Positions 1 to 64,000 of a DNA stretch of 64,000 nt are shown piece by piece (the stretch's first letter is position 1; every line of letters starts with the position of its first letter). Origin of the DNA: Anaerolinea sp. GTDB taxonomy: Bacteria > Chloroflexota > Limnocylindria > Limnocylindrales > CSP1-4. The position numbers were made by a program, and so were the translations under genes. The stretch is from contig PNKK01000006.1 of assembly GCA_013822395.1 (NCBI GenBank), forward strand, positions 1-64,000, given 5' to 3'. Under the pieces are notes generated by a model. That model saw only the letters and a program-made list of their open reading frames with translations, was not told where the DNA came from and ran no database searches.

Positions 1-28
1 CGCGGGACGCCCGTAGACTGGCGCCGCC

Positions 29-655
29 ATGCTGCCGCTCACGTCGTCGTCGGGCCGCCTCGCCGTCGCGCTCGCGGGAGCCGTCCTTCTCGCCGTCGCT
101 GCGGCCGGGTGCGACGCCGGACCGACGGTCACGCCGCCGATCACCCCGGGCACGAGCGGGGACCCGCGCGAGGTCGTCATCGTGGCGAAGGACTATTCGT
201 TCATCCCCTCGCCGGTGGATCTCGTCCCGGGGGAGACGGTGATCTTCCAGGTGGTCAACGGCGGCCTCGTGACCCACGAAGCGGTCGTCGGCCCGATGCC
301 GGTCCAGGACGCCTGGGAGGCGGCCGAGGCGCCCACCGCAAGTGCCCCGCCCGGTCCGACCGCCCAGGTCTCGGTCCCGCCGGAGCTTGCCGGCCTACGG
401 ATCGTCGTGACCTCCGGCGAGCGGAAGGACGTCCCGTGGACGGTCCCGATCTCGGCGGCGACGGATCCGGGCGGCTGGTTCGTGGGCTGCCACATCCCCG
501 GCCACTGGGCCGCGGGAATGGTGGTACCGGTGCGGTTCGTCGGGCCGGACGGCGCGCCGCTGCGCACGCGCGAGCCGCTGGCCACGCCCGGCGTGGGCAC
601 GGATGGTACCCTTCGGGCGCCCGTTTGGGCGGGCAGTAGCGCAGCGTCGCGATAG
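29..655 (+). CDS. Cupredoxin-like secreted lipoprotein
   Basis: Lipobox-like AAAGC signal; C-terminal FVGCHIPGHWAAGM copper-site-like motif (Cys/His/Met). Confidence 0.8.
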   Translation: MLPLTSSSGRLAVALAGAVLLAVAAAGCDAGPTVTPPITPGTSGDPREVVIVAKDYSFIPSPVDLVPGETVIFQVVNGGLVTHEAVVGPMPVQDAWEAAEAPTASAPPGPTAQVSVPPELAGLRIVVTSGERKDVPWTVPISAATDPGGWFVGCHIPGHWAAGMVVPVRFVGPDGAPLRTREPLATPGVGTDGTLRAPVWAGSSAASR

Positions 656-668
656 GAGTCGAAGCCCC

Positions 669-956
669 ATGACCTATGTCATCGCCGAGCCCTGCATTGA
701 CGTGCTGGACCTCGCGTGCGTCTCGGTGTGTCCGGTGGACTGCATCCACTACGAGGAGGGCGTCGACCGGAAGCTGTTCATCGACCCGAACGAGTGCATC
801 GACTGCGGCGCGTGTGAGCCCGAGTGCCCGGTGAACGCGATCTTCCCGGAGGACCAGGTTCCGGCCGAGTGGGCCGGCTACACGGCGATCGACGCGACCT
901 GGTATGCGGACCGCGACGCGGCCCGCGCCGCGGTGGACGCGGCCAAACCCGCCTGA
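669..956 (+). CDS. fdxA: Ferredoxin (4Fe-4S / 7Fe type)
   Basis: MTYVIAEPCIDVLDLACVSVCPVDCIHYEEG...CIDCGACEPECPVNAIFPED; SD-like aggag upstream. Confidence 0.9.
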   Translation: MTYVIAEPCIDVLDLACVSVCPVDCIHYEEGVDRKLFIDPNECIDCGACEPECPVNAIFPEDQVPAEWAGYTAIDATWYADRDAARAAVDAAKPA

Positions 957-1029
957 CGCGGCCGGCCCGGCGCCGGCTCGCAAACCCCGACCGGCTCGCA
1001 AACCCCGATCTGTCTCCGCCCCAACCGAC

Positions 1030-1257
1030 GTGCCCTTCCGTGCGGCCTTCGACTGCCTGTGGTGCGGCACCCATCACGTGACACGCGCCCCGACCGACCT
1101 CGAGGGCTGGACCCAGCTCTGTCCGGCCTGCGTCGGCCGCGCCGGCGACAACGAGTTCCTCCGGTTCCGGCTCCGCCGAGCCCTCGAGGAGCGAGCGGCG
1201 ACGGCCGAGTCCGTGGAGCTGCGACCGCCCGATCACGCGCCGGGCCGGACTGAGTGA
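1030..1257 (+). CDS. Small putative zinc-ribbon protein
   Basis: CLWCGTHH...CPAC paired Cys motifs; start (GTG 1030) uncertain. Confidence 0.45.
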   Translation: MPFRAAFDCLWCGTHHVTRAPTDLEGWTQLCPACVGRAGDNEFLRFRLRRALEERAATAESVELRPPDHAPGRTE

Positions 1258-1550
1258 TCCCTCCGCGGCCGGGCGAACCGCGGACGGCGCCTGCCGCCAA
1301 CAGCCGGGGAGTCCATCGGCTCCCGCTGAGTCGTACCCCGATACACGACAAGTGTCCTTGACGATCGCGTGGCTCGTCGGCGTCACGCTGCGGCTCGGCA
1401 AGGGTTTTCCCTGGTCTCGGGCAAGGGTTCTCCCTCCTTGTGCTCCGGCCACCGAGGGCGATGCTCGTGGCCTCGAGACGTCAGCCCTCGGGCTACCTGG
1501 GATCCCAGATCTTTCCGCCCGGGCCGCGCAACCACAGCGGAGGGCAAGTG

Positions 1551-1919
1551 ATGAATTCCGGTGGCCGAAAGCGACGGAGGTTGCTGTCCGTCGCCCTCGT
1601 GAGCCTTCTGATCGCACTCGTGCCGAGTGCGGCGCTCGCGACCCAGGAGAACATCTCCGGACTGGTTCCGAAGAATGGCAGCTGGGCGTACTACAGCACC
1701 TCGCGTTGTACCACTGCAGCAGGGATGCCAACGCTACGGGTGCAGTCCTGGGCCGGCGACAACGCCGACATGTACTTCTACATTCAGCTCCGTGGAGCGA
1801 ACCTGATCCCGAGCCCGCCCCGATCGAGCCCTCGTCGCGTGGCATACTCGGGCCCATGTCCCCTCTCGCGAAGGTCACGATCGCGACCGTCGGCTCCGGC
1901 GTCATGGCGGAGGCGATGA
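1551..1919 (+). pseudogene. Putatively truncated secreted protein
   Basis: MNSGGRKRRRLLSVALVSLLIALVPSAALA signal peptide, plausible mature start, then Arg/Pro/Ser-rich out-of-family sequence running into proC. Confidence 0.4.
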
Positions 1920-2716
1920 TCGCCGGCGTGCTCCGCGGCCGGCTCGTGGAGCCGGGCCAGATCGTTGCCAGCCATCCCCGCGCCGAGCGCCGGGAGGAGT
2001 TGACCAGGGTCCACGGCATCCGGACGGTGGCCTCGAATGCGGAGGCCGTCGAGGGTGCGGACGTCATCGTCCTCGCGATCAAGCCGCAGATGCTCGGGCG
2101 GGTTGCACGCGACATTCGGCCGCACCTCCGGCCCGGTCAGCTCGTGATCAGCGTCCTCGCCGGCGCCACGACGCGGGCGCTCACCGGCGCGCTTGGGCAC
2201 GATCAGGTCGTCCGGAGCATGCCCAACACCCCCGCGCGGCTGGGCAAGGGGATGACGGTCTGGTTTGCCACGCCGGAGGTCACCGCCGACCAGCGGGCCC
2301 AGGCGGGGGCGCTCCTCGGGGCGCTCGGAGCCCAGCTCGAGGTCGACGACGAGAAGCTCGTGGCCATGGCGACGGCGGTCTCGGGGACGGGCCCGACCTA
2401 CGTCTTCCTGGTCATGGAGGCACTCATCGACGCCGCCGTCCACCTCGGCTTTCCGAGGCACATCGCCCACGACCTCGTGATCGAGACGCTCGAGGGGAGC
2501 ACCGTCTTCGCGAAGCAGTCGGGGATGCACCCGGCCGAGCTCCGGAACATGGTCACTTCGCCGGGCGGCACCAGTGCCGCCGCGCTCCATGAGCTCGAGT
2601 CCGGACGTCTCAGGACGGTCTTGTCTGAGGCCGTCTGGGCCGCCTTCCGGCGGACGGTCGAGCTGGGGGACCAGCTGGAAGCGGCGCTCGCGCCGGAGGA
2701 CGGCAAGCCGCGTTGA
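1856..2716 (+). CDS. proC: Pyrroline-5-carboxylate reductase
   Basis: GSGVMAEAMIAG nucleotide-binding start, RSMPNTPA, SGTGPTYVFLVMEAL, TSPGGTSAAAL motifs. Confidence 0.95.
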   Translation: MSPLAKVTIATVGSGVMAEAMIAGVLRGRLVEPGQIVASHPRAERREELTRVHGIRTVASNAEAVEGADVIVLAIKPQMLGRVARDIRPHLRPGQLVISVLAGATTRALTGALGHDQVVRSMPNTPARLGKGMTVWFATPEVTADQRAQAGALLGALGAQLEVDDEKLVAMATAVSGTGPTYVFLVMEALIDAAVHLGFPRHIAHDLVIETLEGSTVFAKQSGMHPAELRNMVTSPGGTSAAALHELESGRLRTVLSEAVWAAFRRTVELGDQLEAALAPEDGKPR

Positions 2717-2780
2717 TGCACCCCAGCGCGGCGTCCCACGGACCGTCGCGCCGCCCCGGGTCGCGGGAGCTCGCCCTCGC

Positions 2781-3752
2781 ATGAGGATCCGTGACGCCCT
2801 CGCGTCCGCGTTCGAGCGCGCGATGCGATCGGTCCTCCTGATGTTCTCGCATCGGCGGTTCCTCGGCCGGCTCGCGATCCGCCTGCCGTTCACCCGGCCG
2901 ATGGTCGCCCGGTTCATCGCCGGCGAGACGCTCGAGGCTGCGCTGCCCGCGCTGCGCCGGATCCGCGAGGCCGGGTTTCGCACGACGGTCGACGTCCTCG
3001 GGGAGTCCGTGACGTCCGAGGCCGCCGCGCGTGCCGCCGCGGCCGGGTACGTGCACACGATCGCGGCCCTCGCCGATGCCGGTCTCGACCTCAACGTGAG
3101 CCTGAAGCTCAGCCAGATGGGCCTGGGCATCGGACGCGAGTTCGCCCGGGAGAACCTGGCGCGGGTCCTCACGGCCGCCGCCGCCGCGGGCGCGTTCGTC
3201 CGGATCGACATGGAGGACCACACGACGACCGACGCGACGCTCGCGCTCTGGCGCGAGCTCCGGCCGCTCATGGCCGGCTCTGGGGACGTGGGTGTCGTCC
3301 TCCAGTCGGCGCTCCGGCGGACGCCCGCGGATGTCGAGGCGCTCATCGCCGAGGGGGTGCGGATCCGGCTCTGCAAGGGCGCCTACAAGGAGCCGGCTGT
3401 CGTCGCCTACCCGGACAAGGCGGACGTGGACGCCGCATACGTCGCGGTGATGGAGCGGCTGCTCGATGGCGCGCCCTACCCGGCGCTTGCGACCCACGAC
3501 GACCGGATCGCGGATCGCGCCGTCGCGTTCGCGCGTGAGCGTGGCATCGGGCGGGAGTGGTTCGAGTTCCAGATGCTGTTCGGCGTCCGTCGGGACCTTC
3601 AGGAGCGCCTGCTCCGGGACGGCTGGACCGTCCGGATCTACGTTCCCTTCGGCGGCCAGTGGTATCCGTACTTCATGCGCCGCCTGGCTGAGCGGCCGGC
3701 GAACGTGGCGTTCCTGGTCGGCAACCTCCTGCGGGAGCGACGCGGCCGCTGA
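2781..3752 (+). CDS. Proline dehydrogenase
   Basis: RIDMEDHTTTDATL, RLCKGAYKEP, EFQMLFGVR, VPFGGQWYPYFMRRLAERPAN motifs. Confidence 0.95.
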   Translation: MRIRDALASAFERAMRSVLLMFSHRRFLGRLAIRLPFTRPMVARFIAGETLEAALPALRRIREAGFRTTVDVLGESVTSEAAARAAAAGYVHTIAALADAGLDLNVSLKLSQMGLGIGREFARENLARVLTAAAAAGAFVRIDMEDHTTTDATLALWRELRPLMAGSGDVGVVLQSALRRTPADVEALIAEGVRIRLCKGAYKEPAVVAYPDKADVDAAYVAVMERLLDGAPYPALATHDDRIADRAVAFARERGIGREWFEFQMLFGVRRDLQERLLRDGWTVRIYVPFGGQWYPYFMRRLAERPANVAFLVGNLLRERRGR

Positions 3753-3812
3753 GCGTCGGCGCCCGAGGTCGGCATCAGCGGCGCTCGTGGCCCGGAAGAG
3801 AAGGGTGCCAGG

Positions 3813-4352
3813 TCAGGCGGGCGGGGCGGCCTCGCGTCGGCGCATCGCGACGACGATTGCGGTCGCGACACCAACCCCGATCAGGACGTCCCCGATGCTG
3901 AAGACGTTCGCCATCGGGACCCCGGCGGGCAGCGCGTAGATGTCGGTGAGCGGCTGGAAGACCGGTTCGGCGAGGACGACGCTGTTGGTGTACTCACCCG
4001 GGCCAGCGAAGCCGGCGCGGGTGAGGGCGCCAGGGTCCGCGGGCATTGCGCCTCCGTTCGCGCTGATCGCGACGAGGTTGGAGAGCGCGCCGACGGCTAC
4101 GATCACCATGCCGGGCATGCGCAGGTTCCGAACGACCGCCAGAAAGACCGCCGCAGTCGAGGCGACGTAGATCGCCGGGCCAAGGCCGCCCGCGACGCGG
4201 TCCCCGAACGGTGTGAAGAGCACGACCTGGACGAGCAGGCCGCCGACCGCCAGGGCCGCCCACCGGAAGTGGAGCTGGAGCAGCCCCTCCAGCCGTCCGC
4301 CGAGGAGGAGGCCGACCACGATCCCCACGGGGATCGCCCAGAGGATCAGCAC
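3813..4352 (-). CDS. DUF5317-like membrane protein
   Basis: Multi-TM protein with NGGAMPADP motif; GTG start inferred. Confidence 0.6.
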   Translation of the reverse strand: MLILWAIPVGIVVGLLLGGRLEGLLQLHFRWAALAVGGLLVQVVLFTPFGDRVAGGLGPAIYVASTAAVFLAVVRNLRMPGMVIVAVGALSNLVAISANGGAMPADPGALTRAGFAGPGEYTNSVVLAEPVFQPLTDIYALPAGVPMANVFSIGDVLIGVGVATAIVVAMRRREAAPPA

Positions 4353-4357
4353 GCCGG

Positions 4358-4864
4358 TCAGCTCCCCCGAGTGTCCAGGATCATGCGGAGCTGGACGACG
4401 TGCTCCTCGAGATGGCTGGTCACGAACCACTCGAACAGGCTCTCGATCGTGAGATCGCCGCGCGTCTGGTGGACGCCGATCCGTGCGGCCTCGCCGTCCG
4501 AGAGCTCGCGCATCCGCCGGGCGACACGTGCGCCGTCGGCCGCGAGCCGCGCGAACAGCTCTCGGAGGGGCACGGTCCGGTCGCGCCCGATGACGCTGAT
4601 CCGGATCGTGTCCGCCGCGACCCGCCCGAACGGGACCGGCGCGTCCGCAGGAGCGTCCAGGATCCGCTCGGCCTCGCCGAGCCAGAAGGGGAGCATCTCG
4701 TCCACGTGGGCCAGGAGCTCGGGCGGGCCCCAGCTCGCCTCGGCCTCGGTACCGTAGAGCTCGGCGAGGGGCCACGGACCGGCGCGTTCAACGCGTTCCC
4801 GGAGGGTGAGGATGGCGGCCACCGCCGCCTCGAGGCGGGCCGCCTGGGACTGCAACGTGCTCAT
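4358..4864 (-). CDS. DinB-like family protein
   Basis: DinB-like four-helix pattern with conserved His (HVDEMLPFW...SHLEEHVVQL). Confidence 0.6.
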   Translation of the reverse strand: MSTLQSQAARLEAAVAAILTLRERVERAGPWPLAELYGTEAEASWGPPELLAHVDEMLPFWLGEAERILDAPADAPVPFGRVAADTIRISVIGRDRTVPLRELFARLAADGARVARRMRELSDGEAARIGVHQTRGDLTIESLFEWFVTSHLEEHVVQLRMILDTRGS

Positions 4865-5079
4865 TGGCTGCGCAGTGTCGCACGCCCCGGGCTGCGGGGT
4901 CGCCAACGCCGCGGGGTCGCCAACCAGGCCGGCGCCCGCCTGGTCCTGATACCACACTCGAGGAGCTGGAATCGAGACCGACCGTCCCGCGACGCACCGA
5001 TCTGGTGTCTTCCCGGGCTCCCGCCCGCGCTATCCTCCGCACACTCGCGGCCAGGGCAACAAGCCACCGAAGGAGCGAC

Positions 5080-5505
5080 ATGGCGCCGAAGGACCCGAAG
5101 GTCGAGCTTCTCAAGTCGATCCCGCTGTTCTCCGGTCTCGCAGGGCGAGAGCTTGAGCGGATCGCCCAACTCCTGGACGAGGTCGACGTTCCGGCGGACA
5201 AGGTCCTGATGCGCCAGGGCGAGATCGGCGCGGAGATGTTCATCGTCCTGTCCGGCCGGTTCAACGTCGAGCGTGACGGCCGATCCCTGGGCGTGCGAGG
5301 CCGCGGCGAAACGCTCGGAGAGATCGCGCTCGTGTCCGAGGGGCCGCGGACCGCAACCGTGACCGCGGCGGAGCCCGGCCGTCTGCTCGTGGCCGGCCAT
5401 CGGGAGTTCCACTCGCTCATGGACGTCTCCCCCGCGATCCGTCTGCACATCCTGGACGTGCTGGCCCGTCGACTTCGCGCGCTCGATCTCGACGCCGTCC
5501 ACTGA
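5080..5505 (+). CDS. Cyclic nucleotide-binding domain protein
   Basis: LLKSIPLFSGLAGRELERIAQ...GEIGAEMFIVLSG...GETLGEIALVSEGPRTATV cNMP-binding fold motifs. Confidence 0.85.
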   Translation: MAPKDPKVELLKSIPLFSGLAGRELERIAQLLDEVDVPADKVLMRQGEIGAEMFIVLSGRFNVERDGRSLGVRGRGETLGEIALVSEGPRTATVTAAEPGRLLVAGHREFHSLMDVSPAIRLHILDVLARRLRALDLDAVH

Positions 5506-5722
5506 CGCCATCCACTGACGCCGGTCGGACCCGGCGGCGCAGCACCCTGATCCGCGGCCCGCGATTGCGACCGGCTGCCGTGGGAACCCGGGAGCCGACG
5601 CGCTGGCCGGACCTTCGAAGCCGCGCGCCGCCGGCCGGGTTCCGTGTAGGAGCCTGGCTCGAATCCAGGCTCCCCCTCTCAGCCGACCCGTGGTTGCGTG
5701 TCGGCACGGGCGGCCCGTGTGC

Positions 5723-6484
5723 TCAGAGCGAGGCTCGGACGAGCCGGATGACCCGGTCGCGCCTGTCGGCGTCGAGTGAGCGCTGCGGCGGTAGGGAGGC
5801 CAGCCAGGCGCCCACCTGGTCAGGAGCGATATACGCACAGCTCGGGGTGCGTACCACGGCGGGGTCAGTACCCACGACCGCCGCGTAGACCTTGACCACG
5901 TGGTCGGAGTCGTCGCTCGCGAACCATACTCGGACGCGTTCGGCGTCGCGGGTCGCCCGCTCAAGGGGATGGTCCATGAGTTGGACGCGACCGTCGGTCA
6001 GGCGGACCTCCCAGCTCCTGGGGCCGCGCGAGACGACGGCACCGATGGGTGGCAGCTCCTCGATCACGGCCGCTCCGAAGGGGCCGATGACCAGTTCCGG
6101 GATGACACGGCTCCCATCCGGGAGACGCACGCGGGTGATGACTGCATGATCGTCCGCGATCGCGTGGGCAATGCTGACCACCGGTGTTGGCCGGCGGCGT
6201 CGCGTCGACATTCGCCCCACCGCGGAGCCGACGCGCACGAGGCCGACGAGCCCGAAGCCGGCCGGGGCCGTCAGCGCAAAGGTCCAGGCCAGCGCACCGG
6301 CCAGGAGCTGGGGGAACGACGCGCGGCCGGACGGTGTGAACCGACTGAGGAACTCTGTCGCGAAGATGAGGTAGGCGAGGAGCGTCGCCCCGGCGATGAG
6401 GGTGGCGCCGACCACGAGAGCGCGGGCGACGTCGACGCGGCTCGAGGGGCCGGCAACGGGCCGCTCGGAGGCGATCACCTGCAT
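5723..6484 (-). CDS. Membrane protein, NERD-like C-terminal region possible
   Basis: Two TM segments then globular domain; TAAGAT box 7 nt upstream of ATG. Confidence 0.5.
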   Translation of the reverse strand: MQVIASERPVAGPSSRVDVARALVVGATLIAGATLLAYLIFATEFLSRFTPSGRASFPQLLAGALAWTFALTAPAGFGLVGLVRVGSAVGRMSTRRRRPTPVVSIAHAIADDHAVITRVRLPDGSRVIPELVIGPFGAAVIEELPPIGAVVSRGPRSWEVRLTDGRVQLMDHPLERATRDAERVRVWFASDDSDHVVKVYAAVVGTDPAVVRTPSCAYIAPDQVGAWLASLPPQRSLDADRRDRVIRLVRASL

Positions 6485-6676
6485 GCCACTGATCTTAGGG
6501 GCAGGCCCGCGCGTGCGGGAATGGCACCTTCGGGTCAGCCGCGTCGGGCGAGTGGACCATGCGCCGCACCGGACCCCACCGGACCCGATCCGCAACTTGG
6601 CTGGTCGCGCCGCGCTGCGGCGCGAGTCAGGGGTCGGGAGGGACCGCCGTACCATTGAAGCCCACCTCGACTCCCG

Positions 6677-8527
6677 GTGATGCTCCACCCGACGGCGGGC
6701 GAACCGCGCCCGTGCCGAGGTGTCCGCGTGACCAACGTTCGAGACCGTGTGCCGGCCCGACGGGCCCGCGAGCTGCTGGGAGCCGTCCTCGGGGCGGTGC
6801 TCCTGCTCCTGGCCCTCAGCCTGCCCGCGCTCGGCGCCCCGATCGGCCCGACGAAGCTCCTGTCGCCGGATATCACCCCTCGGACGACCGACGCCGCAAC
6901 CCCGATCACTTTCACCGTCATGTACCGGAACCCCCAGGCGCTCCCGCCCGACTACGTCCGGGTCGCGGTCGCCGGATCGACGTACCCGATGTCGGGAGCT
7001 GGCGCGGATTGGAAGGCGGGCGTTGTCTTCACCGTCAGTGTCACGCTCCCGCCTGGGACCCACGGCGTCCGGTTCGAGGCGCGCGATGCCGAGCGGTTCG
7101 TCGACGCGCTTGATGCGGGCACAGTGGTCGTGGGCGAGGCACCCACCCCGACCCCGACCGCCACCCCGACCCCGACCGCCACGCTGACCCCGACCGCCAC
7201 GCCGCGCCCGACCGCCACGCTGACCCCGACCGCCACGCCGCGCCCGACCGCCACGCCGCGCCCGACCGCCACGCTGACCCCGACCCCGACCGCCACGCCG
7301 CGCCCGACCCCGACCCCGACCGCCACGCCGACCCCGACCCCGACCGCCACGCCGCGCCCGACCCCGACCGCCACGCCGCGCCCGACCCCGACCGATTCAC
7401 CGAGCTCGGCGCTCGTGCCCTCGAACCCGTCGGGCGGCGCGTCCGGCTCCGTGCCAACCGGCGGCTCCGATGATGCGGACGGACTCCCGGGTGGCTCGAC
7501 CGGCGGCATCGGCTCGCTTCTCGGAGCCGGCACCGGCGGCACTGGCGGCATCGGCGGAACGGGCAGCTCCACGACGGGCGGTGGCAGCTCCACGGGCACC
7601 ACCGGTGGCTCGGGCACGGACACCGGTTCCGGTGGCGGGTCGGCGTCCGGCTCCAGCGCGAGCGGCTCGGGTGCGGACGCGGGTGTCGGTCCGGTCTCGG
7701 CCGGAGGCGCGAGTGGCGGGTCGACGTCCGGCCCGGCCGGGCCGCTGCCGATGCTCAGTGGACCGGGTTCCACGGTCAGCGGCGGCACCGGTGGATCCTC
7801 CTTCTCGAACGGCGTCGGCGGCTTGCCCGGCGGCTCCGAGTCGTGGCTCGGCGGCTCGTTCGACGGAGGTCTGGCCGCTCTCGGCCTTGCCGGTCCCGGT
7901 GGCCTCCCGACGTTCCCGGCCGTGTTCGGGTCGACCCTCCTGGTCACGACCTGGATGGCGTTCATGCTCTTCAAAAAGCGGCGCCGCGACGGCGAGCAAC
8001 CGGCGACGGACGAGGCCCTTCGTGCCGCGGCGGCGACGGGTGTCGGAATCGGGACCGTGCTCGGTTTGGACCCGGTCGCGCCGGCTGATCCGGAGTCGCT
8101 CATGCCGCGCTGGCGCCGGCCGTCGCTCCTCGAGGCCCGCCGGGCGGACCCGATCCGGGCCCCTGCACCCGAGCGCCCGCGTCTTGCTTTCACGCAGGGC
8201 ATGGCGAACCTCGCGACGGGCGCCGAGCGGCGCGCGATCCGCTACGCGGTGATCCCGTTGCTCGATCGCCCGGACGAGATCCACGCGGTGCGGATCGGGG
8301 AGCTCGTGGCCGGCGACGAGGTTCTGGTCCAGCAGCGATCGGGCTCCTACTGCCACATCCTCTGCCCCGACGGGCGCCAGGGCTGGGTCCACCGGACGAC
8401 GCTCGGGGACGTCATCATCGCGCCCGCCCACCACGTGTCGGGACCCGGGGTCGACATGGACGCCGAGCCCGAGGCGGAGAGCGCCCTCGCGGCCCTGCTG
8501 GCGGCGCGCGACCTCCGCCAGCCGTGA
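6677..8527 (+). CDS. Secreted/membrane protein with Pro-Thr-Ala repeat linker, Gly/Ser-rich region, TM segment and C-terminal SH3b-like domain
   Basis: Signal-like N-terminus, (PTAT/PTPT)n, single [16 protein letters not shown]-terminal [28 protein letters not shown]; start uncertain. Confidence 0.65.
7138..7400 (+). repeat. Short tandem DNA repeats encoding PTAT/PTPT low-complexity linker
   Basis: Repeated 'ccgaccgccacg(ccgcgc/ctgacc)' units. Confidence 0.9.
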
Positions 8528-8748
8528 GGCACGACGGTATCCGTTTACGTGGCGTCCCGGTTACGTGGGCCTCCCGGCCCGCCCGGGTCGCATCCGCTCT
8601 GCCCGGCACCTCGGCTGGTCTACGGATCGCCAAGCGCCTCTGATCCCGGACAGCCAGTGGCCGACCGGGCCTCCTCATCCTCATCCGTGGCACCACCGTG
8701 CTCGGGGACACGATCAGGCGCTCGACGTGGGGCGCCCGAGCCTTCGCA

Positions 8749-9690
8749 TCAGCAGCGCTTCGCCGTCCTGTTGTGCCGTCGCTCCGGCTCCCGCCGAAGA
8801 ACGAGGATGTGCTGGTAGGCGATGTTCGGGACAAAGACGTTCGGATAGCCGTACGGTCGCAGCCGTGTTCCGGCCTGGTACCAGATGACGTCGCCCTTCG
8901 GGATCAGTCCGACACCCGCGGCGCGCGCCGCCAGATCCGCCCCCGTGAACACGTACCGGCTGTCCTGGTACGCGTCGCGGACGATGAGGGCGGCATATCG
9001 GCCGGGCCGGAGCACGCGGCGGAGCTCGGCGAGGATCTCCGTCATCGAATCCAGGAAGGCCGGGTAATCGGCCGCGTTCGCGAGGTCGGCGGGATCGTTG
9101 GTGACCATGGCGTAATCCGTGCGCCGGTTCGCAAACGCCTCGGCGAGCGCGCCGCCGGACATCGTCATGGGCAGCTGCACGTTGTACGGCGGATCCGTCG
9201 CGACGAAATCGACGCTCGCGTCCGGCAGATCGCAGAGGAGTCGGCGAGCATCGCCGACGCGCAGATCGCAGCCCGAGGCGTGGAATCTCCGGGGTCCGCC
9301 CGGATCCTGTGGCCCCAGGTCCGCGAGCAGCGTGCCGGCCTCGGCTTCGGCGGAGGCACGCGTGACGACGGCTGCGTAGACGTCTGCCCAGCGAGGCGAT
9401 AGCTCGAACCCGAGCGCGCGCCGCGGGCCGCGGGCGATCGCGGCCCCGAGCAGGGTCCCGCCGACACCCGCAAACGGATCCAGGACGAGCTCGCCCGACT
9501 TCGTGAAGAACTCGATCAAGCGGGCCATCAGACGCGGCGGCTTGTTCGCGCCGTGGGCCCGTCGCAGCTGGTGCCCGAGCTCGGACGGATACGCTGTCGT
9601 CCAGACGGACTTCGTGAAATACAGCCACTCCTCGCCATTCAGCTCGTTGAGCTGATTCCTGGGATGCGATGCTCGGCGAGGTTCGGCCAC
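8749..9690 (-). CDS. Site-specific DNA methyltransferase (N4/N6 type)
   Basis: LDPFAGVGGT (motif I) and ATDPPYNVQL (motif IV); GTG start with TAGGCT 6 nt upstream. Confidence 0.85.
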   Translation of the reverse strand: MAEPRRASHPRNQLNELNGEEWLYFTKSVWTTAYPSELGHQLRRAHGANKPPRLMARLIEFFTKSGELVLDPFAGVGGTLLGAAIARGPRRALGFELSPRWADVYAAVVTRASAEAEAGTLLADLGPQDPGGPRRFHASGCDLRVGDARRLLCDLPDASVDFVATDPPYNVQLPMTMSGGALAEAFANRRTDYAMVTNDPADLANAADYPAFLDSMTEILAELRRVLRPGRYAALIVRDAYQDSRYVFTGADLAARAAGVGLIPKGDVIWYQAGTRLRPYGYPNVFVPNIAYQHILVLRREPERRHNRTAKRC

Positions 9691-9843
9691 GTCCCCAGCC
9701 TACGCGAGACGCGAGGACCCTGGAGGAGGTCCGGAGATCCCGCGCTGCCGCCGGGCCCGGTCTGGTGCCAGTGGGCGACACCGGTTGATTCGCGACACGG
9801 TGAAAATCGGATCAACCGCCCCCCCGTGTGGCAGGATGCGGGC

Positions 9844-12800
9844 ATGCCGGCGAGGTTGCGCAGTGAACGCTTCGTGGGGCGAGAGCGGGAGATCGCCCGC
9901 ATCGCCGTCGCGCTCGAGGCAGCCGCCGACGGCCACAGTCGCCGGATCCTGCTGTCCGGCCCCGGCGGCGCTGGAGTGAGCCGGCTCGTTGACGAGAGCA
10001 TCCGGCGCGTCGGGCGACTCGCCGAGCCGTTCACGATCCTCCGTTGGCGTGCGGTCGCCGGTCGCCGGGGCGAGCCATACCACCCGGTGATCGAGGGCAT
10101 CCGGCCGTACCTGGCGAGCCTGGCAGGGCCCGAACGGGCTCGCGTCGTGGGCCCGGGTGCGGACGCGTTGTCCGTCCTTCTGCCAGGGATCCGAGGCCGT
10201 GACCGAGTTGACGGGCCACGCCAGCTCCGCGTGGGGCCGGATCGCCGCGCCGCGCGGCTCGCGGAAGCCGTCCTGGGCATGCTCGAGCGAGCGAGCGAGC
10301 GCCGTCCGGTGTTGCTGGCGCTCGAGGATCTTCACGTCGCCGATGCCGCGACGCGTGCCCTCGCGGTCTTCCTTGCCCGCGTCTCGAGGCCATCGCGCCT
10401 GTGCATCCTCGTCACCCACGGCACGGACCGGCTGGTCCGTGGAGACCCACTCCTTGCCGACCTGGCCGCGATCATCGACGCTGCGGATCCACCGGACCGG
10501 CTGGAGCTGGGACCACTCACTCGGGACGAGTTGGCGGACCTGGTGGCCGGGATCGAAGGGGAGCGTCCCACCGCCTCGCTGCTGCTGCTGGCCGCCGAGC
10601 GCTCGGGGGGCAACCCGCTGCTCGCGGAAGAGATCCTCGCCGCCCGGCGCGAGATGTCCGGGGTGTCGCTTGGATCGTCGCTCGATGAGCTCGTCGCGGC
10701 CAGGCTGGCGCTCCGCAGCTCGGAGTGTCGACGCGCGCTGCGCTTGCTTGCGCTGGCCGAGGAGCCGTTGCGGCGGGAGGCGCTCCAGAGCGTTGCCACC
10801 GCGTTCGAGGCGGGCGCCGACGGCCTGCCACCCCGGTCGACGGGCCGGCCGCGCCACGCTGCGGACGGGCTGGATGCCGACCTTCGGGCGGGCCTCGACG
10901 AGGGGATCGCATCCGGCTTCGTGACCGAGTTGCCCGACGGCGCCATCGAGATCCGGCACGAGCTCGTGGCCCGGGCGATCACCACGGACCTCCTGCCAAT
11001 GCAGCGTCGTCGCTACCACGTCGCGTTCGCGGTGGCCTCGGCGAAGCGCCCGGCTGCCCGAGCCCGGAACTGGCTCGCCGCGCACGAAACGGGGCCGGCC
11101 CGTGAGGCACTTCTCGAGGCCGCAGACGAGGCCGCCGGGCGCGGCGCGGCCGCGGACCAGCTCGCTCTCCTCGAGCTCGCGATGGAGCTCGGGGCCGCCG
11201 AGGTCGGCGATCGCGGCGCGGCCGGCCTGCTCCTGCTCGAGACGGCCGATGTCGCGCTGGCGGCCGGACGGCCGGATCGAGCGCGGGCCTACCTGGAGTC
11301 CGCAGGGGCGCGGTTCGGCGAACGGGAGGACCGTGCCCGCCTCGCAGGCCTGCACGAACGGCTCGGTCGCGTGGCGCGGATGCTCGGCGACCATGACCGG
11401 GCGCTCTCCGAGCATCGGCGGGCGGCATCGCTCGCGCCGGCCGGCCCAAACGTCCTGCGTGTTCACGCCCTCGGCTCGCTCGCCCAGACGCTCATGCTCC
11501 TGGGCCAGTTCGCCGAGGCGGAAACCGTGGCGCGGCAGGCGATCCAGATTGCCCGGACGGTGGGACGGGAGGCGCGCGCGGCAGAGGGACACGCAACCTG
11601 CACGCTTGGGATCGCGCGCGCCTGGAGCGCGGCGCCGGCGGATGCGATCGACCTTCTGGAGGGCGCTCGCGAGATCGCGGCCGAGGTCGGTGACGCAGAC
11701 GACTGGTTCCGCGCGACCCTCAACCTGACCACCGCGCTCACGCTCCTCCACCGAGGTGAGGAGGCGATCGCGGTCACGATGGAGGCGATCGACCGCGCCC
11801 GCCGGGACGGCGTCGAGGCCGTCTACGGCAATGCCCTGCGGGGCAATGTCGCCGAGGCGCTCTTTCTCACCGGGCGCTGGTCGGAGGCTCGCGAGGCGAT
11901 CCGCCTGGCCCTCGAGTGGAGCCCTGCCGCGGATGCCTTCGCCGACGCAGCGGTCACCTTGGCCATGCTGGAGGTCGAATCCGCGTCCGACGAGCGCGCC
12001 GCACGGCTCCTCGGGCGGCGGCTGCTGGAGCTCCGGAACGCGCCGGATCCGCAATCGGTGGTCCCGGCAAGCCGGGCCGCCGCGTCGTTCGCGCTGTGGC
12101 GTGGCGATCTCGGCGATGCCGGGCAGGCCGCCGAGCTGGGCTGGTCGATGGTGCGGGACTCGGAAGACTGGGTGCTCGCTGCCCGGATGGCTGCGACCTA
12201 CCTGGAGGTCCAGGCTGCGATCGTCGCCGATGCCCACGACCGGCGTGCCCTCCCGGAGCTGGCCGCCGCCCGACAGCGAGCGGCGCGGACATTGTCCGAA
12301 GCGGAACGGATCCTCCGGTCGAGCGGCGTCCCCTCGAGCGCTGCCAGCCGCGGCGAGGCCGAGGCGCAGCTCGTGACGGCGCGCGCCTACGCGGCTCGGC
12401 TGAACGGCCGGGACGCACCCGTTCTGTGGGACGCGGTCGCGCAGGCGTGGGAAGGCGTCGGCGATCCGTACCAGGTCGCGCGGGCCCGGTGGCGGCAGGC
12501 GGAGGCATCCCTTCCGGCCAGGGACGCCCGCGAGGGCCGTGCTGCCGCTCGCGGCCCGCTCCTGGAGGCGGTCCGGATCGCCCGCGAACTCGGTGCCGTA
12601 CCGCTTCTCCGCCAGCTCGAGGAGCTTGCCCGGCGGGGGTTGATCACGCTGCCCCCTCTGCCATCCGGCGAGGCCGTTGGCGAGGAGATCCTCCCATGGG
12701 CGATCGGATCGGAGCGAGCAGCGACTCGACTGGTCCCGACCGGTCCCGGCGTCGGATCGCCGAGGCCGGCGCCGACGAACGACCACGCGGTGCGACACGA

Positions 12801-13107
12801 TCGCTCCGGGTCGCCAGGCGCGGCCGGAGCGATCGTGGTCCCAAGCGGACGGATCGCCGAGGCCTTCGTCGGTCCGCCACAGACCCGGTCAGACTCCGCG
12901 TTCGGCCTGTCCAACCGCGAACTGGAGGTTCTGAGGCTGATCGTCCAGGGCCGGACGAACCGCGACATCGGCGAACGCCTGTTCATCCGCCAGAAGACCG
13001 TCGCCGTCCACGTCGGGAAGATCCTGTCCAAGCTCGGGGTCTCCGGCCGCGTGGAAGCCGCCATGGTGGCCGTCCGTCTCGATCTCCTCCCCGGGCACCG
13101 CGCGTAG
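9844..13107 (+). CDS. Large ATP-binding LuxR-family (LAL-like) transcriptional regulator
   Basis: N-terminal FVGREREIARI + LLSGPGGAGVSRL P-loop-like, TPR-like middle, C-terminal LSNRELEVLRLIVQGRTNRDIGERLFIRQKTVAVHVGKILSKLGVSGR HTH. Confidence 0.9.
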   Translation: MPARLRSERFVGREREIARIAVALEAAADGHSRRILLSGPGGAGVSRLVDESIRRVGRLAEPFTILRWRAVAGRRGEPYHPVIEGIRPYLASLAGPERARVVGPGADALSVLLPGIRGRDRVDGPRQLRVGPDRRAARLAEAVLGMLERASERRPVLLALEDLHVADAATRALAVFLARVSRPSRLCILVTHGTDRLVRGDPLLADLAAIIDAADPPDRLELGPLTRDELADLVAGIEGERPTASLLLLAAERSGGNPLLAEEILAARREMSGVSLGSSLDELVAARLALRSSECRRALRLLALAEEPLRREALQSVATAFEAGADGLPPRSTGRPRHAADGLDADLRAGLDEGIASGFVTELPDGAIEIRHELVARAITTDLLPMQRRRYHVAFAVASAKRPAARARNWLAAHETGPAREALLEAADEAAGRGAAADQLALLELAMELGAAEVGDRGAAGLLLLETADVALAAGRPDRARAYLESAGARFGEREDRARLAGLHERLGRVARMLGDHDRALSEHRRAASLAPAGPNVLRVHALGSLAQTLMLLGQFAEAETVARQAIQIARTVGREARAAEGHATCTLGIARAWSAAPADAIDLLEGAREIAAEVGDADDWFRATLNLTTALTLLHRGEEAIAVTMEAIDRARRDGVEAVYGNALRGNVAEALFLTGRWSEAREAIRLALEWSPAADAFADAAVTLAMLEVESASDERAARLLGRRLLELRNAPDPQSVVPASRAAASFALWRGDLGDAGQAAELGWSMVRDSEDWVLAARMAATYLEVQAAIVADAHDRRALPELAAARQRAARTLSEAERILRSSGVPSSAASRGEAEAQLVTARAYAARLNGRDAPVLWDAVAQAWEGVGDPYQVARARWRQAEASLPARDAREGRAAARGPLLEAVRIARELGAVPLLRQLEELARRGLITLPPLPSGEAVGEEILPWAIGSERAATRLVPTGPGVGSPRPAPTNDHAVRHDRSGSPGAAGAIVVPSGRIAEAFVGPPQTRSDSAFGLSNRELEVLRLIVQGRTNRDIGERLFIRQKTVAVHVGKILSKLGVSGRVEAAMVAVRLDLLPGHRA

Positions 13108-13304
13108 GATCCGCCCGCGCCGATGCCGCGGGCGACAGTCGCCCCGCCCGCCGCCTTCCAGCTCGACGGATCCCCGACGAGAACGCCCCGGGCCAGCCGG
13201 CTCCGGGCTGCTTTCGCGGGACTGCCAGACACACGGCCCCGGGCGCGCTCCGAGGGCCCGCTGCGCACAGGTTTCGCGGGGAGTGAGTCCTTGGAAAACG
13301 AGAA

Positions 13305-13332
13305 CGAGACCCGGAGGAGGGTCCGGGTCTCG
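13305..13332 (-). terminator. Intrinsic terminator (minus strand)
   Basis: Perfect 11-bp stem cgagacccgga/tccgggtctcg followed on minus strand by ttctcgttttcc. Confidence 0.7.
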
Positions 13333-13389
13333 TCTCTGGTGACTGTCCGGCAGGAGGGTGCCGGATCAGGCGCGAAGGAATTGCTGGTC

Positions 13390-13488
13390 CTAGGACCAGC
13401 GCTTCATGGCCGCCTCGACGAGCGCGATCGCCGCGAGGGGGGAAACCGCCAGGGCGAATTGCCAGGCCCGCTGGATCCGGTGCTTCAT
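13390..13488 (-). CDS. 32-aa putative membrane peptide
   Basis: MKHRIQRAWQFALAVSPLAAIALVEAAMKRWS*; AGGAG about 11 nt upstream; intrinsic terminator downstream. Confidence 0.45.
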   Translation of the reverse strand: MKHRIQRAWQFALAVSPLAAIALVEAAMKRWS

Positions 13489-13804
13489 CTTGCTGGGCAC
13501 TCCTGCGGTGGTGGATGATTTCGGCCGGTATTCCCACCGGGGCGCCCATCCTGCAGGCCCCGAGGCGTGCCCTCAATCCGGCCAAGGTACTGGGTGGGGG
13601 AGGACCTTCGGCTGGACGGAATGCGACCCGGCGGCCCCCGAGACCAACCGGACGCCACCAACCCCGACGCCAAGTCGACGTGCCCACACTATCGGGGCGC
13701 GCTTAGCTGCGACTTACGTGGTGCCGGACGGCACCGACTTTGCCCTCGGCACACCGACTTCGCCTGCGTGGACCCGCCCGTGGCCGGGCGGTACCCTGCG
13801 CGCC

Positions 13805-14539
13805 ATGAATGTCCAGCTGTGCTACTCCGACGCTTACGCCCGCGAGGTCGAGACCCGGGTGGTCGCCGTCGAGGCCGGCGAGGCTCCGCTCGTCGTCCTC
13901 GAGTCCACGGTCTTCTACCCAGGCGGCGGCGGCCAGCCCTGCGACCGCGGAGTCCTGCTCCGGAGTGGAGACGGGCGGGAATGGACCGTCCAGGTCGCCC
14001 GGAAGTCAGGTAGTGAGATCGTCCACGAGCTCGAGGCCGGCGTCGAGCCGCCGCGAGTGGGCGATCGCCTCCGCGTCAACCTCGATTGGGCACGCCGCTA
14101 CGCGCTGATGCGGACGCACACCGCGCTCCACGCCCTGTGCGGCGTCGTCTGGCGAGACTACGGCGCGCTCGTGACCGGCGGGAACATGGCACCCGGCGCC
14201 GGAAGGATGGACTTCGAGTTCGGACGGCTGACCGGCGACCTCGTCGACGAGATCGAGGCCACCGTCAACGCGGAGCTCGAGCGGGCGCGAGAGGTCCGGG
14301 TGAACGTCCTGCCACGAGAGGAGGCCTTCGCCATCCCGGACCTCATCCGGACGAAGATCAACCTCCTGCCCCGGGGCATCGAGGAGATTCGAACGATCGA
14401 GATCGTGGGGCTCGACCTCCAGGCCGACGGCGGGACCCATGTCGCGAACACCCGCGAGGTTGGCGGGATTCGGGTCACCGGCTACGAGTCGAAGGGCCGG
14501 ATCAACAAGCGAATCCGGATCGAACTCAAGCAGGCATGA
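13805..14539 (+). CDS. Alanyl-tRNA editing protein (AlaX-like)
   Basis: FYPGGGGQPCDRG, MRTHTALHAL, ADGGTHVANTREVGGI motifs. Confidence 0.9.
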   Translation: MNVQLCYSDAYAREVETRVVAVEAGEAPLVVLESTVFYPGGGGQPCDRGVLLRSGDGREWTVQVARKSGSEIVHELEAGVEPPRVGDRLRVNLDWARRYALMRTHTALHALCGVVWRDYGALVTGGNMAPGAGRMDFEFGRLTGDLVDEIEATVNAELERAREVRVNVLPREEAFAIPDLIRTKINLLPRGIEEIRTIEIVGLDLQADGGTHVANTREVGGIRVTGYESKGRINKRIRIELKQA

Positions 14540-14904
14540 CTGAAGCACCCGGCCGGTGAGGCTCGCCCGTACCCGGACACCCGTACCGGACCGGGTCAAG
14601 TCGGCTGAAGTGGTGTAACGACTCGCCGGACGGGTCGGGCGGCTGGAAGCTGCTTTCACCTCCTCGGGTTCGGTCTCAAGGGCTGCTCGGAGATGCCGAT
14701 CCTCGTCGATGCCCTCCGGCGCCACGCGCAGGCGCTCACGCCCGCCAAGTACGACGGGGAGGTGGCCTGAGACAGCGGGATCACCGCCGGACTAAACAAC
14801 GGCCGGGACATCCGCGGGGTGTCGTCGCCGGTGTGCTGTCCCACGTGTGTGGCCGACCGTCCGTCGTCGCCCCGTGCGCTGGCGATCCGCACGCGAGAAA
14901 CCGC

Positions 14905-14933
14905 TTGACAGACGGCATTGGCCCCGCTATTAA
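14905..14933 (+). promoter_or_regulatory. Near-consensus sigma70-type promoter TTGACA-N17-TATTAA
   Basis: ttgaca 14905-14910, 17-bp spacer, tattaa 14928-14933, 51 bp before hydrolase ATG. Confidence 0.75.
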
Positions 14934-14936
14934 GAA

Positions 14937-14963
14937 CTGACTCACCTCTCATATTCTGAGCAG
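14937..14963 (+). promoter_or_regulatory. Candidate operator: CTGACTCA-N12-TGAGCAG imperfect inverted repeat
   Basis: Dyad just downstream of -10; TetR gene in the same cluster. Confidence 0.4.
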
Positions 14964-14983
14964 ATCGGAAGTGAGCGCCGCGC

Positions 14984-15763
14984 ATGATCGCGACCAATGG
15001 CGACGCCACGATCGCCTGGGAGGAGATCGGGACGGGGGCTCCGATGCTCCTCATCCACGGGCTAGGCTACGCCCGCTGGGGCTGGGAGCCGCTGCTCCCG
15101 CTTCTCGCCGAGCGGTACCGGGTGATCAGCTTCGACAACCGGGGCATTGGCGAGTCCTCCGTTCCGCCCGGGCCGTACACCGCCGCGCTGATGGCCGGCG
15201 ATGCCCGCGCCGTGCTCGATGCCGCCGGCGTCGAGCGTGCCCACGTGGTCGGCACCTCGCTGGGCGGGATGATCGCCCAAGTGCTGGCGCTCGCCAATCC
15301 CGATCGCATCGACCGGCTCGTCCTGATCTGCACGACCCCGGGCGCCACCTGCGGCCACCCGATGCCGGCGGTCACCGTTCGGCTCCTCGCCGAGGCCGCG
15401 GCCCTGCCGCCCGAGGTGGCCGTCCGCCGGTTCGTCGAGAACGCCCTGGGCTCCGAACCGGATCCCGGTCTGGTGGAGCGGATCCTGAGCCACCGGCTCG
15501 CCGCGCCCCAGGATTCTGCTGGCTGGGCGGCCCAGGCGGCAGCCGGGACGACATATGACGGCGCCGGGCGGGCGGCGTTCATCACCGTCCCGACACTGCT
15601 CATCGCCGGCACGGCCGATCGCGTCGTCGACTATCGGAACTCGGTCGTGCTCGCCGAGCTGATACCCAACTCGGTCCTCCGGCTCGTCCCCGATTCCGGC
15701 CATCTCGTCTTCTGGGAGCGCCCTCGAACCGTGGCGGGCCTCATCGTGGAGCACTGCACATGA
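14984..15763 (+). CDS. Alpha/beta hydrolase
   Basis: LIHGLGYARWGWEPL, VVGTSLGGMIAQ nucleophile elbow, GTADRVVDYR, PDSGHLVFWERP. Confidence 0.9.
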   Translation: MIATNGDATIAWEEIGTGAPMLLIHGLGYARWGWEPLLPLLAERYRVISFDNRGIGESSVPPGPYTAALMAGDARAVLDAAGVERAHVVGTSLGGMIAQVLALANPDRIDRLVLICTTPGATCGHPMPAVTVRLLAEAAALPPEVAVRRFVENALGSEPDPGLVERILSHRLAAPQDSAGWAAQAAAGTTYDGAGRAAFITVPTLLIAGTADRVVDYRNSVVLAELIPNSVLRLVPDSGHLVFWERPRTVAGLIVEHCT

Positions 15764-17259
15764 GCTCGACCCTCACGATCGGCACCTGGATCCGCGACCG
15801 CGCTCGGCTCACCCCAGTACGAACGGCGATCGACTTCCCCGGCCGGACCGTTTCCTATGGCCAGATCGACCACGATTCGTCCCGGCTGGCCGCCGAGCTC
15901 ACCCGACGGGGCCTGTCCCGTGGCGATCGAGTCGCCGTCCTGGCCGACAACTGCCCGGAGCACGTGCCGCTACTGTTCGCCTGCGCCAAGGCCGGTCTGA
16001 TCATGACCCCGCTCAGCTGGCGTCTTGCCCCGCCTGAGCTCGCCTACCAGATCGACCACGCCGGCGCGGGACTCCTCGTCGTCTCCCGCGATCGGATGCG
16101 CCTGGCGGAGGCGGCGCTCGCGGCCGCAGCCTCTCGCCCGGCGCTGCGCGAGATCGAAGCGCCGCCCGAGGGCGATGGCGACGTCGAGATCGATGTCGAC
16201 GACGACGACCCGCTCTTCCTGTGCTACACGTCGGGCACGAGTGGCCGGCCGAAGGGTGCCCTGCTCACCCACGCCAACTGCTTCTGGACGAACCTGTCGA
16301 TCGACCATCTCATGGACGTCACCACCTTCGACGTCGTCCTCCAGGTGCTCCCGCAGTTCCACATCGGCGGCTGGAACGTCCAGCCCCTCCTCGCCTGGTG
16401 GAAGGGCGCCACCGTGGTCCTCGAGCCGTCGTTCGACGCCGGCCGGGCGCTGTCGCTGATCGAGTCGAAGCGGGTCACGACAATGATGGGCGTCCCGGCC
16501 ACCTACCTGTTCATGGCCGAGCATCCCGACTTCGCGACGACCGACCTCTCCTCCCTGCGAATGGCCGTCGTGGGCGGGGCGCCGATGCCCGAACCCCTGA
16601 TCCGGACCTGGACCGAGCGAGGCGTCGCCCTCGTCCAGGGCTACGGCCTGACCGAGGCGTCGCCCAACGTCCTCGGCCTCCCGCCGGAGTACCTGTTCTC
16701 AAAGGTCGGTTACGCCGGCAAGGCCTACCCCCACGTCGATGTGGCCCTCGCGGACCAGAACGGGGCGCTGCTCGAGGGCCCCGCCATCGGAGAGCTCCTC
16801 GTGCGCGGCCCGAACGTGTTCGCCGGGTACTGGCAGGATCCCGACGCCACCGCCGAGGCGATGCGGGGCGGATGGCTTCACACCGGCGACGTCGCCGAGC
16901 GCGACGCGGAAGGCTTCTACCGGATCCGCGACCGCCTCAAGGACATGTACATCTCGGGCGGCGAGAACGTCTATCCGGCCGAGGTCGAGTCGGTCCTCGC
17001 CGCGCATCCCGCGGTCGTCGAGGCGGCCGTTCTCGGGATCCCCGACGAACGCTGGGGCGAGGTGGGGCTGGCAGTCGTGGTCGCCCGCTCGCCGATCCCG
17101 CCCGAGGTGCTCATCCACTGGTGCCGAGAGCGGCTGGCGCGGTTCAAGGTGCCCCGCGACGTCCGCTTCGTCGACCGACTGCCTCGGTCCGGGATGAGCA
17201 AGGTTCTCAAGCGCGAGCTGGCGGCATCGCTGGTCAAGGAGGGGAAACGTGCAGGTTGA
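15760..17259 (+). CDS. Acyl-CoA synthetase / AMP-dependent ligase
   Basis: YTSGTSGRPKGALLTH, QGYGLTEASPN, GWLHTGDVAERDAEGFYRIRDRLKDMYISGGENVYPAEVE; ATGA overlap with upstream gene. Confidence 0.95.
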   Translation: MSSTLTIGTWIRDRARLTPVRTAIDFPGRTVSYGQIDHDSSRLAAELTRRGLSRGDRVAVLADNCPEHVPLLFACAKAGLIMTPLSWRLAPPELAYQIDHAGAGLLVVSRDRMRLAEAALAAAASRPALREIEAPPEGDGDVEIDVDDDDPLFLCYTSGTSGRPKGALLTHANCFWTNLSIDHLMDVTTFDVVLQVLPQFHIGGWNVQPLLAWWKGATVVLEPSFDAGRALSLIESKRVTTMMGVPATYLFMAEHPDFATTDLSSLRMAVVGGAPMPEPLIRTWTERGVALVQGYGLTEASPNVLGLPPEYLFSKVGYAGKAYPHVDVALADQNGALLEGPAIGELLVRGPNVFAGYWQDPDATAEAMRGGWLHTGDVAERDAEGFYRIRDRLKDMYISGGENVYPAEVESVLAAHPAVVEAAVLGIPDERWGEVGLAVVVARSPIPPEVLIHWCRERLARFKVPRDVRFVDRLPRSGMSKVLKRELAASLVKEGKRAG

Positions 17260-17887
17260 GCAGTCGATCGAGGACGACCGGATACCGACGGCAGTCGACG
17301 GAGCCGCGTTGCTGTCGCGGGGGAGGCGCACCCGTCAGGCCCTGCTGGACGCCGCCGAGCAGGTGTTCGCGGAGTACGGTTGGGAGGCGGCCTCGATCGT
17401 GAAGATCACCGAGCGGGCCAAGGTGAGCCAGGGGACCTTCTACCGCTACTTCGTGTCGAAGCAGGCGATCTTCGACGAACTCGTGGACGACCTGAACCGG
17501 CGCGTCCGCCGTGCGATGGCGGAGGGCGCGGCAAGGGGCCGGACCCGGACCGAGATCGAGCGCCACGGGTTCGAGGCGTTCTTCCGCTTCACCGCGGAGC
17601 ACCCTGCTCTCTACCGCGTGATCCGTCAGGCCGAATTCGCCTCGCCGCGGGCGCTGCATCGCCACTACGAACGGATCGCCGACGGCTACAGCCAGGCGCT
17701 GGCGCAGAGCATGGAGGCGGGCGAGATCGCGCGCGGCGATCCGGAGGTCCTCGCCTACGCCCTGATGGGGATCGGCGAGCTGATCGGCATGCGCTGGATC
17801 CTGTGGAACGAAGCGGCGGCGGTCCCGCCCGAGGTGATCGAGGAGATGATGAGCTTCATCCGCAGAGGCCTGGGGGCGACCTCGTGA
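17249..17887 (+). CDS. TetR-family transcriptional regulator
   Basis: ALLDAAEQVFAEYGWEAASIVKITERAKVSQGTFYRYFVSKQAIFDEL HTH. Confidence 0.95.
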   Translation: MQVEQSIEDDRIPTAVDGAALLSRGRRTRQALLDAAEQVFAEYGWEAASIVKITERAKVSQGTFYRYFVSKQAIFDELVDDLNRRVRRAMAEGAARGRTRTEIERHGFEAFFRFTAEHPALYRVIRQAEFASPRALHRHYERIADGYSQALAQSMEAGEIARGDPEVLAYALMGIGELIGMRWILWNEAAAVPPEVIEEMMSFIRRGLGATS

Positions 17888-18888
17888 GGCCGGTGGGGAT
17901 CATGGGGACCGCCGGCTACCTGCCCGAGCGATGGATGCCGGCCGCCGAGGTCGCCGCACTGTCCGGCATCCCCGAGCAGATCCTGATCGACCGGTTCGGC
18001 CTGCGAGGCAAGCACATCGCCGCGCCCGACGAGCACGTCTCCGACATGGCCGTGTCGGCGGCCAAGAAGCTGCTCGACGAATTCGAGGTCGACCCCGAGT
18101 CACTCGACGCGGTGGTCTACTTCGGATCGAGCTTCAAGGACTACCAGATTTGGCAGGCGGCGCCCCACATCGCCCACCGCCTGGGCGCCCGCGGCGCGTT
18201 CGCGCTCGAGCTCGACTACATGTCGTGTGGCGCACCGGTCGCCGTCCGGGTGATCCGCGACCTGCTGCGGGCGGAGCCGGAGCTGTCGCGGGTCCTGGCG
18301 GTGGCGGCGAGCCGGGAGTCCTACCTCCTCGACTATGCGAACGCCCGGTCGCGGTTCATGTTCAACTTCGGCGACGGCGCCGTCGCGGCACTGTTCGAGG
18401 GTGGCACGAGCGTCCACCAGGTCCTCGGAGCCGACATGATCGTCGACGGCTCCTTCTCGCTCGACGTCAAGGTCCCCGCGGGCGGTTCGGTGGAGCCGGC
18501 CTCGGCCGAAAGCGTCGCCGCCGGCCGGCATTACCTCGATGTTCGCGACCCCGCGTCGATGAAGGAGCGGCTGGATCCGATCAGCGTCCCCAATTTCGTG
18601 GCGGTGGCCAGGCGGGCGGTCGCGCAATCGGGCGCATCGATGGACCAGGTGTCGCTGCTGTGCGGCATCCATGCGAAGCGGTCGATCCACGAAGCGCTGT
18701 GCGCCGCGCTCGGGATCCGTTCCGACCGCGCGATCTATCTCGACGACACCGGGCACATGAGCGGCGTGGACCCGATTCTCGGCCTCGACCGCGCGTGGCG
18801 ATCCGGCCGGATCAAGGACGGCGACCTCGTGCTGCTCCTGGCCGCCGGAACCGGGTACACCTGGGCAGCGGTCTGCATTCGCTGGTAG
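17884..18888 (+). CDS. 3-oxoacyl-ACP synthase III-like thiolase-fold protein
   Basis: YMSCGAPVAVRV active-site Cys region, GIHAKRSIHEALC, GHMSGVDPIL; GTGA overlap with TetR. Confidence 0.85.
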   Translation: MRPVGIMGTAGYLPERWMPAAEVAALSGIPEQILIDRFGLRGKHIAAPDEHVSDMAVSAAKKLLDEFEVDPESLDAVVYFGSSFKDYQIWQAAPHIAHRLGARGAFALELDYMSCGAPVAVRVIRDLLRAEPELSRVLAVAASRESYLLDYANARSRFMFNFGDGAVAALFEGGTSVHQVLGADMIVDGSFSLDVKVPAGGSVEPASAESVAAGRHYLDVRDPASMKERLDPISVPNFVAVARRAVAQSGASMDQVSLLCGIHAKRSIHEALCAALGIRSDRAIYLDDTGHMSGVDPILGLDRAWRSGRIKDGDLVLLLAAGTGYTWAAVCIRW

Positions 18889-18902
18889 CTGAGGAGACAT
18901 CG

Positions 18903-19931
18903 ATGACGATTTCCGGGTCCATTGTGGAGACACGACGGCTGAAGACCTGGACGCGCCAGGCCGGACTGCCCGGCTCGCCGGCCGTGATCCTCGTTCACGG
19001 CAACGTGTCGTCGGGGGTGTTCTTCGAGCCGTTGATGGAGGGCCTCGCCGCCGACCACCACGTCGTCGCGCCCGACTTCCGGGGCTACGGCGGGTCGGAG
19101 CGGAAGACCATCGACGCGAGACGCGGCGTGCGCGACTTCTCCGACGACCTGGCCGCCCTCATCGACACGCTGGGGCTCCGGCTGCCGCTCCATCTCGTGG
19201 GCTGGTCCGCGGGCGCGGGCGTGGTCATGCAGTACGCGATCGACCACCCCGAGAACGTCGCCGGGATCGTCCTCGAGTCGGCCATGTCACCGTACGGCTT
19301 CGGCGGAACGCACGGGACCGACGGGACGCCGAACTGGCCCGACCATGCCGGCTCCGGAGGCGGGACCGTGAACCCGGACTTCCTCCGCCTCCTCGGTGAG
19401 GGGAATCGAGGCACGGCCAGCCCGGCCAGCCCGCTCGCCACGCTGCGCGCCTTCTACACGCGACCGGAGTTCCGGCTCGATCCCGCCTTCGAGGAGCGCT
19501 GCCTGACCGGGATGCTCGACACGAAGACCGGCGACGACGTCTACCCGGGCGACATGACAGCGTCGGAGCATTGGCCCGGCGTCGCTCCCGGGATGACCGG
19601 GATGAACAACGCGATCTCGCCACGCCATCTCGACCTGTCGGCGTTCGGCGCGCTCAGGCCGGCCCCGCGGGTCCTCTGGATCCGTGGCGACTCGGACCAG
19701 ATCGTGTCCGACACATCGATGTTCGATTTCGGCTATCTGGGCAAGCTGGGGGCCCTGCCGGGCTGGCCGGGCGACGAGATCTTCCCGCCCCAGCCGATGG
19801 TCTCCCAGCTCCGGGCCATCCTCGAGCGGGGCGGCACCTACCGGGAGGTGGTCTACGAGGCGTGCGGCCACAGTCCTCACCTCGAGCAGGCTGATCGCTT
19901 CCTGACCGACGTGCGCGAGTTCGTGCGCTGA
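18903..19931 (+). CDS. Alpha/beta hydrolase
   Basis: ILVHGNVSSGVFF, LVGWSAGAGVVMQ elbow, RGDSDQIVSD, CGHSPHLEQ. Confidence 0.9.
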   Translation: MTISGSIVETRRLKTWTRQAGLPGSPAVILVHGNVSSGVFFEPLMEGLAADHHVVAPDFRGYGGSERKTIDARRGVRDFSDDLAALIDTLGLRLPLHLVGWSAGAGVVMQYAIDHPENVAGIVLESAMSPYGFGGTHGTDGTPNWPDHAGSGGGTVNPDFLRLLGEGNRGTASPASPLATLRAFYTRPEFRLDPAFEERCLTGMLDTKTGDDVYPGDMTASEHWPGVAPGMTGMNNAISPRHLDLSAFGALRPAPRVLWIRGDSDQIVSDTSMFDFGYLGKLGALPGWPGDEIFPPQPMVSQLRAILERGGTYREVVYEACGHSPHLEQADRFLTDVREFVR

Positions 19932-20005
19932 GATCAGGGCGCCGTTTACGGAGGTGAGGGTCGGTGTCGAGGTCGGGCGCCGCCAACGGAGGGAGAGGAG
20001 ACGGC

Positions 20006-20755
20006 ATGAACCTTCGATTGAACGGCCGGGTGGCCCTGGTCACCGGCAGTGGCAGGGGAATCGGTGCGGCGATTGCCCGGCGGCTCGCGGCGGAGGGCGC
20101 CGCCGTGGCCGTGGTCGATCTCGACCGCGACGACGCGGTACGAACGGCTGCCGACCTGCCGGGCTCCCGGGGGTACGGTGCCGACGTCGCCGACCTCGAC
20201 CAGCTCCGCTCGGTCGTCGACCGCGTTCACGAGGAGTTCGGGAGGTTCGACATCCTCGTCAACAACGCCGGGATCACCAGAGACAGGACACTCCGGAAGA
20301 TGGAGGCGGCGGAGTGGGACGAAGTGATCCGTATCAACCTGACTGGCGTCTGGAACGGCTGCAAGGCTGCCCAGCCGCATCTCCTCGAGGCCGGCCCGAC
20401 CGGACGGATCATCAGTCTGTCGAGCACCTCCTACCTGGGCAATTTCGGCCAGGTCAACTACGCGGCCTCGAAGGCTGGCGTCGTCGGACTGACTCGCACG
20501 CTGGCGCTCGAGATGGCCCGAGCCGGGGTGACGGTGAACGCCATCGCGCCCGGTTTCATCGACACGGCCATGACCCGCGCGATGCCAGCCGAGGTCTTCA
20601 ACCGGGTGGTTGCCAGCGTGCCCCTCGGTCGTCCGGGCCAGCCGGAGGATGTCGCCGCCGCGGCCGCGTTCCTGGCCTCGGACGACGCCGCGTACGTGAC
20701 GGGACAGGTGGTGTTCGTCTGCGGCGGCTACAGCGTCGGGGCGGGCCATCCCTGA
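20006..20755 (+). CDS. Short-chain dehydrogenase/reductase, FabG-like
   Basis: VTGSGRGIGAAIA, VNNAGITRD, YAASKAGV, IAPGFIDTAMT motifs. Confidence 0.95.
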   Translation: MNLRLNGRVALVTGSGRGIGAAIARRLAAEGAAVAVVDLDRDDAVRTAADLPGSRGYGADVADLDQLRSVVDRVHEEFGRFDILVNNAGITRDRTLRKMEAAEWDEVIRINLTGVWNGCKAAQPHLLEAGPTGRIISLSSTSYLGNFGQVNYAASKAGVVGLTRTLALEMARAGVTVNAIAPGFIDTAMTRAMPAEVFNRVVASVPLGRPGQPEDVAAAAAFLASDDAAYVTGQVVFVCGGYSVGAGHP

Positions 20756-20789
20756 TACGCGGGCGTGGTGCGGAACCCTGATACGCGGG
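20750..20789. repeat. 14-bp direct repeat ccctgatacgcggg (x2)
   Basis: 20750-20763 and 20776-20789 identical; marks the edge of the recombinase/intron island. Confidence 0.85.
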
Positions 20790-20814
20790 GCGCCGTAACG
20801 CCCAGGCCCCACCC

Positions 20815-21760
20815 CTTTCGATCAGCGAGCCCGAGGCCAGCACCGTCCGGGAGGTCTATCGACGCTACGTGGAGGACTTCCTCTCGATCGGTGAACTCCC
20901 GGCGGCTCCGGCTCCAGGGTCGCCGCGTACCCCGCCAAGCCGCCCACCGCGATCGCACCCCGAGGAGTGGATCGAGATCGAGGTGCCGCCGATCGTAAGC
21001 GAGGAGCTCTTCGCCGCCGCGGTCCGCCGGCTCGCCGACAACCGGCGCTTCGCGACGCGCAACACGAAGGCCCCCTCGCTGCTCACTGGCCTCGTCTCCT
21101 GTCAGCGCTGCGGCTACGCCAAACTACCGGAGCTCGACCCGGACGAGCCTGCGGAAGCTCCACTACTACCGCTGCCTGGGCTCGGACGGCTGGCGCTACG
21201 CGGAGGGACCGGTGTGCAGCGCCCGGCCGATCCGCGCTGACGAACTCGATGCGCTCGTCTGGGACCACGTCTCCGCCCTGCTCGCCGATCCTGCCCTCAT
21301 CCGGGCGGAGCTCGAGCGCCGCCTTGCCGAGCTCCGCGGGGCCGACCGGACCGTGGCCCAGCGGGGCCGGCTCGAGCTGGAGCTGCAGCGGGTGCGCTCG
21401 GCGGCCAGCCGCCTCGTCACCGCCTTCGGGGAGGACCTGCTCTCGCTCGACGAGCTGCGGGCCCGCATGCCCGACCTGCGCTCCCGCGAGGCGAGCCTCC
21501 GCGCGCAGCTCGACGCGCTCGACGCCCAACTCCTCGACCGGGCGAGCTACCTCGCCCTCGCCGAGACCCTCGAGACTTTCCTCGCCCGGCTCCGCGAGGC
21601 CGCCGCGAACGCCTCGATCGAGGCTCGTCAGCGTATCCTCCGTCTGGTCGTGCGCGACGTCTTGGTCGGCCCGAACGAGAGCGTCATTCGTCACTCGATC
21701 CCGACCTCGCTACGGCCGGACCACGCCACAGATCATGTATTGCGTGAGAGGCGTCAGCAG
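20815..21760 (+). pseudogene. Large serine recombinase fragment (recombinase + zinc-ribbon + coiled-coil; N-terminal catalytic domain absent)
   Basis: TVREVYRRYVEDFLSIGEL, TGLVSCQRCGY, coiled coil RRLAELRGADRTVAQRGRLELELQRV...RQRILRLVVRDVLVGP spread over several frames. Confidence 0.75.
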
Positions 21761-22299
21761 CCCCTTGCTCGCCAACATCTATCTCCACCGGTATCTCCAC
21801 CGGCTCGACCGAGCCTGGCAGGCCCGCGCCAGGGAATGTTGGCGCGCTATGCCGACGATGCCGTGATCCTGTGCCGGACCCAGGGCGAGGCCGAGGCGGC
21901 CCTTGATCTCGCGTGGGAGATCCTCGCCGGTCTCGGGCTCGAGCTCCATCCGGACAAGACGCGGATCGTGGATCTCAGGGAAGGCCGGCAAGGCTTCGAC
22001 TTCCTCGGCTGCCACTTCCCATGCCCGGGCATCGGGCCGGCTGTTGGAGCGTGGCGTCCGCCGCTCCTACCTCCAGCGCTGGCCGTCGGCCCGGAGCACC
22101 TACTTCCGCACCGGCAACGCCGCCGCCAAGTTCCGCCAGATCGACCGCTACGTCGTGGACCGGCTGCGCCGCTTCCTCGTGAAGCGTCAGGGCCGGAACC
22201 TGCGACCGGGCCAGGCCCGTGGGTGGACCGAGAACTGGTTCAATAGACTCGGCCTGCACCGACTGCGCGGCACCATCCGCTATCCGGAGGCAGCGTAAC
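21740..22299 (+). pseudogene. Group II intron reverse transcriptase/maturase, 5'-truncated and frameshifted
   Basis: SSPLLANIYLHRYLHRLDRAW, LARYADDAVILCRTQGEAEAAL, GLELHPDKTRIVDLREGRQGFDFLGCHF, C-terminal RGWTENWFNRLGLHRLRGTIRYPEAA. Confidence 0.85.
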
Positions 22300-22320
22300 C
22301 ATGCGCCGAAGACCATCGGT

Positions 22321-22353
22321 GAGCCGTGGGCGGGAGAACCGCTCGCACGGTTC
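22321..22353 (+). ncRNA. Group II intron domain V
   Basis: gagccgtgggcgggagaaccgctcgcacggttc: GAGCCGU/ACGGUUC basal stem with capped upper hairpin, just 3' of RT fragment. Confidence 0.8.
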
Positions 22354-22409
22354 GAAAGGAGGATGGGGAACCGGGCCTGCTCGGCAGGCACCGCACCCCT
22401 GACCACCAA

Positions 22410-22764
22410 TGAGCGAGCGGATATCAACCAGGGTGACCTGGTCGGAACGAAGGAGGCCGCAGAGCTGTTCGGCGTGCGATCTATGCCAGATCCTGAGGCC
22501 GTCGCCGAGGTGGCCGTTGGCTGGCTTCGCCATGCGAAGTCGGACCTCGTGATGGCCAGAAAGGCCCTGGCTGATCGCGACGAGCTCGATCCATGGGTCG
22601 CCTCCCTCCATGCGCAGCAAGCGGCCGAGAAGTACGTGAAGGCGGCGCTCGTCATCCCCGAGCCGACCTGGTCGGACGCCGAGGAGGCAGTCCGGCTGGC
22701 GGAGTCGATCGAGACGGACATCCTGGCGGGCGCAAGGTCCCGTGGCGTCGCTCGACTCGAATGA
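22410..22764 (+). pseudogene. HEPN-domain (MNT-HEPN type) toxin-antitoxin remnant
   Basis: DLVGTKEAAELFGVR followed by WLRHAKSDLVMARKALAD...WVASLHAQQAAEKYVKAALV, then truncated C-terminus; no nucleotidyltransferase domain remains. Confidence 0.6.
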
Positions 22765-22870
22765 AGGAGAGCCTCGGCAACCTCGCCGGTGAGGGGATGG
22801 CGGCTTCGGCCGGTGGCGTTCCAGGAGGTCAGGTCCGTTCGCCCAACAGCGGCACCATCCTGCCCTGCTG

Positions 22871-23416
22871 ATGCAGCCGGAGCACTCGCCGGCCGCGCCC
22901 GCTCCCGACACGCCGGCGGTGCGCGCGGTCGCGGCCTCGGGCGTCCCGCATCGCGTCGTGGTCATCGAGCCGGCCCGGAGCGCCGAGGAGGCCGCCGAGC
23001 GCCAGGGGATCCCGCTCGGTGCGCTCCTCCGGACGATCGTCGTCCGGCGTGGCGACGACGACTACCTGTTCGTGCTCGTGCCGGCTGGCCGCCGGTTCGA
23101 CTGGCCGAAGCTCCGTGCCCACCTCGGCGTCACCCGCCTCTCCCTGCCGGACGCGGACGAGGCACGCGAGGTCACCGGCTACGTCCGGTACACCATCACG
23201 CCGTTCGGGTCGTCACGCGCGTGGCCGGTGATCGCCGACGTGTCGATGCTCGCGGAGCCGGTCGTGGCGATCGGCGGCGGCGCCCACGGCGTGAACCTCC
23301 ACCTCGCGCCGGCCGACCTGGTGACTGCGCTCCGCGCCGAGGTGGTGGACGTGACCCAGCCGGACGCTCAGCCGGCCGATCCGGACCGCGGGCCCCCGTT
23401 GGCGGACCAGCGCTAG
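22871..23416 (+). CDS. YbaK/EbsC-family aminoacyl-tRNA deacylase
   Basis: SAEEAAERQGIPLGALLRTIVVRRGDDDYLFVLVPAGRRFDWPKLR...GYVRYTITPFG. Confidence 0.85.
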   Translation: MQPEHSPAAPAPDTPAVRAVAASGVPHRVVVIEPARSAEEAAERQGIPLGALLRTIVVRRGDDDYLFVLVPAGRRFDWPKLRAHLGVTRLSLPDADEAREVTGYVRYTITPFGSSRAWPVIADVSMLAEPVVAIGGGAHGVNLHLAPADLVTALRAEVVDVTQPDAQPADPDRGPPLADQR

Positions 23417-24669
23417 TTCGACTCGCCCGGCCGGTCGCGCGCCGCCACCGCGGCGAGGAGCGGCTCGATGCGGGTCGTGTAGATCGCCGACCAGCCGTAT
23501 TCGACACGGACGCGACGGCCGAATCTCGACAGCGTCTCGCTCGCGAGGCGCTCGTGGATCAACCCGGCCACCGCCGCCGGGTCGGCATCGGGGGAAAAGT
23601 AGGTTGCGTCGTCACAGGCCAGCTCGCGCAGGGTCGGGATGTCGGCGCAGAACACGGGCAGCCGGCAGGCGGCCGCCTCGAGGACGGGCAGCCCGAACCC
23701 CTCGTCGCGACTCGGGAGCAGGAGCGCGTCGGCGACGCGGTAGAGGTCGCTGACGACTCGGCCCGAGGTCTGCCGCCCGCGATCGACGGCGAGAAGATGG
23801 ACCGCGGCGGCAACACCGGCCTCGTCGGCGAGCGCCCGGAGCCGGGCGACCCCCGCCCCTGATCCGGAGGCGTGCGGGTCCGGCGGTCCGGTCACGATGA
23901 GTCGGGCATCGCCGCCAGATCGCCGCAGCTCGGCCACGACCCCGATCGCCAGCTCGAGGTTCTTGCGCGGCGTGATCCGCACCGGGACCAGCAGGACGGG
24001 TCCGGACCCGGGCAGGCCGAGTTCCTCCAGAAGCCGCTTCGTGGCCGGATGGATGTCGAGGAGCCGATCGAGCTCGATCCCGTTGGGCACCACTCGCACG
24101 GACTTGGCGGTCAGGCCGGTCAGGCCGGCCAGCTCGGCTCGCCGCGCCTCCGACACGGTGACGTACGTCGTCCGAGGCCAGGCGGTACGAAGCAGGTCCC
24201 ACGGATGCCCGGGATGGAGCTCGCCGGCATGCCGCGTGGACGTCCCGGCCAGGTCGTGCTGCCAGGCGATGAATGCCGGGCTGCGTGATTCCCCGACCAG
24301 CTCTCGGAGCGCAGCCGTGAGCGGCAGGTTGAAGTGGAGACCGCAGACGTTGTGGGCGACGAGGATGTCGAGGCCGGCGACCGCCGGCCGCAGGTCCGCG
24401 GCGAGGTCCGCGACGAGCACCTCGAACGCCGCCGGCACGTGCCCCTCGTCGAGTGCCGCTCGGACGGCACGGATCGCCGGGTGCCGGGCATCCGCCAACG
24501 GGATCCGGACGACCTCGATCCCGGGAGTCGGCCGACCCCCGCGGCCGGTGATGATTCGCACACGGTGCCCGGCGTCGGCGAGGAGGCGGGCATGCTGGCC
24601 GAGCACCACCTCCACCCCGCCGACGACTGGCGGGGCCGTGTAATGGAGCAGACCGACGCGCAGCCCCAC
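23413..24669 (-). CDS. Glycosyltransferase family 4
   Basis: LLVPVRITPRKNLELAI, ADALLLPSRDEGFGLPVLEAAACRLPVFCADIPTLREL. Confidence 0.9.
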   Translation of the reverse strand: MGLRVGLLHYTAPPVVGGVEVVLGQHARLLADAGHRVRIITGRGGRPTPGIEVVRIPLADARHPAIRAVRAALDEGHVPAAFEVLVADLAADLRPAVAGLDILVAHNVCGLHFNLPLTAALRELVGESRSPAFIAWQHDLAGTSTRHAGELHPGHPWDLLRTAWPRTTYVTVSEARRAELAGLTGLTAKSVRVVPNGIELDRLLDIHPATKRLLEELGLPGSGPVLLVPVRITPRKNLELAIGVVAELRRSGGDARLIVTGPPDPHASGSGAGVARLRALADEAGVAAAVHLLAVDRGRQTSGRVVSDLYRVADALLLPSRDEGFGLPVLEAAACRLPVFCADIPTLRELACDDATYFSPDADPAAVAGLIHERLASETLSRFGRRVRVEYGWSAIYTTRIEPLLAAVAARDRPGESN

Positions 24670-24682
24670 GGCGCCCCGGGCC

Positions 24683-26092
24683 TCAGACCGTCTCGCCGAA
24701 GCAGTCGGCCAGCAGGTCCTCGAGGTGACGCTCGAGGATCGTGAACGAGAAGTGCCGCGCCCCGAGGTCGTAGTTCCGGGCGGTCCAGTCGGCGGCCATC
24801 GACGGGTCGTCGAGCAGGTGGCGGGCGAGCGCCAGGGTCGCGTCGCTGATGAAGCCGTCGAACCAGACGACCCGGAAGCCGCGGGGCCGGATGTCGACCT
24901 CGTAGGTGGAGTAGTTGTTCACCAGGAGCGGACGGCGGTAGTAGACGGCCTCGATGAACGCGTTCCCGAAGCCCTCGAAGGCGGACGGGTAGGTCACGAA
25001 GTCGGCCGCCGGGTAGACGTCGGCCAGGGTGTAGATCCGGCGTCCGTCGGCCGTCTGGCCTCGCCGATCCGCGACCACCTCCGACTCGAACCGGACGTCG
25101 ACGCCGAGCAGGGTCGCGAACTCGCGGACCCTCGTCTCGTACTCGGGTCCCTCGTCGCCTGCCGCGTGCGAGATCACCAGTCGCGCCGGGCGCCCGAGCC
25201 GGCGCGTGAACTCGATGGCGTGCTCGATGCCCTTGCGCTGGATGACCCGGGTGGGTTGGAGGAGGAACAGCTCCCCGGGCGCCACGCCGAGGTCCGCCCG
25301 GACCACGGCCGGGTCCACCTCCGGCGGCCCGGGCGGCCGCTCGAATTCCATCACGTTGGGGATCACCCGTGCCGTCAGGCCGTGGCGGGACGCGAGCTGG
25401 GTTGCCTGCACGGAATTGATCACCACGTGCCGGATCGAGGAGTGGCTGGGCGGGAACGCTGCCGCCAGGACGTCTGGGACGCAGTTGACGAGGAATCGCT
25501 GGCGCTCCCAGTGGAAGTCGTGGTGGTGTGCGATCGTGGGGATTCCGGTCTCGGCGATGAGCTCGGCGATCGCCAGGCCGAGCGGCAGGTTCAGCGGGAT
25601 CGCACTGGCGTTCTCGACGATCAGCAGCTCCACGTCGAACTGGGCCACGAAGGCGTGCAGCTCGGCCTTGAGGGCCTCGCGCAGCTCGTGGATCCGGCGC
25701 GTCAGCGCCGGCGGGCGGGTGTAGATCGAGAGCGGCGCTCGGGGCGCGCGCCCGGCGGCGGGGGCAGGCCTGCCGTCCCCGTTGTCCGTGCTCCACTCGC
25801 CGGCATACGCCCGCCGGTTGATGGCATCGATCTCCGGGTGGCGATAGAACGCCTCGGGCACCACCCGGCTGCGTTCTGCCGGCCGATCGCTGACGCCAGC
25901 GAAGTAGTAGCAGGTGTGCCCGAGTCGCTCCAGGACGGCGGCCCATTTCGCCGTTTCCAGCGAGACGCCGTCCGTGCCGGCGAAGCGCGTCGACACGAAC
26001 CCGATGCGCCGGGGTGTCGGCGGGGCGGGCAACCTGGGCCGCGGGCGAGGCCGCAACCTGGGCCGCGGGCGATCGGGGTCGGGCATCGTCAC
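24683..26092 (-). CDS. Glycosyltransferase (GT4-like)
   Basis: LLQPTRVIQRKGIEHAIEFTRRL, ADFVTYPSAFEGFGNAFIEAVYYRRPLLVNNYSTYEVDI. Confidence 0.9.
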   Translation of the reverse strand: MTMPDPDRPRPRLRPRPRPRLPAPPTPRRIGFVSTRFAGTDGVSLETAKWAAVLERLGHTCYYFAGVSDRPAERSRVVPEAFYRHPEIDAINRRAYAGEWSTDNGDGRPAPAAGRAPRAPLSIYTRPPALTRRIHELREALKAELHAFVAQFDVELLIVENASAIPLNLPLGLAIAELIAETGIPTIAHHHDFHWERQRFLVNCVPDVLAAAFPPSHSSIRHVVINSVQATQLASRHGLTARVIPNVMEFERPPGPPEVDPAVVRADLGVAPGELFLLQPTRVIQRKGIEHAIEFTRRLGRPARLVISHAAGDEGPEYETRVREFATLLGVDVRFESEVVADRRGQTADGRRIYTLADVYPAADFVTYPSAFEGFGNAFIEAVYYRRPLLVNNYSTYEVDIRPRGFRVVWFDGFISDATLALARHLLDDPSMAADWTARNYDLGARHFSFTILERHLEDLLADCFGETV

Positions 26093-26184
26093 CTCGTCCT
26101 TCGTCTGCGGGTACGGTCCCGCGTCGCGGGAGTTCCGTCAACCGCACGTCTCGGGCGCGCTTCGACCAGGGCATCCCCCTCGGC

Positions 26185-26404
26185 TGGTCCACGGATCGAC
26201 CAAGCGACGAACATCACGCTGGTCGAGGCCTCGTCCTTCGTCGAATGGTGCATGGATCGACCATGAAGCGGCGGAAGTGCCGCCTGCGGTCCCCCCGGCC
26301 AGCGCTCCGTCGTCGGGTGGTCGATGGATCGACCAGGAACCGGCTGAAGTGCCGCGTTCGGGTTCCTCGGACGGGCTCCTTCGTCGAATGGTCGAGGACC
26401 ACCA
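26185..26404. repeat. Diverged tandem palindromic repeats, period about 72 bp (4 units)
   Basis: Palindrome cores tggtccacggatcgacca 26185, tggtgcatggatcgacca 26246, tggtcgatggatcgacca 26318, tggtcgaggaccacca 26389. Confidence 0.8.
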
Positions 26405-26460
26405 AGAAGCGGCGGAGGCGTCGCGTTCGGGCGGCACGCCCGGCCGTGAATCGGCACCCC

Positions 26461-26571
26461 ACGGCAGCCGATGACTCCGGGTCAACGTCGGGGCACCCTG
26501 GCTGCCGACCGTCACTCGGCGCACGGCGCTCCGACGGCAGCCGATGACTCCGGGTCAACGTCGGGGCACCC
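26461..26571. repeat. 38-bp perfect direct repeat pair
   Basis: acggcagccgatgactccgggtcaacgtcggggcaccc at 26461-26498 and 26534-26571. Confidence 0.95.
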
Positions 26572-26757
26572 CACCGACCCGATCGGGCCGGCCAGGGACC
26601 GTCCGGCCGCCCGTGGATGTCCGCCGGTCATGAACGTCCGCCGGCCGCGGCCCAGCGTCCTCGTTGACGGCCTCGGACGGCGAAACGTGCGTCCGAGTCA
26701 TCAACTTGGAGATTTGCCCCGGATACCGCTGCCGGATCGTGCCTGCGCCGGTGGCCT

Positions 26758-28332
26758 CTAGGCCACCGGCATCGAGCGGCGCAGGAAGTCGGCAAGGGCA
26801 GCCGATTGGCGGATCCGTGACGGCTCGTGGACGTACATCATGTGGCCCGCCTCGTAGTGGGCAAGCTCTACGTTGGCGCGAAGCTCGCCGGGAATCGGCA
26901 GGTGCGCGGCGACGTGCTCGGCCGCGAAGTGGGGCGTGGCCCCGTCGTAATAGCCGCACGCGATGTGCACCTTCAGGTGCGGATTCGCGCGCATCGCGGC
27001 ACCGAGCTGCCCCACGACGGAGACCGACCGTCCCTCGAATTCCCTGTACGACCAGGCCTCGTTGACCGGGCCGGCCAAGATCTCGTACGGCAGGTCGTTC
27101 TCGTAGCCGAGCTCGGTCCGGACGTACTGGTTCAGAGCGGCCGAGTACGGGCCCGCGATGTGCGAATAGGACGGATCGGCTGAGAAGAGCTCCCGTCCGC
27201 CGTCGGGTTCCGACCCCGTGAAGCGAGCGTCCAGGCGGCCCACGGACAGGCCGCGGTCACGCAGGAGCTCCGTGAAGAACCGCACGTGCTCGACCCGGAG
27301 GTCCACCCGGTCGATGTACTCGCGGCGGAGGCCGGTCAGGCGGGCGACCTTCGCGACCGCGGCCCGGCGTTCGGCGGGCGAGAGCCGGTGCCCGCGCGCG
27401 AGGACCCGCGGGTAGTCGCCGGCCGCGTAGGCCTCGGCTTCGTGCAGGACCTCGCCGAGCGTTCGGCCCGGATGCTTCCCGTGGTAATGCGCGACCGCCG
27501 CGTAGGTCGGCAGATAGAGCGCGTACGGGACGTCGTTGCCCTCATTGAACATGATCGTACCCAGGTCCAGGACGGACGAGATGAGGGCGATCCCGTTGAG
27601 GTACATCCCGTAGCGTTCCTGGAGGTGGCTCGCCAGCCCGGCGGCCCGGAGCGTCCCGTACGACTCGCCGGCCAGGAGCTTCGGTGACATCCAGCGGCCG
27701 TTCCGCGACGTCCACAGTCGGATCACCTCGGCGACCGATTCGATGTCGCGGGTGAACCCGTGGAAGTCCGCCGGCTTGACGCCGTCGACCGCGCGCGAAT
27801 AGCCCGTCGCAACCGGATCGATGAAGACGAGGTCCGAGTGGATCAGGAGGCTCTCCGCGTTGTCGACGAGGTCGTACGGCGGCGGGACCGGAACCCCAAC
27901 ATCGCCTGACACCACCCGTCGCGGTCCAAGGAGGCCCAGGTGCAGCCAGACGCTGGACGAACCGGGTCCGCCGTTGAAGGCAAACGTCACCGGCCGCTTG
28001 CGAGCGTCGGCGCCGTCGAGCGTGTAGGCCGTGACGAAGACGGTCGCCTTCGGCTTGAATCCGGCTGCCTTGCCGTCCTCGAGGAGCTCCTCGCGGAGGA
28101 CGATCCGGCCCGTCCACGAGGTGTAGGCAAGCTGCTTCCGGCCGACGGTCAGGGTGTGCTTCCGCTCGACGAGATCGTCGGTGGGATCGACCGGCTTCGA
28201 CGTCTCGGACTTCTCCGGGGATGCCGCGCCGGCATTGCCGCCGGACGGGGCGTGGGCCTTCTCGCCGGACGGGGCGTGGGCCTTCTCGCCGGACGGGGCG
28301 GAGCCGGTCGCGTCGTGCGTCCCGTCGGCCAC
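26758..28332 (-). CDS. S10-family serine carboxypeptidase-like protein
   Basis: FNGGPGSSSVWLHLG, AGESYGTLRAAG, HYEAGHMMYVHEP; GTG start. Confidence 0.95.
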   Translation of the reverse strand: MADGTHDATGSAPSGEKAHAPSGEKAHAPSGGNAGAASPEKSETSKPVDPTDDLVERKHTLTVGRKQLAYTSWTGRIVLREELLEDGKAAGFKPKATVFVTAYTLDGADARKRPVTFAFNGGPGSSSVWLHLGLLGPRRVVSGDVGVPVPPPYDLVDNAESLLIHSDLVFIDPVATGYSRAVDGVKPADFHGFTRDIESVAEVIRLWTSRNGRWMSPKLLAGESYGTLRAAGLASHLQERYGMYLNGIALISSVLDLGTIMFNEGNDVPYALYLPTYAAVAHYHGKHPGRTLGEVLHEAEAYAAGDYPRVLARGHRLSPAERRAAVAKVARLTGLRREYIDRVDLRVEHVRFFTELLRDRGLSVGRLDARFTGSEPDGGRELFSADPSYSHIAGPYSAALNQYVRTELGYENDLPYEILAGPVNEAWSYREFEGRSVSVVGQLGAAMRANPHLKVHIACGYYDGATPHFAAEHVAAHLPIPGELRANVELAHYEAGHMMYVHEPSRIRQSAALADFLRRSMPVA

Positions 28333-28333
28333 G

Positions 28334-29755
28334 CTAGAGCGCCTTCACCGCACTCACCAGGTCGGACAGGCCGGCCTTGGCGTCCGCGAACAGCATCCCC
28401 GTCTTGGGATTGACGTACAGCTCGTTGTCGATGCCGGCGTAGCCACGGCCCATCGACCGTTTGATGACGATGATCGACTTCGCGTGATCGACGTCGAGGA
28501 TCGGCATGCCCGAGACGGGCGAGCCGGGCCTGCGGGCCGCCGGGTTCGTGACGTCATTGGCGCCCACCACGAGCGCGACGTCCGTCCGGTCGAACTCCGG
28601 GTTGATCTCCTCCATCTCCTTGAGCTGCGGGTAGGGCACGTTCGCCTCGGCCAGGAGGACGTTCATATGCCCCGGCATCCGGCCTGCGACGGGATGGATC
28701 GCGTACTTCACGTCCACGCCGCGGGTCTCCAGGAGCTCGGCCAGCTCACGGACCGCGTGCTGCGCCTGGGCCACCGCGAGGCCGTAGCCCGGGACCACGA
28801 TGACCGAGCTCGCGTAGGCGAGCTGGATCGCCGCGTCATCCACGCCGAGCTCCCGGACCGAGCCGCCGGGACCGCCGGCTGCGCCGACGGTGCCCTCGCC
28901 GCCACCGAACCCGCCGATCATGATGTTCAGCACGGAGCGGTTCATGGCGTCCGCCATGAGCTTCGTCAGGATCGCGCCGGACGCGCCGACGAGGGCGCCG
29001 GCGATGATGAGGACCGGGTTGTCCAGGACGAACCCGGCCATCGCCACGGCCGTGCCGGTGAACGAGTTCAACAGGCTGATGACGACCGGCATGTCCGCGC
29101 CGCCGATCGGCAGTGTCATCGTGACGCCGAAGACGAGGGCCGCCGCGAGGATGAGGAGCATCACCGGGATGCTCAGGTTCGGGATCCACAGGTAGATCGC
29201 GCCAGCGACGACGATCAGTGCGAGTGCCGCCGTGACGAGCTGGCCGCCGGGGATCGTCACCGGCCTCGACGGCGTGATCCTCAGGCCCATCAGCTTGCCC
29301 GACGCGATGAGCGATCCGGTGAAGGTGATCGATCCGATGAGGATGTCGAGGACCGTCGCGACGTTGATCTGGAGGGACGGCGCCGCGGTCAGGCGGAGGT
29401 AGTCGTCGATCGCGATCAGGGCGGCCGCGCCGCCGCCGACCGCGTTGAACAGCGACACCAGCTGCGGCATCGCCGTCATCTTCACGGTCCGGGCCATGTA
29501 CAGGCCCAGGCCGCCGCCGAGAGCGATGCCGGCGATCACGATGAACCAGCCGGTGACGTTCAGCTCCGTATCGCGCGGCTCGAACGCAAGGAAGACGGCG
29601 GTCGCCGCGACGGCCAGGACCATGCCGCCCGCCGACAGCAGGTTGCCGTTCCGCGCCGTGGCCGGCGAGTTCATCCGCATGAGGCCGATGACGAACGTGG
29701 CGGCACCGGCCAGCCAGGCGACGCGGACGAGGGTCTCGAGGACGGACAGGTTCAC
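28334..29755 (-). CDS. pntB: NAD(P) transhydrogenase subunit beta
   Basis: GYGLAVAQAQHAVRELAELLETRGVDVKYAIHPVAGRMPGHMNVLLAEANVPY...VGANDVTNPAAR. Confidence 0.97.
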   Translation of the reverse strand: MNLSVLETLVRVAWLAGAATFVIGLMRMNSPATARNGNLLSAGGMVLAVAATAVFLAFEPRDTELNVTGWFIVIAGIALGGGLGLYMARTVKMTAMPQLVSLFNAVGGGAAALIAIDDYLRLTAAPSLQINVATVLDILIGSITFTGSLIASGKLMGLRITPSRPVTIPGGQLVTAALALIVVAGAIYLWIPNLSIPVMLLILAAALVFGVTMTLPIGGADMPVVISLLNSFTGTAVAMAGFVLDNPVLIIAGALVGASGAILTKLMADAMNRSVLNIMIGGFGGGEGTVGAAGGPGGSVRELGVDDAAIQLAYASSVIVVPGYGLAVAQAQHAVRELAELLETRGVDVKYAIHPVAGRMPGHMNVLLAEANVPYPQLKEMEEINPEFDRTDVALVVGANDVTNPAARRPGSPVSGMPILDVDHAKSIIVIKRSMGRGYAGIDNELYVNPKTGMLFADAKAGLSDLVSAVKAL

Positions 29756-29757
29756 GG

Positions 29758-30072
29758 CTACGCCTCCGCCTTCTCGGCCTTCGGGGCCGCGGGCCGGCGC
29801 TTGAACATCTGAAGCATCCGGTCGGTGACGACGTAGCCGCCGACGACGTTCATCGTCGAGAAGGCGACCGCAATGAACGACAGGGCGTACGCCGCCGGGT
29901 TGTCCGACTCGATGGCGATGAACATCGAGCCGACGAGAACGATCCCGTGAATCGAATTCGCACCCGACATCAGCGGCGTGTGGAGCGTTGCCGGGACCTT
30001 GCTGATGACAGCGAAGCCGCACAGGATCGCGAGGACGAAGATGGTCAACGCGGTGAAGAGCTCAGCGTTCAC
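29758..30072 (-). CDS. pntAB: NAD(P) transhydrogenase subunit alpha part 2
   Basis: VISKVPATLHTPLMSGANSIHGIVLVG. Confidence 0.95.
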   Translation of the reverse strand: MNAELFTALTIFVLAILCGFAVISKVPATLHTPLMSGANSIHGIVLVGSMFIAIESDNPAAYALSFIAVAFSTMNVVGGYVVTDRMLQMFKRRPAAPKAEKAEA

Positions 30073-31220
30073 GCGGCACCTCCGGCCGGCTGGAGCAGCT
30101 GCTTCACGGCGTCCGAGCGGATCTCGCCGCCATGCGTGATCGTCACGGGGCCGGCGATCTCGTCCGCCGGATCGAGGTCGAGGGCGCCGTCCTTCACGAG
30201 GTGGAGGAGGAGCGCGGACAGGTTCCGAGCGTAGAACGCCGACGCTCCCACGGGCATCGTCGCCGGCAGGTTCTCGGGCGCGACGATCGTGACGAGGTTG
30301 TCCGTGAGGACCTCCTCGCCGGCCTTCGACAGCTCGCAGTTCCCGCCGAGTGCGGAGGCGGCCATGTCCACGATCACCGAGCCGGGCTTCATCAGTCCCA
30401 CCGCTGCCGCGGTCACGAGCACCGGAGGCTTCCGGCCGGGAACCTGGGCCGTCGTGATCACCACATCCATACCGCCGATGACCTCGTTGAGCTCGGCCTG
30501 CTGGGCGGCACGCTCCTCGGATGTCAGCTCGCGCGCGTACCCGCCCGCACCGGTGGCATCGATCTGGGTCTTCAGCGTCACGAACTGCGCACCGAGCGAT
30601 TCGGCCTGCTCCCGGGTCTCCGGCCGGACGTCGTAGGCTTTCACGACGCCGCCGAGGCGCCGAGCCGTGCCGATGGCCTGGAGACCGGCGACCCCGATGC
30701 CGAGGATGAGGATATTCGCCGGCTTCGCCGTGCCGGCCGCCGTCGTCAGGAGCGGGAAATAGCGCCCGAACGCGTTCGCCGCGATCAGGACCGCCTTGTA
30801 GCCCCCGACGTTCGCCTGGGATGACAGGGCGTCCATCGTCTGAGCCCGCGACAGGGTCCGCGGGATCGCGTCCAGGCTGATCGCGGTGACCCCGGCCGCC
30901 GCGAGCGCGGCCATCAGCCGCGGATCCAGCAGGGGCTGGAGCAGGCCGATGACCGCCTGGCCGGAGCGGAGCCGGGCCACCTCCGCGGCGTTTGGCTTCT
31001 GGACCCGGAGGATGGCGTCGGCATCCCGGTACAGCTCGTGGGTCGAGACGATCCGCGCGCCGGCGTCGGAGTATGCCGAATCGGGGATGAGCGCACCGAG
31101 CCCGGCGCCGGCCTCAACGAGGATCTCCAGCCCGGCGGCCGTCAGCTTGCCGAGCGCCTCGGGTACCAGGGCCACGCGCCGCTCTCCGGGCGCGGATTCC
31201 CTGGCGACTCCGATCTTCAT
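30069..31220 (-). CDS. pntAA: NAD(P) transhydrogenase subunit alpha part 1
   Basis: MKIGVARESAPGERRVALVPEALGKL...ILGIGVAGLQAIGTARRLGGVVKAYDVRPETREQAESLGA. Confidence 0.97.
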   Translation of the reverse strand: MKIGVARESAPGERRVALVPEALGKLTAAGLEILVEAGAGLGALIPDSAYSDAGARIVSTHELYRDADAILRVQKPNAAEVARLRSGQAVIGLLQPLLDPRLMAALAAAGVTAISLDAIPRTLSRAQTMDALSSQANVGGYKAVLIAANAFGRYFPLLTTAAGTAKPANILILGIGVAGLQAIGTARRLGGVVKAYDVRPETREQAESLGAQFVTLKTQIDATGAGGYARELTSEERAAQQAELNEVIGGMDVVITTAQVPGRKPPVLVTAAAVGLMKPGSVIVDMAASALGGNCELSKAGEEVLTDNLVTIVAPENLPATMPVGASAFYARNLSALLLHLVKDGALDLDPADEIAGPVTITHGGEIRSDAVKQLLQPAGGAA

Positions 31221-31423
31221 GGGCACCACCTGATGTCTGGGCACGTGGGGTTTCCACTGTGGGGCCGCCGCGCCGGCGTGGCGCTGCCCCATGCTGCGCC
31301 GCGCGGATTTGGTTCGGGGCCGCGGTGAAGGATACCCGGCGTCGCTGTGCCCTGCCGACGCCCTGTCGACGATCTGTCCCTGCCGATGATCACGTCGGCT
31401 CCGCGTTCACCCCGACTCGACGC

Positions 31424-32125
31424 TCACACCGGGCCGGCCGGCTCCGGGAGCTTGAGCTCAAGCACCTCGGGCGCGGCGGCCCGGAAGGCGAGCAGCGCAT
31501 CGAGAAGGCGCTGTCCATCCGCCGGGTCAATGGCGCCGGCAAGCCGGAGGTAGAACGGCCGCGCCGTCCCGATCCGGAGGGTGGGCACGCCGAAGATCGC
31601 GTAGTCCGTCCGCGCGGCGGCCCAGTCCTCGGCAACTCGCCGTCGGGCGGCAGCGACGATTCTCGGCTCGGCAAGCCCGTCACGGACGCGGTGCTGCATT
31701 GCGCCGGCGGCCACGGCGACGCGGTCGAGAACGGCGGGGTCAGTTATGTCTGCACGCTCGCCGAACCGCGCCTCGTAGACCCCGCGCCGGAAGCGGCGCG
31801 CGACCTCGGCCGCCTCGGCCGCCTCGATGATCGCCGTCGCGAGAAACGCGGCGAGTGGCCGGCGATTCTGCCGTTCGCGGTAGTGGACGTAGTCGAGCGG
31901 CTGCTCCCAGAGCCGCCACTCCGCCGCCGTCGCGTCGCGATTGAACTGCTCCAGGCCGACGAGCCGGTGACGGACGGCCACGTGCCCCGGGCCGAGATCG
32001 TCCAGCCAGCCTGCGACCCGATACGAGTACGGGCAGTGGTAGTCCATGAACAGCTCGACCGGGAGCGGCTCCCGTTGTCCGTCGGGCCGCGGAGGCCGGT
32101 CGCTCACTCGAGGCCGGTCGCTCAC
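31424..32125 (-). CDS. DsbA-family / thioredoxin-fold oxidoreductase
   Basis: MDYHCPYSYRVAGWL; FGVPTLRIG C-terminal motif. Confidence 0.85.
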   Translation of the reverse strand: MSDRPRVSDRPPRPDGQREPLPVELFMDYHCPYSYRVAGWLDDLGPGHVAVRHRLVGLEQFNRDATAAEWRLWEQPLDYVHYRERQNRRPLAAFLATAIIEAAEAAEVARRFRRGVYEARFGERADITDPAVLDRVAVAAGAMQHRVRDGLAEPRIVAAARRRVAEDWAAARTDYAIFGVPTLRIGTARPFYLRLAGAIDPADGQRLLDALLAFRAAAPEVLELKLPEPAGPV

Positions 32126-32127
32126 CT

Positions 32128-32931
32128 TCAGGCGCCCTTCCCGGCGCTCGCGACGACGGTGATCAGGGTCAGGATGTAGACGTGGGCCAGGGCGCTGTAC
32201 CAGATCGAGCGGGTCCGCCAATCGAGCCAGCCGAAGGCGGCGCCGCCCAAGAGTGTGGAGAAGAGCTCGATCTCCGGCTTGCCCAGGTGGACGAAGACGA
32301 ACGGCACCTGGGCGACGACGAGTCCGAGTGGACCGATCGTCCGGAGGAGCGTGAACATCACGAATCCGCGCATCAGGAACTCGGCCGGCACGAGGTCGAG
32401 GACGTTGGTGACCAGCAGGTCGCCGACGGGGGCTCCCGAGATCCCGTAGTAGGCGCTGAACTGGGGGTTCGCGCCGATGGCCACGACGATCGGGGTCATG
32501 ATCGCGCCCCCGGCGGCGGCGAGCCCCAGGCCCCAGCGCCAGTCGCCGATGGCCAGGCCGTAGTTGGCGAGGCGGTCGCGGAAGGCCAGCAGGATCACGA
32601 GCGCGGGCACGAGGCCGAACAGGATCATCCGCTCCAGTGCCTGATAGCGCAGGGCCGCCGCCGATCGACCGAGCGCCTGGATCTCGGCGGGGATCGCGGT
32701 GCGCGTGAAGTCGAACAGGAGGACGAGTGTCACCACGAGGAGCGCGGTCGTGGCACGGAGCGGCAGGTCCAGACCCAGGACCCGTACCATCCGTACGTCC
32801 GCGGCTGAGGCCGGATAGGCCGGCCCGTCGACGAACCGCGCGGCCAGGGTCCGGAGCCGGGATGCGTCGGTCGCTCCGGCGAGCGCGTCGGTCACGGGCG
32901 GCGGGCGAGGCGCGCGGGAGGTACGGGGCAC
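32128..32931 (-). CDS. CPBP-family (Abi-like) intramembrane metalloprotease
   Basis: Multi-TM with LVPAEFLMRGFVMF, VFVHLGKPEIE, ALAH motifs. Confidence 0.75.
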   Translation of the reverse strand: MPRTSRAPRPPPVTDALAGATDASRLRTLAARFVDGPAYPASAADVRMVRVLGLDLPLRATTALLVVTLVLLFDFTRTAIPAEIQALGRSAAALRYQALERMILFGLVPALVILLAFRDRLANYGLAIGDWRWGLGLAAAGGAIMTPIVVAIGANPQFSAYYGISGAPVGDLLVTNVLDLVPAEFLMRGFVMFTLLRTIGPLGLVVAQVPFVFVHLGKPEIELFSTLLGGAAFGWLDWRTRSIWYSALAHVYILTLITVVASAGKGA

Positions 32932-32938
32932 GCCGGTC

Positions 32939-34348
32939 TCATGGTTCGTCTCGGCGTACCGCGGCGAGCTTCTCGAACCGCTCCGGCCAGCCGACCTGGC
33001 CGCCGGTCGCCACGAGCCGGACGTCGTACCCGGCGGCGTCGAGGAGGCTCGCCGCGATCGCCGCGCGGCCGCCAGCCTTGCAGGCGACGGTGATCCGGCG
33101 GCCGCGCGGCAGTTCGTCAAGCCGGCCCGGCAGGTCCGCGACGAAGATGGTCCGTGCCCCCGGCACGACCCCGTCGTCGCGCCACTCGATCGGCTGCCTG
33201 ACATCCAGCAGGGCCGGCATCTCGCCGGCAGCCGCCTCCGCGTAGATCGCGTCCATCGTGGTCGTCGGGTACGAGGACACCGGCCGGCCGGCAGCTCGCC
33301 AGGCATCGATGCCCCCGGCGAGGTGCCCGGCAACGCGCTCGTAGCCGATTCGGACGAGCTGGGTGACGGCCTCGACCCGGGCGGCCGCCTCCGGCTCCGG
33401 CAGGACGAGTGCAAGCAGGGCATTGAACGGCAACATCCAGCCGACGTACGCCGCGAACGTCTCGTCGAGCTCGATGTTCAGCGAGCCCGGGACGTGGCTC
33501 GCCGCGAATTCCGCCCGCGGCCGTGCGTCTACGATTCGCGCCCCGGCCGCGGCCGCTCGTGCCAGCCCGTAGGGATCGAGCGTAAGGGTGGGCGGCAGCC
33601 CGCCCAGGACCGCCGGCCCGGCCCGGTTGAGCGGCGCCATGTGAGCGTAGTAGGCCGGGTAGCGTCCCAGGCCCCCGAGCAGCGCGTCGCGGAACGCCGC
33701 GGACTCCACCGCCGCGAGGACCGGGTTGGCGGCGAGCTCCGCCCCGACCGTCGATGTCTGCGAGGGTGCGGCGGGACCGGCGCTGCAGAAGCTCCCGGCT
33801 CCGTGGGTCGGGAGGATCCTGACGCCTGGTGGGAGGGCGGCCAGCCGGCGCAGGGTCGCATGCTGGAGTGCGGTGAGCTCGTCCGTCCGCCCTTCGCCCA
33901 GCAGGTCCGTTCGCCCGGCCGTCCCCACCAGGAGGGAGCCGCCGGTGAACACGCCTTCGGGTGGCGCGTCCTCCGTGGCGCCCGCCGTCCTGACCGCCCA
34001 GGCCAGGTGCTCCGGCGTGTGTCCGGGCGTCGCCATCGCGATGAGGCGCAGCGCCCCGACCTCGACCGCGGTCCCTTCGTCGGCTCCGCGGTGGGGGAGG
34101 GCGTAGCCGCCTCGCGCCGGCGCAACGATGTCGGCCCCGGTCGCCGCCCGTGTCTCGAGCGCGCCGGACAGGTAGTCGTTGTGGACGTGGGTCTCCAGGA
34201 CGTGGGTCACCCGCCAACCGCGCTCGGCGGCGACAGCCAGGAACCGCCATGCATCCCGCTGCGGATCCACGAGCGCCGCCTCGCCGTCGCTCGCGATGAG
34301 GTACGAGGCGTCGCCGACGCCGACGGTCGTGAGCAGCTCGATATCCAT
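32939..34348 (-). CDS. MBL-fold hydrolase with two rhodanese domains
   Basis: THVHNDYLSGA, PGHTPEHLAW, LPTHGAGSFC; rhodanese repeats VDARPRAEFAASHVPGSLNI and LLDVRQPIEWRDDGVVPGA...VACKAGGRA. Confidence 0.92.
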   Translation of the reverse strand: MDIELLTTVGVGDASYLIASDGEAALVDPQRDAWRFLAVAAERGWRVTHVLETHVHNDYLSGALETRAATGADIVAPARGGYALPHRGADEGTAVEVGALRLIAMATPGHTPEHLAWAVRTAGATEDAPPEGVFTGGSLLVGTAGRTDLLGEGRTDELTALQHATLRRLAALPPGVRILPTHGAGSFCSAGPAAPSQTSTVGAELAANPVLAAVESAAFRDALLGGLGRYPAYYAHMAPLNRAGPAVLGGLPPTLTLDPYGLARAAAAGARIVDARPRAEFAASHVPGSLNIELDETFAAYVGWMLPFNALLALVLPEPEAAARVEAVTQLVRIGYERVAGHLAGGIDAWRAAGRPVSSYPTTTMDAIYAEAAAGEMPALLDVRQPIEWRDDGVVPGARTIFVADLPGRLDELPRGRRITVACKAGGRAAIAASLLDAAGYDVRLVATGGQVGWPERFEKLAAVRRDEP

Positions 34349-34449
34349 GTCGCGTCCATCGTCGCACGCTCGCTCCATGCCGGTCGCTCGTACCATGACC
34401 ACCACGACGGACACCGGGCCCCACGCTCCGGCCGGGAAGAGGACCCCAG

Positions 34450-35439
34450 ATGGCGAAGATCGGCTACGCGGCGATGCTCGAGCAGTTCCACCCGACGGAT
34501 CTGCTGGACTGGTGCGCCCAGGCTGAGGCAGCCGGCTTCACGGCCGGCTTCATGGTCAGCGAGCACTTCCATCCGTGGACCCCGGGGCAGGGGAATGCCG
34601 CGTTCGCCTGGAGCTTCATGGGAGCGCTCGGGACGCGCACCTCGCTGCCGTTCGGGACCGCCGTGACGTGCCCCGGCTTCCGCTACCACCCGGCGGTCAT
34701 CGCTCATGCAGGGGCGACCCTGGGGGCCATGTTCCCCGGCCGTTTCTACCTGGGCCTCGGCGCGGGCGAGGCCCTCAACGAGCACGTGATCGGCGGCGCC
34801 TGGCCGGAGATCGGCGTTCGGAGCGCGATGCTGTTCGAGAGCATCGAGATCATCAACAAGCTCTTCACGGGGGAGGTCGTCAAGCATCGGGGTGAGCATT
34901 TCACGCTCGAGAGCGCGAAGCTCTACACCCGCCCCGAGCGGCCCGTCCCGATCTACGTTGCGACCGCCGGTCCGGTCAACGCGAAGAAGACCGGCCGATT
35001 CGCCGACGGGATCATCACCGTTGGAGCGGCCGACGAGAAGATCGCGATGCTCTGGGCGAAGTACGAGGAGGGCGCCCGCGAGGTGGGCAAGGACCCGTCG
35101 CGGTCGCCCAAGCTCCTCCAGATCCACGTCTCCTGGGCTCGCACCGACGAGGCGGCGATCGAGGGGGCGGTCCGCGAATGGCCCAATGGCGGGATGGCCT
35201 TCCCGAAGCAGGACATCAGGAACCCGGAGGACTTCGCGGCGATGGCCAGGCTCGTCCGGCCGGAGGACTTCAAGAACCGGGTCCTGATGACCGCCGACCT
35301 CGGGGCGCACATCGAGCACATCCAGCACTATCTCGACATGGGCTTCGACGAAGTCCATCTCCACAATGTCGGGCGCAACCAGGCCGAGTTCATCGATGTC
35401 TTCGGCAGGGAGGTCCTGCCGCACCTGAAGCTCGGCTGA
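34450..35439 (+). CDS. F420-dependent LLM-class oxidoreductase (G6PDH-like)
   Basis: IGYAAMLEQFHPTDLLDWCAQAEAAGFTAGFMVSEHFHPW...FYLGLGAGEALNEHVIG. Confidence 0.9.
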   Translation: MAKIGYAAMLEQFHPTDLLDWCAQAEAAGFTAGFMVSEHFHPWTPGQGNAAFAWSFMGALGTRTSLPFGTAVTCPGFRYHPAVIAHAGATLGAMFPGRFYLGLGAGEALNEHVIGGAWPEIGVRSAMLFESIEIINKLFTGEVVKHRGEHFTLESAKLYTRPERPVPIYVATAGPVNAKKTGRFADGIITVGAADEKIAMLWAKYEEGAREVGKDPSRSPKLLQIHVSWARTDEAAIEGAVREWPNGGMAFPKQDIRNPEDFAAMARLVRPEDFKNRVLMTADLGAHIEHIQHYLDMGFDEVHLHNVGRNQAEFIDVFGREVLPHLKLG

Positions 35440-35541
35440 CCGGGGGGCGCTGCCGCGGGTCCCGCCTGAATCGTCATCTGTGCGCCACGCGGGCATTGGG
35501 CGAGGGCGATCGCCTCAATCCGACACGCCGGGCCATAGAAC

Positions 35542-35587
35542 CATCCCGACGCACGCTCGTGCCGGGATGACCCGGCCACTTTGGCCG
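35542..35587. terminator. Tandem hairpins between convergent genes (putative bidirectional terminator)
   Basis: catcccg-ac-gcacg-ct-cgtgc-cgggatg then cggcca-ctt-tggccg. Confidence 0.45.
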
Positions 35588-35680
35588 GCCGACGATGAGT
35601 GAATCCGACGCTTGCATCGTGACCAGTTCCCGCCTGGTCCTCATCTGACGAAAATCGCGTCCGCCGGTCCGCGAGTGACC

Positions 35681-36367
35681 TCAGCCCGACCCGCCCCGGA
35701 CGATCCGACGGGCTCGCCGCGCCACGGCCAGGAACTCGCGAAGGTGCTGCAGCGGCCGGATGTGGCTCGGCTCACCGCCGTAGATCGTGGAGATCGGCAC
35801 CCATCGGATGGGCCAACGCTCGCGGATGCAGACGGCGATCATCTCGACCTCGAACGCGAAGCCGTCCTCACGGCTCGCCAGCATCTCGGCCATCAACCGG
35901 CGCCCGACGAGGCGGTAGCCGGACTGGTTGTCAGGGACCCATCTGCCGACGGCGGCCGAGAGGAGCAGCGTCCCGAGACCGTTTGCGGCCCGGCGGATGA
36001 GCGGCATGCGCCCGAAGTCCCGTCTGCCGACGATCAGCTCGGCGGGCTGCTCGCGCTCCACCGCGAGGAAGCGTGGCAACTCGGCCGGATCGTGCTGTCC
36101 ATCGCCGTCGAGCGTCACGACCGCAAGGGCACCCCGGGAGATCGCGACGGCGAAGCCGGCCTGGAGGGCTGCGCCCTTGCCCTGGTTCGGCTGCTGGCGG
36201 AGAACCGTGGCGCCCGCTGCCTCCGCCTCGGCCGCGGTGTCGTCCGTGGAGCCGTCGTCCACGACGAGGACCGGGAGATGTGCCGCCGCCCCGCGGACGA
36301 CCGCGGCGATGCGCGGCCCCTCGTCGTGGGCGGGAATCAGGGCCAGGATCCGAGGGATCGGATGCAT
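35681..36367 (-). CDS. Glycosyltransferase family 2 (polyprenol-phosphate mannosyltransferase-like)
   Basis: ILALIPAHDEGPRIAAVV, VLVVDDGSTDDT, VVTLDGDGQHDPAELP, DNQSGYRLV. Confidence 0.93.
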   Translation of the reverse strand: MHPIPRILALIPAHDEGPRIAAVVRGAAAHLPVLVVDDGSTDDTAAEAEAAGATVLRQQPNQGKGAALQAGFAVAISRGALAVVTLDGDGQHDPAELPRFLAVEREQPAELIVGRRDFGRMPLIRRAANGLGTLLLSAAVGRWVPDNQSGYRLVGRRLMAEMLASREDGFAFEVEMIAVCIRERWPIRWVPISTIYGGEPSHIRPLQHLREFLAVARRARRIVRGGSG

Positions 36368-36424
36368 CCCGACCATGATGCGGCAGCGCCGGTCGGTTGA
36401 CACGGACTGCGACTCAGTCTCAAT

Positions 36425-37336
36425 ATGAATCTGTCGATGCGACGATTGCCCGTGGCCCTGGCGATGCTGCTAACCGCGTGTGGCGGGAGTCCCGGCGCGC
36501 CATCCGGCGGGTGGTCGGACCTGCCTGCGCGGACGGTCGTGACGACCTCGACGGTCTTCGCCGACCTCGTCCGGAACGTCGGCGGCGATCGCGTGACCGT
36601 GGCGAGCCTGGTGCCGGCCGGGGCGGTCGTGGAGACCTACCAGGCGAAGCCGGACGATCTCCGCGCGCTCGCCGCGGCCGATCTCATCGTCATGAACGGG
36701 CTCGGCCTGGACGACTGGCTCGAATCGACCATCTCGGCCGCATCACCCGATACGCCGGTCATCCGGCTCGCGGAGGGCCTGCCGGGCGTTCAACTCCTGC
36801 CCGGCGAGGAGCCAGGGTCACAGAACCCGCACCTCTGGATGGATGTGGCCTACGCCCGCGGCTACGTTGCCCGGATCGGCGAGGCCCTCGCGGCCGTCGA
36901 CCCGGCGGGGGCCGCAGCGTACGCTGCCGGGGTGACGGCATACGACGCCCGGCTGGCCGAGCTCGATGCCTGGGCTCGGGCACAGATCGAGGCGATTCCC
37001 CCAGCCAACCGCAAGGTCGTGATGTTCCACGGTGCCTTCCCGTACTTCGCCCGGGCGTATGGTCTGACCATCGTCGGGGTCGCGGTCCAGGCGCCGGGCC
37101 AGGATCCCAGCGCGGGCGAGATCGCGGCGCTCGTCGACGCCATCCGAGCGAGCGGCGCCAAGGCGATCTTCAGCGAGAACCAGTTCCGGACCTCGCTGGT
37201 CGACCAGATCGGCCGGGAGACGGGCGCGTCGGTGGTCGCCGAGCTGTACAACGACTCGCTCGGCACCGCGCCGGTGACCTCGTACGAAGCGCTGATCCGC
37301 TGGGATGTGGAGCAGATCGTGGCGGCCCTTCGATGA
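36425..37336 (+). CDS. Metal ABC transporter substrate-binding lipoprotein (ZnuA/MntC-like)
   Basis: Lipobox LLTACGG; TTSTVFADLVRNVGGDRVTVASLVPAGAVVETYQAKPDDLRAL...NPHLWMDVAYA...FSENQF. Confidence 0.93.
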   Translation: MNLSMRRLPVALAMLLTACGGSPGAPSGGWSDLPARTVVTTSTVFADLVRNVGGDRVTVASLVPAGAVVETYQAKPDDLRALAAADLIVMNGLGLDDWLESTISAASPDTPVIRLAEGLPGVQLLPGEEPGSQNPHLWMDVAYARGYVARIGEALAAVDPAGAAAYAAGVTAYDARLAELDAWARAQIEAIPPANRKVVMFHGAFPYFARAYGLTIVGVAVQAPGQDPSAGEIAALVDAIRASGAKAIFSENQFRTSLVDQIGRETGASVVAELYNDSLGTAPVTSYEALIRWDVEQIVAALR

Positions 37337-38205
37337 CGACTACTACGACGACGGCCACCGCGACGACGACGTCCGCGACCGCCCCGAGCGTCCGCCTGGC
37401 CGGCGTCTCGGTCGGATATGAGGATCGGCCGGTCCTGGAGCACGTCGACGTGTCGCTGCCGCCCGGATCGCTGACCGCGATCGTCGGCCCGAACGGCGGC
37501 GGGAAGAGCACGCTCCTCAAGCTCATCGCCGGGCTGCTCCGGCCCTGGACCGGCACGATTGCCGTCCTGGGCGGCCGGCCCGGCGAGCATGCCCGGTCGG
37601 TCGCCTACGTCCCGCAGGCCGAGGCCGTCGATTGGGGCTTTCCCGTGGCCGCCGGCGACGTCGTGATGATGGGCCGCTACCCTCGCCTGGGACCGCTCCG
37701 GCGCCCGGGTGCCGCGGATCATGCCGCGGTGGCACGGGCGCTCGAGGAGGTCGGGATGACGGCCCTTGCCGACCGCCAGATCGGGGCGCTGTCGGGCGGC
37801 CAGCGTCGCCGGGTCTTCCTCGCCCGTGCGCTCGCCTCAGAGCCGGACCTGTATCTCCTGGACGAGCCCGTCACCGGCGTCGACAACGCGACCCAGGAGG
37901 ACCTCATGGCCGTCCTCGACGCCGAGGCGCGGGCCGGCAAGACCGTCATCGCGAGCACCCACGACCTGGCCTCGGCCGCCGAGCATTTCCGATCGATCGT
38001 GGCCGTGAACCGGACGATCGTCGCCCAGGGGGCCGCCAGCCTGGTGCTCGATGCCGACGTCCTGCTCCGGACGTACGGCGGCCACCTGCTCTTCGTGGGC
38101 GATCGGGCCGTCGTCCTCGACGACGCCCACCACCACGACCAGGCGCCGGGTGGGGAGATCCACCACCACGATGACGGTGGCGGCGCGGGAGGGCGCCGCC
38201 CGTGA
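37333..38205 (+). CDS. Metal ABC transporter ATP-binding protein
   Basis: GPNGGGKSTLLK Walker A, LSGGQRRRVFLARALASEPDLYLLDEP, His-rich C-terminus; ATGA overlap. Confidence 0.95.
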   Translation: MTTTTTTATATTTSATAPSVRLAGVSVGYEDRPVLEHVDVSLPPGSLTAIVGPNGGGKSTLLKLIAGLLRPWTGTIAVLGGRPGEHARSVAYVPQAEAVDWGFPVAAGDVVMMGRYPRLGPLRRPGAADHAAVARALEEVGMTALADRQIGALSGGQRRRVFLARALASEPDLYLLDEPVTGVDNATQEDLMAVLDAEARAGKTVIASTHDLASAAEHFRSIVAVNRTIVAQGAASLVLDADVLLRTYGGHLLFVGDRAVVLDDAHHHDQAPGGEIHHHDDGGGAGGRRP

Positions 38206-39047
38206 ACCTCCTGCTGGAGCCGCTGGGCTACGAGTTCTTCGTCCGCGCCCTGGCGGCCGCCATCCTCGTGGGCCTCGTCTGTGCGGTCATCGGAACGTAC
38301 ATGGTCCTGCGCGGGCTGGCGTTCATGGGCGATGCCCTCAGCCACGCCGCGTTCCCCGGCGTGGTCGCCGCGTACCTGCTCAAGGCACCGTTCTACCTCG
38401 GAGCCGCCATCGCGGCCGTCGGGACCGCCCTCGCCATCGGCTGGATCACGCGACGCGGCAGGCTGCGCGGCGACACGACGATCGGGGTCCTCTTCGCCGC
38501 GATGTTCGCGTTCGGGATCTTCCTGTTCAGCACGATCCCGAACTACGTCGGCGATCTGTTCGGGTTCCTGTTCGGCGAGGTGCTCGGAATCAGCGCATCC
38601 GACCTCGCCGCGCTCGCCGTCCTCAGCGTGGTGGTCCTGGCCACCGTCGCGGTCCTCTGGAAGGAGCTCCTCTACTCGACCTTCGACCCGCTGGCCGCGG
38701 CCGCCTCCGGACTCCCGGTCGCCGCGCTCGAGTACCTCTTCCTCGGACTGATCGCGCTCACGATCGTCATCAGCCTCCAGGCCGTGGGGATCATCCTCGT
38801 GGTCGCCGTCCTGGTGACGCCGGCGGCGACCGCGCAACTCCTTGCGGACCGGTTCTCCCGGCTGATGGCGACCGCCGTGGCGATCGGGGTCGTCGCGCCG
38901 ATCGTCGGCCTCTACCTGAGCTTCTGGACGAACACCGCCAGCGGCGCGCTCATCGTCCTGGTCGAGACCGCGGGCTTCCTCGTGGCGCTCGCACTCGGTC
39001 CGCGCACGGGGCTCCTGCGCCGGCGACGGGTCTCGGTGCCGGACTGA
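38202..39047 (+). CDS. Metal ABC transporter permease (ZnuB-like)
   Basis: GTYMVLRGLAFMGDALSHAAFPGVVAAYLL; multi-TM; GTG start. Confidence 0.95.
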   Translation: MNLLLEPLGYEFFVRALAAAILVGLVCAVIGTYMVLRGLAFMGDALSHAAFPGVVAAYLLKAPFYLGAAIAAVGTALAIGWITRRGRLRGDTTIGVLFAAMFAFGIFLFSTIPNYVGDLFGFLFGEVLGISASDLAALAVLSVVVLATVAVLWKELLYSTFDPLAAAASGLPVAALEYLFLGLIALTIVISLQAVGIILVVAVLVTPAATAQLLADRFSRLMATAVAIGVVAPIVGLYLSFWTNTASGALIVLVETAGFLVALALGPRTGLLRRRRVSVPD

Positions 39048-39563
39048 CGGTCGCCCCCCCGGGTCAGCGCGGGGCAGGCCGATCCGCAGGGCCGGACCAC
39101 AGCCCGGGCTGCTCAATGGCCGTCACCGCCGCCTCCGGGGACATCCCACGGACCAGCCCGCGGCCGGCTGCGGCGCTGATCGTCTCGTGGAGCTCACTCG
39201 CCCTGGATGGGAACCTCGCCCTGTGGTGGCTGCTCGCCGGTCGGCTCCTCCGTGCCGGCTCATGGAGCGGTCGCCGGCCCCGAGGAGCTTGGACGCATGT
39301 GTCGGGCGGCTGAGTCCGGGCTCCGAGAGGGTGGCGCCACGTTGGGTGCAAGCAAGATTCGACTGCAGACAGCAAACGAAGCGACTACGGGTGGACTCCA
39401 TCGACGGGGGCTTGCGTTGGCGCATCGCACTCGGCAGTACTCCGCCATAGGCTTGCGAGGGATCGTCGCATGTCAGGCTCGTCTTGTGCACCGGCACCGC
39501 AGCCGCAGCCGTGGCGACGCCAAAGCAAGCCACGCCGGCAGCCCCTGAGCGTGGTGTCAGGCG

Positions 39564-40013
39564 ATGACTCGATCCCCCATGCGAGTCGCGGGCGCGCTCG
39601 CGACGGCTGTCATCTTGGCTGCCGTGGCCGGCGGATGTGGCCAGCAAAGCGACGAGTCACCGCTGATGTCGTTGCGACGGGAGCTGCCTGAGGGCACCAC
39701 GCTTCTCTTGCCGAGCACCGAACCTCCCTCTCTGGTTGACGCGGCCCTTACTTCGGGAGACGGCACGCCAATCATCAGCTTCTACTCGGTCAACCAGCCC
39801 ATCGTTTCGGTCTGCGAGGCACCGGCGGATCGGTGTCTCAAGTTGCTGCCGACCGCCCAGGTGATCCCTCGCATCAACTCAGATGGCGACGTCACCGTGC
39901 TGGTCGAGGCGCAGGAGAATGGCGTCCACATGACGCTGTCGGACGAGCTCACTCGCTACTGGTCGGAGGTCGATCTGGTTGCAGGCAGGCCTGCCTGGCT
40001 CGACGCTCCCTGA
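39564..40013 (+). CDS. Small lipoprotein of unknown function
   Basis: Signal + lipobox AVAGGC; locally AT-richer than neighbours. Confidence 0.5.
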   Translation: MTRSPMRVAGALATAVILAAVAGGCGQQSDESPLMSLRRELPEGTTLLLPSTEPPSLVDAALTSGDGTPIISFYSVNQPIVSVCEAPADRCLKLLPTAQVIPRINSDGDVTVLVEAQENGVHMTLSDELTRYWSEVDLVAGRPAWLDAP

Positions 40014-40272
40014 ACTCGTGGATCGGGGGCCCCGAACCGTTGTACCAAGTGAAGAAGTCGGCGCAGAAGGCCTGGGCGTCCTCGATTGAGCCGAACCGGT
40101 CGGGAGAGCCCGGCCGGTACTCGAGCGTCTTGAACTGGGCCTCGCTGTACGAGCTGTCGTCGCTGACATGGGGCCGGGAGTGGCTCTTGGCCACGCCGAG
40201 GTCGGCCAGCAGGAGGGCGACCGGCTTGGAGCGCATCGAGGAGCCCCGGTCGGCATGGACGGTCAGGGTGCC
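40014..40272 (-). pseudogene. IS3-type transposase OrfB/integrase C-terminal fragment
   Basis: LTVHADRGSSMRSKPVALLLADLGVAKSHSRPHVSDDSSYSEAQFKTLEYRPGSPDRFGSIEDAQAFCADFFTWYN; both ends truncated. Confidence 0.85.
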
Positions 40273-40277
40273 TGGTC

Positions 40278-40343
40278 GCGACGCAACCATTGGCACATTT
40301 CGCAGCGACGCAACCGCTGGCACGATCGCCATCGGATCGTGCC
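40278..40343. repeat. Short direct repeat pair plus 9-bp hairpin next to IS fragment
   Basis: gcgacgcaaccattggcac / gcgacgcaaccgctggcac; ggcacgatc-gccatcg-gatcgtgcc. Confidence 0.7.
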
Positions 40344-40380
40344 CTTCGTCAAGAGGATGCGGCCATTCGTCAAAAGGGCG

Positions 40381-40457
40381 TGGCGCGCCCGGAGGGATTC
40401 GAACCCCCGACCCTGTGGTCCGAAGCCACATGCTCTGGTCCGCTGAGCTACGGGCGC
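40381..40457 (-). tRNA. tRNA-Arg(TCG), CCA end encoded
   Basis: Minus strand gcgcccgtagctcagcggaccagagcatgtggcttcggaccacagggtcgggggttcgaatccctccgggcgcgCCA; acceptor, anticodon and T arms fold; loop CTTCGGA gives TCG. Confidence 0.93.
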
Positions 40458-40620
40458 ACGGAGGACAAGGGTAGCAGCCCCGCCGCCTGAGCCTGCGATC
40501 CCTCTTGATGCCTGGCGGTCCCGCTCTTGCCGGTCTGCAGCCTGCCGGGTACCTTGGCCGTGCTGCTTTCCGGAGAAGCGGTTGGTGCCGCCCCAGATCG
40601 GCGGCACGGGGAGGGCTGCC

Positions 40621-41028
40621 ATGACGACCGGGAGCGGGACCAAGGCTGATCCGTGGACGCTGAAGACGGCGCCCGGAACGGCCCAGTACCAGATGTGGCG
40701 CGACGAGGCCGCGGATCCGCCGGCGCTCGTCTGCCAGGTCGGGTCCACGCAGCTCAGATACCACCTGCGCGCGATCGAGGACCTCCACGCGATGCTCAAG
40801 GCCCACGGCGACTGGATCGCCCTGGGCGCCGCGGACGAGCAGAAGCCGGTGGCGGACGGGACGGTCGAGGCCTGGGGACGCTCGGCGGGCAACCCGGTTG
40901 GAGGGTGGTATGGCCTCCGAAAGGGCTACCGCGGCCGCTTCGGGATGTACCTGCCGCCACTCCTCGAGGTGCTCGGGCTCGCGGAGCTCACCCACGACCC
41001 GAAGAACAACCGGGTGCGGGCCCGGTGA
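40621..41028 (+). CDS. Conserved hypothetical protein (DUF6855-like)
   Basis: MTTGSGTKADPWTLKTAPGTAQYQMWRDE...GWYGLRKGYRGRFGMYLPPLLEVLGL. Confidence 0.6.
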   Translation: MTTGSGTKADPWTLKTAPGTAQYQMWRDEAADPPALVCQVGSTQLRYHLRAIEDLHAMLKAHGDWIALGAADEQKPVADGTVEAWGRSAGNPVGGWYGLRKGYRGRFGMYLPPLLEVLGLAELTHDPKNNRVRAR

Positions 41029-41345
41029 TGCCGGTCAAGCTCGCCTGAGTCGACACGCGGCGAACCGCTCCTCCCGTCGTCCGTCCCACCTCCGAGTCGG
41101 CAGAGGACGCATCTGCCGTTCGACCGAGCGTGACGCGCTGCGCGATCTGGCGTTGTGGACCGCCTGTCATGCGTGGTCGTGCACGGAATGCCCTCGGATG
41201 CGACGCAATCGGGGCGGCGCGGCGACGGAACCGGGGCGGCGCGGCGACCGCCGGCAGGCGGTTCGTTCACGGCCTCTGAGCTTGAGGCTGCCGCTCGGAC
41301 AGCCATCCTGAGCCCGACGCCGGAGGAACGCGCGGCCACGGCCGA

Positions 41346-42752
41346 TCAACCGAGCCGGCGGTAGCGCCGTGCGATCAGGGCATAGCCGGGCACCCGGGGG
41401 ACCGCCCGCGACAGGGGCACGACCGAGCCATCGCGTCCCTCGACCGTGAGCAGTAGCGCCGCCGCCGCGTCGCCCATCCGAGCGTCCACCGTGGCGAGAT
41501 CGATCGCCACGCCGCCCGGCTCCTCGGTGCCCAGCATCGCGACCTCCGCCGTGGGAAACGCACCATCTTCGAACGAGGCGCGGATCTCGGCCTCGGCACG
41601 CCAGCGCGGCCGGCGAAGGAGGATCCCGCGCCAGCCCTCGGCGATCGCCGGTGAGACTCGCCCGTCGCCGGGCCGCTCATCACCGTTCCGCGCCACCGCC
41701 TCGCCGCGCGCCCACCGGGCGGCCTGGTGGAGCAGGGCGTACTCATCGAGATCGGCGTACGAGGCAAGCTCGTCCACCGGCGAGGCGTCGCCGAAGAGCG
41801 CTCGGATGGACGGCGCGAAGACCTCCGCGAGGTCGAGGTCGATGGCCCGCACGGTCCGGTGGAAGTAGACCTGCTGGTGGAGGAGCAGCCGCGCCCCAAG
41901 GAACCCCTCGAGCGCCGGCACACCCGGCTCGTAGACCGTCAGACCCCGCTCGGAGACGTAGGCATATCGCCGGAGCCGCTCCACGTCGATCCCGACGCGG
42001 ACACCGGTGAAGAAGGCGTCGCGGCGGACGTAGTCCAGGTTGTCGACCGTGAAGACGCCGGACAGGAGTGGCTGGAGGACCCGGATCCAGGCCGGCATGG
42101 ACGGATCCGTGAGGGCCGGCTTCGAGACGAGGAACGAGACCCAACGCGGATCGATCGACTCGCCGCCGGCGAACGCGTCGCGCTCCGGCACGGTGCCGGG
42201 CGCCCGCCGGAGTCCGGCGATGAGCGGCCCGAGCTCGCGCTCGATGATCAGCTGGCTCAGGTCCTCGTGGGAGAGCGACTTGCCCGCAGGCCGCCGCGGG
42301 TCGGCCGGCGCCGGGAAGGTGGCCAGGACCCGGTCGTCGAAGAAGTGGGCGAACGGCCCGTGGCCCACGTCGTGCAGGAGCCCGGCGACGCGGAGGGTCT
42401 CGACGACGAGCCCCTCCGACGGCAGGACCTCCCCGGGTGCCAGCACGGTCAGCGCGCTCCGCAGGGACGGGTAGAGGGTCCGCCCCCACAGGCCAGCCTC
42501 GTGCATCACCCCGAGGCCATGCGTGAATCGGGAGTGCTCTGCCGTCGGAAACACCCATCGGGCGCTCTGGAGCTGACTGATCCGCCGGAGGCGCTGAAGC
42601 CAGGCGGTGTCGAGGAGGTCATCCTCGGCGACATCCTCGGTCGCCAGCCCGGCCGCCGCAGCCTCGTCGGGCGCGAGTCGCTTCGTCAGCTCGACATAGC
42701 CGTGGATCGGGTCGCTGATGAGGTTGACCGCCGAGAACGGGTGGAGCGCCAC
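41346..42752 (-). CDS. HD-domain phosphohydrolase (dNTPase-like)
   Basis: DPIHGYVELT, HSRFTHGLGVMHEAG, LLHDVGHGPFAHFFDD. Confidence 0.9.
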   Translation of the reverse strand: MALHPFSAVNLISDPIHGYVELTKRLAPDEAAAAGLATEDVAEDDLLDTAWLQRLRRISQLQSARWVFPTAEHSRFTHGLGVMHEAGLWGRTLYPSLRSALTVLAPGEVLPSEGLVVETLRVAGLLHDVGHGPFAHFFDDRVLATFPAPADPRRPAGKSLSHEDLSQLIIERELGPLIAGLRRAPGTVPERDAFAGGESIDPRWVSFLVSKPALTDPSMPAWIRVLQPLLSGVFTVDNLDYVRRDAFFTGVRVGIDVERLRRYAYVSERGLTVYEPGVPALEGFLGARLLLHQQVYFHRTVRAIDLDLAEVFAPSIRALFGDASPVDELASYADLDEYALLHQAARWARGEAVARNGDERPGDGRVSPAIAEGWRGILLRRPRWRAEAEIRASFEDGAFPTAEVAMLGTEEPGGVAIDLATVDARMGDAAAALLLTVEGRDGSVVPLSRAVPRVPGYALIARRYRRLG

Positions 42753-42755
42753 GGC

Positions 42756-43451
42756 TCAGAGCAGGATCGGGCGAATCCGGGAAAACGTGACGAAGGCAGG
42801 ATCTGGCTCAGGGGTCGGAGCCGGAGTGGGTCGGAGCGTGGGAGCCGGTGTCGGCCGCGGTGTCGGCCGCGGTGTCGGCCGCGGTGTCGGCGCAGGTTTG
42901 GGACGAGGGGTCGCGGCGATCGTCCTGGGCGCATCGATGAGGATCGCGCTCGCGTACGTGACGCCGTTGGTCGCACGGAGGGCGACGCCGACCCCGATGG
43001 TGTCCAGCCGAGGGTTCATCAGGATGTCCCAGTGAGGTGGGCTGTCGCGCCAGGATTCGAACACGATCCGTGCCGCCTGGTCGCCCCACGGGTACGTATT
43101 CGAGGCGAGATTCTCGCCGAACAGGTCCCAGCCGATGCCCCGGTCCGATAGCTGGCAGCTCAGGCAGCCGGCGGCGGTGTGCGACAGCTGGTCATTCGAG
43201 GCGAGCATTGCCGCGCGGTCGCCTGCCAGGGCGGTGAGGCGCGCGTCAGCACGGAGACTGCCGAGGCCGTTCCGCGCCCGGGCGTCGTTGATCCAGCGAA
43301 CGATGCTCGCCTCCATCGTCTCGGCCGTTCCGGCGCTCGCGGGGATTGCGGGGCTGAGCGGAGCCAGTCCTGACGCGAGGACGAGCGCAAGGACGCCCGC
43401 CGCGAGGGTCGAACGCCGAGGGATGCGCGGTACGAGGGCACGTCGCCGCAT
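42756..43451 (-). CDS. CAP/SCP-domain secreted protein with PTPRPTP tail
   Basis: Signal peptide; WINDARARNGLGSLRADARLTALAGDRAAMLASNDQLSHTA...GENLASN...FESWRDSPPHWDILMNPRLDTIGVGVAL. Confidence 0.92.
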   Translation of the reverse strand: MRRRALVPRIPRRSTLAAGVLALVLASGLAPLSPAIPASAGTAETMEASIVRWINDARARNGLGSLRADARLTALAGDRAAMLASNDQLSHTAAGCLSCQLSDRGIGWDLFGENLASNTYPWGDQAARIVFESWRDSPPHWDILMNPRLDTIGVGVALRATNGVTYASAILIDAPRTIAATPRPKPAPTPRPTPRPTPRPTPAPTLRPTPAPTPEPDPAFVTFSRIRPILL

Positions 43452-43561
43452 GGTCCGCGAAGGGTACCCCAACCAGCGGGCAACCTGCCCCGGCCGATCT
43501 CGTCGCTCGCGCGCGGGTGCCCGCTTGCCGGACCCGGACCCTCAAGCCCGCGTGCCGGACC

Positions 43562-44560
43562 TCAAGCCCGGTCGAGCGCGCGCCGGTACGTCGCCCGGAG
43601 GTCCTCGCGGAGCGCCGCGGGAGCGAGAACCTCCACTTCGTCGCCCCACGAGAGGACCCATAGCCGGACCTCGATCGTCCCGCTGACCGTCGCGCGCCAC
43701 ACGAGCGAACCGTCCGCCTGGGGCTCGAGCTGCTGGCTCGGGTGCCAGACCGTCTCGGCGACCCGGCCGGCGACTTCGGGCACGAACCGGAGCATGACCT
43801 CCGTCGCCGGCTGGTCGGCGATGATGTCCCAGGCTTGGCGGAGCATCGTCTCGATCGTCCCGGGCTCGGGTGGCTCGAAGCGCCGTGGCGTGACGGTCAC
43901 GGTGCGGATCCGCTCGATCTTGAACGTTCGCAGCCCCTGCCGGCCCTCGTCGTACCCGATCAGGTAGAGCGCGTGGGTCTGCGCGGACGGTTCGATGAGG
44001 TAGGGCCGGACGGTCGCCCGGCGCGCCGTCCGGGTCCGGCCCTCGTACCGGGCGGCCGCGTAGTCGATCTCGACGACTCGCTGCTCCGCCCAGGCGCGGG
44101 TGAGGACATGGACGTGGTCGACGAAGGCCGGGTCGCGCCTTGCTCGCTGGAGGACGTCGAGCGAGCGTGCGACGTGCTCGGTCAGGGGTGCCGGCAGGCC
44201 CTCGGCGAGCTTCTCGAACGCCGACGCGAGGTCGGGGTCGTACTTGTCGGCATAGCGGACCATCAGGCGCGTGGCGAGAAAGACCGCCATCGCCTCCGAC
44301 GTCGTCAGCTTGAGCGGCGGCAGGAACGCTGCGTCGAGAATCCCCCAGCGCCCCCTGTCTGACCAGGTCGGCATGGCCAGCTCGCCCTCGAGCGCCACGA
44401 GGTCGCGGTAGGCGGTCCGGCGCGAGATCCCGAGGCGCTGGGCGAGGTCCTCGGCACGGATTCCGTCGGGGTGGGCCTTCAGGACGTTCGCGACACGAAG
44501 GAGGCGCGCGCCCCGATCGCGCTTCGCGTTGGACCCGCCCTCGTCGTCGAACTCGGCCAT
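43562..44560 (-). CDS. WYL-domain HTH transcriptional regulator
   Basis: IRAEDLAQRLGISRRTAYRDLVALEGELAMPTW HTH; WYL-type core; SD ggagg before ATG. Confidence 0.9.
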   Translation of the reverse strand: MAEFDDEGGSNAKRDRGARLLRVANVLKAHPDGIRAEDLAQRLGISRRTAYRDLVALEGELAMPTWSDRGRWGILDAAFLPPLKLTTSEAMAVFLATRLMVRYADKYDPDLASAFEKLAEGLPAPLTEHVARSLDVLQRARRDPAFVDHVHVLTRAWAEQRVVEIDYAAARYEGRTRTARRATVRPYLIEPSAQTHALYLIGYDEGRQGLRTFKIERIRTVTVTPRRFEPPEPGTIETMLRQAWDIIADQPATEVMLRFVPEVAGRVAETVWHPSQQLEPQADGSLVWRATVSGTIEVRLWVLSWGDEVEVLAPAALREDLRATYRRALDRA

Positions 44561-44818
44561 CGTGCCTCCAGGCTCCGAGGATACCCGGGCGGCCGCGGCG
44601 AAGGCGCCGCGAGCACCGGACGCGAGCGTACTCCAACGTGCGTGGGCGTTCGGAGGCGCAGCGGCAACGACCGCCCCGGCCGCCCGACCCGCCACAAGTA
44701 CCGGGGGCACCGGGACCCCCGGGTCATCGCCGGACCATGACCCCTGACCGACCATGACCGCACCGAACCGACCGGGACGAACCCGGCGGCGGGATGACGA
44801 GGGACGCGAGCAGGTTCC

Positions 44819-45076
44819 ATGGCCACGCGGGACCCGGACCACGGCTTCGCAACGCGGGCGACGTATCGCGCGCTGCTCGTCCGCGGGTTCGCCCCGGGCG
44901 AGGCCGCGAACCTGACGGCGTACCTCGCCGGGATCGAGGTCGGGCAGGGCCGCCCGTGGCGCCTCGCCGACATCGACCGCCTGCTCTTCCTCCGCGAGCT
45001 CTGCCGGACCGGCCGCCTCGGCGCGGACGACGGCCTCGCTCCCTCGCCCGTGGCCGCTGGCACCGGCTCCGCCTGA
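44819..45076 (+). CDS. Small conserved hypothetical protein
   Basis: MATRDPDHGFATRATYRALLVRGFAPGEAANLTAYLAGIEVGQGRPWRLADIDRLLFLREL. Confidence 0.55.
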   Translation: MATRDPDHGFATRATYRALLVRGFAPGEAANLTAYLAGIEVGQGRPWRLADIDRLLFLRELCRTGRLGADDGLAPSPVAAGTGSA

Positions 45077-45138
45077 CGGCAGCATCAGAAACATCCGCCG
45101 GCTTGCGGCGCCCCTCCTCCCGCCGGCCGGCGCTCTAC

Positions 45139-45180
45139 CGAAGCGGCGCCCCTCCTCCTCCGGGCGCCGCTTCGGGTTTT
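45139..45180 (+). terminator. Intrinsic terminator
   Basis: 13-bp stem cgaagcggcgccc/gggcgccgcttcg followed by ggtttt. Confidence 0.85.
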
Positions 45181-45191
45181 CGACGCTTCGG

Positions 45192-45197
45192 TACCAT
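45192..45197 (+). promoter_or_regulatory. -10 like TACCAT, 8 nt before ATG
   Basis: TANNNT pattern shared by many operon-leading genes here. Confidence 0.5.
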
Positions 45198-45205
45198 CGC
45201 GGGTC

Positions 45206-46036
45206 ATGGATCGGCCCGTCATCAGCTTCCTCAGCGACTTCGGCCCGGAGTCCGCGCCCGCGATCTGCCGCGGGGTAATGCTGTCGATCGCCCGCGACGC
45301 CCAGATCGTCGATATCAGCCACAGCGTCCGGAAGTTCGCGATCCGCGACGGCGCCTATCTCCTCTGGACGGCCGTTCCCTGGTTGCCCGTCGGGACCCAC
45401 GTCGCCGTCGTGGATCCCGGTGTCGGGACGTTCCGCCTGCCGATCGGGATTCAGGTGGCGCGCGGGGACGTCCTGATCGGCCCGGACAACGGGGTGCTCA
45501 TACCGGCCGCAGTTGCACTTGGCGGGGTGGTGGAGGCCCGGGTCCTCGAGAACCGGGACCTGATGCTGCCGCGGGCGACCTCCACGTTCCACGGCCGGGA
45601 CATCTTCGCACCGGTCGCAGCCCATCTCGCCACCGGCCGCCCATTTGAGGACGTCGGGTCGGTGGTCGACGTCGACGCGCTCGTCCAGCTGGACTTCCCG
45701 GCTCCGGTCGCCGCGGACGGCGGCCTGGACTCCCTGGTCCTGTACATCGATTCGTTCGGCAACCTCCGGCTGTCCGGGTCGGCGCAGGACCTGGAGGCCG
45801 TCGCCGGGTCGCTGGCACCCGGCCGGCCGTTCACCGTGGAGTTCCCTGCGCAGGCCGGCCGGCCGGCGGTCCGCGAGACGATGCCCTGGTGCCGGACCTT
45901 TGGGGAGCGACCGGTCGGGGCGCCGCTCCTCTACGAGAACTCCTTCGGCCAACTGGCAATCGCCGACAACCAGGGAAATGCTGCTGCCCGCCTCGGGATC
46001 GATCCCGAGCGTCCCGTCCGCATCCGCCCCGCGTGA
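45206..46036 (+). CDS. SAM hydroxide adenosyltransferase (DUF62 family), copy 1
   Basis: ISFLSDFGPES, VVDPGVGTFR, IGPDNGVL, FHGRDIFAPVAAHLA. Confidence 0.93.
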   Translation: MDRPVISFLSDFGPESAPAICRGVMLSIARDAQIVDISHSVRKFAIRDGAYLLWTAVPWLPVGTHVAVVDPGVGTFRLPIGIQVARGDVLIGPDNGVLIPAAVALGGVVEARVLENRDLMLPRATSTFHGRDIFAPVAAHLATGRPFEDVGSVVDVDALVQLDFPAPVAADGGLDSLVLYIDSFGNLRLSGSAQDLEAVAGSLAPGRPFTVEFPAQAGRPAVRETMPWCRTFGERPVGAPLLYENSFGQLAIADNQGNAAARLGIDPERPVRIRPA

Positions 46037-46044
46037 CGACACCC

Positions 46045-46872
46045 ATGCCGCGTCCCGTCATCACCTTCACCACCGACTTCGGGCCCGCCGCTCCGGCCGT
46101 CTGCCGCGGTGTGATGTACCGGATCGCGCCGGACGCGCTGATCATCGACATCAACCATCAGGTCCCGCGCTACTCGATCCGGGACGGTGCGGGCACGCTT
46201 GTCTTCGCCCTCCCGTACATGCCGATCGGCGTCCACGTGGCGGTCGTGGACCCGGGCGTCGGGACGGAGCGGCGCGCGGTCGCGCTCAAGGTCGCCCGTG
46301 GCGACATCCTCGTCGGGCCGGACAACGGGTTGCTCCTGCCGGCCGCGGAGCGACTGGGCGGGGTCGTGGCGGCCCATGCGCTCGACAACCGGGATCTCAT
46401 GCTCCCGGTCGTTACGAACAGCTTTCACGGGCGCGACGTGTTCGCCCCGATCGCTGCCCACCTTGCGATGGGCACGCCGATCGAGGCAGTTGGCCGGGCT
46501 ATCGACCCCGCGACTCTCGTCCATTTGGAGGCCCCACGGCCGACGATCCGCGTCGGCGAGCTCGTGAGCCAGATCGTCCAGGTCCTCATCTTCGGCAACG
46601 TCACCTTCGCGGGCACCACCGCCGATCTGCAGGCCGCGATCGGACCGCTTGCGCCCGGGCATCGCGTCACCCTCGAGTTCCCGGCCCACGACGGCCGGCC
46701 CGCGGTGACGGAGGCGACTGTTTGGGAGCGGACGTTCGGGAGCGTCCCGCTGGGTGCGTCGCTCCTGATGGAGGACTCGGAGGGACACCTTTCGTTCGCC
46801 GACAATCAGGGCAACGCGGCGGAGCGCCTGGGGCTCGCCCTCGACCGCCCGGTCCGCATCCGCCCGACCTGA
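46045..46872 (+). CDS. SAM hydroxide adenosyltransferase (DUF62 family), copy 2
   Basis: ITFTTDFGPAAP, VVDPGVGTERR, VGPDNGLLLPA, FHGRDVFAPIAAHLA. Confidence 0.93.
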   Translation: MPRPVITFTTDFGPAAPAVCRGVMYRIAPDALIIDINHQVPRYSIRDGAGTLVFALPYMPIGVHVAVVDPGVGTERRAVALKVARGDILVGPDNGLLLPAAERLGGVVAAHALDNRDLMLPVVTNSFHGRDVFAPIAAHLAMGTPIEAVGRAIDPATLVHLEAPRPTIRVGELVSQIVQVLIFGNVTFAGTTADLQAAIGPLAPGHRVTLEFPAHDGRPAVTEATVWERTFGSVPLGASLLMEDSEGHLSFADNQGNAAERLGLALDRPVRIRPT

Positions 46873-46894
46873 CGGACCCGGGAGACACCGGCCT

Positions 46895-48598
46895 ATGGCG
46901 GAACCGATCGTCGAGATCGAAGGGCTCACGTTCCGTTACCGGCGGGCGACCCAGCCGGCGATCCGGGACATCCACCTCTCGATCGAGCCCGGCGAGGTCC
47001 TTCTCATTGCCGGCCCGTCCGGCTGCGGCAAGAGCACGCTCATCCGCTCGATCAACGGGTTGATCCCGCATGCCTACCCGGGCGAGCTCGCCGGGATCGT
47101 TCGCGTGGCGGGCAAGCCGACGACGGAGCAGCGCCTGCGCGATATCTCGCGGTTCATTGGCACGGTCCTTCAGGACCCGGCGAAGCAGATCGTCGGGGCG
47201 ACCGTGGAGTCCGAGCTCGCCTTCGGGCCGGAGAACCTCGGCATCGAGCGGGCTGAGATCCGGCGCCGGATCGGTGACGTCGCGGAACGTGCCGGGATCC
47301 GGCTGCTGCTGGGACGGGAGACTTCGGCGCTCTCTGGTGGAGAACGGCAGCTCCTCGCGATAGGCGGGATCCTCATGCTCGAGCCGAGGCTCTACGTCGT
47401 TGACGAGCCCCTCGCGAACCTCGACCCGGCAACCGCCGCCCGGCTCCTCGGCATCCTCCGTGCGCTCGCTGACGAGGGACACGGGGTCGTGATCGTGGAG
47501 CACCGCGTCGAGGAGGCGCTCGACCTCCGCCCGGACCGCGTCCTCTACCTCGAGGAGGGTGTGGCGCGCTACCTGGGCGATGTGCCGGGCTTTCTCCGGA
47601 TCGCCGACCCCTCTGCGGTCAAGCTCCCGTTCGCGGCCGTCCTGGACCGGTTCCGGTCTGATCCGGCCCTGGCCGGATCAGACCGCGCGGGCAGCACCCC
47701 GGCGCGCCGCGTCCGCTCGGCCCTGACGGACGGCGCCCCTCCGCGCCTGGAGTACGCGGGCGTTCGGGCCGGTTACGGGGACCTGGAGATCCTCCACGGC
47801 ATCGACGTGTGCCTGGGCCGCCGCGAGATCGTCGCCGTGCTGGGCCCGAACGGCTCGGGGAAGACCACGCTCTTCCGGGCGGCGATGCGTCTCATTCCAA
47901 CGACGGCGGGCGAGATGCGAGTGGACGGCGAGAGCGTGGCCGCCCGGACCGTTGCCCAGCTCGCCTCGACGTTCGGGTATGTCTTTCAGAGTCCCAGCCA
48001 GATGCTGTTCGCCCGGACCGTACGGGAAGAGCTTGTCTTCGGGCCGCGCAACCTCGGCCGATCACCCGGGTCGTTCGATTCGATCGTCGCCGCGGCGCTC
48101 CGCCGAACGTCGCTCGACCAGCTCGAGGGCATCCTGGATCGGCCGCCGCTCACCCTGTCCTTTGGCCAGCAGAAGCGTCTCGCGCTCGCGATCGCGCTGG
48201 CTCTCGAGCCGCCGACGCTCATTCTCGACGAGCCTTCCGCGGGCCAGGATCACCGGACAGCTCGGCAATTCCTGCGCGAGGCCCTCGCGGTCCCGGACCT
48301 CGAATCGATCTACCTCGTGACCCACGACGTGGACCTTGCATTGACGCTCGCAGACCGTATCCTGCTGTTCAAGGACGGACAGGTCGTCGCTGACGGACCG
48401 CCCGCTCTCGTGGTCGAGGACGAGGATCGCTGGATCGCGTGCAACCTTCGCCTGACATCCCTGATGCGCGCCAACGCCCGTTGGGGGCGCCGGGACGACG
48501 GGTTCGTGGATGCTGAGACGCTCGCCGCCCGAGTCCTCTGGGACGTCGAGAGTGGCCCGAGCCAGGGGGAAGGAGGATCGGCCGTCGGGGCTGGTTGA
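46895..48598 (+). CDS. ECF transporter ATPase, two fused ABC domains
   Basis: Two Walker A motifs (GPSGCGKSTLIR, GPNGSGKTTLFR), LSGGERQLLAIGG and LSFGQQKRLALAIAL signatures. Confidence 0.95.
   Translation: MAEPIVEIEGLTFRYRRATQPAIRDIHLSIEPGEVLLIAGPSGCGKSTLIRSINGLIPHAYPGELAGIVRVAGKPTTEQRLRDISRFIGTVLQDPAKQIVGATVESELAFGPENLGIERAEIRRRIGDVAERAGIRLLLGRETSALSGGERQLLAIGGILMLEPRLYVVDEPLANLDPATAARLLGILRALADEGHGVVIVEHRVEEALDLRPDRVLYLEEGVARYLGDVPGFLRIADPSAVKLPFAAVLDRFRSDPALAGSDRAGSTPARRVRSALTDGAPPRLEYAGVRAGYGDLEILHGIDVCLGRREIVAVLGPNGSGKTTLFRAAMRLIPTTAGEMRVDGESVAARTVAQLASTFGYVFQSPSQMLFARTVREELVFGPRNLGRSPGSFDSIVAAALRRTSLDQLEGILDRPPLTLSFGQQKRLALAIALALEPPTLILDEPSAGQDHRTARQFLREALAVPDLESIYLVTHDVDLALTLADRILLFKDGQVVADGPPALVVEDEDRWIACNLRLTSLMRANARWGRRDDGFVDAETLAARVLWDVESGPSQGEGGSAVGAG
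47654..47685. repeat. Perfect 14-bp inverted repeat, 4-nt loop, inside ABC linker
   Basis: cggtctgatccggc-cctg-gccggatcagaccg. Confidence 0.9.
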
Positions 48599-48638
48599 CC
48601 GTTTGTCACTCGAAATGGGGTATCCAAGGAGGGATCGG

Positions 48639-49202
48639 ATGTCCTCGATGTCTTCGTTCGCGTCACGCTCCATGTGGAGCGTCGACTCCCGGACGATCGT
48701 CTACGCTGCCATCGGCGCCGCGCTGTACGGTGTGCTCGCGCTGTTCAGCGTGGTCATCCCGGGCTCGAACAACGTCTCCGTGCGACCGGCCTTCGCGATC
48801 GTGCCGTTCTTCGGCTACGCGTTCGGCCCGGTCGTCGGGTTGTTCACGGGCCTGGTTGGCAACGCCATCGTCGATCAGCTCAGCGGCTACGGGCTCCTGA
48901 CGGCCTGGAACTGGCACATCGCCAACGGCCTCGTGGGTCTGCTCGCGGGCATCTTCGCCGCGAGCTCCATCGCCCGCCTGGGCGGGAGCAAGATCATCGG
49001 AGCCGCCGCGGTCGCCGCGCTCTCGGTGGCCATCGGCATGCTCTTCGTCTTCTCGGACATGGTCGTCTTCGGCAACGACTTCAACACGGCGCTCACGGGC
49101 AGCTACCTGTGGGTCCTCGTGCCGGATCTCATCGCGGGGGTGATCCTGGTGCCGATCCTCGCCCTGGCTTGGGAGCCCTTGAAGGAATCGCTCGGTCGCT
49201 GA
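48639..49202 (+). CDS. ECF transporter S component
   Basis: Multi-TM protein VRPAFAIVPFFGYAFGPVVGLFTGLVGNAIVDQLSGYGLLTAWNWHIANGLVGLLAGI; position between EcfA-like and EcfT-like genes. Confidence 0.88.
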   Translation: MSSMSSFASRSMWSVDSRTIVYAAIGAALYGVLALFSVVIPGSNNVSVRPAFAIVPFFGYAFGPVVGLFTGLVGNAIVDQLSGYGLLTAWNWHIANGLVGLLAGIFAASSIARLGGSKIIGAAAVAALSVAIGMLFVFSDMVVFGNDFNTALTGSYLWVLVPDLIAGVILVPILALAWEPLKESLGR

Positions 49203-49223
49203 CGGCCGCATGACTGCCGTGCG

Positions 49224-50078
49224 GTGATCGCCACCCCGCGCTATCTCGGTCGGGGGTCGTGGCTCGGGCGTCGCGACCCCCGCGTCCCGCTGCTCGTCGG
49301 GGTGCTGACAGCGGCGACGGTGATCCAGATCTGGGACATCCGGATCATTGCGATCCTGTTCATCATCGGCCAGCTGTACTACCGGTCCGCGGCGATCCCG
49401 TTCCGGCTCGTCCGCAGGCAATGGGCGTTCGCGATCGTCTTCGTGTCGATCCTCGTCGTGGTCAACACGGTCCTGACCGGCGGCGCGATCGGGGACTATG
49501 ACCGCTCGGACCTCCACCCACTGTTCTACCTGCCGCTGCTCGGGACCCCGATCTCGGCGGAGTCGCTCAGCTACGGCGCCACCCAGCTCCTCCGGTTCCT
49601 GACCTTCATCACGATCGGTTTCCCGATCGCCTATGCGATCGCACCGAGTGACCTTGGCCCCGCGCTCGCCCGGCTCCGGATCCCGGAGAAGTTCGCGTTC
49701 GGGGTGGACCTGACGTACCGGTTCATTCCGTCTCTCGCGGCCGATCTCCAGGAGACGATCGACGCACAGCGCGTCCGAGGCTACGAGTGGGATCGCGTCA
49801 GGGGTGGCCCGGTCGCCCGAATCCGGCGTGCCATTCCACTGATGGTCCCGTTGACGATGAACGCGATCGTCGGTGCGGAGGACACGATCGACGCGATGGA
49901 CCTCCGGGGCTTCGGGACCGGCAGGCGGACCTGGCTTCGAGAGCTCCGCTACGACCGGGCGGACCGCCTCCTTGTCGGCACCGCCATCGCGATCCTGGTC
50001 GCCGCAACCGTGGCGTCGTTCGCCGGTCTCACGAAACTCTGGGTATTTCCTCTGCTCCTCGCGCTCGCCGGCGCATGA
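49224..50078 (+). CDS. ECF transporter transmembrane component EcfT-like
   Basis: RFIPSLAADLQETIDAQRVRGYEWD and DTIDAMDLRGFGTGRRTWL coupling-helix motifs. Confidence 0.92.
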   Translation: MIATPRYLGRGSWLGRRDPRVPLLVGVLTAATVIQIWDIRIIAILFIIGQLYYRSAAIPFRLVRRQWAFAIVFVSILVVVNTVLTGGAIGDYDRSDLHPLFYLPLLGTPISAESLSYGATQLLRFLTFITIGFPIAYAIAPSDLGPALARLRIPEKFAFGVDLTYRFIPSLAADLQETIDAQRVRGYEWDRVRGGPVARIRRAIPLMVPLTMNAIVGAEDTIDAMDLRGFGTGRRTWLRELRYDRADRLLVGTAIAILVAATVASFAGLTKLWVFPLLLALAGA

Positions 50079-50203
50079 CCGCGGCCGTTGTCGCTGTGTG
50101 ATTCTGAGCTGAGCCAGGGGTGCCCCGTCGACGCGAGGCGCCGGGCGCCAGGCGCCAGGCCGAGATCGCTCTTGAACCGTATGCACGTCAGCGGCAACGT
50201 GGT

Positions 50204-50770
50204 TCAGCCGCCCGCCGGGCCCGGGCTGGGCGTCGGCGGGCCCGGGCTGGGCGTCGGCGGGCCCGGGCTGGGCGTCGGCGGGCCCGGGCTGGGCGTCGGC
50301 GGGTTCGCGTCGTCGACCTTCGTTCCGGGGATGAGGACGAGCACCCAGCCGGGCTCGATGTGGTTCGGGTCGTAGCCTGCGGACTCGGGGTCGAGGGATG
50401 GGTACGATCCACGATTCCACCAGGCGAGACTCCGAGCGGAGGTGTCGAAGGCCCGGGCAACGGAGGTCAGGCTGTCGCCCGCCCGAACGACGTAGCTCGT
50501 GAACGTTGGCGCCGGGGTCGGTGTCGGCCGGATGAAGCTCGGAAGTGGGATGGGAGTCGGGGAGCCGGCCGGTGTCGCGCCCGTCGCGCCGGGGGAGGCA
50601 CCGGGGGTGGGTGAAGCCGGTGCGGCCGGCAGGAGCCCTGGGATCAGGACGATCGCCGCGGCGAGTGCAACGAGGACGATCGCGAGCGACGCGGCCGTCG
50701 CGGGGGTGGCAAGGGGATTGCCGTGCCGCGAGGTGCCGGGTGGCCGGAGGGTGGACTCGGGCTGGCCCAT
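50204..50770 (-). CDS. LysM-domain membrane/secreted protein
   Basis: TM segment; YVVRAGDSLTSVARAFDTSARSLAWWN LysM; (PPTPSPG)4 tail. Confidence 0.9.
   Translation of the reverse strand: MGQPESTLRPPGTSRHGNPLATPATAASLAIVLVALAAAIVLIPGLLPAAPASPTPGASPGATGATPAGSPTPIPLPSFIRPTPTPAPTFTSYVVRAGDSLTSVARAFDTSARSLAWWNRGSYPSLDPESAGYDPNHIEPGWVLVLIPGTKVDDANPPTPSPGPPTPSPGPPTPSPGPPTPSPGPAGG
50216..50301. repeat. 21-bp tandem repeat (gggcccgggctgggcgtcggc x4)
   Basis: Four near-identical units encoding PPTPSPG on the minus strand. Confidence 0.92.
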
Positions 50771-50836
50771 GGGTGCCAGTCTGACGTGGGTCCGGGCCGC
50801 GGAGTTGCGAGCCGGTCGATGATGCGAGGCCGCTTC

Positions 50837-53803
50837 TCAGCGCGTGGTCGGCGCGGCGGGCTCGCCCGCCGGCGAGAAATCGATCGGCGTCGGCACCTGG
50901 AGCGTGAACTCGCCGGCGAGGGCGAGGCCCTCGACGGCGGTCGCCACGCGCCCACCGCCACCCCGCTTGGCCACGAAACAGGCGCGGTCCGCCGCGAGGA
51001 GGATCTCGTCCGGCGTCGCGCCGTCCGTGGGGTACGTGGCCACGCCGGCCGAGGCATCCAGGTGAAGCCCGGCCCGATGGAAGCCGGACCCGGGCCCGAC
51101 CACGCCGCCGATCGCGCTGCAGATGCGCTGGGCGACCGGCCCCGCGTGGGCGGCGTCCGTGCCCGCCAGAATGACCGCGAACTCGTCGCCGCCGTACCGG
51201 AAGGCCGCATCGGTCTCGCGGCTGGCGCCGACGATCGCCGCCGCGACCTGCTTCAGGAGGTCGTTCCCGGCCGAGTGCCCGTACGTGTCGTTCACCAACT
51301 TGAACCGGTCGAGATCGATCATCAGGATGCTGAACGGCGCCTCGCTCTCGACCGCCGCCGCGAGCCGCTCGCGGAAGCTGCCGTGGTTCAGGAGTCCGGT
51401 GAGGTCGTCCGTCTGTGCGCGCTGGGCAAGTGCGCCGTGCACCTGCGCGTTCTGGAGGGCGATCGAGACCTGCGCCGCGAAGAGCTTGACGAGCTCGAAC
51501 TCCTCGTCCGTGAAGATCCGCTCCTCGCCCATCCTCTCCAGGGTCAGGATCCCGATCGAGCGATCGCGGCCTCGGAGCGGGACGCACATCAGGCTGCCGT
51601 GAATCGGTCCGGACGTGCCATGCCGGACGCGCAGATCGGTGTACTGGTCGGGCACCAGGGTGGGCTCGTTGTGGGCCACAACCCAGGTGGCGAGGCCATG
51701 CTCCCCAGGCTCGAACGGTCGCAGGTAGGACTCGGCGTCGGCGCCCTTGGCGATCACCGGCATCAGCGCACCGCGGCCGTCGAGGAGCGCGATCGCGATG
51801 CTGTCCCAGCCGACGAGCTCGCCCAGGCGGTCGGCGACGGCGTCGAGGATGGAGTGAACATCGAGCGTTGTCAGGATGGATTCCGTGATCAGGAGCAGGT
51901 CGCGCTGGCTCTGGACCTGCCGCTCGAGCGCGGCGGACTGGCGGCGGAGCCGCTCGGTGGCGTCGGCGTTGGCCATGGCCTGCGCGGCGAAGCTCGCGTA
52001 GATCTCGAGGAGCCGGAGGTCGTCGTCGCGGAACTGGCGCAGCCCGAGCTTCGAGAGGACGAGGACGCCGAGGACCTGGTCCTCGTAGAGCATCGGCGCG
52101 AGGAGCATCGACTCGTCGAGGTCGGCCTCGGTGCCTGGGATCGTGTTGCCCCGCGGGTCCGCGGCCGCGTCGTGAAGGATCTGCGCGACCCGGTGCTCGG
52201 CGACCCAGCCGGTGATTCCCGACCCGACCTTGACCCGGAGGCGCTCCGGCGTCTCGTCGACGTACTCGCCGACCTGGCCTTTCATCGCGACCGGGACCAG
52301 GTCGTCGCCGTCGAGGCGGTAGACCCGCACGTTGTGATAGTCGATCAGCTGGCGAAGCTCGGTGGCGATCGTTGCCCCGATCTCCTGGACGGTCGACAGC
52401 CGGCTCAGACGCGCGCCGAGCTGCTGGATCGACCGGAGCTGCGCCGCCCACGTCGCGAGCTGCGCGTAGGCGCGAGCCGTCCGGATCGCGACCGACGCCT
52501 GGGTCGCAAGCGAGCCCAGCGTGTCGACCTCGTCGTCGCTCCAGTGATGCGGCCGGTCGTGGTAGATGTTCAGGCTGCCCAGCAGCTCGCCATCCGGGCC
52601 GTCGAACAGGGGGGCCACGCAGAGCGTGTCGAAGCCTTCCTGGACCACGGCCGCGCGGATCTCCGCGGCGCGCGGGTCGTCCCGGAACCCCATTGAGAAG
52701 ACAGGCCCACCGATTGCCACCGCCGAGTTGATGAGCGACCGGCTGGTCGCCGGCGAGATGGCCGCGAGGTACGACGCCGACAGGCCGCGTGAGGTGGCCG
52801 CCCGCCGTGAGCCGTCCGGCTGGTAGACGAGCACGGACGCCCGGTCGCCACCGAGGAGGACCATCGCATGGTCGACGAGACCGGCGAGGATCTGGTCCAG
52901 GTCGAGGCGGCTACCGATGTCACCGGCCACCCGCCGCAGAGCTTCGGCACGATGGAGCTGACGGGCGATGTGGGCGGCGGCCGACGCCGCCGAGATGATC
53001 GTCCCCAGGGCACCGGCGGCGGCGGCGATCAGGTCTCGCAGCTCGTTCGTGGCCGGCGCGTCCGTCTCCGCGACCGCGAGGAGCACGCCCCACGGCCCAT
53101 CGGCACCCGGGATCGCGGCGGCGAGCTCGCGACCACGGAGCCCGGAGGCGGAGAGCGAGACCCCAGGATCCGCGTCCGCGACGCTGCCCGGGGCGTCCAG
53201 CGCCGCGCCGAGGACGCCGATTCCGCACGGGAGCTCGACGAGGCGGGCGTCCGGCGGCCCGGAGACACCGACAGGCGTCAGGCGATCGCCGCGAAGTCGC
53301 CAGGCCGATACCAGGCGGAGGCCGGCCCCCTCGCCGATCGCCTGCGTCGCCGAACCGAGCAGGATCTCGGGATCCACGACCTCGCTGATGACCGAGGACG
53401 CGATCCGCCCGAGGGCGGCCAGGACCCTCAGGCCGGCCCGATGCGCGCCCGGCCCCGGCGCCGCGACCTCAAGGGTGGTGCGCAGGCCGGGACGACGGCC
53501 TGGCAACCCGGCGATCGCGGTCGTCGCCCGCCTGGAGTTGCCATGCCGGCTCCGGCGGAGACGCCCCGCTCCGCGGGAGGCGGGCTCGGGCTCCGGCCCT
53601 CCGGCCGCGTTCGACAGGTAGCGCTGGAGATCCCCGAGGCGGTAGCGGCGGTCGCCGCGAGGATTGATCCGGTAGTAACGGAGTCGGCCGGCGTCGCTCC
53701 ACGCTCGGATCGTGTTCGGATGGACGCCCAGCACCTGGGCGGCCTTCGTGACGGTGAGTGTCGCGTCGGCCGGTCGCGGATGGAGCTGGGCGATCGTGGA
53801 CAC
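50837..53803 (-). CDS. MerR/excisionase-type HTH + multiple GAF + GGDEF protein
   Basis: TVTKAAQVLGVHPNTIRAWSDAGRLRYYRINPRGDRRYRLGDLQRYL; GAF-like segments; FRYGGDEFAVILAGTD. Confidence 0.93.
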   Translation of the reverse strand: MSTIAQLHPRPADATLTVTKAAQVLGVHPNTIRAWSDAGRLRYYRINPRGDRRYRLGDLQRYLSNAAGGPEPEPASRGAGRLRRSRHGNSRRATTAIAGLPGRRPGLRTTLEVAAPGPGAHRAGLRVLAALGRIASSVISEVVDPEILLGSATQAIGEGAGLRLVSAWRLRGDRLTPVGVSGPPDARLVELPCGIGVLGAALDAPGSVADADPGVSLSASGLRGRELAAAIPGADGPWGVLLAVAETDAPATNELRDLIAAAAGALGTIISAASAAAHIARQLHRAEALRRVAGDIGSRLDLDQILAGLVDHAMVLLGGDRASVLVYQPDGSRRAATSRGLSASYLAAISPATSRSLINSAVAIGGPVFSMGFRDDPRAAEIRAAVVQEGFDTLCVAPLFDGPDGELLGSLNIYHDRPHHWSDDEVDTLGSLATQASVAIRTARAYAQLATWAAQLRSIQQLGARLSRLSTVQEIGATIATELRQLIDYHNVRVYRLDGDDLVPVAMKGQVGEYVDETPERLRVKVGSGITGWVAEHRVAQILHDAAADPRGNTIPGTEADLDESMLLAPMLYEDQVLGVLVLSKLGLRQFRDDDLRLLEIYASFAAQAMANADATERLRRQSAALERQVQSQRDLLLITESILTTLDVHSILDAVADRLGELVGWDSIAIALLDGRGALMPVIAKGADAESYLRPFEPGEHGLATWVVAHNEPTLVPDQYTDLRVRHGTSGPIHGSLMCVPLRGRDRSIGILTLERMGEERIFTDEEFELVKLFAAQVSIALQNAQVHGALAQRAQTDDLTGLLNHGSFRERLAAAVESEAPFSILMIDLDRFKLVNDTYGHSAGNDLLKQVAAAIVGASRETDAAFRYGGDEFAVILAGTDAAHAGPVAQRICSAIGGVVGPGSGFHRAGLHLDASAGVATYPTDGATPDEILLAADRACFVAKRGGGGRVATAVEGLALAGEFTLQVPTPIDFSPAGEPAAPTTR

Positions 53804-53836
53804 CGGTTCCTCGGGAGGATTTGTGAAGTCGTGACA

Positions 53837-54646
53837 TCACTCTACGAACCCCACAGATCTTGCCAATAGGACGAAGGTCCCATTGGCGTCCGGCGCGCCG
53901 GACCGAGGCACCTCTGCGGCCGCCTCCGGCTTCTGGGGAAACGGCATCAGGAAGAGGACGAGCCCGACCAGGACGAGCACCCCCGCTGCGAAGAGCAGGG
54001 CGGCGGCGAGCCGCTGACGGGCCGCGAAATCGACGGCGAGGATCCGCCTGGCCTCGGCCGGCTCGAGGGTGCACAGGATCAGCGGCCGCCCACGACCCGG
54101 CCCCAGGCGTGGCTGCCCGGACGGGTCGATTGTCGGGACGCCGAGGGCGATCGCGTGCTCAACGCTCGATACGTGCTCCACCACGACCCGGGCCGGGAGA
54201 TCGTGGGGCAGATCGTCCGGCGCCCGGTCCTCGAGGTCGCCGACGACACCGACGCTCTCACGAGGGATCACGACCAGTCCCTCCGCGACGGACTCGCCGT
54301 CGATGGCGATCGCGTCCAGCCCCTCCCGGATCTCGAACGGCACCACCTCGCGGACGACCTCCAGGTCCGTCCAGCGGCCGTCCCGCTGCGCCTGGATGCG
54401 GGTCCGCCGGAGGACGAGCGGGCGGTGGTCGGCGTCCTCGAAGTCGGCCTCGCTGTCGATCCGGCCGTCGATCCGGACGTACACGGCTCGACCGGCTCGG
54501 GCGAGGGCGACGGCCTCGGCGACGGTGACCCTGGGCGCGGCCGTCAGGAGGCGCCCGACGCGGTACCGGGGTCCGAACGATCGGAGGATCCCGATCGCCG
54601 CGCCGAGCGCAAGGAGGCCGGCGAGGATCGAGATGAGGGCATCCAC
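53837..54646 (-). CDS. Membrane protein resembling the GIDE domain family
   Basis: TM at both ends; ALARAGRAVYVRIDGRIDSEADFEDADHRPLVLRRTRIQ...EREVVPFEI-like core; GTG start 8 nt after TATCAT. Confidence 0.5.
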   Translation of the reverse strand: MDALISILAGLLALGAAIGILRSFGPRYRVGRLLTAAPRVTVAEAVALARAGRAVYVRIDGRIDSEADFEDADHRPLVLRRTRIQAQRDGRWTDLEVVREVVPFEIREGLDAIAIDGESVAEGLVVIPRESVGVVGDLEDRAPDDLPHDLPARVVVEHVSSVEHAIALGVPTIDPSGQPRLGPGRGRPLILCTLEPAEARRILAVDFAARQRLAAALLFAAGVLVLVGLVLFLMPFPQKPEAAAEVPRSGAPDANGTFVLLARSVGFVE

Positions 54647-54889
54647 GGGCGGGAATGATAGCCGCGGGGTTGGTCGAGACCGGAAGCACCGCCTAGCTGC
54701 CGGACATGGAAAGGCCCGGAGAAACCTACCCGACACGTGGGCGTTGATGCGATCGCTGCCGTTAGTGTCGCTCAGCCCCTCCGGGCTGGCGAGAACGCTA
54801 CGGGCGGGGCCGTGGTCGAGTCAACGGGCCCTGTCCACGAGATTCGCGACCGGCGCTTCAGTTATCCACCCGGCGTCCACACGCCGCCC

Positions 54890-55462
54890 TCAGCCGGCCG
54901 GCCGTCCCGTCGCGGGATCGACGGCGTTGAGCCGGCCGGAGTAGCTCGTGAGGACGAGCCTCCCGCCCACGAGCTCAGCGCCGGTGACCACGTCCGAGTG
55001 GGCGATCCGCCAACCGACGGCCCCGTCCTCCTCGATCGCGAACGTCTCGAGCTCGCTCTGGACGAGGACGTGGCGGAGGCGCGACGAGGCGAGGACTGCG
55101 AGGACGGGTGTCGCGGACCGATGTGTCCAGCGGAGGTCGCCGGCCCGCGCCTCCAGCCCGTACACGTGGAACCCGTACTTCACGACGAGCAGCGCGCTGG
55201 TGTCCCAGTAGATCGCGGCGGGCTCGTCGTGGACCGTCGACGCGAACCGCGCCGACCAGGCGCCAGCCGGGCCGTCAACGCGGAGCTCGGCGCGACAGCG
55301 CGCGTCGGGGTCTTCGACGACGAGCGGCCCGTGGTCCAGGAGCGCGCCGCCGGCCTCGGACAGGGCGAAGACGGCAGCCGCCTGGCCGCTCCCGCCCCAC
55401 CGCCAGCGCGCGCGAAACCCGCCCGGGTACGAGACCGTCGCGTCGCGCGGCTCCGCACTCAC
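54890..55462 (-). CDS. Hypothetical protein, PQQ/beta-propeller-like fragment
   Basis: GTG start overlaps stop of upstream YbaK gene; YWDTSALLVVKYGFHVYGLEARAGDLRW, LVGGRLVLTSYSGRLNAVDPATGRP. Confidence 0.6.
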   Translation of the reverse strand: MSAEPRDATVSYPGGFRARWRWGGSGQAAAVFALSEAGGALLDHGPLVVEDPDARCRAELRVDGPAGAWSARFASTVHDEPAAIYWDTSALLVVKYGFHVYGLEARAGDLRWTHRSATPVLAVLASSRLRHVLVQSELETFAIEEDGAVGWRIAHSDVVTGAELVGGRLVLTSYSGRLNAVDPATGRPAG

Positions 55463-55989
55463 GAGGCGGCCTGGATGTCCGCCTGCCGCCGCTCTTCGGC
55501 GATGGGTGCCACGTTGGCGTCGGCGAGCATCCGGAGGACGGCCGGCGCGACGGGAAAGACGGCCGTCGGCAGCCCGGCCGCGGCCCACACGATCGGAAAG
55601 CGTCCCAGGTCCGGGTCCATCACGACCCGCACCCGCCGGGCGTGACCGAATGGCGGGATCCCGCCGATGACGAACCCGGTGAGATCGTTTGCCTCCTTCG
55701 CGGTCGCGCGGCGCACGTCCGTGCGACCGAGCACGGCCGCGAGGCGCGCGAGGTCCACCCGGTTCGGGCCGGACACGAGGCACAGGATCGGCTCGAGCTC
55801 GTCGCCCGCCGTGGCGACCACGAAGACGAGCGACTTCACGATCTGTCCGAGCTCGGCGCCGACGGCCCGGGCGGCCTCCTCGGCCGTGTGCGTCGACTCA
55901 TCGAAGGCGGTCACCTCGAGCTCGACCCCCTTGCGCCGAGCAGCTTCCAGGACGCGCCGTACGGCGGCGTGGTGGATCGTCTGTGGCAC
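55459..55989 (-). CDS. YbaK/EbsC-family aminoacyl-tRNA deacylase (second copy)
   Basis: FDESTHTAEEAARAVGAELGQIVKSLVFV...EANDLTGFVIGGIPPFGH; GTG start 6 nt after TAGACT. Confidence 0.9.
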   Translation of the reverse strand: MPQTIHHAAVRRVLEAARRKGVELEVTAFDESTHTAEEAARAVGAELGQIVKSLVFVVATAGDELEPILCLVSGPNRVDLARLAAVLGRTDVRRATAKEANDLTGFVIGGIPPFGHARRVRVVMDPDLGRFPIVWAAAGLPTAVFPVAPAVLRMLADANVAPIAEERRQADIQAAS

Positions 55990-56017
55990 CGGGAGAGTCT
56001 AGCATCCGGTCCGACCC

Positions 56018-56088
56018 CGAACCCATGGGGCTCTCGAACCCGTGGGGGCTTCTCGATGCCCGCGGGGCTCTCGAACCCGTGGGGCGCT
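56018..56088. repeat. Four ~18-bp units containing CCCRYGGG-like palindromes in a divergent promoter region
   Basis: cgaacccatgggg 56018, cgaacccgtgggg 56035, cgatgcccgcgggg 56054, cgaacccgtgggg 56072. Confidence 0.8.
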
Positions 56089-56100
56089 AGGATCGGTCTG

Positions 56101-56745
56101 GTGGACGCCATCGTCTTCGACTGGGACGGAACGCTGGTCGACACGCTGCCCGCGATCACCGACGCCAACGCCGAGGTCCTCGGGTCGTACGGCATCGCCT
56201 TCGACGCGGACGCCTATCGACGAGCGTACAGCCCCGACTGGCAGGAGATGTACCTCCGACTGGGGATCGATCGCGCCCAGATGGCCGAGGCTGGGGGGCG
56301 CTGGCTCGCCGCCTACCGCAGGGAGATGAGGGAGGTCCGCGCGATGCCCCGAGTCGCCGAGGTCCTGGAACGGCTCACCGAGGCAGGTCTCGCGATGGGT
56401 CTCGTCACGGCCGGCGAACGCACCGTCGTGGAAGACCAGCTCGCCTCGACCGGTCTCGGACGGTTCCTCCCGGTCCGCGTCTGCGGCGGCGACCTGCCGG
56501 TGATGAAGCCGCATCCGGCGCCACTCCGCAGGGCCCTCGCAGAGCTGGGGCTGGAGGAGGTCCCCGAGCGGACCGCCTACATCGGAGATGCGCAGGACGA
56601 CATGCGGATGGCCCGGGCGGTCGGGGCGCATGGTGTGGGGATCGTATCCATGCTCGGAGCGCACGCCGATCTCCTGTCAGCCGGCGCGTCCGAGGTCGCC
56701 GAATCGGTGGCCGGCTGGGTGGACGGCTTCCTGGCGTCACGATGA
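56101..56745 (+). CDS. HAD-family hydrolase (phosphoglycolate phosphatase-like)
   Basis: VFDWDGTLVDTLPA, LVTAGER, KPHPAPLRRAL, YIGDAQDDMRMARAVG; GTG start. Confidence 0.93.
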   Translation: MDAIVFDWDGTLVDTLPAITDANAEVLGSYGIAFDADAYRRAYSPDWQEMYLRLGIDRAQMAEAGGRWLAAYRREMREVRAMPRVAEVLERLTEAGLAMGLVTAGERTVVEDQLASTGLGRFLPVRVCGGDLPVMKPHPAPLRRALAELGLEEVPERTAYIGDAQDDMRMARAVGAHGVGIVSMLGAHADLLSAGASEVAESVAGWVDGFLASR

Positions 56746-57434
56746 CCGTCGGCCGGGCGATCGTCCTCGCCGACGGCGATCAGCCGTCGCGCGTCGACCT
56801 CGATGCCGCGTGGCCCGGATGGGCCGACGGCGTCGATCTCGTGATCGCGGCCGACGGTGGCGCGCGGCTCGCGGACCCGCTCGGTCTCCGAATCGACGCC
56901 TGGGTAGGTGACGGTGACTCCCTGGGTGAGGCCGGCCTGGGCGAGCTCCGGCGCGCCGGGGTGCCGATCACCCTCGCTCCCGCCGACAAGGACGAGTCCG
57001 ACGCCGAGATGGGGCTCCTCGCCGCGCTCCGAACCGGCGCCCGGGACGTGACGATCCTCGGGTCGCTCGGCGGACCTCGGCTGGACCACGCCCTGGCCAA
57101 CGTCGCGCTCCTCGCCCATCCGGCGGCCTCGGGCGCCGCCGTCCGCCTCCTGGACGGTGCGACGCGCATTCGTCTGCTGGCCGCGCCGGGCCTGAACGGC
57201 GGTCCGGCGCGCCTCGATCTGGCCGGCCGGGTGGGCGATCTCGTCTCGCTGATCCCGCTCGACGACGTCGCCGGAGTCTCGACGGCGGGACTGCGCTATC
57301 CGCTTCGCGACGAGGCACTGCCGGCGGGCCCGGCACGCGGCCTCTCCAATGTCCGTCAGCGCGCGTCGGCCGACGTCACGATCCGACGCGGCCGGCTCCT
57401 CGTCGTGGAGGTCCCTGCTACCCTGCCGGAATGA
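56742..57434 (+). CDS. thiN: Thiamine pyrophosphokinase
   Basis: IAADGGARLADPLGLRIDAWVGDGDSL, ADKDESDAEMGLLAAL, LGGPRLDHALANVALL. Confidence 0.93.
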   Translation: MTVGRAIVLADGDQPSRVDLDAAWPGWADGVDLVIAADGGARLADPLGLRIDAWVGDGDSLGEAGLGELRRAGVPITLAPADKDESDAEMGLLAALRTGARDVTILGSLGGPRLDHALANVALLAHPAASGAAVRLLDGATRIRLLAAPGLNGGPARLDLAGRVGDLVSLIPLDDVAGVSTAGLRYPLRDEALPAGPARGLSNVRQRASADVTIRRGRLLVVEVPATLPE

Positions 57435-57916
57435 GCATGCCCGACCCCGGGGACGTCGCCCCGGACATCGTCCTTCCCGACGAGACCGGCACGATCCGCC
57501 GCCTCGCCGACCAGCGAGGCCGCTGGACGATCGTCTACTTCTACCCGGCGGACGACACGCCCGGCTGCACCACCGAGGCCTGCCAGTTCCGCGACCTCGA
57601 CGCGGAGGTGCGCGACGTCGGCGCAGACGTCTGGGGCATCAGCCCAGACGGCGCCGAGAGCCACCGCCGGTTCCGCGAGAAGCTCGGTCTCCCCTTCACC
57701 CTCCTGTCCGACCAGGGGCACGCGGTCGCCGAGCGATACGGAGCGTGGACCCTGAAGTCGAACTACGGCCGGGAGTACATGGGGATCCAGCGCTCGACGT
57801 TCCTCGTGGATCCGGACGGCCGGATCGTCCGGACCTGGCCGAGGGTCAAGGCGGACGGCCACGCGGCCGATGTGCTCGCCGCGCTCGCCGAGATCCGCGG
57901 CGAGCACGGCGGGTGA
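57431..57916 (+). CDS. bcp: Peroxiredoxin (BCP type)
   Basis: VIVYFYPADDTPGCTTEACQFRD-type motif; GISPDGAESHRRFREKLGLPFTLLSD. Confidence 0.95.
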   Translation: MSMPDPGDVAPDIVLPDETGTIRRLADQRGRWTIVYFYPADDTPGCTTEACQFRDLDAEVRDVGADVWGISPDGAESHRRFREKLGLPFTLLSDQGHAVAERYGAWTLKSNYGREYMGIQRSTFLVDPDGRIVRTWPRVKADGHAADVLAALAEIRGEHGG

Positions 57917-58785
57917 TCACGATCCGCGCTCGCGCCCGCCGCGCCGGGCAGGCAACGAGGCTTCGCCCGTGGGGGGATGCGAGTGAGACCTCGAGCGGCA
58001 TCGTAGAGCGACCGACTCAGGCGCGGCACGATTGGCGCCCGGACCGGTTCATGGTCATCGCCGCGCATCCGGATGACGCCGATTTCGGGCCGGCGGCCAC
58101 GGCTGCCCGGTGGATCGATGCCGGATCGGTGGGCTGGCTCGTCTGCTGCACGAGCGGGGATGCAGGCGGTGAGGATCCGGACGCGGACCCACTCGCGCTC
58201 GCCGCGCTCCGCGAATCCGAGCAGCGGGCCGCGGCCGCGATCATCGGCTACGCCGGGGTGAGCTTCCTCCACCAGCCCGACGGCGCGCTCGCCAACGACC
58301 TCGCCCTTCGAGAGCTTCTCGTCCGCGAGATCCGGGCGTTTCATCCGGACGCGGTCCTGGCCACGGACCCGGAGACGCTCTTCTACGGTGACGGCGGGAT
58401 CAACCATGCGGATCACCGGGCCGCGGGGATGGCGGCGGTGGATGCCGTCTACCCGGCGGCGCGAAACCCGATGTCGTTCCCGTGGCTGGCCCAGGAGGGT
58501 CTCGCCGCCCACAAGGTCCGGCGCCTGTACCTGTTCTGGTCCAACCATCCGACCGTCCGCGTCGATGTCAGCGCCACCGTCGAGCGCAAGGTCGGCGCGC
58601 TGCTGGCGCACTCGAGCCAGGTCTACGACCCTGACCGGCTCGGCGAGCGGATCCGCGCCTGGGCGCGCGAGGAGGGCGAACCGATCGGTGTCGCCGCCGG
58701 TGAGGCGCTCCGTCTGATCGTGATCGACGAGGACGCGGACGAGGGGCCGGATTCGGCCGCCGGTCCGGAGGCCGCCAAGGCCTAG
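57913..58785 (+). CDS. PIG-L/LmbE family deacetylase
   Basis: VIAAHPDDADFGPAATAARW, LRESEQRAAAAIIG, NHADHRAAGMAA. Confidence 0.93.
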   Translation: MITIRARARRAGQATRLRPWGDASETSSGIVERPTQARHDWRPDRFMVIAAHPDDADFGPAATAARWIDAGSVGWLVCCTSGDAGGEDPDADPLALAALRESEQRAAAAIIGYAGVSFLHQPDGALANDLALRELLVREIRAFHPDAVLATDPETLFYGDGGINHADHRAAGMAAVDAVYPAARNPMSFPWLAQEGLAAHKVRRLYLFWSNHPTVRVDVSATVERKVGALLAHSSQVYDPDRLGERIRAWAREEGEPIGVAAGEALRLIVIDEDADEGPDSAAGPEAAKA

Positions 58786-59972
58786 CTCGATCCGATCGGC
58801 GCAGCGAGAACCGCCCGGGCAACCTCCCACTGGCGCCACAGGAGCTCGAGGTCGAGGGTCTGGGCGCCGACCAGCTCCTGGACCTCGGTGAGCTCGAGCT
58901 GCACGACTTGCCCGGCGACGAGCTCGTCGGCCGCGACGGTGACCTCGCGGTAGAGTGCGGCGATCTCCTCCTGGGTTGGCCAGGCACGGATTCGCCGCGG
59001 CTCCAGGCCGGCGACCGCTACCGCGGCCGTGAGGTCGCGGTAGCTCGGGATCCGCTCGTCGGCCCAGCCGTCGATCCCGTCGAACCGGAACCCAAGCGCC
59101 GCGAGGGCTTCTGCGATCGACCGGCACTGTGCCGTCGTGAACGTGTCCCAGAACGGGTTACCGACCGGGAAGTCGAGCAGGCCGCGCTCGATCGCCCGGC
59201 GGATCAGCGCGTCGGCAAGGCCCGCCATCGCCGCCCGCCACGGCCGGCGCAGCGCGTCGTCGGCACCGGCAAGTGCCTTCACCGTGCGGAGGAGCGCGTG
59301 ACGGTCGCCGCGCAGGATTCGGACGAGCGCCGGGGTCGCGTCGATGGCCGGTGCGTCCGGTATCCGCCCGGGACCGGCGGTTTCGCCGGACGCCGGCTCG
59401 GGCGCGGACCGCGCCTCCGGGAGCGCGGTCGCAGTCAGCAGGCCGGCCTGCTGCGCCCGCTCGGCGGCGAGCACCGCCTGGATCCGGAGGGCGTCGAGCG
59501 AGGGATCTCGCTCGGGAGGGATCGGGATCGCGCCGGGCGCGGCCCGATCACCCGTCTCGGATGTCGCCGGCGCTGCCGAGGCGGCGGCAACCGACGGCCA
59601 AGAAGGAACAGGCGTTCGAATCCTGATGCCTGGTGCCGGACCGCCGGCGGGCATCGAGAACGCCGTGACGGGGCGCATGACGGGCACGCCGGGCTTGCCC
59701 GGCGCGCCGTACGGGGAAGGCGGCGGCGGATCGGCCCCCGGGGCGTCGCGGTTCAGGTGTCGGCGATCGGCCGGGCCGCCGCGGGCCGGTTCGCCGGGCG
59801 CAGTGAACGCATCCGACGAGAGCGTCGCCGCACGGCGGGGCACCGCGTCGTGCCTGACGGTGAGCCTGACCTCTCCCGGGGGCCGGCCGCCCAGAACCAC
59901 AACGATCGCGGACCCGCTGGCGACGCCGAGCACGAGGCCGAGTGCCAGGAAGGCGAACTCGCTCGCGGTCAT
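58782..59972 (-). CDS. Membrane-anchored hypothetical protein
   Basis: N-terminal TM MTASEFAFLALGLVLGVASGSAIVVVLG, long disordered linker, helical C-terminus. Confidence 0.6.
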   Translation of the reverse strand: MTASEFAFLALGLVLGVASGSAIVVVLGGRPPGEVRLTVRHDAVPRRAATLSSDAFTAPGEPARGGPADRRHLNRDAPGADPPPPSPYGAPGKPGVPVMRPVTAFSMPAGGPAPGIRIRTPVPSWPSVAAASAAPATSETGDRAAPGAIPIPPERDPSLDALRIQAVLAAERAQQAGLLTATALPEARSAPEPASGETAGPGRIPDAPAIDATPALVRILRGDRHALLRTVKALAGADDALRRPWRAAMAGLADALIRRAIERGLLDFPVGNPFWDTFTTAQCRSIAEALAALGFRFDGIDGWADERIPSYRDLTAAVAVAGLEPRRIRAWPTQEEIAALYREVTVAADELVAGQVVQLELTEVQELVGAQTLDLELLWRQWEVARAVLAAPIGSS

Positions 59973-60233
59973 CTCCCGTCCTTCCCGGTCGGACACCTCC
60001 TCCGACCGTCATCCCGCCGGAGCGTAGCTGCGACGGGTGGGCGCGTCAACCTGATTCCCACCCAATTCCCGGCATCATTCCCGAACCGAGTGCCCGTTTG
60101 CCGTGCATCGAGCGCCGCTTTGCCGAAGCGCTCCGGTGGATGGTAGATTCGGGATGCCGGCTGCCGTCCCCGCCGGTCGTTCCGTTCCGCCCCTCTCCGG
60201 CAGCTCCCCCGACGAGAAAGGCACGACCGCGTC

Positions 60234-62069
60234 TTGGCTCTCGACCCGTACCAGGAGTTCCTCGTCCAGCCCGTCGACGCCTCGTGGTTGCAGTGCAACA
60301 TCGAGTGCCAGGAGGCGTGCCCGGTCGGGACGAACTGCCGCGGCTACCTGAACCTCGCGGCCGAGGGCCGGTTCGAGGAGGGCTACATCCTGTCGCGGGA
60401 GCCCAATCCCGTGGCGGCGATGTGCTCGTACGTCTGCTCCGCCCCGTGCGAGCGCGCCTGCCGGCGCGGCGACATCGACCGCCCGCTCGCGATCCGGGCC
60501 ATGAAGCGATTCCTCGTCGAATGGCACGAGGCTTCCGGGATCCCGGACGTCATGCCCCACATCGAGCCGCGCGCCGAGCGCGTCGCCGTCATCGGAGCCG
60601 GCCCGGCGGGCATCTCGGTCGCCCGTGAGCTGGCGATGAAGGGGTACGGCGTCGACGTCTACGACAGCCTGCCGTACGGCGGCGGGACGATGCTCATCGG
60701 TGTGCCCGCCTTCCGGCTCCCGCGCGAGGCCATCGAGATGGACATCCGTCTGGTGGAGCGGCTCGGCGTCCGATTCCACTACAACACGACGATCGGCCAG
60801 GACCTGACGTTCGAGGACCTCCAGCGCGACCACGACGCCATCGCCATCACCGCCGGCGCGATGCATGCCGTGGCCCTGGACGTACCCGGCGCTGATCTCG
60901 AGGGCGTGGACTACGGCGTCGACTTCATGAAGCGCGCCAACCTCGGCCAGGAGCTGACGGTCGGGCGAGACGTCGTGGTCATCGGCGGCGGCTACACCGC
61001 AATGGACTGCTCACGGACCGCCCTCCGTCACGGTGCGGATCGGGTCTCCATCGTGTACCGCCGGACGCGCTCCGAGCTCGTCGTCGACGAGGAGGAGCTC
61101 GGCGAGACCGAGCGCGAGGGCGTCCGAATGGAGTTCCTGGCCAGCCCGGTCGAGGTCCTCGGGGAGAACGGCCACGTCACGGGCGTCAAGTTCGTTCGCA
61201 ATCGCCTCGGCGCGCCGGACGCCTCCGGCCGTCGCTCGCCTGTCCCGATCGAGGGCTCCGAGTTCGTCATTCCGGCCGACGTCGTCATTCCGGCCGTCTC
61301 CCAGGCCGCGGACCTGACGTTCCTCCCGGTCGAGTCCGCGTTCGAGGTCAATCGCGGACGGGTCAAGGTGGACCCGGCGACGTATGCAACGAATGTCCGC
61401 GGCGTCTTCGCCTGCGGCGACTTCGTCACCGGCCCCACGACCCTCATCGAGGCCGCCGGCCACGGCAAGAAGGCCGCCTATGCCATCGATCGCTACCTCG
61501 CCGGCCGGAACGACGTCACGGTGGCGGTGAACGTGAAGGTCACCAGCTCGTGGCGCCACGAGATGCCCGAGCTCTACGACGTGCTTCCGCGCCAGCACAT
61601 CCCAATGGTCCCGCTGATGGAGCGGATGCCGTCGACGGACCCGTCGATCAACTTCACGACCCCGGTCGAGCTGGGCTACGACGCGACCGGCGCGGTCGCC
61701 GAGTCGACGCGCTGCCTGATGTGCAACTACAACATCTGGTTCGATCCGTTCCGGTGCGTGCTGTGCGGCGCCTGTGCCGATGTCTGCCCGGAGGGCGTCA
61801 TCCACATGGTGGACCTCAACCAGATGAAGAGCGAGGGCCTCCTCCCCGAGATCGAGGAGGCGTACGGCTGGGAGAACGGCGCGGCAATGATCCTCGACGA
61901 GGAGCGTTGCATCCGCTGCGCGCTGTGCGTCAAGCGATGCCCGTTCGACGCCATTACGATGGAACGGTTCGAGCTCCAGGAGGTCTCGAGCGACGGACGG
62001 CTCTACAAGGAGTCGTACCGAGACGCCCAGCTGGCCGGAACCGCCGGCGTGGCAGGAGGATCCAGGTGA
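60234..62069 (+). CDS. GltD-like FAD/NAD(P) oxidoreductase with N- and C-terminal Fe-S domains
   Basis: [85 protein letters not shown] start. Confidence 0.92.
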
Positions 62070-62794
62070 GTTTCCTCGAGCGGGTGGACAGCACCATCCG
62101 CCGCAGCCCGGTCTGGCGGTCGCTGTTCCGCAACCCGTACCCGAACGACGAGCGGTCGAGGGCTTACGCGGTCATGAACAACGTCTTCTTGCACCTCCAC
62201 CCGGTGCGGGTCCGCCAGCACGCGGTGAAGTTCGCCTACACCTTCTGCCTGGGCGGGCTGTCGTTCTTCCTGTTCCTCGTCCTGACCGTGACGGGCGTCT
62301 ACCTGATGTTCTTCTACGTCCCGTCGGCGACGCAGGCATATACGGACATCCTGGACATTCAGACGCGGGTCGCGTTCGGCCTGATGACCCGGAACATCCA
62401 CCGGTGGGGCGCCCACCTGATGGTGTTCTTCGTCTTCCTCCACATGATGCGAGTCTTCTACCACGGCGCCTACAAGCCGCCCCGCGAGTTCAACTGGGTC
62501 GTGGGGGTCGTCCTGCTCTTCCTGACGATCATGTTGAGCTTCACGGGCTATCTGCTGCCGTGGGACCAGATCGCCTACTGGGCGATCACGATCGGCTCGA
62601 ACATGGCCGGCTACGCGCCGCTCTTCAACGTCCCGGGCAAGGTTCTCCTCCTGGGCGGCCTGGAGGTCGGCCAGAACACCCTGCTCAGGTTCTACGTCCT
62701 GCACATCATGGTTTTCCCGCTCGTTGCAGCAATCTTCATGGCCGTCCACTTCTGGCGAATCAGGAAAGATGGAGGAATCAGCGGACCGCTGTGA
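62066..62794 (+). CDS. Cytochrome b6-like subunit of bc complex
   Basis: [80 protein letters not shown] overlap. Confidence 0.95.
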
Positions 62795-63024
62795 ACGACC
62801 GACGCGTGCGTTCGCCGCTCCGCGCCGTCACTCACGCACGTTCGAGTGCGCTCGTGACGGTGCTCGCGCCGGCCTTCGCCTCGGCCGCCACATCGGCCCC
62901 AACTGCCGGTAGATGGGGGGCCCAATTGCAGGTTCCATGGGCGGCCCCAACTGCCGGTAGATGGAGGGCCCAATTGCAGGTTCCATGGGCGGCCCCAACT
63001 GCCAGAATGAGCAGCTGCTCATGA
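62791..63024 (+). CDS. Candidate 77-aa repeat-containing small protein with signal-peptide-like N-terminus
   Basis: GTGA overlap with upstream stop and ATGA overlap with downstream start; [77 protein letters not shown]. Confidence 0.4.
62894..63003. repeat. 48-bp tandem repeat, 2.3 copies
   Basis: cggccccaactgccggtagatgg(g/a)gggcccaattgcaggttccatggg at 62894 and 62942, partial at 62990. Confidence 0.95.
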
Positions 63025-63638
63025 CCGATACCAAGAAGCCCGAGGAGACACGGGTCGTCCTGCCCGTCGACCCGACCAGACGGACGGAGATCGACAAGCA
63101 GCGGGTGCCGATGTCGGCGCGCCCGTACCGGCTCCTCGCGCTGGTCAAGCAGGACGCCGTCGTCCGCGTCCAGAAGGAGCCGGACGACACGGTCATGACC
63201 TGGCCGCACCTGCTCTCGATCGAGTTCCTGGCGGCCGGCGTCATGAGCATCTTCCTGCTCCTGATGGGGCTGTTCATCAATGCGCCGCTGGAGGAGCTCG
63301 CAAACGGCAACGTGACGCCCGCGGTCGCCAAGGCGCCGTGGTACTTCCTGGGTCTCCAGGAGCTGCTTGCCTATTTCCATCCCGCGGTCGCAGGAGTCCT
63401 CGTGCCCACCTTCGTCCTCGTCGGCGCCGCGCTCCTGCCGTACGTGGACCGCGGCAACATCAATGCCCACCACCCGGCTGAGCGGAAGACGGCCGTCGTC
63501 CTCTTCACGCTGTTCGCTATCCTGGGCCTCACGGTGACCTTCATCGGCATCTTCTTCCGGGGTCCCGGTTACAGCTTCGTCATCCCGTACCTGCCGTTCT
63601 TCGAGAACAGCGTGAACGGGCTCCACTTCGCTCTCTGA
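63021..63638 (+). CDS. Cytochrome bc complex subunit IV-like (C-terminal cytochrome b)
   Basis: DTVMTWPHLLSIEFL, NVTPAVAKAPWYFLGLQELLAYFHPAVAGVLVP. Confidence 0.93.
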   Translation: MTDTKKPEETRVVLPVDPTRRTEIDKQRVPMSARPYRLLALVKQDAVVRVQKEPDDTVMTWPHLLSIEFLAAGVMSIFLLLMGLFINAPLEELANGNVTPAVAKAPWYFLGLQELLAYFHPAVAGVLVPTFVLVGAALLPYVDRGNINAHHPAERKTAVVLFTLFAILGLTVTFIGIFFRGPGYSFVIPYLPFFENSVNGLHFAL

Positions 63639-63666
63639 ATCGAGAACCAAGGATCCGAGGCCAACC

Positions 63667-64000
63667 ATGAGCAACTACCACGTGGAATCGGTTGACAAGC
63701 CGCAGGCGCTCACGAAGGAGGCGCTCAAAAGCCTCCGGAACCACCCCGTCCAGGGCATGTCCCGCCGGCGCCTCCTCCGGGTGTCGCTCGGCGGCGGCAT
63801 CGCCCTCTGGCTGACAGAGATGGCCGGCGGGTTCCTGAACCTCTTCTGGCCAAACCTCGAGGGCGGCTTCGGCGACGCGCGCTTCAAGATCGGGACGCTG
63901 GAAGACGTGAAGCTCAAGGCGTCCACGATCCCGGTGGCGTCCGGCTTCCCGGCGTACGTCGCCGACGCGCGCGCCTTCATCGTCCTGGTCGACCCGGCCC
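63667..64000 (+). CDS. Rieske iron-sulfur protein (truncated by window end)
   Basis: Tat-like SRRRLLRVSLGGGIALWL signal/anchor, GTLEDVKL...SGFPAYVADARAFIVLVD; position in bc operon. Confidence 0.85.
   Translation, partial: MSNYHVESVDKPQALTKEALKSLRNHPVQGMSRRRLLRVSLGGGIALWLTEMAGGFLNLFWPNLEGGFGDARFKIGTLEDVKLKASTIPVASGFPAYVADARAFIVLVDPA

Follow-up and report, generated by a model that had tools for sequence, protein, structure and literature searches.

Why should genes for two SAM hydrolase-like enzymes stand in one operon with a complete ECF importer, and what would that importer carry? The reason why cells retain a SAM-splitting enzyme is an acknowledged open question (PMC12120602). We approached both questions through a five-gene operon in the window (the whole 64,000-nucleotide stretch of DNA that was analysed) and through the related loci in other genomes.

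Gene content and boundaries of the operon

The ORF calls place all five genes on the + strand, between 45206 and 50078, with 8 to 40 nt separating neighbours. The first two, DUF62a (45206-46036, 276 aa) and DUF62b (46045-46872, 275 aa), encode SAM hydrolase-like paralogues (SAM hydroxide adenosyltransferases) that share 59% identity. Both matched PF01887 (E values of 1.7e-44 and 1.6e-44, respectively) and PF20257 (5.9e-17 for DUF62a), and in both the SAM_HAT_N and SAM_HAT_C domains scored above the curated Pfam cut-off. They are the sole PF01887 matches in the window genome, a draft assembly of 2.9 Mb (70% complete). The third gene (46895-48598, 567 aa) encodes EcfAA', a fused double ABC ATPase with two ABC_tran domains whose top NCBIfam matches are ECF ATPases. 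It is followed by an S component of the PF07155/UPF0397 family (48639-49202, 187 aa), with an E value of 6.9e-19 and 68.9 bits against a gathering score of 26.7, and by the transmembrane component EcfT (49224-50078, 284 aa, GTG start; PF02361, E value of 6.9e-23). The original prediction of two adjacent DUF62 paralogues carrying the D-R-H motif set, with a complete ECF importer behind them in the same orientation, was thus borne out.

The same prediction had placed a terminator and a TACCAT box ahead of the block, and both elements are present. A GC-rich hairpin on the + strand (45140-45173), followed by GGGTTTT, is the probable terminator of an upstream small ORF, and a similar hairpin occupies the equivalent position in most relatives of the family. 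The TACCAT sequence (45192-45197, + strand) lies 8 nt 5' of the DUF62a ATG and is a candidate -10 box. It was found, exactly or as a near match, just 5' of the start codon in most relatives, including those with another type of importer, and would fit the -10 box of a leaderless mRNA. Also 5' of the operon, at 44819-45076, is a conserved 85-aa ORF of unknown family, the synteny of which is held in most relatives. On the other side, the gene of the downstream LysM-like protein contains a GC-rich short tandem repeat (GGCGGGCCCGGGCTGGGCGTC) at 50220-50300, in the part for its Pro-rich C-terminal tail.

Linkage of DUF62 to importers

We surveyed 151 genomes of the class, 22 of which carried a PF07155 match above the cut-off. 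The S gene adjoined DUF62 in 16 of the 22 cases; in four more the cassette was interrupted by a contig end, and the remaining two S genes were without a neighbouring A or T gene. By our own estimate for a 2.5-Mb genome, chance would place about 0.1 of 22 S genes within 5 kb of DUF62. The linkage of DUF62 to ECF genes is not due to chance. An E. faecium plasmid carries the order DUF62-S-AA'-T, flanked by copies of IS1216, and the order recurs in a S. aureus-like sequence that was deposited as phage. In S. aureus, the S component and DUF62 carry consecutive locus tags (PMC13210130). The E. faecium DUF62 belongs to a branch of the tree distant from that of the window, which implies either two origins of the linkage or an old linkage that has since been rearranged. 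The neighbourhood survey therefore revealed the co-conservation on which the original prediction depended, across families of the class and again in Bacilli. Each partner also occurs alone: DUF62 without an adjacent importer in E. coli, Listeria and several relatives, and the ECF cassette without DUF62 in E. faecalis, Lactobacillus, Vibrio and Cetobacterium.

A few further loci were inspected. At locus L127, an additional ECF ATPase and T gene in the vicinity of DUF62 were rejected as a linked cassette, since about 2.7 kb and other genes intervene; by eye, one of the intervening genes is thiamine pyrophosphokinase-like. A single scan of viral contigs gave no matches. Two records filed as Staphylococcus/Enterococcus phage (OR849865.1 and OR846611.1) look like bacterial chromosome and call for caution. 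Separately, for S. aureus adapting to silver nanoparticles, selective sweeps that affect the S component were described, along with mutations at the DUF62/YceI locus (KQ76_RS13825/KQ76_RS13830; PMC13210130).

Within the window family, the locus is arranged as WYL regulator, small ORF, DUF62, importer, LysM protein and GAF-GGDEF protein. The importer slot is filled by the ECF cassette in some genomes and, in others, by a binding protein of SBP family 3 (SBP3) with a HisM-type permease and a GlnQ-type ATPase. The SBP3-linked DUF62 proteins of two loci (L119 and L120) nest within the ECF-linked DUF62a group with 99/99 support, indicating that the importer was exchanged within the genus. An SBP3 system also lies 3' of DUF62 in Actinomadura, in Spongiactinospora and in two further families, the reduced-genome family f2 and family f4. 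The replacement is an amino-acid-type ABC importer, with components that most resemble those of cystine, glutamine and ectoine systems. A single Arg and a single Asp are retained in all 16 SBP3 proteins compared, and both fall in columns that are likewise conserved in amino-acid binding proteins; we take them to be the carboxylate and amine contacts. The swap and these invariant residues favor a substrate bearing an amino-acid end, and they disfavor adenosine. An AF2 model of the SBP3 protein, built from five sequences, reached a pLDDT of 43 and was set aside.

The two DUF62 paralogues

The Asp-Arg-His triad of DUF62 enzymes (D68-R75-H127) and the Asp of the IDxxFGN motif, which is conserved across DUF62 enzymes and halogenases, have been described previously (PMC4859513). 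The triad was intact in DUF62a, DUF62b and every DUF62 compared. The FGN-motif Asp is kept in DUF62a and replaced by Leu in DUF62b; among the other aligned proteins, exceptions are confined to the DUF62b branch (Leu or Met) and to L121, an ECF-linked singleton with Ala. Presumably, this Asp contacts the methionine amine. The DUF62b branch comprises seven rows with 100/100 support in the tree and eight rows in the wider comparison of headgroup residues, and one more b-type case lacking the Asp was seen in a further set of relatives. In family f4, the DUF62 copy adjoining an ECF ATPase is without a Ser that aligns to S269 of FlA, which is among the listed SAM- and fluoride-binding residues of that enzyme (PMC3999930). 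The Ser column is a weaker marker than the Asp because it is also variable in some unlinked actinobacterial loci. Altered headgroup residues were present in 16 of the 31 ECF-linked rows and in none of the SBP3-linked (24) or unlinked (11) rows; as the tree requires just about three independent changes, this association is a pattern and not proof. Judging from its residues, DUF62b may act on a SAM derivative.

The two paralogues had also been proposed to form a heteromer. We found no support for an obligate form, which is unlikely because some ECF operons carry the b-type copy alone (L128 and L171) and others the a-type copy alone. With respect to known enzyme families, the window pair scored 147 and 141 bits on the (R)-SAM hydrolase equivalog NF058624 (cut-off, 350) and 105 and 111 bits on NF053629 (cut-off, 470). 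Neither protein falls among the SAM-dependent halogenases, as the triad is unreplaced and the fluorinase model gave 64 bits against a cut-off of 400.

Several damaged DUF62 copies were encountered among the loci. In a close relative, DUF62b is broken by a single in-frame stop (L033:8869-9486, the same as locus L125:6328-6945), reflecting recent decay or a sequencing error. The first DUF62 of the pair at L117:6103-6858 lacks part of the N-terminal domain, its match beginning at profile position 64. In E. coli KE47, the annotation lists the DUF62 beside yigE and uvrD (L155:8149-9051) as a pseudogene, interrupted by an internal stop.

Candidate substrates of the importer

The operon contains dedicated A, A', S and T genes, the arrangement that defines Group I ECF transporters, and this arrangement is kept in relatives. 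An AF2 model of the S component (pLDDT, 84.4) matched S-component structures. Its top PDB match was a chain of a folate ECF transporter (E value of 9e-4), followed by TmRibU, FolT and ThiT, with TM scores of about 0.5 to 0.6. Modelling against known S components thus established the fold but singled out no substrate, since the model resembles S components of several vitamin transporters to a similar degree. Searches of PDB with the sequence of the S component and with its alignment gave no significant match, and a search with the E. faecium S component returned spurious matches only.

The regulation of DUF62 in Bacilli offers a further clue. Rfam detected a T-box immediately ahead of the operon in E. 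faecium (110.5 bits) and another immediately ahead of DUF62 in Listeria (107.4 bits), and the specifier loop is GAA-A-AUG-G in both. Read by the general T-box rule, the AUG specifier is probably that of methionine, and the T-box would sense Met. The same E. faecium plasmid provides an internal check, in that the T-box of an amino acid permease and mmuM (homocysteine S-methyltransferase) also has AUG-G. The searches at Chloroflexota loci and around the S. aureus DUF62 detected neither riboswitches nor T-boxes.

The metabolism of the relatives also bears on the substrate. Family f2, a sister genus, is represented by 19 reduced genomes of about 1.1 Mb with a mean completeness of 79%. The C-terminal domain of the bacterial SAM synthetase (metK) was detected in 2 of the 19 and the archaeal SAM synthetase in none; at this completeness, the probability of detecting metK in no more than two genomes is 7e-11. 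The SAM-dependent methyltransferase RsmH was present in 17 of these genomes and DUF62 in 15. From the rarity of metK and the retention of RsmH, most members of this genus probably require external SAM, and their DUF62-linked SBP3 importer is a candidate supplier. One of the two metK-bearing genomes has DUF62 and the other does not. The occurrence of metK in this genus is patchy, both copies lying on contigs of genus-like GC content. In the window genus, metK was found in 12 of 13 genomes (one match partial), and SAM import is therefore not essential there. The methionine synthase activation domain was detected in 1 of the 13, and MetE gave weak partial matches only; the scoring used two families, and divergent or split forms could escape it. 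The scarcity of these markers makes a methionine shortage in the window genus plausible, without establishing it.

Because of the co-conservation, the importer swap, the Bacilli T-boxes and the loss of metK in a genus with a DUF62-linked ABC importer, we favor, with about even confidence, the reading that the operon serves to salvage S-adenosyl-sulfonium compounds, likeliest SAM itself; both the T-box and the metK findings were made in relatives rather than in the window. The S component would bind the compound, and EcfAA' and EcfT would power its uptake. The DUF62 enzymes would then hydrolyze the imported compound to methionine and adenosine, with DUF62b perhaps handling a SAM derivative whose amino-acid end is altered. 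The substrate pool would include the (R,S)-epimer, which arises spontaneously from SAM. StDUF62 prefers (R,S)-SAM, and the authors of that study doubt that this is its physiological role (PMC12120602); if the window enzymes share this preference, the (S,S) form would be used and the spoiled form recycled. The original prediction of a pathway for SAM, adenosine or a related compound accordingly stood for SAM or a relative, on the evidence of the importer swap, the T-boxes and the metK losses, and not for adenosine, the swapped-in binding protein being of the amino-acid type.

A broader version can be put forward only tentatively, and we consider it somewhat improbable as a whole. It holds that import and cleavage form a widespread route for SAM and its altered forms, with DUF62 as the intracellular half and with interchangeable ECF and SBP-dependent ABC importers. 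The importer would supply SAM in the mostly metK-less, reduced-genome genus, and the DUF62b branch would have shifted to derivatives with an altered amino-acid end, e.g., deaminated or decarboxylated forms.

The main rival is that the importer carries methionine or a precursor while DUF62 separately hydrolyzes internal SAM, the two being linked only as joint answers to methionine shortage. AUG-type T-boxes precede DUF62 both with the ECF genes (E. faecium) and without them (Listeria), the importer exchanged for the ECF cassette has cystine, glutamine and ectoine systems as its nearest kin, and methionine synthase markers are scarce in the window genus. However, this explanation accounts neither for the DUF62-linked importer kept by a mostly metK-less genus with reduced genomes nor for SAM breakdown in a cell needing SAM, and we judge it unlikely, if still a serious contender. 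It is improbable that the ECF importer carries a nucleoside (adenosine or methylthioadenosine), with DUF62 on the other side of a shared purine and methionine salvage. Adenosine is a product of DUF62, and ECF S components usually transport small vitamins and similar compounds; against this, sister genomes replace the ECF cassette by an importer whose amino-acid-family binding protein has the invariant Arg and Asp, and no purine gene was noted beside the operon in the loci read. Uptake of riboflavin or a thiamine precursor through the S component, with DUF62 as an unrelated passenger, is very improbable: PF07155 and NCBIfam label the family as riboflavin transporters, but the 79.1 bits of the window protein on the riboflavin model PRK13661 are under its curated cut-off of 99, no FMN riboswitch was found in the window at 40000-54000 or in the related loci searched, FMN and TPP riboswitches alike were absent from all loci searched, and most of the surveyed S genes adjoin DUF62.

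The DUF62-importer operon, the swap, the probable Met leader and the mostly metK-less sister genus together yield a concrete hypothesis of SAM salvage for DUF62. If true, SAM salvage would assign a substrate to the UPF0397 ECF family, for which the riboflavin name is unsupported here, and would describe SAM importers of both the ECF and the SBP type. To our knowledge, no SAM importer of either type has been described. In the literature we found no transport link between DUF62 and ECF genes; earlier work on methionine regulons and ECF transporters may already predict a methionine-linked ECF system.

Compared with known systems, the importer resembles the Group I ECF vitamin transporters in its dedicated module and S-component fold, and differs in that its S component has no significant sequence match to solved ones. 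The polar amino acid ABC importers (SBP family 3, HisM and GlnQ) fill the ECF slot after DUF62 in sister genomes; unlike the ECF cassette, they employ an extracytoplasmic binding protein, and they are nonhomologous to the ECF S and T components. FlA and SalL, the SAM-dependent halogenases, belong to a common superfamily with the window pair (phmmer E values down to 5e-39), but they lack the triad, SalL having Tyr, Thr and Tyr in those columns, whereas the window pair retains it. Both Pfam domains and the triad are shared with PH0463 and StDUF62, which are SAM hydroxide adenosyltransferases/(R,S)-SAM hydrolases, and the reaction of the window enzymes is presumably the same (SAM to adenosine and methionine); in contrast to those enzymes, they form a tandem pair within an importer operon, and DUF62b is without the IDxxFGN Asp. 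The DUF62-UPF0397 operons of E. faecium and S. aureus likewise unite the four gene types in a single operon, in the order DUF62-S-AA'-T rather than DUF62-DUF62-AA'-S-T, and that of E. faecium adds a T-box leader and a DUF62 from a distant branch.
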